The notes under the pieces were generated by a model. It saw nothing but the letters and a program-made list of their open reading frames with translations. It made no database searches and had not been told where the DNA came from. The translations under genes and the position numbers were made by a program. A stretch of DNA of 24,468 bases from a virus: positions 1 through 24,468 of IMG/VR virus record IMGVR_UViG_3300047551_002086; one strand, written 5' to 3'. Below, piece by piece: positions 1 through 24,468 of the stretch. Position 1 is the first letter of the stretch; the number at the start of each line of letters is the position of its first letter.

Positions 1-264
1 GGTTACAAGAAGGATGAAATTGATATTGAGGTCAAGGAAGGTGTCTTGACCATTTCAGGTGGGGCATCTCAATTGAACGAGCAAACTGATAAAGTAGTTT
101 ATCTTCTACGAGAACTGAAGCGAAGCTCATTCTCACGATCCTTTAAGCTCGGTGACCAATTGAATGCGTCAGATGTAGATGCAAAGTTTGATAATGGGTT
201 ACTAACAATCACAATCCAAAAGTTAGAAAAGGAGCCAGAGTCGAAAAAGGTTACGATTAAGTAA
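1..264 (+). CDS. Hsp20 small heat-shock protein, 3' part
   Basis: Open from the first base of the window in frame 1, so the 5' end is missing; 87 codons remain before TAA at 262-264. The residues read as the core and end of an alpha-crystallin domain: GYKKDEIDIEVKEGVLTISG at the left edge (the usual 'strand, G-x-LTI-x-G' pattern), then FSRSFKLGDQLN, DVDAKFDNGLLTITIQK and a short tail ending KKVTIK. Small heat-shock proteins of this IbpA type are ATP-independent holdases that bind unfolding proteins. They are a recurrent accessory gene in T4-like phages of marine bacteria, where they are thought to protect phage proteins or help assembly. An internal TTG at 46 could be mistaken for a start, but the domain plainly continues upstream of it. 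The C-terminal I-x-I/V anchor motif is not clear. Confidence 0.9.
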   Translation, partial: GYKKDEIDIEVKEGVLTISGGASQLNEQTDKVVYLLRELKRSSFSRSFKLGDQLNASDVDAKFDNGLLTITIQKLEKEPESKKVTIK

Positions 265-288
265 TAACATTCAACTGTAGGAGGATGT

Positions 289-369
289 ATGTGTAATTGT
301 AGTAATGGTGTCTGCATTTGCGGCACCGGATGTACTTGCACTTGTTGCTTAACCCACATAACCGATTAA
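289..369 (+). CDS. Metallothionein-like cysteine-rich mini-protein (26 aa)
   Basis: A 26-codon ORF with eight cysteines at residues 2, 4, 9, 11, 15, 17, 19 and 20: three C-x-C pairs and a C-x-C-x-C-C run, separated by small polar residues and glycine, with one histidine (H23). There are no aromatic residues and no lysine or arginine. This is the composition of a metallothionein, a peptide that wraps Zn(II), Cd(II) or Cu(I) in thiolate clusters. The start is supported by AGGAGG at 279-284 and by a 12-base context (280-291, GGAGGATGTATG) identical to the one at the start of the gene at 4131. It lies 24 bases after the Hsp20 gene, so the two are probably co-transcribed, and its stop lies beside the stem-loop that begins at 356. 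Seen: the ORF, ribosome site and cysteine spacing. Inferred: metal binding. It matches no metallothionein family I can name and could instead be a disulfide-rich or redox peptide. Confidence 0.68.
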   Translation: MCNCSNGVCICGTGCTCTCCLTHITD

Positions 370-396
370 CTAGGAGGTGATCCTTATCGGTTATGT
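356..396 (+). promoter_or_regulatory. Stem-loop presenting a 12-base perfect Shine-Dalgarno match
   Basis: ACATAACCGAT (356-366) and ATCGGTTATGT (386-396) are perfect 11-bp inverted repeats. The 19-base loop holds AGGAGGTGATCC (372-383), complementary over all 12 bases to the usual bacterial 16S rRNA 3' end (GGATCACCTCCT). The 3' arm contains the ATG at 393. A smaller inner pairing, AGGA (372-375) with TCCT (381-384), could hide part of the site. The 5' arm overlaps the last codons and stop of the cysteine-rich gene. This looks like a translational control or ribosome-docking element; the function is inferred. Confidence 0.6.
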
Positions 397-413
397 CTGA
401 CTCAAAACCCTAA
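393..413 (+). CDS. Possible six-residue leader peptide (MSDSKP)
   Basis: ATG at 393 is followed by five codons and TAA at 411-413. The Shine-Dalgarno match at 372-383 is unusually strong, but its AGGAGG core ends 15 bases before this ATG, further than is usual. The stop falls 18 bases before the terminator stem at 431, an arrangement reminiscent of a leader peptide in an attenuator. The peptide has no run of regulatory codons. It may simply be a chance ORF; confidence is low. Confidence 0.22.
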   Translation: MSDSKP

Positions 414-430
414 ATTATGGAGTTTAATAA

Positions 431-467
431 ACGGGCCGGTACCCACAAAGTCCGGCCTCGTTTTTTT
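431..467 (+). terminator. Intrinsic (rho-independent) terminator
   Basis: GGCCGG (434-439) pairs perfectly with CCGGCC (452-457). The stem can be extended by a G433-T458 wobble and outer pairs around a bulged C459. A 12-base loop separates the arms, and seven T residues (461-467) follow at once. It would end transcripts from the Hsp20 and cysteine-rich genes. The next gene's ribosome site (GGAGA, 468-472) abuts the T run, so read-through or a regulated decision here would control that gene. Confidence 0.85.
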
Positions 468-476
468 GGAGAATAT

Positions 477-1538
477 ATGAGTAAGATTTTTAATTTCAAA
501 ACACTGGTTTCATTCTCTGCATTAGCAATCGCCGGATGTGCTGCACTGTTCTCTGTGACGGGTATTGGTACCTTGTTTGCAGGAGCAGCCACCGCTGCGA
601 TGATTATGGCTAGTGCTTTGGAATTAGGTAAATTAGTTGGTATTTCTTTCCTGTATCGTTATTGGTCAGAAATTCCAAAAGCATTAAAGAGTTATATGTT
701 GGTCGCAAGTATCATTTTAATTGGTATCACATCCGCAGGTATTTACGGATACTTGTCATCGGCATATGCGAAGGTTGCAGCAGAACCATTAAAGATGAAT
801 GCAGATATCCAAATCTATAATTCGCAAGCGACAACATTAGACGAAGAAATCAAACGTAAGACCGCCCGATTAGACCAAATTATTTCTCTTCGTGGTCAGC
901 AAGAAAATCGTATTGATAATCTTATCAGTAAAAGTACCACGGGGTCAAATACGGCAATTCGGTCAGCACAAAACAGTCTGGCAGAACTGAATAGAACGGC
1001 AACCACATTACAACGTGAAATTAACCAAACATCTGCTCAACGTGATAGTTTGAAAGCACGTAGTCTAACGAAGGAAGTGGAAATTAACACTAATTCTGAT
1101 ATTGGAACATTCGTCTATATCTCCAACGCAATTGGTGTTGAACTAGATACTGTGGTTAAATGGTTTATATTAATTATTGTTTTGGTATTTGACCCACTTT
1201 CTATCTGCTTGGTATTAGCATATAATTTCTTACAGAAGCGTGGGGAAGTAACAGAGGAACCTAAACAATTAGCTATTTTTAATGAAAAAATAATTACGGA
1301 ACCAGAACCAGTCGTAGAAGATATCAAGCAAGAGGAGATCGTCGTTCCTGAGCCAATTGTGCAAAAGGAAACGATGATAAAACGCGAAGAAGAACCCGTA
1401 GTAGAAGAACGTAAAATAATACCATTTAATAATGGGGATTGGAATGAAGATGACCCATTTCCACAATATATGACTAAAGCAGAGACAGAAGAAGTATTAG
1501 AAAAGTGGTGGGCTAAGAGAAATGGTGTTATAAGATAG
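477..1538 (+). CDS. Membrane protein with long coiled coil (353 aa), unknown function
   Basis: I do not recognise a named family. The start at 477 is chosen because GGAGA lies just upstream and because an earlier in-frame ATG (417) would translate through the terminator stem. Hydrophobic segments lie at about residues 9-29, 31-58, 73-96 and 226-250. Between the third and fourth is a polar region (about 112-205) rich in Gln, Glu, Lys and Asn with heptad-like spacing, probably coiled coil. After the last segment is an acidic, Pro-Glu-Val-rich tail (about 256-325) and a short tryptophan-bearing end (EKWWAKR). This suggests an inner-membrane protein with a large helical domain on one side and a charged tail on the other. 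It lies between a terminator and a promoter, so it may be a separate unit. An IAGC at residues 18-21 resembles a lipobox but sits inside a hydrophobic run. Roles in membrane remodelling, superinfection exclusion or lysis timing are possible but not shown. Confidence 0.75.
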   Translation: MSKIFNFKTLVSFSALAIAGCAALFSVTGIGTLFAGAATAAMIMASALELGKLVGISFLYRYWSEIPKALKSYMLVASIILIGITSAGIYGYLSSAYAKVAAEPLKMNADIQIYNSQATTLDEEIKRKTARLDQIISLRGQQENRIDNLISKSTTGSNTAIRSAQNSLAELNRTATTLQREINQTSAQRDSLKARSLTKEVEINTNSDIGTFVYISNAIGVELDTVVKWFILIIVLVFDPLSICLVLAYNFLQKRGEVTEEPKQLAIFNEKIITEPEPVVEDIKQEEIVVPEPIVQKETMIKREEEPVVEERKIIPFNNGDWNEDDPFPQYMTKAETEEVLEKWWAKRNGVIR

Positions 1539-1541
1539 GGC

Positions 1542-1570
1542 TTGACAAATTAACATTTATGTAGTATATT
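1542..1570 (+). promoter_or_regulatory. Sigma-70-type promoter for the UV-endonuclease unit
   Basis: TTGACA (1542-1547) is a perfect -35 hexamer, the spacer is exactly 17 bases, and TATATT (1565-1570) matches five of six bases of the -10 consensus. The predicted start near 1577 gives a leader of about 20 bases before the ATG at 1597. A host-sigma promoter of this strength suits early expression of the repair and metabolic genes downstream. It begins only four bases after the preceding stop codon. Confidence 0.82.
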
Positions 1571-1596
1571 TCGTATATCTCTAACAAGGTTTATAC

Positions 1597-2493
1597 ATGC
1601 CACATAATGTCGGTTATTGTTGTATCAATCTTACGTTACAAAAGTCTCGCAAAATTACCACTAATCGTGGTATGATACTCCGTACCTATACAGAACGTGG
1701 TATTAAGTACGCATCCGAACTCGCACTCGCTAACGCACGTGACCTTGTAGAGATTATCAAGTGGAACGCAGAAAACGGTATTAAGGTATTCCGTCTATCG
1801 TCCGACTTGTTTCCGTGGAACTCAAAATACAAACTGTCCGACCTACCAGATTACGATACTATTCGTCAGTATCTACTCGCTGCGGGTGCTATTGCATATA
1901 ATACTGGTCAGCGTATCACCGCACATCCAGATCATTTCGTTAAACTTGGGTCGGCAAAACCCGAAGTAGTTGATAACGCTATTCACGACCTCGAACATCA
2001 TTCCGAAGTCTTTGACTTGATGGGATTGGAAGCGTCACATTACAATTGTCTTAATATTCACGTTGGTATGAACTATGCCGACGATACAATTGACCGCTGG
2101 CTCAAGTCATTTGACCGACTCTCCGATAATTGTAAGAAGCGATTGGTAGTTGAAAACGATGATAAGGCATCGGCATTCTCGGTCAAGCAGTTGTACGACA
2201 ATATCTATAAGGTCATCAAGACCCCGTTGACTTTTGACTACTTTCACCATACATTCCATACTAGTAATTTGTCCAGTACTGATGCAGCACATCTTGCCGC
2301 ATCTACGTGGGACACTACTCCACTCTTTCACTATAGTGAGTCTAAAAACATAAATGAAAACGTTACAGGCAATCCTCGTGCTCACGCTGATTATGTGTTT
2401 TCTCGTATTGACGATTACGGACTCACGATTGATGTTGACCTCGAAGCAAAAGCAAAAGAACTAGCATTACTAAAGTATCGGAGTATTCTATGA
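1597..2493 (+). CDS. uvsE: UV-damage endonuclease (UvdE/UvsE family)
   Basis: A TIM-barrel metal-dependent endonuclease that nicks DNA 5' of UV photoproducts and other distorting lesions, starting a repair route independent of UvrABC. At 298 residues it is the size of bacterial UvsE. Family motifs appear in order: GYCCINLTL at 6-14, FRLSSDLFP at 65-73, AHPDHF at 109-114, NIHVG at 153-157, VVENDD at 184-189, FDYFHH at 213-218, TW and HYS around 237-247, and HADY at 263-266. They supply the expected His, Glu and Asp metal ligands. The start at 1597 puts GYCCIN at the expected distance from the N-terminus, with AAGG at 1586-1589 as ribosome site; the ATG at 1672 would remove that first strand. 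The gene follows a sigma-70-type promoter, and its stop overlaps the next ATG. Codons look richer in G+C (about 42-50% in 60-base stretches from 1681-1800) than in the tail genes, which suggests separate acquisition. Confidence 0.93.
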   Translation: MPHNVGYCCINLTLQKSRKITTNRGMILRTYTERGIKYASELALANARDLVEIIKWNAENGIKVFRLSSDLFPWNSKYKLSDLPDYDTIRQYLLAAGAIAYNTGQRITAHPDHFVKLGSAKPEVVDNAIHDLEHHSEVFDLMGLEASHYNCLNIHVGMNYADDTIDRWLKSFDRLSDNCKKRLVVENDDKASAFSVKQLYDNIYKVIKTPLTFDYFHHTFHTSNLSSTDAAHLAASTWDTTPLFHYSESKNINENVTGNPRAHADYVFSRIDDYGLTIDVDLEAKAKELALLKYRSIL

Positions 2494-3116
2494 TTTCATT
2501 CGCTATTACAACACATAATGAAGGTCAATATGTTCAAGACCTAATGGACCAACTCATTCCTCACTGCGAAAATACGGGGGATGAGATTGTTGTTGTAGAT
2601 GATAACTCTACGGATGAATTTACATCACAACTGTTGTATAATCTTGCAGATGAAGATATCATTAGATTGTATAATCATTCACTTGATAATGATTTTGCTG
2701 CACATAAAAACTATGTTAATTCCGTCTGCCAAGGTGATTATATTTTCCAAGTAGATGCAGACGAAAAATTCCATAATAACCTCTTGACTTATCTACATGA
2801 TATAGTGTATAATAATACGAACGTAGATTTGTTTTTAATCCCGCGAGTAAATGTCGTAAATGGTTTGACCGAAGAAGATATCAATCGTTGGGGATGGAGA
2901 GTTAATGAATTGGGTTGGGTTATGTTTCCAGACTACCAAACCCGTTTATATAAGAATGTAGATAGAATTAAGTGGGAAGGTAAAGTGCATGAACGTATCA
3001 TAGGATATGAAACACACGCACCACTTCCAGCAGAAGAACAGTGGTCACTATACCATATTAAGGAAATCAATAGACAACGGGAGCAGAATGCATATTATGA
3101 GACATTATCAAGATAG
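2490..3116 (+). CDS. Family 2 glycosyltransferase
   Basis: A GT-A fold glycosyltransferase that would transfer a sugar from a nucleotide-sugar donor. The 208 residues contain the N-terminal strand FAITTHNEG (4-12), the nucleotide-binding VVVDDNSTDE (34-43), an FAAHKN segment (69-74) typical of this group, and QVDADE (87-92) carrying the metal-binding D-x-D (D89, D91). A later WEGKVHERI segment resembles the acceptor-side motif of short bacterial GT2 enzymes. The protein is short but complete for a single GT-A domain, with no membrane helix. ATG at 2490 overlaps the endonuclease stop (ATGA), so translation is probably coupled, and the 3' end overlaps the next gene by 29 bases. The acceptor cannot be told from the sequence: phage DNA bases, virion proteins and host surface glycans are all possible. 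The neighbouring nucleotide enzyme makes modified-base or nucleotide-sugar metabolism worth considering. Confidence 0.88.
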   Translation: MISFAITTHNEGQYVQDLMDQLIPHCENTGDEIVVVDDNSTDEFTSQLLYNLADEDIIRLYNHSLDNDFAAHKNYVNSVCQGDYIFQVDADEKFHNNLLTYLHDIVYNNTNVDLFLIPRVNVVNGLTEEDINRWGWRVNELGWVMFPDYQTRLYKNVDRIKWEGKVHERIIGYETHAPLPAEEQWSLYHIKEINRQREQNAYYETLSR

Positions 3117-4119
3117 AGCATTAACATACGACGATATCCAATTAGTTCCAGCATATTCTGATATTGAGTCACGTAAGACAATTGACCTCACTACAGATTT
3201 AACAACTAATTATAAGATCATGGTTCCGTTGATTGCTTCTCCTATGGATACGGTGTGTGATAGTGAGATGGCAATAACGATGATGGACTTGGGTGGAGTG
3301 GGATGTATTCACCGATTTATGTCTATTGAGGAACAAGCACGACATGTGTATGAAGTATTTTTACACAATTCCCATAATGCAGTTAATCTTCCAGTTATGG
3401 CAGCGGTTGGTGCAAATGGTGATTATCTCGAACGTACACAAGAATTAGTAAAAGCTGGTGTAAATATTGTTTTGATTGATGTGGCACATGGATATCATAA
3501 GTTTGTAAAAAATGCAATCGAAACGATTAAGAGTAATTTTCCGATGGTTGATGTAATTGCAGGAAATATCGCAACCGCAGAAGCAGCGGAAGCATTACAA
3601 GATTGGGGTGCAGACGGACTTCGTGTTGGTATTGGTGGTGGGTCACTTTGCACCACCCGTATTAAGACAGGATTTGGTGTTCCAAACATTACCTCATTAG
3701 AAGATGTAGTAAGTGTAGCAAAAGTTCCAGTTATCGCTTGTGGTGGTATTCGTAATAGTGGAGATATTGCAAAGGCGTTGGCAGTTGGTGCAGACTCCGT
3801 GATATTAGGATCACTATTGGCAGGAACAAAGGAAGCACCTGGAGCAATTATTGAGAAGTCTAACGGGTTATATAAGCGCTATCGTGGTGCAGCGTCCTTG
3901 GAAACGAAGAGTATTCACGGACAAGAAACACGCAATGTAGAGGGTGAATCTACGATTGTTCCGTTCAAGGGTGGAGCTAAATTCATCGTTGATGGACTAT
4001 TGGACGGATTACGGTCAGCATTATCGTATGCAGGAGCACAAAGTATTAGGGAATTTAACCCAGAGTATGTAGTGGTCACCGCAGCAGGTATGAATGAGGC
4101 TAAACCTCACCTTCTCTAA
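3088..4119 (+). CDS. IMP dehydrogenase, catalytic domain only (no CBS pair)
   Basis: IMP dehydrogenase oxidises IMP to XMP with NAD+, the committed step to guanine nucleotides. About 343 residues from ATG 3088. The TIM-barrel motifs are present: LTYDDIQLVPAYS (12-24), the SPMDTV strand (51-56), DVAHG (131-135), the loop GGGSLCTTR (183-191) with catalytic Cys188, ACGGIRNSGD (217-226), LGSLLAG (240-246) and YRGAASLETK (265-274). The two CBS domains usually inserted after the IHR-x-M-S...EEQ segment (near residue 85) are absent. DVAHG rather than DVANG, and the TAAGMNEAKPH ending, favour IMP dehydrogenase over GMP reductase, but the reaction is not certain. The usual G-P-G-S loop reads G-G-G-S here. 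The start is chosen because GGGAG (3079-3083) precedes it; 3097 is an alternative, and 3007 would add an N-terminus unlike the family that is read inside the glycosyltransferase gene. Confidence 0.87.
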   Translation: MHIMRHYQDRALTYDDIQLVPAYSDIESRKTIDLTTDLTTNYKIMVPLIASPMDTVCDSEMAITMMDLGGVGCIHRFMSIEEQARHVYEVFLHNSHNAVNLPVMAAVGANGDYLERTQELVKAGVNIVLIDVAHGYHKFVKNAIETIKSNFPMVDVIAGNIATAEAAEALQDWGADGLRVGIGGGSLCTTRIKTGFGVPNITSLEDVVSVAKVPVIACGGIRNSGDIAKALAVGADSVILGSLLAGTKEAPGAIIEKSNGLYKRYRGAASLETKSIHGQETRNVEGESTIVPFKGGAKFIVDGLLDGLRSALSYAGAQSIREFNPEYVVVTAAGMNEAKPHLL

Positions 4120-4130
4120 CCGGAGGATGT

Positions 4131-4655
4131 ATGAACAAAATAATAACCGCCTTATCTATAATGACGGTTCTCTTGATGTTAAAGATTAACGAAACTTATA
4201 TACCGAACCGTATTGTTCGGTCAGAACCAACAGAGTTAGAAAAGTTCCTTAACCATATGGCAGAACGTGAGAGTGATAACACACCTCACGTGGTCAATCG
4301 GTTTGGAATGATGGGTAAATATCAATTTGCCCCAAGTACGATTAGGGTTCTTGGATTTAGAGTATCAAATAGACAGTTCCTATCCAACCCAGAACTCCAA
4401 GACTCTGTAATGGTTGCTTATCTACGATCAAACAATAAAGAACTAAACACACTAATCACTAAATACGAAAATAAGAAGTTTAAGGGTGTGAGAGTTACAC
4501 GGTCTGGTGTATTGGCGGCGGCACATTTAGCAGGTTCGGCAAATGTGAAGCTCTTTTTCCAAAACGCGGATTGGAATGGACGAACAGATGCAAATGGCAC
4601 GAGTATTCGTGAGTATATGCAAACATTCTCAATCTATAACTTGAAGAAACTATGA
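4131..4655 (+). CDS. Membrane-anchored lysozyme/lytic transglycosylase-like protein
   Basis: A 174-residue protein with a short hydrophobic N-terminus (about 4-18) after MNK, suggesting a signal-anchor, and then a domain resembling phage SLT/lysozyme-like hydrolases. The key region is FLNHMAERESDN (39-50) followed by VVNRFGMMGKYQFAPSTIRVLGF (54-76, written in two parts in the family pattern: E-S-x-N, then N-x-x-G-x-x-G-x-YQF). Glu47 is the likely catalytic acid by analogy. Helical segments with AAAHLAGSANVKLFF (129-143) match the later core of such folds. It would cut peptidoglycan in the periplasm, as an endolysin with a signal-arrest anchor or a hydrolase acting in entry. GGAGG sits four bases before ATG, in a context identical over 12 bases to the cysteine-rich gene at 289. 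Its stop overlaps the next gene's ATG. The fold call is from motif resemblance only. Confidence 0.65.
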   Translation: MNKIITALSIMTVLLMLKINETYIPNRIVRSEPTELEKFLNHMAERESDNTPHVVNRFGMMGKYQFAPSTIRVLGFRVSNRQFLSNPELQDSVMVAYLRSNNKELNTLITKYENKKFKGVRVTRSGVLAAAHLAGSANVKLFFQNADWNGRTDANGTSIREYMQTFSIYNLKKL

Positions 4656-4939
4656 TAGTAGTAGTGATAATCAGTATTTTGTTAAATGCAGCACTTGGTT
4701 ACGCATGCTGGAATTTGTTGCGTAAGAACGAAGTGATGGAAGATGCCATAGATATCTTTTACACCCGCTTAGATACGACATTAAAAACTATGCGGGCGAT
4801 TGACTCACGAGAAATGTTTGAAAAGGACGATGAGGTAGGGTCTGTTTTCAATCAAATCGTAGATACAGTTAATGATTTACGTCCGCTTCTATACGGGAGT
4901 AATATAGAAGATGGGGAGAAAGAAAGCGAAGCTCGGTAA
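4652..4939 (+). CDS. Small single-span membrane protein (95 aa), unknown function
   Basis: The ATG overlaps the preceding stop (ATGA), and the 3' end overlaps the sigma-factor gene by 29 bases. Residues 1-20 are strongly hydrophobic (VVVIISILLNAALGYACW), followed by a basic LLRKN and a soluble, acidic, helical domain of about 70 residues with IDIFYTRLDTTLKTM and a well-ordered MFEKDDEVGSVFNQI segment. The predicted topology is N-out/C-in with a cytoplasmic domain. Small membrane proteins of this kind often lie near late-regulator genes in T4-like phages, but I cannot name this one. Tight coupling to the hydrolase upstream would fit a lysis accessory; coupling to the sigma factor downstream would fit a shared late programme. 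Neither is shown. Confidence 0.72.
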   Translation: MIVVVIISILLNAALGYACWNLLRKNEVMEDAIDIFYTRLDTTLKTMRAIDSREMFEKDDEVGSVFNQIVDTVNDLRPLLYGSNIEDGEKESEAR

Positions 4940-5648
4940 AGTCTACTTTACACAAGAAACAGAAGATGCAATCATCAAATATAACCAAAGTAATGACCCC
5001 GACGAAAGAGAACATCTCTATCGGGAGTATATTTGGGCACCATTCGATAAATTAGCAGAAAACGTAATTAACAGATTTAAGTTTCCTTATATGGAAGGCA
5101 GCTTCGACGATGTAAAGTCGGAGGTGGTTTCCTTCTTGGTTATCAATCTACATAAATTCGCACACGGAAAGGGTAAAGCATTCTCCTATTTCAGTGTGAT
5201 TGCAAAAAATTATCTAATTTTACACAATAACAACGCATACAAGGAAGAAAAGCGGTCAGTTTATCTTGGAGATAAGACTGATGAGACATTTTCCTTGGAA
5301 GAAATCCTTGTTTCCGAACCAGAAGAACAAGAAATCAAAAGTGATACCAGAGATTTCTTACAATTACTTGTTCAATACTGGGATTTTAACACTACCAAGA
5401 TTTTTAAGAAGAAACGGGACATAGAAATCGCTAACGCAGTGGTTGAACTCCTCCGCAGAGTTGATAATATTGATAATTTCAATAAGAAAGCTCTTTATTT
5501 AATGATTAGAGAAATGACCAACCACAAAACTTCGCATATCACCAAGGTAATCAATAAGATGCGAGGTCACGTGTTAGTCCAAATGCAGGAATTTAGGCGT
5601 ACAGGACATATTTCAGACCCATCCGCATATTTTACATATAAAAAATAG
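4911..5648 (+). CDS. gp55-like late-transcription sigma factor
   Basis: A 245-residue protein resembling the sigma-70-region-2-like late factor of T4-like phages (T4 gp55, 185 aa), which directs host RNA polymerase to late promoters together with the sliding clamp. The region-2 core lies at about 38-116: YIWAPFDKLAENVINRF, then FDDVKSEVVSFLVINLHKF, then GKAFSYFSVIAKNYLI and a basic EEKR. That is the order of sigma 2.1-2.3 helices. An acidic linker (125-147) and a basic helical C-terminal part follow, with an HTH-like KALYLMIREMTNHKTSHITKVINK stretch (193-216, in two helices). It is about 60 residues longer than T4 gp55 and ends YFTYKK; I see no clear match to the T4 C-terminal clamp-binding tail SLDFLYE. 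The next base pairs downstream hold the first TATTTATATT element. The start at 4911 lies within the preceding gene. Confidence 0.75.
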   Translation: MGRKKAKLGKVYFTQETEDAIIKYNQSNDPDEREHLYREYIWAPFDKLAENVINRFKFPYMEGSFDDVKSEVVSFLVINLHKFAHGKGKAFSYFSVIAKNYLILHNNNAYKEEKRSVYLGDKTDETFSLEEILVSEPEEQEIKSDTRDFLQLLVQYWDFNTTKIFKKKRDIEIANAVVELLRRVDNIDNFNKKALYLMIREMTNHKTSHITKVINKMRGHVLVQMQEFRRTGHISDPSAYFTYKK

Positions 5649-5656
5649 CCTCTAAC

Positions 5657-5666
5657 TATTTATATT
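5657..5666 (+). promoter_or_regulatory. Candidate late-promoter element TATTTATATT (copy 1)
   Basis: TATTTATATT lies in the 38-base gap between the sigma-factor gene and the gene at 5687. The identical ten bases recur at 24352-24361 and a close relative at 10364-10373, each in a gap before a late gene. Its reverse complement contains TATAAATA, the T4 late-promoter consensus, but all genes near it run on the + strand, so orientation is uncertain. Confidence 0.4.
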
Positions 5667-5686
5667 GTAGTCACTTGGAGGTTATA

Positions 5687-6082
5687 ATGAGTTTAGACAA
5701 GGAATTATTTGACGGAAAGACGCTTTCTGACCTCTTTTCGGAAATATACAAGAACACGGATTCAAAAAGACAACAAATCAACCAGTACGTTGCAAGTATG
5801 GTGAAACTTATCCGCACACCAGAAGATGCAGCAATTATTGGTCCTGTTATCAAAGATTTTATCGAGGTGAACGTCAAAAACGACGAACACCTCGTTCGTG
5901 TTGCCCAAATAGCACAACGTATTGTAGGAGCAGCAGCTAAGGGTGAAAATATTGATGGTTTGTTAAGTGAAGCTGAAAAGCAAGCTTTACTTGGTGACCT
6001 AAAAATGGAAGTGGAAAAGCTAGAGGACGAAGGAAAGGATATTGAGGAAGATATCTTTGCTATTTCCAAGAGAATTAAGTAA
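5687..6082 (+). CDS. Helical protein of unknown function (131 aa)
   Basis: ATG at 5687 is chosen because GGAGG (5677-5681) precedes it by five bases; an in-frame TTG at 5675 would lie over the ribosome site. The protein is soluble, charged and predicted helical: LFSEIYKNTDSKRQQINQYVASMVKLI, then a PEDAAIIGPVIKDFIEVNVKND segment, a more hydrophobic VAQIAQRIVGAA helix, and a Lys/Glu-rich C-terminal coiled coil (about 95-131). No catalytic motif is visible. It is the first gene after the candidate late promoter and its stop overlaps the next start (TAATG), so it is probably made with the spike protein downstream. A tail-assembly chaperone or a small structural protein would fit; neither can be claimed from the sequence. 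Confidence 0.75.
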   Translation: MSLDKELFDGKTLSDLFSEIYKNTDSKRQQINQYVASMVKLIRTPEDAAIIGPVIKDFIEVNVKNDEHLVRVAQIAQRIVGAAAKGENIDGLLSEAEKQALLGDLKMEVEKLEDEGKDIEEDIFAISKRIK

Positions 6083-7608
6083 TGCCAGGTTCGGGATTTC
6101 GTACATCTGTTAGTAATAAGGGAGTGGCAACACTTCTTCCAGGTGCTCCTGGAAGTCAGGGTGCTGTTACAACCGATTCATTTATTTACGAAGCAGCGCA
6201 GGTTGAAGATATCATCACAAATGAAAGTGATAGCGAATTAAATTCCACACTAAGTTCGACTGCTAACGTGGGTAGAGCAAAGATTAGATTTATGAATACT
6301 TCCCGTGGTACAAATACTAATGAATTACCTTGGGCAGACCCGTTAACCCCGTATCAAACATCATATCCATTAGTTGGTGAATACGTTCTTGTATTTAAAA
6401 TGTTAGGCACCTACTATTATGTTGGACCAATAAATACAAAACGACAAATTACAGATAATGCGGCACCACTTGTTGGTATAGCAGCTAGTCAACCAACGTC
6501 AAATCTATTGAAAAATCAAAGAAAAACTGCGTTGGGAGTTTTGACACAACCAGTAGTAGATATAAATCGTGTAGGAAAAAACTTTAAAAAACAAAAAGTA
6601 TATCCAGTAAAATCATTTGAAGGTGATGTAATTTATCAAGGACGATATGGACAATCTATACGTCTTGGTAGTAGTCAAATGGTTAGTTCGGCTGGCGGTG
6701 AACAATATCCGAATATCATCTTACGGGCAGGACAAGGACCAGCAACAGCCTTAACTACAGATGATAGAGGACCAGCATCACTTACAAATGAATCGCTTAA
6801 TACAGATTTAAGCTCTATCTATATGGTATCTAACCAAATACTACCCTTGGTTCCAGCGACCTATGGAACAAATATACACCTTCGTTCTTTATTGCAAAAA
6901 CCAATAGCGTTTGATGGAGCATCAATTCTGTTAAATTCTGATAGATTGATATTTAATTCTAAAGCAACATCTATTTTTATGTTTTCTAAAAAAGGCATTC
7001 ATCTAAATTCTTTAGAAGATGGATTTAGTGTAGATACTGGTGGTCCAATATTACTAACAACACCAAATACTACATCAATTTTTAGTGAAAAAACAATAGA
7101 CATTACAAGTAAAGAAGATGCCACATTTACTGCAAGACGAGATATAAACGTTTCGGGTGATAGAAATATTACAATTTATGGAAATGAAATTTTTCTAGGT
7201 GGTCGTAGCTCTACAGCATCACCAATAGCTATGGCAAAACCTTTAAAGTTATTTATGTTAGAACTTTTAAGAACATTAATGTCAACGCAACCACTAGTAA
7301 TAGGACCAACGGGTGTAGTAAATCCAGCATTAATTGCTAGATTGTTGGTGGTATATGCAAAGTATATGGTGTTCCCAGATCCATTTAATCCTTTGTGGGC
7401 ATCAAATGATAACTTTGTAATGAAAAGTAACGAACAAACACTTAGCGGACCAACATATCTACCTAAAAATCAATCATTTAAGAATGTTAGTGGATTGGGT
7501 ACTCGTGGAGCAAGTGATGCGGCAAGATTTGGTCGTGAAGAAGCAGATAATGCTGGATTGAAGGGGTTACGAAAACTTTATGATGACGAATTAGCGTCGA
7601 AGTTATAG
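6082..7608 (+). CDS. Baseplate hub/spike candidate with beta-repeat C-terminal region (gp5/VgrG-like)
   Basis: A 508-residue protein. The N-terminal third has beta-rich segments with an OB-fold-like look: VGRAKIRFMN, then YPLVGEYVLVFKM and YYYVGPIN (about 96-118). A second conserved-looking block, EGDVIYQGRYGQSIRLGSS, follows near 180-198, then a PNIILRAGQGP strand. From about 277 to 377 there are short alternating beta segments (ILLNSDRLIFNSK, IHLNS, ILLTTPNT, IDITSKEDATFTA, INVSGDRNITIYGNEIFLGG) like the beta-helical spike of gp5/VgrG. The rest is a helical region and a Lys/Arg/Asp-rich tail. This would form the membrane-piercing tip or hub of the contractile tail. No lysozyme domain like that of T4 gp5 is visible. 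It follows the 131-residue gene with a TAATG overlap and precedes a 905-residue protein by one base. The assignment rests on pattern and context. Confidence 0.52.
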   Translation: MPGSGFRTSVSNKGVATLLPGAPGSQGAVTTDSFIYEAAQVEDIITNESDSELNSTLSSTANVGRAKIRFMNTSRGTNTNELPWADPLTPYQTSYPLVGEYVLVFKMLGTYYYVGPINTKRQITDNAAPLVGIAASQPTSNLLKNQRKTALGVLTQPVVDINRVGKNFKKQKVYPVKSFEGDVIYQGRYGQSIRLGSSQMVSSAGGEQYPNIILRAGQGPATALTTDDRGPASLTNESLNTDLSSIYMVSNQILPLVPATYGTNIHLRSLLQKPIAFDGASILLNSDRLIFNSKATSIFMFSKKGIHLNSLEDGFSVDTGGPILLTTPNTTSIFSEKTIDITSKEDATFTARRDINVSGDRNITIYGNEIFLGGRSSTASPIAMAKPLKLFMLELLRTLMSTQPLVIGPTGVVNPALIARLLVVYAKYMVFPDPFNPLWASNDNFVMKSNEQTLSGPTYLPKNQSFKNVSGLGTRGASDAARFGREEADNAGLKGLRKLYDDELASKL

Positions 7609-7609
7609 T

Positions 7610-10327
7610 ATGGCAACTACTCAACAATTTAAAGAACAATATTTTCAGTCATATATAAAAAACGTTACTAATACACCTAGTAATGAAGTATCCTCTGTTG
7701 CGCAAATACCATCGGATGTTCCATTAGAAACATTAGTAGCGATAACCACATTCAAACCACAAGTAATTCAAGGAACGCAACTACAAAAATATGGACAAAA
7801 TGCACAAATAATCCAAACTGCGGTCGCAGCAAGACTACAACAGTCTGGTATATTTACAACAAATCTACGAAATTTTACCCCATCCATATCAGGTAGAGCT
7901 ATACAAGTACGTGGTGGTAATTCACCATCTTTGGGTAGAAGAATAAATGGAGAGTTATTATCATTAAATCCACGTGATAGAATTTTACGAGGATTAGACC
8001 CAAAAACACGACAACAACTAGAAAGAATACAAGATTTAAGAATATTAAACGACCTGCAACTTAGATTATTACAACAAACACAACGACTAGAACAGCAAAT
8101 AAACAAGTACACAGCTATATTTAATGCGATAGTAAATGGACCAGACGCACTTGTTTCTGCTGGACTAACAATTATCATAGACAAGTTGAATCAACTAGAA
8201 GCAGTGTACAACGCAGCAAAGAATTTGTATCTTGTTGCAAAACGTTTATATGAAAATACAAAACGTGCAATCATCAAAGCGTTATTTAAAGACATTCCAA
8301 AATTTGTAGAACGAGTAAAAAAGGGAATTAGTGTTTTAGATAGAATATTGAAACTACCAGAAATTCCAAGAATACTACGTTTTCCGAAATTACCAAAATT
8401 ACCAAAACTTAATTGGTCTAAAGCGGATTTTTATTCAAAATATAAACTTGCTCTAAAAAATCTTAAAGACAAAAATAGTCAGTTTTTTGATAAAGCGTAT
8501 GACACTGCTCTACAACAATCTGGATACGAAATTTTTGACCCAAATAAAGACAAAATTCAAAGAGCATTTTCTACTGCACGAAATAAATTACGTGAAGCTA
8601 AAGCACAATTCCAAGCTAAGCAAGCTATAAGAACTGCAGCTGTAGAAACTGCAAGAAATCAATTGATTGATAATGTACGACAAGTAAATGCAAATGTAGA
8701 ACGTGAACGTGAACGTATTTTGAAGCAATATGAGAATGCAAAGAGTGCAGGACAAAGATTAAGAGATCAAGTAGGTAGTCGAAAGATGTATTTAACGTCT
8801 GTCGAAGCCGCTCAATTATTAAATTCAAGTAGAGTAAATGTAAGTGTAAAGAATATCTACGGAGAACTACCAACAGGACAAATAACTCCTGATGGAAGAA
8901 CGGTCTATAAAGACAAAGAAAATAAAGTATACGTCCTCCAAACGGCAAGAGAACGAGTTACAGAACTGACAAATAAAACAGTTACGGCGGCGTCAAGTAC
9001 TATTCGGGAAGTAACGTCAGCGGTTGATGCCGTAAGACAAGTAACAAACACAGCAACATTATTATCGGCTGGATTGAATAGTGATGTACTAAAATTAGAA
9101 CTACAACGTAATGCTATTGAAGAAGTAAATAATGTTACACAAATAGCTAGACAAACTTCATCAAGTATAGCAGCTGGTAGTAAAATACCCGTTACAAGTG
9201 GTACATTACAACAAGAAACTCGAATTGATGAAAATACAAAAACTATAACAACAGTATCAAGACGATTACGTGCAACTGACGCTTTACAAGAAGCAGAATT
9301 ATTGAACAGACAAAGAGCACAACAATATGGGTATACTGGTATATTATCATATGATGCATCACAACCAGTTCAAAAAGTGCAAAATGGACAAACAATATAC
9401 GAAGCAAAATTTATTGTGACTTACGCATCTGAATCTGTCAGACAAGTAGTAGAAACACCACAACCACTTACATCAACACCATTTGTACAAGCAAGCGCAA
9501 CTGCAAGACAAATTACTGGTTCATCACAACTTCCACCAACATCGTCATTACGACCAATACCTGGTATGGATATTGTTGCAATACCTAAATTATCTGTATT
9601 TGAAATAACTGCTCTACAAAATAGATTAGCGTCACCGTTTGTATCTGATGAAGAAAAGGCAAGAATACGAGAAATATTAGGTATAAAAAATCAAATAACC
9701 TCTGATTTACAATTACCACCAGACGCAGAATTAGAATTCTCACAAGAAGCTACCAGACCAAATTTATCAATAAGTGTTGCAGGAAATAGAGCAAAACTCA
9801 CATATAATGCAGGTAGAGTGGCAAATGTAGAATATAGTATCGATAATGGAAGAACATGGACTCCTGTAAATCCACCAGCACGTTCTGGTGATATTATACT
9901 TGATAATTTGGAAAATGGTGTATACGCAGCTAGAGTTCGTGGTATACGAGCAGACGGAACACGCACTGCACCATCACAACCAAAAGCAATTGTGGTTCGT
10001 GCAAGTGAACCACGTATATTTAGAACAGAAGCGGAATCAGCAACAGGTGTAAGAATATTATTTGATGATCCTGTAAGTCCGGCAGATATTAGTAAATACC
10101 AATTTACCACTAGAGGTGACAATTCACTGTGGATAGACGCTCTTTCGGCAACAAATGAAAAAAGAGTGGTTCGGTCACCAATTATAGCATATGGATTGGA
10201 AGAAAATAAAACATATACGGTTAGAATACGTGCAGTATATCTTGACGGAACGTTTGGCCCCCCGTCAAACACAGCTACCTTTACCACGTTTAAACTTTAC
10301 ACTCAGGGTGGTGGGGTTATTTCGTAA
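7610..10327 (+). CDS. Large helical virion protein with two C-terminal fibronectin-like domains
   Basis: A 905-residue protein one base after the preceding stop (TAG-T-ATG). Residues 1-110 are Gln-rich. About 115-230 and 300-400 are long charged helices with Gln/Arg/Lys runs typical of coiled coil, interrupted near 245-270 by a proline-patterned KLPKLPKL stretch. A 400-700 region is Thr/Ser/Gln-rich. Two domains of about 85-100 residues close the protein: 714-797 (SISVAGNRAKLTY...VEYSIDNGRTWTPV...YAARVRGIRADG) and 798-895 (PRIFRTEAESATG...YTVRIRAVYLDGTFGPPS). Both have the strand pattern of fibronectin type III folds. Such domains in tail proteins are thought to give weak binding to surface carbohydrate. 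It lies between the spike candidate and the baseplate wedge genes, so a hub- or tube-associated role is likely. A tape-measure role is less likely, as it lacks the expected length and membrane-like segments. No enzymatic motif is visible. Confidence 0.6.
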   Translation: MATTQQFKEQYFQSYIKNVTNTPSNEVSSVAQIPSDVPLETLVAITTFKPQVIQGTQLQKYGQNAQIIQTAVAARLQQSGIFTTNLRNFTPSISGRAIQVRGGNSPSLGRRINGELLSLNPRDRILRGLDPKTRQQLERIQDLRILNDLQLRLLQQTQRLEQQINKYTAIFNAIVNGPDALVSAGLTIIIDKLNQLEAVYNAAKNLYLVAKRLYENTKRAIIKALFKDIPKFVERVKKGISVLDRILKLPEIPRILRFPKLPKLPKLNWSKADFYSKYKLALKNLKDKNSQFFDKAYDTALQQSGYEIFDPNKDKIQRAFSTARNKLREAKAQFQAKQAIRTAAVETARNQLIDNVRQVNANVERERERILKQYENAKSAGQRLRDQVGSRKMYLTSVEAAQLLNSSRVNVSVKNIYGELPTGQITPDGRTVYKDKENKVYVLQTARERVTELTNKTVTAASSTIREVTSAVDAVRQVTNTATLLSAGLNSDVLKLELQRNAIEEVNNVTQIARQTSSSIAAGSKIPVTSGTLQQETRIDENTKTITTVSRRLRATDALQEAELLNRQRAQQYGYTGILSYDASQPVQKVQNGQTIYEAKFIVTYASESVRQVVETPQPLTSTPFVQASATARQITGSSQLPPTSSLRPIPGMDIVAIPKLSVFEITALQNRLASPFVSDEEKARIREILGIKNQITSDLQLPPDAELEFSQEATRPNLSISVAGNRAKLTYNAGRVANVEYSIDNGRTWTPVNPPARSGDIILDNLENGVYAARVRGIRADGTRTAPSQPKAIVVRASEPRIFRTEAESATGVRILFDDPVSPADISKYQFTTRGDNSLWIDALSATNEKRVVRSPIIAYGLEENKTYTVRIRAVYLDGTFGPPSNTATFTTFKLYTQGGGVIS

Positions 10328-10333
10328 AAGTGG

Positions 10334-10351
10334 TCTAAATCGTTCTAAATC
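10334..10351 (+). repeat. Direct repeat TCTAAATC x2, 10-base period
   Basis: TCTAAATC occurs at 10334-10341 and 10344-10351 in the 83-base gap before the baseplate cassette, about one helical turn apart and 13 bases upstream of the candidate late-promoter element. The spacing would suit a dimeric protein bound to one face of DNA. Two short copies can also arise by chance. Confidence 0.35.
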
Positions 10352-10363
10352 ATAGTTTTCAGA

Positions 10364-10373
10364 TATTTAAATA
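10364..10373 (+). promoter_or_regulatory. Candidate late-promoter element TATTTAAATA (copy 2)
   Basis: TATTTAAATA is a perfect ten-base palindrome in the largest gap of the late region. It shares the first six bases with the elements at 5657 and 24352. The next start codon is 37 bases downstream (10411), leaving room for a transcript start, followed by the strong ribosome site AAGGAGAGAG at 10399-10408. If functional, it would drive the whole baseplate cassette. Confidence 0.4.
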
Positions 10374-10410
10374 GAGGGGCTAAAATGGTTATTTTTTCAA
10401 GGAGAGAGAA

Positions 10411-10758
10411 ATGGACAAAACATTATTAAAAGCTTACATCCGTACAGTAGTTGAAGAAGAAGTCAATAGAATTCTTCCTGAACTTTTAGGTGAAGCTGTT
10501 GCACAAATCAAAGGTACGCAACAAGTTAACGAAACAGTATCGGCACCAACTAAGCCAAAACTCGACCGTTCAAAGTTGGCTGCGATGATGGGATTGGAAC
10601 GTGTCGGAGACACCATTACGGCAACCACAAACAATATGGTTCTCCCAAACAACATTCCACAAGGTGTTAATTTAAATGACCCATCTGTTAAACCAGCGGT
10701 AGAAGCTATTACAAAAGACTATAGCGCTTTAATGAAGAAGATGGGATTGAGCAAGTAA
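10411..10758 (+). CDS. Small protein of unknown function (115 aa), first gene of the baseplate cassette
   Basis: Preceded by AAGGAGAGAG (10399-10408), one of the strongest ribosome sites in the window, so probably made in large amounts. Residues 1-33 form an amphipathic helix (LLKAYIRTVVEEEVNRILPELLGEAV) of a kind seen at the N-terminus of small assembly proteins. A Thr/Pro linker follows (about 40-50), then a short helix (DRSKLAAMMGLE), a Thr/Asn/Pro-rich middle and a C-terminal Lys-rich helix ending MKKMGLSK. No cysteines, membrane segment or catalytic motif. One base separates its stop from the gp25 start. A high-copy scaffold, chaperone or adaptor for the baseplate would fit. I do not recognise it. 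Confidence 0.72.
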   Translation: MDKTLLKAYIRTVVEEEVNRILPELLGEAVAQIKGTQQVNETVSAPTKPKLDRSKLAAMMGLERVGDTITATTNNMVLPNNIPQGVNLNDPSVKPAVEAITKDYSALMKKMGLSK

Positions 10759-10759
10759 T

Positions 10760-11203
10760 ATGCCAAACACCACCTATTTAGGTCAACCATTACCATTAAA
10801 TAGAGGGACACGTGGATACTTTCAGTCCACTACCGATACTTTAGAAAATGAAAAATCAAAGTTTATTAACTTGATATTAACCAAGAAAGGCGAACGTGTG
10901 TCAAATCCAAATTTTGGATGCGATTTGTGGCGTTTATTGTTTGAACAAAAGAATGATGAAATACAAGATTTGGCGCAGCAATATATAATCAACGCGGTAC
11001 AGCAATTCATGCCGTATTTAACTTTACAAGAAATTAGAGTAACAAATCTTTCAACATTTCTAAATGACAACAATATAAATTTATATGTCAAATATGGATT
11101 TGTAAATAATCCTCTTGTAAGTGATGAAGTACAATTTTCATTAAATACAAATGTCGCTGGTGGATTGGTAGTTTCGGGAAGAACCACTACACGAAATCTT
11201 TAA
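10760..11203 (+). CDS. Baseplate wedge protein, gp25/GPW family
   Basis: A 147-residue protein of the GPW_gp25 family, the lysozyme-like but non-enzymatic subunit that, with gp6 and gp7, forms the inner ring of contractile baseplates and starts sheath assembly. The family signature is at about 43-62: KGERVSNPNFG followed by CDLWRLLFE, matching G-E-R-x-x-x-P-x-F-G...L-F-E. This segment carries the conserved arginine. The N-terminal part (FINLILTKKGE) and the later YIINAVQQFMPYLTLQEI helix-strand unit are also as expected. T4 gp25 is 132 residues, so the length is normal. It starts one base after the preceding TAA and is followed 12 bases later by gp6, the usual gp25-gp6 order in T4-like phages. 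Confidence 0.88.
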   Translation: MPNTTYLGQPLPLNRGTRGYFQSTTDTLENEKSKFINLILTKKGERVSNPNFGCDLWRLLFEQKNDEIQDLAQQYIINAVQQFMPYLTLQEIRVTNLSTFLNDNNINLYVKYGFVNNPLVSDEVQFSLNTNVAGGLVVSGRTTTRNL

Positions 11204-11215
11204 TAGAGAAACATA

Positions 11216-13159
11216 ATGGCTACAACCAACAACGTACTAAATAAACTATCAGTAGCACCAAAAGAGGTCAGTTACCTTAATAAATCATTCGTAGATTTTA
11301 AGGGTGACCTCATTACGTTTATCAAAAACTATTATCCTAATACATGGACTGACTTTAATGAAGCTAATCCAGGTATGATTATGTTGGAATTAGCAGCGTA
11401 TGTTGGTGATGTACTATCTTTCTATGTTGATAATAGATTCAAAGAAAATATGTTGTCATATGCGGAAGAAGAAGGTAACATTATCGCTATGGCACAAACA
11501 TTTGGATACAAACCAAAAGTTATAGTTCCATCAACAGCGGAAGTTTTAATATCCCAAGTTGTACCTGCACTTGGTGCGGCAGATGGATACATACCCGATG
11601 CAAATTATTTTCTTAAAATAGATAGAAATTCAACGATGTCTACACAAGGACCAAATGTAGTCACGTTTAGAACTACAGAAATCGTAGATTTTGCAGACCC
11701 AACAAATAGATCAATTACTCCACGACAAGTTGACTCGGTTACACTCCTACCAGTAACATATTTGGTGACCAAAACTGTAAAAGTTATCTCGGGTGATATA
11801 AAACAAGAAACTTTTACATTTGGTGATCCAGAAAAATTTTCTACCATAACGATTGGTGACAGTAATGTTACAGGTATTAGTGAAGTAGTTGATGCCGATG
11901 ATTACAAATGGTATGAAGTAGATTATTTGGCACAAGATACTATTATAGATGACCGTGAAGTATCTTACGTTGCATCAGTAAGTGAATCTGTAAGTCCACA
12001 ATACGCAATGAAGTTTAGAACTGTTCCAAGAAGATTTGTAACTAGACTAACTGGAAATAAACAACTACAATTAATATTTGGTTCAGGTCGTGGTAATGTG
12101 TCTGAAGATATTGTATATCTAGATTCGCAACAAGTTGCAAATAGTGAATATGGTACACAACTTGCAAGTGTTTCATTAAGTAATACTGATTTACTAAACA
12201 CAGACAACTTCGGTATAGCACCAGCAAATACTACACTAACTGTAACTTATTTTACTGGTGGTGGTGTTGAATCAAATGTTGCCTCAGGTACAATAGTACA
12301 AACTGGGCAATTAAATGTATTAAACAGAACAACGGAATTTAGTCAGGAAGAACTTGACTTATTTAATGAAATTGTCGGTACGGTTACAGTATTTAATGAA
12401 ATGCCAGCAACAGGTGGACAAAGTGGAGAATCTGTTGAAGAAATTCGTCAACGAGCACTTGCTAGTTTTAGTGCACAAAATCGTGTTGTCACACGTAGAG
12501 ACTATGAAGCACGTGCATTAGCGATGCCTTCAAAATATGGTGCAGTTGCAAAAATATTCGCAATATCTGATGCATTACAAGCAAATATTCAAGCAGAAGT
12601 AACACCAGAACAATTAGATGCTGGTATCAGACAATATGTAGAAAATGATCCAAAACCAAATGCAATCAATTTGTATGTTCTTGGATATAATCAAAGTAAA
12701 AAGATTACAACACTAAACAGTTTAGTAAAACAAAATTTACAACAATATTTGGCACAGTATAGAATGTTAACTGACCAAGTAAACATCCTTGATGCGTTCG
12801 TTGTCAATATTGGTGTAAACTTCGATATTACTGTATACAAAAACTATAATATGTCTGATGTTATAGCGTTATGTTTGGGTGCAATAAAAGACTACTTTGA
12901 CATCGATAAGTGGAATATCAACCAACCAATCAGATTAGGTGATTTGCAATTACTAATACAATCACAAGATGGTGTTCAAAGTGTGAATAGATTGGAAATT
13001 GTTAACAAATACTTCTTCAAGGATGGTAGAGATTACCAACTATATCGTTATGACATAGCAGAAGCAACTGTAGATGGTGTAGTATATCCATCACTTGACC
13101 CGTGTATCTTCGAGATTAGATATCCTGAAGATGATATTATAGGAAGCGCAAGACAATGA
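11216..13159 (+). CDS. Baseplate wedge protein gp6 (Baseplate_J family)
   Basis: A 647-residue protein matching T4 gp6 in size (660 aa) and plan. Two copies with one gp7/gpI form the trifurcation unit of the wedge. The N-terminus has the characteristic NEANPGMIMLELAAYVGDVL block (about 47-66) followed by SFYVDNRFKENML. The Baseplate_J core lies about 380-470, with SVEEIRQRALASFSAQNR and VVTRRDYEARALAMP (the RDYE segment near 427). The C-terminal part has FDITVYKNYNMSDVIA and a strand-rich end with NRLEI. It follows gp25 directly. The last four bases overlap the next start (ATGA), so the beta-rich protein downstream is probably translated in fixed proportion. Confidence 0.88.
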   Translation: MATTNNVLNKLSVAPKEVSYLNKSFVDFKGDLITFIKNYYPNTWTDFNEANPGMIMLELAAYVGDVLSFYVDNRFKENMLSYAEEEGNIIAMAQTFGYKPKVIVPSTAEVLISQVVPALGAADGYIPDANYFLKIDRNSTMSTQGPNVVTFRTTEIVDFADPTNRSITPRQVDSVTLLPVTYLVTKTVKVISGDIKQETFTFGDPEKFSTITIGDSNVTGISEVVDADDYKWYEVDYLAQDTIIDDREVSYVASVSESVSPQYAMKFRTVPRRFVTRLTGNKQLQLIFGSGRGNVSEDIVYLDSQQVANSEYGTQLASVSLSNTDLLNTDNFGIAPANTTLTVTYFTGGGVESNVASGTIVQTGQLNVLNRTTEFSQEELDLFNEIVGTVTVFNEMPATGGQSGESVEEIRQRALASFSAQNRVVTRRDYEARALAMPSKYGAVAKIFAISDALQANIQAEVTPEQLDAGIRQYVENDPKPNAINLYVLGYNQSKKITTLNSLVKQNLQQYLAQYRMLTDQVNILDAFVVNIGVNFDITVYKNYNMSDVIALCLGAIKDYFDIDKWNINQPIRLGDLQLLIQSQDGVQSVNRLEIVNKYFFKDGRDYQLYRYDIAEATVDGVVYPSLDPCIFEIRYPEDDIIGSARQ

Positions 13160-14256
13160 GATTATTCCTAACCGCATCAGCAGACACTACACTATATCAA
13201 CGGTTTTCAACAACGAACGCCGGAATGGATGAAATACTTGAAGTTGGTAAAGTAGCAGCTCCAGAAGATTTAGGAATTGCATATACCGGTAGTGCAGCAC
13301 GAACAATAATTAATTTTACACTACCTGTAAGTGGAACGATACCAGAAACGGCTTCATTCCATCTTAATTTAAAAATTGCAAATGCACAAAAACTACAATA
13401 TCTACAAGAACTAAAAGTTTATGAAGTTTCTGGTTCTTGGGATGAAGGTAGTGGATATTCTATAGAAACAAATAATGTAAGAATACAATTATATTCTGGT
13501 AGTACATATGTTGGTGACTTTGACCCAACCAAAATTGTAGCGACTAATGATGGTGCAACTTGGAACAATAGAAACACATCAACAAGTGCTTCGTGGACGG
13601 TGGCTGGTGGTGACTACTACGCAAATCCAACTCAGAGTGTAATATTATCTGCATATCCGTTGGAAGATTTACGAATCAACGTAACGGACATAATGTATTC
13701 TGTATTGGTAGATAATAGAGATTTCAAAGGATTCCTAGTTAAATTATCACCAGCGTATGAAACAAGTAGTTTAAATCAAAGTAACATTAAATTTTTCTCT
13801 AGACAAACTCATACAGTACACGAACCAATTTTGGAAGTTGTGTGGGATACAAACACATTCTCTACAGGTTCATTAAAACCAATTCCTAACACATATGATA
13901 TTGAAGTAGTTCCACAAAATCCAAAAGAAACATACATTCGTGGGTCAAAAGAACGTGTACGATTTGTTGTTAGAGATAAATACCCACGCAAGAACTTTGA
14001 TTCTACCTTACGATATGCAAGTAGATACTATCTACCAACATCATCATACTTTGGTATTGTTGACCGACAAGCAGGAACAACTTTATCACCTATTGATGCA
14101 TACGCAAAATTAGATTGTGATGCAACAGGTTCGTATTTTGTTTTAGATACATCAAATTTGTATAAAAACAGAAATTATGCAGTCAATTTAGAAATTGATA
14201 ACGGAAGTTCGGACAAAACTACTATTCCTGAAATATTTACGTTCTGGGTAAAATAA
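13156..14256 (+). CDS. Baseplate-associated protein with DNRLRE-like beta domain
   Basis: A 366-residue protein overlapping the gp6 stop. About residues 1-230 follow the pattern of DNRLRE-type domains (beta-sandwich modules better known from cell-surface proteins): an N-terminal 'aDttly...G...lev' run (TASADTTLYQRF, DEILEVGK), a RTIINFTLP strand (50-57), LKVYEVSGSWDEGSGY (86-101), GATWNNRN (133-140), INVTDIMYSVLVD (174-186), GFLVKLS (192-198) and a closing IKFFSRQ...PILEVVW (211-230). Residues 231-366 are another beta-rich region with a YIRGSKERVRFVVRDKYPRKNFD segment. It probably decorates the wedge and may bind a surface polymer. The matching to DNRLRE is by eye and not by search. Position after gp6 is also where other T4-like phages place gp8-type proteins, which this does not obviously resemble. 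Stop TAA abuts the ATG of the next gene with no gap. Confidence 0.62.
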   Translation: MRLFLTASADTTLYQRFSTTNAGMDEILEVGKVAAPEDLGIAYTGSAARTIINFTLPVSGTIPETASFHLNLKIANAQKLQYLQELKVYEVSGSWDEGSGYSIETNNVRIQLYSGSTYVGDFDPTKIVATNDGATWNNRNTSTSASWTVAGGDYYANPTQSVILSAYPLEDLRINVTDIMYSVLVDNRDFKGFLVKLSPAYETSSLNQSNIKFFSRQTHTVHEPILEVVWDTNTFSTGSLKPIPNTYDIEVVPQNPKETYIRGSKERVRFVVRDKYPRKNFDSTLRYASRYYLPTSSYFGIVDRQAGTTLSPIDAYAKLDCDATGSYFVLDTSNLYKNRNYAVNLEIDNGSSDKTTIPEIFTFWVK

Positions 14257-14982
14257 ATGACTTTTGATGACTTGATTAAAACGTTTAAGGTGCAACCAGA
14301 CCTCAATAGAGAATTCTGGACACCAGAAAACAAACTCAATCCAACCATTCGTAAAGCTCTTTTGAGAATCGCAAAAGAGTTCTATGATGGTATTGAATTG
14401 GAAAACAAACCAAAAATCAAGGACATCGTATTTACTGGAAGTTTAGCAAACTATAATTATTCAAATTATTCTGACGTTGACCTTCATTTATTGTTTGATT
14501 TTGGAAAAGACAAGGAACTACTATCACAGTTTTTCTTGTTGGCAAAGTCAAAGTGGAATGATAAACACGATATTACTGTCAAAGGATATGATGTAGAAGT
14601 TTATGCAGAGGACGAAAAATCCCCACACGTATCTACTGGATTGTATAGTGTAATGAAAGACAAGTGGATTAAAGAACCAAAGAAAGAAACACCTGTATTT
14701 GATGAACTTGACGTAAAAACAAAGGTCAATTACTTTGTGGGTATGGTTAAGCAACTTTTTCAACAATATCAAGAAGGTAAGTTAGAAGGGTTGGATACTA
14801 AAATTGAAAAATTACGTGATAAGTTATCTAAGTTTAGACAAGGTGGATTACAACTTGGTGGTGAATTCTCAACAGAAAACATCGCATTTAAATTATTACG
14901 TCGAGCAGGATATATGGATAAGTTGGCAAAGTTGCAAGATGCGGTAGTAGATAAACAACTTTCAGTATCGGAAGTAAAGTAA
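14257..14982 (+). CDS. Nucleotidyltransferase-fold protein in the baseplate cassette
   Basis: A 241-residue protein with the signature of the polymerase-beta/MNT nucleotidyltransferase superfamily: FTGSLANYNYSNYSDVDLHL, that is G61-S62, an eleven-residue gap-like spacing, then D73-V-D75, and a third acidic strand YDVEVYAED (111-119, D112/E114). These are the residues that hold two metal ions and the NTP. The N-terminal part (1-50) is helical; residues 150-241 are a helical C-terminal half with a coiled-coil-like QYQEGKLEGLDTKIEKLRDKL segment and an RRAGYMDKLAKL end. The family transfers NMP to nucleic acid, protein or small molecules. Here the substrate is unknown. The gene is in line, with zero and one base gaps, between a DNRLRE-like protein and structural genes, so it is co-expressed with virion parts. 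Whether it is in the virion or acts on the host is not shown. Confidence 0.75.
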   Translation: MTFDDLIKTFKVQPDLNREFWTPENKLNPTIRKALLRIAKEFYDGIELENKPKIKDIVFTGSLANYNYSNYSDVDLHLLFDFGKDKELLSQFFLLAKSKWNDKHDITVKGYDVEVYAEDEKSPHVSTGLYSVMKDKWIKEPKKETPVFDELDVKTKVNYFVGMVKQLFQQYQEGKLEGLDTKIEKLRDKLSKFRQGGLQLGGEFSTENIAFKLLRRAGYMDKLAKLQDAVVDKQLSVSEVK

Positions 14983-14983
14983 T

Positions 14984-16321
14984 ATGTCAATTTTAAATGT
15001 CATAAATAAAACTATAGTAGAAGCAACAGAATTTACAACAGGATCTTCTGATTTAAATTTACGTATACCATTATCTTCTGGTGAAACTGTTCAATTTACA
15101 GCGGAAACACAATTTTTTACACCTCGACAAATTGCAACAAATCGTTCAAGCGTAATCGGAATACCACAAGAGGAATTAGTAGAATATACAGCAAAAAATA
15201 TTCCTGTTGTTAAATTACCAGTTGGCTTAGTAGATATTACATCACCACAATATTATCCTGTATCTATCGTATCGGATGTCTATCAACAGGTAGAAATAGA
15301 CAACTTTTTTCAAGAACTAGTGGATGACTTGGAAGTACCTGATGATAATCGTGCATTACAAACATTAAGAGATCAAAGAGATGCTGCTATGTTAGCAGCG
15401 ATGTCTTTAGACGATTTGGCAGCTGCGGTTTCATCTGGTGACCCAGAAGCTATTAATGAAGCTAATGAAGCAATTAATGATGGACTAGCATCGGCAATAC
15501 AGGATGAGCAAGGAGATCCTTCGGCAGTATTGACTCCAGAAGAAGCAGACGAATTAGGGGCACTAGATTTGGTTGGACTAACGGATGATTATGGAACGAC
15601 TGATGGTGCAGCCGATATTATCGATCCAACACCAGAAGTATTGGATGAAGATTTAATTCAACGACTTCCAAGAGTCGCTGGAAAAATTAAGGGTACAGAA
15701 ATTATTAATCAAGCTATTGACCTTCTTAATAGTGGTATTCAAGCAGTTGAAGAATCAACTCAAAGTGGTGTAGATGAAGATGGTAAGTGTAAATATATTA
15801 CTATTGCGAAGGGTAAAAAAGGGTTCAGAGGCATCGGTAAGAAAAAAGAACGTAAAGTATCTAGAGCCGATACCCAAAAAAAATTAGATGCAATTTTACA
15901 AGATATTGAAGCACAACGTTCAAGTCCAAACACACTCACAGAGACAAAGAGTGGTATTCCAACGTATGTTAAAGTACAGAAATTAAATATTTTTCAAAGA
16001 GCAATTAATGGTATTAAACAAGCTGGTGTACTTGGAGTTATAGTTGGTGCAGTAGCTACTGTAGCAACTGGTGGTTTGGCATTAGCGGCAGGATCAACAT
16101 TAGCTGCCGCAGCCACGACAGGAGCAACCTTTGGTGCAGTTGGTGCAGGTGTTATTACAGCTACAGGCACAGCAGGAAATATTTTAGCCGGTGGAAATTC
16201 AGTATCACAATCCGCACAGGCTAGAAAAGGGTACAGACTAATGAAAAAAGAAGATGCATTAAAAGTATTTGAACGTACTAAAGAACAATTAGAGAAAATA
16301 TTAGCTAAGGATTGCGAATAA
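14984..16321 (+). CDS. Low-complexity virion-cassette protein with long Gly/Ala hydrophobic segment
   Basis: A 445-residue protein I do not recognise. Residues 1-105 are beta-like (SDLNLRIPLSSGETVQFTAETQFF, IPVVKLPVGLVDITSP). A helical acidic region (about 105-235) is rich in Ala, Asp and Glu (NEANEAINDGLASAIQDEQ, TPEEADELGAL). A basic stretch (KGKKGFRGIGKKKERK, near 273-290) follows, then a Lys/Gln helix. At about 345-403 is a continuous stretch made almost only of Gly, Ala, Val, Thr, Leu and Ile (VLGVIVGAVATVATGGLALAAG and on). The end is a charged helix (KKEDALKVFERTKEQLEKIL) with a cysteine near the C-terminus. The Gly/Ala stretch is long enough to span or insert into a membrane twice. 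Start is one base after the preceding TAA. A role in contact with the host membrane is possible, but equally it could be a flexible structural segment. Confidence 0.68.
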   Translation: MSILNVINKTIVEATEFTTGSSDLNLRIPLSSGETVQFTAETQFFTPRQIATNRSSVIGIPQEELVEYTAKNIPVVKLPVGLVDITSPQYYPVSIVSDVYQQVEIDNFFQELVDDLEVPDDNRALQTLRDQRDAAMLAAMSLDDLAAAVSSGDPEAINEANEAINDGLASAIQDEQGDPSAVLTPEEADELGALDLVGLTDDYGTTDGAADIIDPTPEVLDEDLIQRLPRVAGKIKGTEIINQAIDLLNSGIQAVEESTQSGVDEDGKCKYITIAKGKKGFRGIGKKKERKVSRADTQKKLDAILQDIEAQRSSPNTLTETKSGIPTYVKVQKLNIFQRAINGIKQAGVLGVIVGAVATVATGGLALAAGSTLAAAATTGATFGAVGAGVITATGTAGNILAGGNSVSQSAQARKGYRLMKKEDALKVFERTKEQLEKILAKDCE

Positions 16322-16322
16322 T

Positions 16323-17213
16323 ATGTCTAACCAAAAAAATTACGTTCAACAAATTCCAACATCTCCACAAGTATTTTCTGTTTCTCGTATTGCTGAATCA
16401 GAAAATGACATAGATATTATACAAGGTAGATTACCAGGACAATTTGGATTTGATGCTGACGATAATGTTGAAATGCACTTCTATGATTCTGTAAATCGAC
16501 TAGTAGGTTCGGTTGTAATTCCTGTAAGTACAGGTATAATTTCGGCAAGAACTGTACTATTACCAGATGGAACGCAAGATGAAAAAGTAGTTATAGATAT
16601 GACACGAGTTCAAAAAGAACTTGGATTGTTAATATCACCTGGAACTTATTCGGTCACTATAAATTTATTTTCAAATGAAATTGGTTCTTACACCAATCCA
16701 AAAATGATTATTGAAGAAGTTTCACCGTCAAGAACAGAATTACGACTTGGTTTTAATAACGTAGTTACACAAACCGAATCAAATGAATTATTTGAATTTG
16801 TACAACCATCGGTTCCACGAGTAATTGCCGCAGGATTAGTCAGTAGTGTTATGGGAGTAAATGAAGCAGATATAATTGGACAGACTGCAGATGGAGTACC
16901 TGTGGGTACTATTCAAATACAAGAATTTATTAATAAGGTATTGGAAGAACTACAAACAACGAATCCGGATTTAATATTCTCCCTTACAGATTTAGAAGCA
17001 GACGCACCAGATAATTTAAATTTAACAATAGAATTTTTATCAAATGCTATTTATGATGAGTTTGTAAATTTATTAGAAACAACAAAAAATACTGCACAAT
17101 TTGATAGATTACAAGAAAGTGAATTGACAGCACTGATTGCACGTGCAGTAGATAATGCATTAATTAATAATAACATTAATCTGTTCACACAGAGTACAGT
17201 TAGATACGTTTGA
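16323..17213 (+). CDS. Beta-rich structural protein of unknown function (296 aa)
   Basis: Starts one base after the preceding TAA. Residues 15-135 form a beta-sandwich-like domain: VFSVSRIAESENDIDIIQGRLPG, VEMHFYDSVNRLVGSVVIPVSTG, EKVVIDMTRVQKELGLLISPGTYSVTINLF and a KMIIEEVSPSRTELRL segment. This last strand-turn-strand (EEVSPSRTEL) is one I associate with tail proteins of T4-like phages from marine bacteria, from memory. The second half (about 150-296) is mainly helical with acidic helices and a QSTVRYV end. No enzymatic motif, membrane segment or cysteine cluster. Its place in the wedge cassette suggests a tail or fibre-attachment component. Confidence 0.7.
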   Translation: MSNQKNYVQQIPTSPQVFSVSRIAESENDIDIIQGRLPGQFGFDADDNVEMHFYDSVNRLVGSVVIPVSTGIISARTVLLPDGTQDEKVVIDMTRVQKELGLLISPGTYSVTINLFSNEIGSYTNPKMIIEEVSPSRTELRLGFNNVVTQTESNELFEFVQPSVPRVIAAGLVSSVMGVNEADIIGQTADGVPVGTIQIQEFINKVLEELQTTNPDLIFSLTDLEADAPDNLNLTIEFLSNAIYDEFVNLLETTKNTAQFDRLQESELTALIARAVDNALINNNINLFTQSTVRYV

Positions 17214-17221
17214 GGTAATAT

Positions 17222-18769
17222 ATGGCAAATGCAGCAGATTATTTAAGATTAGATACTTCGCAACTTCTTAACACATATAAGTTAAGAACGCGTAATATTG
17301 AAGCACGTAGATTTGTTGCAACTAACGTAGCACCAAATTATGTGCTTTCGGTAACTGTGACTACAACTCTATCTGCAATCACACTAACACCATCATCATT
17401 TACCTTACAACCAAACGCATCGGCAATAGTAACGGTAGAGTACGACTCGACAGAACTTGAACTATTATCGGCGGGTACTTTAGAAGGTGCTATAAACTTG
17501 TCAGTGTCTGCCGCACCTATCGTAGTTCCAGAAATTCCAACTCCACCATCATTACCACCAATACCAGAAGCACCAAGACAAATTATTTCACGAGTACAAC
17601 TAACACCATCTAATTTTACGTTTACGGAAGTAAATGAAACAAATCAATACACGGCGGTGTTATTAGTTGACGATGCACCAGTTGCAGCTACATTCGAATG
17701 GTCACTAGAAAATAATTTATCGCAAGCATTTAGTATAAGTGATAGTGGTGTTGTTAGAGTGTTAAAAGATAATATTAATACCGCAACTGTAAGTGCAAAA
17801 GTATTGACACCACGACAATACGCAAGTACTACCGGATTAGCAATAGCAGCAGCAAACATTCCAATATTAATTCGTGAAGGCGGACCACCAGTACCAACTA
17901 CTGGTAATCTAAGGGTAGTCGTAGATGGTTTGCGTAATATTGGAGCAAACGTAAGTATATCGGGATTAAATCAAACCATAACAGAAACCACAACATTTAG
18001 TAACATTCCTGCAGGAACATATACAGTAACACCAAATGTAGTATCACTTGGTGGTACAAATTACAATCCATCTGGTGGTGGTGAAATTTATGTTAGTGCC
18101 GGAACAACACAAGAAATTAGAATTACATACATTAAACAATTACCACCTGACGTAAACTCCATTCAAATTATGAGTGTTACAAATGCCAAGGGTGCTAAAC
18201 TTACGGAAACCTCAGTATTAAATGTAGGAAATACATTAGTTGTAACAGCGCAAACATATAGAAATGGTGTACCAACAGCTCTTGGTCCTATCAAATTTAA
18301 CGTAAATGGTACAGTAGAAGGTGTAATAGAAGTTGCACCAAATACATCTGGTGAAGCAACAGCCAGATTTAAAATCTCACAACCAGGATTAATTAATATT
18401 AGTGCAATTAATGATATAGCTGGTTCTGTAACTGGTAGAGTAGGATCAATTCGAGCTAGTAACTATTCTATTAGAATAACATCACCAAATAATATAATTG
18501 CAGGACAGTGTACAGCAGTGACAGCTGTTGTATTACAAGACGGTGTAGAAACAAGTATTCCTGTAGAAATTGACATTAATAGTTTGGTAGGTAGAATAAC
18601 TACCGAGCCTTGCGGAGTTACGCAGCCAGCACCGGTAGGTGGTGGTGGTAGAATTATAGATACTGGAATAAGTGCTGGTAATTCAACCGCCGGCGGATTT
18701 GGTGGAGCAACAAGTGGTGGACAATTTAATCAAATTGTTAGCGTAGACCAAGGCATTAACGCAATATAA
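17222..18769 (+). CDS. Multi-domain Ig/PEGA-like tail protein
   Basis: A 515-residue protein made of beta domains joined by linkers. After a short N-terminal segment, residues about 40-100 form a strand-rich unit (VTVTTTLSAITLTPSSFTLQPNASAIVTVEY). A proline-rich linker (EIPTPPSLPPIPEAP, near 103-117) leads to a second unit with BIG2-like LTPSNFTFTEVNETNQYTA. A third, about 225-305, resembles PEGA domains (LRVVVDGLRNIGANVSISG, then FSNIPAGTYTVTPN). A fourth, about 310-400, is Ig-like (ALGPIKFNVNGTVEGVIEVA). The C-terminus has QCTAVTAVVLQDG and a Gly/Ser/Thr-rich tail (about 470-515). Such modules in tail proteins are usually displayed outside the virion and are linked with weak adhesion to cell surfaces. 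The start has GAGGT (17212-17216) overlapping the previous stop. The gene could well be longer-lived in the population as a fast-changing adhesin. Confidence 0.72.
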   Translation: MANAADYLRLDTSQLLNTYKLRTRNIEARRFVATNVAPNYVLSVTVTTTLSAITLTPSSFTLQPNASAIVTVEYDSTELELLSAGTLEGAINLSVSAAPIVVPEIPTPPSLPPIPEAPRQIISRVQLTPSNFTFTEVNETNQYTAVLLVDDAPVAATFEWSLENNLSQAFSISDSGVVRVLKDNINTATVSAKVLTPRQYASTTGLAIAAANIPILIREGGPPVPTTGNLRVVVDGLRNIGANVSISGLNQTITETTTFSNIPAGTYTVTPNVVSLGGTNYNPSGGGEIYVSAGTTQEIRITYIKQLPPDVNSIQIMSVTNAKGAKLTETSVLNVGNTLVVTAQTYRNGVPTALGPIKFNVNGTVEGVIEVAPNTSGEATARFKISQPGLINISAINDIAGSVTGRVGSIRASNYSIRITSPNNIIAGQCTAVTAVVLQDGVETSIPVEIDINSLVGRITTEPCGVTQPAPVGGGGRIIDTGISAGNSTAGGFGGATSGGQFNQIVSVDQGINAI

Positions 18770-18780
18770 GGTAAATTAAT

Positions 18781-19680
18781 ATGTCAACAACAAGATACGT
18801 AACGGGTGATTCGGAAGGGGTAATAACACTAACAGCTAGAGCGTTTGATCCTGATGGTTCTCCAATTATTCAACAATTTAGTGTAAAGGTAAATCCTCAA
18901 CCACTTGTACCAAAGTGTTATACAAGTGTACAGGCGTTAAGTCCAGTACAACAAGATATTGGTTCTGCCTGTGCTCAATTTGGTATTGCCAACACTTACT
19001 ACTTGGGTGCACCACGAAATACATTTTACTTAGATGACTCGTGTTCAACAATCGCACCAGATGGATTCTATAAAACAGAAAATGATAATTGGATAAGTAT
19101 CAACGGTGGTGTAATAAGACAACAAGGATCTTGTTCGTCTATAGCTACAAGAACTGGCAACGTAGATGTACAGCAACTTCGTAACAGATTTGCAGCTACG
19201 GGTGGTGCTCGTGTAGCAACACCACCTGGTAGTGGACCACAACGATTTGAAACTGGTGGAGTAACTAATCTTGGACCAATATCTTCAACTAGAATTGAAG
19301 GATTGAGACAACAAGTATTTATACCAGAACCAACATTTACACCACCATCTCCAACATTAGTAAAACCAGACCCAGCATTTATAGCAGAAAGAGCAGCAGC
19401 AAAAGCAGCACAACAATTGACACAAGTACCAGAACAAGCAATTTTGTCTACAACTGTGTCTCAAATAGTAGGATCACAAAGAACTGCAAGACAAAATGTG
19501 GCGGCAACACCAATTACAATACCATCAATATTTACTCCAGCAGTAGCACCAGCACCAACACCAGTATTTGGTTGTGTTGACCCAACGGCAGTAAATTACA
19601 ATCCAAATGCAACAGTAGACGATGGTTCGTGTCAGTATCAACAACGTGGGTTTACAGTAGATAACGTGGAACAACTATAA
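18781..19680 (+). CDS. Tail protein with cysteine-bearing domain and C-terminal DDGSC motif
   Basis: A 299-residue protein that begins with an Ig-like end (TGDSEGVITLTARAFDPDGSP), as if continuing the preceding adhesin. Residues about 45-120 hold a cysteine-bearing domain: KCYTSVQAL, IGSACAQFG, a YYLGAPRNTFYLDDSCS strand, APDGFYKTENDNWISINGG and GSCSS. This resembles a short module found in Bacteroidetes-linked proteins. A linker with QQ, Pro and Ala runs (about 150-255, AERAAAKAAQQ) follows. Residues 262-283 carry GCVDPTAVNYNPNA...DDGSC, a motif common in secreted proteins of marine Bacteroidetes and some large viruses. The protein has seven or more cysteines, unlike the rest of the cassette. 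Likely a surface-exposed tail or fibre part. The Bacteroidetes resemblance says something of the domain's origin but not of the host. Confidence 0.7.
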   Translation: MSTTRYVTGDSEGVITLTARAFDPDGSPIIQQFSVKVNPQPLVPKCYTSVQALSPVQQDIGSACAQFGIANTYYLGAPRNTFYLDDSCSTIAPDGFYKTENDNWISINGGVIRQQGSCSSIATRTGNVDVQQLRNRFAATGGARVATPPGSGPQRFETGGVTNLGPISSTRIEGLRQQVFIPEPTFTPPSPTLVKPDPAFIAERAAAKAAQQLTQVPEQAILSTTVSQIVGSQRTARQNVAATPITIPSIFTPAVAPAPTPVFGCVDPTAVNYNPNATVDDGSCQYQQRGFTVDNVEQL

Positions 19681-19686
19681 TAAAAT

Positions 19687-22600
19687 ATGGCACTTAACTC
19701 TGGTATAAAATCATTACCGCTTGTAGTCGCGGTTTACGAAGCAGACTTGAATCCTGGTGAAACTTCTGTATCATTAGGATTGAAGATTGATACATACGAA
19801 CCTATACAGGTAAATCTTCGTGATGCCTTAGTTTCTGTGCTATCCAGAGAGGTATCTACACAAGTACAATCTTACATAGATAAGGACAGATTTTTAAAGA
19901 CATTAATTAATTTTGGTGAAGATACACAACGATTAGTAACAAACTGGAAGTTAGATCCTAACGATCCTACTAAATTATTAGTAAAGTTATTATCACCACT
20001 TGATTTTGACCTAGATGTAGGTAATAGAGTATTCATCAGTCGTGAAGTAGCAAACTCGGTCGTTGACACTATCAAGTTAGAATTAATTCCACAACCAGAT
20101 ACATCGTTGTGGTTACGACCAAAAAACACAGAAGTCAAGAGTTTTATAAGTGATACCGAATTATTAAATATTTACGGTCGTAAGATATCAAACCAAACAC
20201 TTTCTAGTATTGGTATTGATGTAACTGGTTCGGAAGATCAGTATGGCGGTTATACATTTAAAAATAACTTATTACGTCAGTGGTTTACAGATGATTACAA
20301 ATCTGTTGAACTTAATGTTGATTACACAAATTATGCAAATTTCATAACATATGGTTCGGCAAAATTACGACTAGATGCATTTAAGCAAAAAATTACAAAA
20401 ATTCGTGAATTAGAAAACAAAGCAAAATTTTATAGTGCTGGTAGCCAAGATTCTATTTTTGGATTCTCCGAAACTGTAATTGATGTACCAACAATTTATT
20501 ATGTGTCTACCTCATTAGCAAGTCCTGTTTTAATTACAGAATCAGGATCAGCAACGGTAACGACAGGATCTACAGTAAGTATATTTTCAGTTGATGCATT
20601 ACCATCCGCAGCAGCATATTTGGTAGAAACTTCTAAAGAAGCCGCACTTGAAATTGAAAATATTATTCGTAGCTTTGATGGATATGAAAGATATTTGTTC
20701 TATGAATCAGGAAGTGCATATAGTGCAAGTGTATACTGGCAATTAAATGGAACGGAATATAATTCAGATGGTACATGGCCGAAGAAAGATCAAGATGGTA
20801 ATTTATATAGTCCAACGAGTGCACAAGTAACTACTTGGTATGAACTACAATCGGCTATTGCAGAACGGTATGACGAAAATAATGTAAATTTATTATCAAA
20901 CGCAATACCTCAATATTTACAAGACGATATAAATTCACAAGAGTTCATAAAATTTACACAACTTATTGGTCACTTCTTTGATACTATAAAGATTTATATA
21001 GACCAAATGCCATATCTGTATGATAGACGAGTTAATGCAACCGAAGGTCTATCACAAGATTTAATATGGAATGTTGCAAAATCATTTGGATTATCACTCA
21101 CCAATCCAGATTCCGCTGCATCATTATATAGCTTTACTACAGATGGAAGCGTACCAAAGAAACGAGAACAAGTCACAGAGCTTTACAAGCGTTTCTTACA
21201 CAACGCACCATATCTCAATAGAATCCGTGGTACACCAAACGCATTAAAAGCATTATTGGGTATTTTTGGTTTGAACGAACAAGTAGTAGGTATTCGTGAA
21301 ACAAATACCACAACAACTGGTAGCTTTGAAATATTTGATGAAGTAACTAATGCATTAAACTTCAATACGGGTTCATATCTCGTATTACCTATGACGGGTT
21401 CATTACAACGTCAAACATATACACTACAATTTAGATTCAATAATGCTACACAAGCAACTACTACACTAGGTGTGGGAGACACGGGTGCACCATCTGGTTC
21501 GTGGGTAATAAACCTAGCAACGCATCCATCAGCATCTTCAACATACGGACGTATTGAAATAAAAGACACGATTGGTGAAGTGTTGTTAAGTAGTAGCTAT
21601 GCAGATATGTTTGATAGTGAAGATTATTATGATGTGATGGTTCGTTATGATGGACCAACCGTAACACTTAACGTAGCACACTCAGACGGTGAAGAAATAT
21701 TGTATTCATCAAGTATGAGTACAACTGGCTCATATTTACGTGATGCGTGGAATGCAACACAAAACTTCTATTTAGGTGGTTCTGGCTCGTTAAGTTTAAA
21801 TAATTTTAATGGATTGGTCGATGAAGTTCGTGTTTGGGGTGAAAAAATTACAGACCAACGATTCTACGAACAAGTACTTGACCCTGGTAGTTTTGTAGGT
21901 AATAATTACCAATCACCTGTTGAAGCATTAAGTGTACGATTGTCATTCCATACACCAAAAAATCTTTGGTCTGGTAGTATATCGAACGAAAGCCCATACA
22001 GAAATAAGGAAGGTGACCCTACACGACCACCTACATTAATTGAACCAAATCCCGTCACAGGTCCACTACCAAATATAACAAATATTATTGCCGTTGGGTT
22101 TGAAAGTAAGACAGCTTACCCATACAGTATGGCACGTGTAAGTAGAAAGGTAAAACAATATACCACAAATAATAGTGCATATTCGTATGGTAGTAATAAT
22201 ATTATAATTGCACCACCTGCAGTATTTACTGAAACTGGTGAAGGTGGTGAACTTATACTCCACAGAACAAAGAGTATTGTTAATAATGAAGAACGAAGAA
22301 AGCAACAACAAACCAAGAGATACCTTGGCTTCTTCGTATCACCAACAGATGCGGTAAACAATTTACTCATTCGTGCATTAGGTAATATTGACGTAAAGGG
22401 ATTAGTAGGTATCAACACACGATACGAATCAAGATATACTGGTATAGAAGCTCTTCAAAATTACTATAAGCAGTACTATAATGCAACAGTAAATATTCCA
22501 CAATTCGTCAGATTCTTTGACGAATTAGCACCAACACTCTTTGAACAAGCAAGTCAATTGGTACCAGCAAAAACCGTTTTACAATCTGGTATAGTAATTG

Positions 22601-24336
22601 AACCAAATATTCTTGAACATAAGAAGTTAACATTTGAAAAACCACTAAAGTTAAGTGGTGAAAACACACGCAGAAACAATAAATTTGTAAGTACAGAACA
22701 TACTTACGCACGTGATTTTGATATTACGTTGTCAACAGGAACAACGATAAACATTAGAGCACGCGAAAGTCAAAGCGCATTATACACAGATTACAACACA
22801 ACAATTGATTTAAATAACAGAACTACTGTACGAGGTGAATCAAATAATTCATTTAGTACAACGTTGGCAATGATGCAAGATTCTGCATCAGGTCAATACA
22901 CTACATATAACGCAAACACACTATTTATTACTTCCTCCATGCCAGAAGCAGAAATACTAACTGGATTATTGGAAGGTGTTACCATCGAAAGTACTGCTGG
23001 TATACCATATGGTGATTACAATTATTATGAAGGACCAGCTGCAATTGGATATGATTCTGAATCTATTAAAACATACTATGAAGTATTTGATTCGGATGTA
23101 GACAAGGCAAGTTATATTGAATATCTACAAGAATATGGTGGAATGACATTACGTGAAGCCCGACTTGCGGCAGCAAGCTACAAGCCAGGAAATATCATAG
23201 ATGTGTATGATTTAATTGGAACTAATGATGACCTTACTTACGCAAGTTTAATTCCTATCATTCCACCACGAGCAGATCTTGACGATTATGGGGTACAAAA
23301 TTACTTTATTAAAGATAGTGGTATCTATAATTTTGACGCAGTTAGAAAAGATATTATAGGAACTAAACAACTCAATTTCCTAACAGGGGCACAAGCTACG
23401 TGGTCATTTGGTCAAACCTACGCTAGAAATGATGTGGTAGTGCAGTTGGGAGCAACAGGATCGGACAAAACTTCAAACGGTAAACTATTTAGATATATTG
23501 CCGCGGATGCACCTTCGGTATCATATAATTTCCCATCGCAAGACAAAAATAGATGGGCACCTGTGTTTTATACCGGTAAATTAATTCAAAAACCATATCG
23601 TATAATTTTCGATATTAATAAGGCACAAGGTGACGAATCCGTATTTACATTACCAGTTACACGGGTAGATATAGCAAGACCAACCGTTGCACCAGATAGA
23701 TATACTACCAGATTAAACTTTGGTTCGTTTAGTGCAAACACACAAGAAACGGGATTGATACGTCTACAAGCTATCGCATCATTATTCTCAGTAAATGTCG
23801 GAGTGGGAACGTCACCAGTTCCAAATATTCGTGTTCGTTTATATGATTCTTCAATCAAACGAGATGCTGATAAAAACAGAGTGTTTGGGGTAGAACCAAC
23901 GGGTGACCACGGTGTATTGTTGGATATGACATTTACATCTGAGTCAGTAAGTAGAAATGTTGGATTGTACCCACCGGCAACATTAGTAAATAATGATATC
24001 GGGTTAGCATCGAGTCCAATTATTTATTATACTGTTGATGAATTGGCAGGTAATAATTACGCAAACGGGTTCATAATTACCTTTAATTACTTTGCTATCG
24101 AAGCACCTATCGCATTACCTATTGGATACTTACCACGACACTATAAGTTCTACAGAGACACGTTGAAAGCAACAAAACGTCGAAACTTTGAAGGTTGTAA
24201 AAATACAGTAGATACAACAATTGATGGAAGATCACCAGTTGAAGTCACATTTACCGCAGGTACCACTATTACGGTCACTCCAAACATCCTCCAAGAAGAA
24301 GATAATTTGGGTGGTATTAACCTAAATGTGAACTAA
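19687..24336 (+). CDS. Giant baseplate wedge protein, gpI/gp7-like with LamG-like insert
   Basis: A 1549-residue protein. Residues 1-260 are a beta/alpha N-terminal region. About 400-535 resembles the P2 gpI tail-protein family: NAIPQYLQDDINSQEFIKF, IDQMPYLYDRRVN, DLIWNVAKSFGLSL and, most telling, KRFLHNAPYLNRIRGTPNALKALLGIFG. In contractile tails gpI corresponds to T4 gp7, partner of gp6. Right after it, about 541-734, is a LamG/concanavalin-like domain (FNTGSYLVLPMTGSLQRQTY, then YDVMVRYDGPTVTLNV, FYLGGSGSL and FNGLVDEVRVWGEKITDQRFYEQ). The remainder holds a helical region with AIGNID-like segments, a PQFVRFFDELAPTLFEQASQLVPAKTVLQSG segment, and near the end a small YARNDVVVQL...GKLFRYIA...NRWAPVF module like carbohydrate-binding units. 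It is longer than T4 gp7 (1032 aa). The start is six bases after the preceding TAA. Role: a wedge arm carrying a glycan-binding module. Confidence 0.75.
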   Translation: MALNSGIKSLPLVVAVYEADLNPGETSVSLGLKIDTYEPIQVNLRDALVSVLSREVSTQVQSYIDKDRFLKTLINFGEDTQRLVTNWKLDPNDPTKLLVKLLSPLDFDLDVGNRVFISREVANSVVDTIKLELIPQPDTSLWLRPKNTEVKSFISDTELLNIYGRKISNQTLSSIGIDVTGSEDQYGGYTFKNNLLRQWFTDDYKSVELNVDYTNYANFITYGSAKLRLDAFKQKITKIRELENKAKFYSAGSQDSIFGFSETVIDVPTIYYVSTSLASPVLITESGSATVTTGSTVSIFSVDALPSAAAYLVETSKEAALEIENIIRSFDGYERYLFYESGSAYSASVYWQLNGTEYNSDGTWPKKDQDGNLYSPTSAQVTTWYELQSAIAERYDENNVNLLSNAIPQYLQDDINSQEFIKFTQLIGHFFDTIKIYIDQMPYLYDRRVNATEGLSQDLIWNVAKSFGLSLTNPDSAASLYSFTTDGSVPKKREQVTELYKRFLHNAPYLNRIRGTPNALKALLGIFGLNEQVVGIRETNTTTTGSFEIFDEVTNALNFNTGSYLVLPMTGSLQRQTYTLQFRFNNATQATTTLGVGDTGAPSGSWVINLATHPSASSTYGRIEIKDTIGEVLLSSSYADMFDSEDYYDVMVRYDGPTVTLNVAHSDGEEILYSSSMSTTGSYLRDAWNATQNFYLGGSGSLSLNNFNGLVDEVRVWGEKITDQRFYEQVLDPGSFVGNNYQSPVEALSVRLSFHTPKNLWSGSISNESPYRNKEGDPTRPPTLIEPNPVTGPLPNITNIIAVGFESKTAYPYSMARVSRKVKQYTTNNSAYSYGSNNIIIAPPAVFTETGEGGELILHRTKSIVNNEERRKQQQTKRYLGFFVSPTDAVNNLLIRALGNIDVKGLVGINTRYESRYTGIEALQNYYKQYYNATVNIPQFVRFFDELAPTLFEQASQLVPAKTVLQSGIVIEPNILEHKKLTFEKPLKLSGENTRRNNKFVSTEHTYARDFDITLSTGTTINIRARESQSALYTDYNTTIDLNNRTTVRGESNNSFSTTLAMMQDSASGQYTTYNANTLFITSSMPEAEILTGLLEGVTIESTAGIPYGDYNYYEGPAAIGYDSESIKTYYEVFDSDVDKASYIEYLQEYGGMTLREARLAAASYKPGNIIDVYDLIGTNDDLTYASLIPIIPPRADLDDYGVQNYFIKDSGIYNFDAVRKDIIGTKQLNFLTGAQATWSFGQTYARNDVVVQLGATGSDKTSNGKLFRYIAADAPSVSYNFPSQDKNRWAPVFYTGKLIQKPYRIIFDINKAQGDESVFTLPVTRVDIARPTVAPDRYTTRLNFGSFSANTQETGLIRLQAIASLFSVNVGVGTSPVPNIRVRLYDSSIKRDADKNRVFGVEPTGDHGVLLDMTFTSESVSRNVGLYPPATLVNNDIGLASSPIIYYTVDELAGNNYANGFIITFNYFAIEAPIALPIGYLPRHYKFYRDTLKATKRRNFEGCKNTVDTTIDGRSPVEVTFTAGTTITVTPNILQEEDNLGGINLNVN

Positions 24337-24351
24337 AACGAAACTATAACA

Positions 24352-24361
24352 TATTTATATT
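24352..24361 (+). promoter_or_regulatory. Candidate late-promoter element TATTTATATT (copy 3)
   Basis: Ten bases identical to 5657-5666, in the 55-base gap between the giant wedge gene and the last gene. The next start (24392) is 30 bases downstream, with AGGAGAGG (24376-24383) as ribosome site. The orientation question noted for copy 1 applies here. Confidence 0.4.
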
Positions 24362-24391
24362 AGACAATTTACGTCAGGAGAGGTACAAATT

Positions 24392-24468
24392 ATGGGATAT
24401 CTAAACAAGTCAACAATCACAGTTGATGCGGTGTTAACGAAAAAGGGTAGAGAACTTCTATCGAAGGG
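24392..24468 (+). CDS. Start of a tail structural protein (5' part only)
   Basis: ATG at 24392 follows AGGAGAGG and runs off the window after 25 complete codons. The visible residues, MGYLNKSTITVDAVLTKKGR then ELLSK, are like the N-terminus of a structural protein I recall from T4-like phages of marine bacteria, in which this segment is strongly conserved and followed by a domain for a high-copy tail part. The function cannot be judged from so little. Having its own candidate promoter and a strong ribosome site suggests higher expression than the giant gene before it. Confidence 0.7.
   Translation, partial: MGYLNKSTITVDAVLTKKGRELLSK

Follow-up and report, generated by a model that had tools for sequence, protein, structure and literature searches.

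Cysteine-rich micro-ORFs behind phage hsp20 and in unrelated phage contexts: candidate metallothionein-like peptides

Between an hsp20 gene and a membrane-protein gene, a virus record of 24,468 bases (IMG/VR record IMGVR_UViG_3300047551_002086, analyzed over its full length and hereafter called the window) holds a very short reading frame crowded with cysteine codons. This locus raises the question of whether the frame is a gene and, if so, whether its product could handle metal, as a preliminary description of the sequence had proposed from its metallothionein-like composition. Since the record contains baseplate-wedge and tail-lysozyme genes (PHROGs), it is attributed to a contractile-tailed phage. 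The features around the frame, all on the plus strand, are as follows.

1–264, +: Hsp20 (alpha-crystallin) gene, 3′ part, cut by the window edge (PF00011, E 5.8e-18; PHROG 432, Hsp20)
279–284, +: Shine-Dalgarno (SD) sequence AGGAGG of the cysteine-rich ORF (from the sequence; a GGAG-type SD also precedes the relatives' ORFs)
289–369, +: cysteine-rich micro-ORF, 26 aa, MCNCSNGVCICGTGCTCTCCLTHITD (from the sequence and its conserved place in relatives)
356–366, +: 5′ arm of a conserved RNA hairpin, ACATAACCGAT, in which the last codons of the ORF lie (covariation, folds)
372–383, +: loop sequence AGGAGGTGATCC, an extended SD complementary to the usual 16S rRNA 3′ end
386–396, +: 3′ arm of the hairpin, ATCGGTTATGT (93.1% of cells paired; four pairs with changes on both sides)
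433–467, +: terminator-like G+C-rich inverted repeat, then a T run (read directly; partly recovered by consensus folding)
477–1538, +: next gene, membrane protein with weak DUF4407-like similarity, ATG at 477 (sequence and profile search)
1597–2493, +: UvdE UV-damage endonuclease (PF03851, E 2.9e-51)

The micro-ORF starts with the ATG at 289–291, after a 4-nt spacer behind AGGAGG, and stops with TAA at 367–369; the strong ribosome site described earlier is present, and the range 279–369 given for the gene is right for SD plus ORF, with the ORF alone covering 289–369. The peptide MCNCSNGVCICGTGCTCTCCLTHITD has eight cysteines in 26 residues (31%), one histidine and no phenylalanine, tryptophan or tyrosine, in the layout X-[CXC]-X4-[CXC]-X3-[CXC]-X-CC-X6, so that the C-x-C pairs and the C-x-C-x-C-C run of the preliminary description are all borne out. 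Its small size, cysteine fraction, CxC/CC motifs and lack of aromatics agree with the metallothionein-like composition claimed there, and its spacing is metallothionein-like as well. Dinucleotide shuffling of the whole window (150 replicates) yielded an ATG-initiated ORF of at most 30 aa with six or more cysteines and a Cys share of at least 25% in five cases, and in none of the 150 was such an ORF accompanied by an SD. Judged from the sequence, ORF 289–369 is to be regarded as a real, unannotated coding microgene between two larger genes.

The neighborhood had also been read correctly, with Hsp20 (PF00011) adjoining upstream and the UV endonuclease (PF03851, UvdE) further downstream. The membrane-protein gene probably starts at ATG 477; upstream of it, the frame stays open across the terminator-like repeat as far as ATG 417 (window 417–1538), a possible but unlikely start, and automatic annotation may choose this longer form. 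The inverted repeat at 433–467 was missing from the automated repeat scan because its 12-nt loop exceeds the loop limit of the scan. A second SD-like GGAG lies at window 410–425, just before this repeat, and recurs in most relatives with no consistent ORF behind it.

A total of 80 related IMG/VR loci were fetched via UvdE, and the stretch after hsp20 was read in all of them without the use of any cysteine pattern, which gave 24 distinct hsp20 junctions including the window. A cysteine-rich ORF of 15–26 residues with 4–8 Cys occupied the same place in 21 of the 23 junctions besides the window (22/24 with it), and a GGAG-type SD preceded it in those 22. The preliminary description had staked its case on the same small ORF, with conserved cysteines, being present rather than missing after Hsp20 in close relatives, and this is what the junctions revealed. 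Examples of the clade peptides are MCSCNSGVCTCGTGCTCSCCLTHITD, MCCCVECKCSCCTNHITD, MCSCEICTCSNCLNHIAD, MCSCLICTCHSHITD, MCGCNDCNCGCSTINITY, MCGCGNCSCKCCISTINNVTY and MMCSCGCVYCTCGCGNVTSNY, in which the distances between cysteines vary; the C-x-C pairs are retained, as is, in most cases, a C-x-C-x2-C-x-C core. One of the other distinct junctions (L079) has no ORF between hsp20 and the hairpin, and the locus L016 (4665–4760) carries a Cys-less 19-aa ORF, MIRSFKSAVVNHKNYNRYN, before the hairpin. L016 is a close relative by UvdE, and its Hsp20 is just 53% identical; its hsp20 looks replaced.

Codon-level purifying selection had been proposed as a further check, and seven families of equal-length peptides were compared codon by codon in pairs and the differences summed. 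Cysteine codons differed 78 times synonymously (TGT/TGC) and 6 times non-synonymously, as against about 115 synonymous and 427 non-synonymous differences at non-Cys codons in the same families; because the pairs are not independent, these counts are a description and no statistical test. All six non-synonymous Cys differences came from one family, in which one member lacks its fifth Cys, and the window's own family had eight synonymous and zero non-synonymous differences at Cys codons. Non-Cys codons were relaxed in most of the seven families. The check thus came out as anticipated, with Cys codons changing almost solely synonymously, and the pattern indicates a purifying constraint that is confined to the cysteines while the other residues drift.

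The window peptide is no one-off and has counterparts in many phage contexts. IMG/VR was searched for an SD followed by MCxCxxCxC, and a hit was called short when it was ≤40 aa and outside any longer open frame. Among the matches listed, 58 of 98 distinct viral hits were short and intergenic; with a GGAGG-only SD, the viral figure was 27/37 among the matches listed, compared with 2/72 for cellular sequences (84,980 bacterial and archaeal genomes, same stricter SD) and 0/16 for a serine-codon control pattern behind GGAGG. All members are from metagenomic virus contigs, and the counts are lower bounds or samples. Six pattern hits (L082–L085, L087 and L133) were dropped, as they lay inside longer coding or repeat regions. 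The SD-preceded MCxCxxCxC ORFs occurred in 15 or more phage contexts that seem unrelated to one another, with one Cys ORF found per contig. The members outside the window clade are 10–20 aa long (e.g., MCECKNCTCK, MCKCKDCKCNPCRCK, MCECKQCECESCNCSCCEC and MCNCENCNCDCGCCDK) and lie in differing gene neighborhoods; their first four cysteines were imposed by the search pattern, and their further cysteines, short length, intergenic position and SD-to-stop architecture are free of it. Taken together, all relatives span 10–26 aa with 4–9 Cys. The residues other than cysteine are K, E, N, D, G, S and T, and aromatics account for 1 of 459 residues outside the window clade.

A functional stress-protection set with Hsp20 and UvdE, raised in the preliminary description, is a conjecture; in most of these other lineages, the genes beside the peptide differ from Hsp20/UvdE. 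The micro-ORF follows a capsid gene in a contig related to Pelagibacter phage HTVC115P (L114), directly precedes a T7-type terminase gene in L211, and precedes a cytidylyltransferase gene common to T4-like cyanophages in L107; in L123 and L142, it lies upstream of a gene that, from its sequence, is probably a ribonucleotide reductase gene. Three IMG/VR contigs that are relatives of Pelagibacter podophages have an Fe-S scaffold gene of the NifU/IscU type (PF01592, E 2e-50 to 1e-53) adjoining or near MCKCKDC/MCECKEC micro-ORFs.

L175, 1443–1820: NifU/IscU scaffold gene (PF01592), overlapping the peptide start
L236, 88–504: NifU/IscU scaffold gene (PF01592), directly after the peptide
L211, 3077–3445: NifU/IscU scaffold gene (PF01592), two genes upstream of the peptide

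The MCxCxxCxC pattern was absent from the 18 named isolate genomes that were searched whole (pelagiphages, cyanophages and other phages), and there is thus no cultured example among them.

Our preferred reading, which we hold with a probability of roughly 0.7, is that the product is a translated, trans-acting, metal-binding thiolate peptide that works like a minimal metallothionein. Its own SD would drive translation of the ORF into a 26-residue apo-thiol peptide, which would fold solely when it takes up soft metal ions, with Cu(I) or Zn(II) the likeliest, and CXC-X4-CXC-X3-CXC-X-CC would form a small Cys-thiolate cluster. Inside the infected cell, the peptide would act in trans as a minute buffer of metal and thiol, and its short tail, LTHITD, would be set at least partly by the overlapping RNA hairpin arm. 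Translation, metal binding, the identity of the metal, the buffering role and the benefit to the phage are what we infer from these patterns. One point against it is that the number (4–9) and spacing of cysteines vary among members, which leaves no single conserved cluster. By the usual definition of metallothioneins, the peptide has the low mass, the high Cys fraction, the conserved CxC/CC motifs and the scarcity of aromatics. The relatives in many unrelated phages suggest that viruses may carry some of the smallest metallothionein-like proteins known.

The preliminary description knew of no family with exactly this spacing. That is accurate for the exact pattern, and the spacing nearly equals that of the short fungal Cu-metallothioneins (PMC4755600), which have 26 residues and seven cysteines in the layout X2-[CXC]-X5-[CXC]-X3-[CXC]-X2-C-X3 and were once regarded as the shortest metallothioneins (PMC4755600). 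Like these proteins (Binz-Kägi family 8, from Neurospora crassa and Agaricus bisporus), the phage peptide has 26 residues, is rich in CXC and has near-equal spacing (PMC4755600), but it differs in having eight rather than seven cysteines, a terminal CC and a first spacer one residue shorter, so that the exact family 8 pattern is approached without being matched; moreover, its relatives at the same position have quite different spacing, unlike family 8. As a signal of common descent, no Pfam or NCBIfam match was obtained, and 26 residues are too short to decide. The likeness is probably convergence, which is the safer view because so few residues are involved and sister phages show other spacings. 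Bacterial metallothioneins (SmtA, PflQ2MT and TvMT; PMC10612145) resemble the phage peptide in being genetically encoded, small, Cys-rich and soluble; however, they are larger and bind 3–4 Zn, and SmtA has a zinc-finger fold (PMC10612145) for which the phage peptide is too short. Neither an SmtA-type profile nor any other was matched in Pfam and NCBIfam at E ≤ 1, the PDB gave no match at E ≤ 10, no family was found in PHROGs, and a single DUF3678 match (E 0.59) was set aside; the profile and PDB negatives carry little weight because the peptides are so short and Cys-rich. We claim that the peptide works like a metallothionein, not that it belongs to the fungal or bacterial families.

The overlap of the 3′ end of the micro-ORF with an RNA hairpin arm was absent from the preliminary description. 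The loop of this hairpin contains the ORF stop TAA plus AGGAGGTGATCC, and the distance from the end of the stop to the GGRGG core of the loop is −1 to 4 nt in 27/27 members listed. Across 29 distinct sequences, the 11-bp stem formed standard pairs in 93.1% of cells, as against 24–35% with slid partners; four stem pairs had changes on both sides, mainly A-U to G-C in pair three and C-G to U-A in pair eight, and none of 500 shuffles came up to the real alignment in cells changed on both sides or in covariation score. In L079, L370 and L371, the hairpin lies directly 3′ of hsp20 with no micro-ORF between them. Because the hairpin persists without the micro-ORF, which sits between hsp20 and the hairpin, we assign the hairpin to the hsp20 3′ UTR. 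L370 represents a lineage that lacks the Cys ORF; there, the hsp20 hairpin and terminator are immediately followed by a gene (685–1182) that starts with MKRECGDCTVCC and whose product resembles a CxxCxxCC zinc/iron-chelating domain (PF03692, E 0.012, below the cut-off).

GGRGGTGATC occurred once each in 13 of 18 relative contigs (G001–G018, 43–178 kb), at a position consistent with the hairpin in 12 of the 13 and inside a coding region in one (G009, L369). Since it occurs singly in a contig and almost always at the hairpin, it is not the ordinary SD of these phages. No plausible start codon was found at normal spacing after the loop SD. A mini-ORF driven by this SD (MSDSKP in the window) was rejected, as the sister clade has ACG in place of the 3′-arm ATG and reading frames are not preserved, and a T4 RegB cleavage site in the GGAG loop was not supported, as a RegB match above the cut-off was found in 0/10 relatives. 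Rfam returned nothing at E ≤ 5 for the hairpin region. As a guess, the hairpin might be a 30S-binding element that affects the stability or turnover of the hsp20 transcript.

The same overlap gives weight to the main rival, which is a cis-acting leader or trailer peptide. In this view, ribosomes translating the Cys-rich ORF would be held up by scarce Cys-tRNA or by metal bound to the nascent chain, and the hairpin overlapping the ORF would open or close in response; control would fall on the SD-loop, on the 3′ end of the transcript or on the membrane-protein gene downstream, in the manner of CutF or CruR at copper genes. The hairpin covaries, the last codons and stop of the ORF lie inside it with the stop close to the loop SD in every member listed, and a sensor of Cys codons would likewise keep cysteine while letting TGT and TGC vary. 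There is also precedent in CutF, which unfolds a stem-loop shielding the cutO SD (PMC9973294); like the phage locus, CutF and CruR combine a small Cys-containing ORF with an SD-bearing stem-loop (PMC9973294). However, they have a CxxxC motif, and CutF also has an export signal, a Pro-rich stall motif and a downstream copper gene (PMC9973294), none of which is found here; rather than an SD occluded in a stem and a regulated start, the phage hairpin has its SD in the loop, no start codon at normal spacing behind it and an unconserved ATG/ACG in the 3′ arm. Nor is the ORF always joined to the hairpin, which occurs without a Cys ORF in the three loci above and with the Cys-less ORF in L016, while the MCxCxxCxC ORFs of other phages lack such a hairpin, precede unrelated genes and mostly leave 0–20 nt to the next gene, with no room for an attenuator. 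A leader in cis, which gains from the overlap and loses from hairpins without peptides and peptides without hairpins, therefore seems unlikely to us, although it deserves more credence than the other alternatives.

Slightly less probable is a redox or structural peptide, whose cysteines would form disulfides or scavenge oxidants or which would be a minor virion component. Several lineages do place the gene among structural or packaging genes, such as the capsid gene in L114 and the T7-type terminase gene in L211, but C-x-C and C-C motifs packed this densely are usual in metal thiolate clusters and disfavor ordered disulfides in a chain of 10–26 aa, the bacterial cytosol is reducing, and the NifU/IscU neighbors point to metal. 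We consider it improbable that the peptide is a zinc-knuckle-like regulator in which the core CxCxxCxC, with its four cysteines, would hold a single Zn and dock onto a protein or RNA: this core is the minimum in most members, and some have just four cysteines (MCECKNCTCK, MCSCLICTCHSHITD), yet the sequence outside the cysteines is not conserved, which implies that no binding surface is maintained, and members with 7–9 Cys exceed a single Zn site. That the ORF is spurious and kept merely through its overlap with the conserved hairpin and spacer is hardly credible; it is short, and the hairpin arm restricts its C-terminal codons, but its codons for cysteine stand 5′ of the hairpin and have changed synonymously without loss of the residue, and the ORF recurs in hairpin-less phages with clean controls.

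With the trans-acting metal-binding peptide as the preferred reading, a broader proposal can be made, tentatively and at somewhat less than even odds. Micro-metallothioneins of 10–26 aa with an MCxCxxCxC start would be widespread in viruses, having repeatedly arisen or spread in tailed phages, would be nearly absent from cellular genomes and would include some of the shortest that are genetically encoded; in one clade, the gene would be fused to an hsp20 3′-UTR hairpin that, with a perfect extended SD in its loop, would be a ribosome-binding 3′-UTR element of a new kind. Fremin, Bhatt and Kyrpides (2022) reportedly predicted unannotated short phage genes by comparative genomics. As described, their catalog has in common with the present micro-ORFs that its phage genes are short and unannotated, and a review citing it mentions neither cysteine nor metal (PMC11323111). 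Within the papers covered, our literature search on phage metallothioneins found nothing on target, and priority is uncertain. Against INPHARED, BLASTN of the locus gave no match, and TBLASTN of the peptide gave none either, the latter being uninformative because of low-complexity filtering.

If metal is bound, phages would own some of the smallest metallothioneins, in genes below the size handled by standard gene callers and profile libraries, and would possess a hidden, recurrent means to handle copper, zinc or iron freed during the dismantling of the host. Diverse in spacing, with lengths from 10 to 26 residues and 4 to 9 Cys, the peptides form a natural series on the minimum length of a metallothionein, and the hairpin with an extended SD in its loop but no gene following offers a further oddity that can be tested. 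In two more distant relatives (L057, 7082–7201; L073, 4156–4275), a 39-aa Cys/His-rich ORF with an SD, starting with MKHAHTHQCNNCSHCCPVCCKC, lies downstream of uvdE; it had zero Pfam matches and is possibly another candidate for a metal-binding micropeptide.
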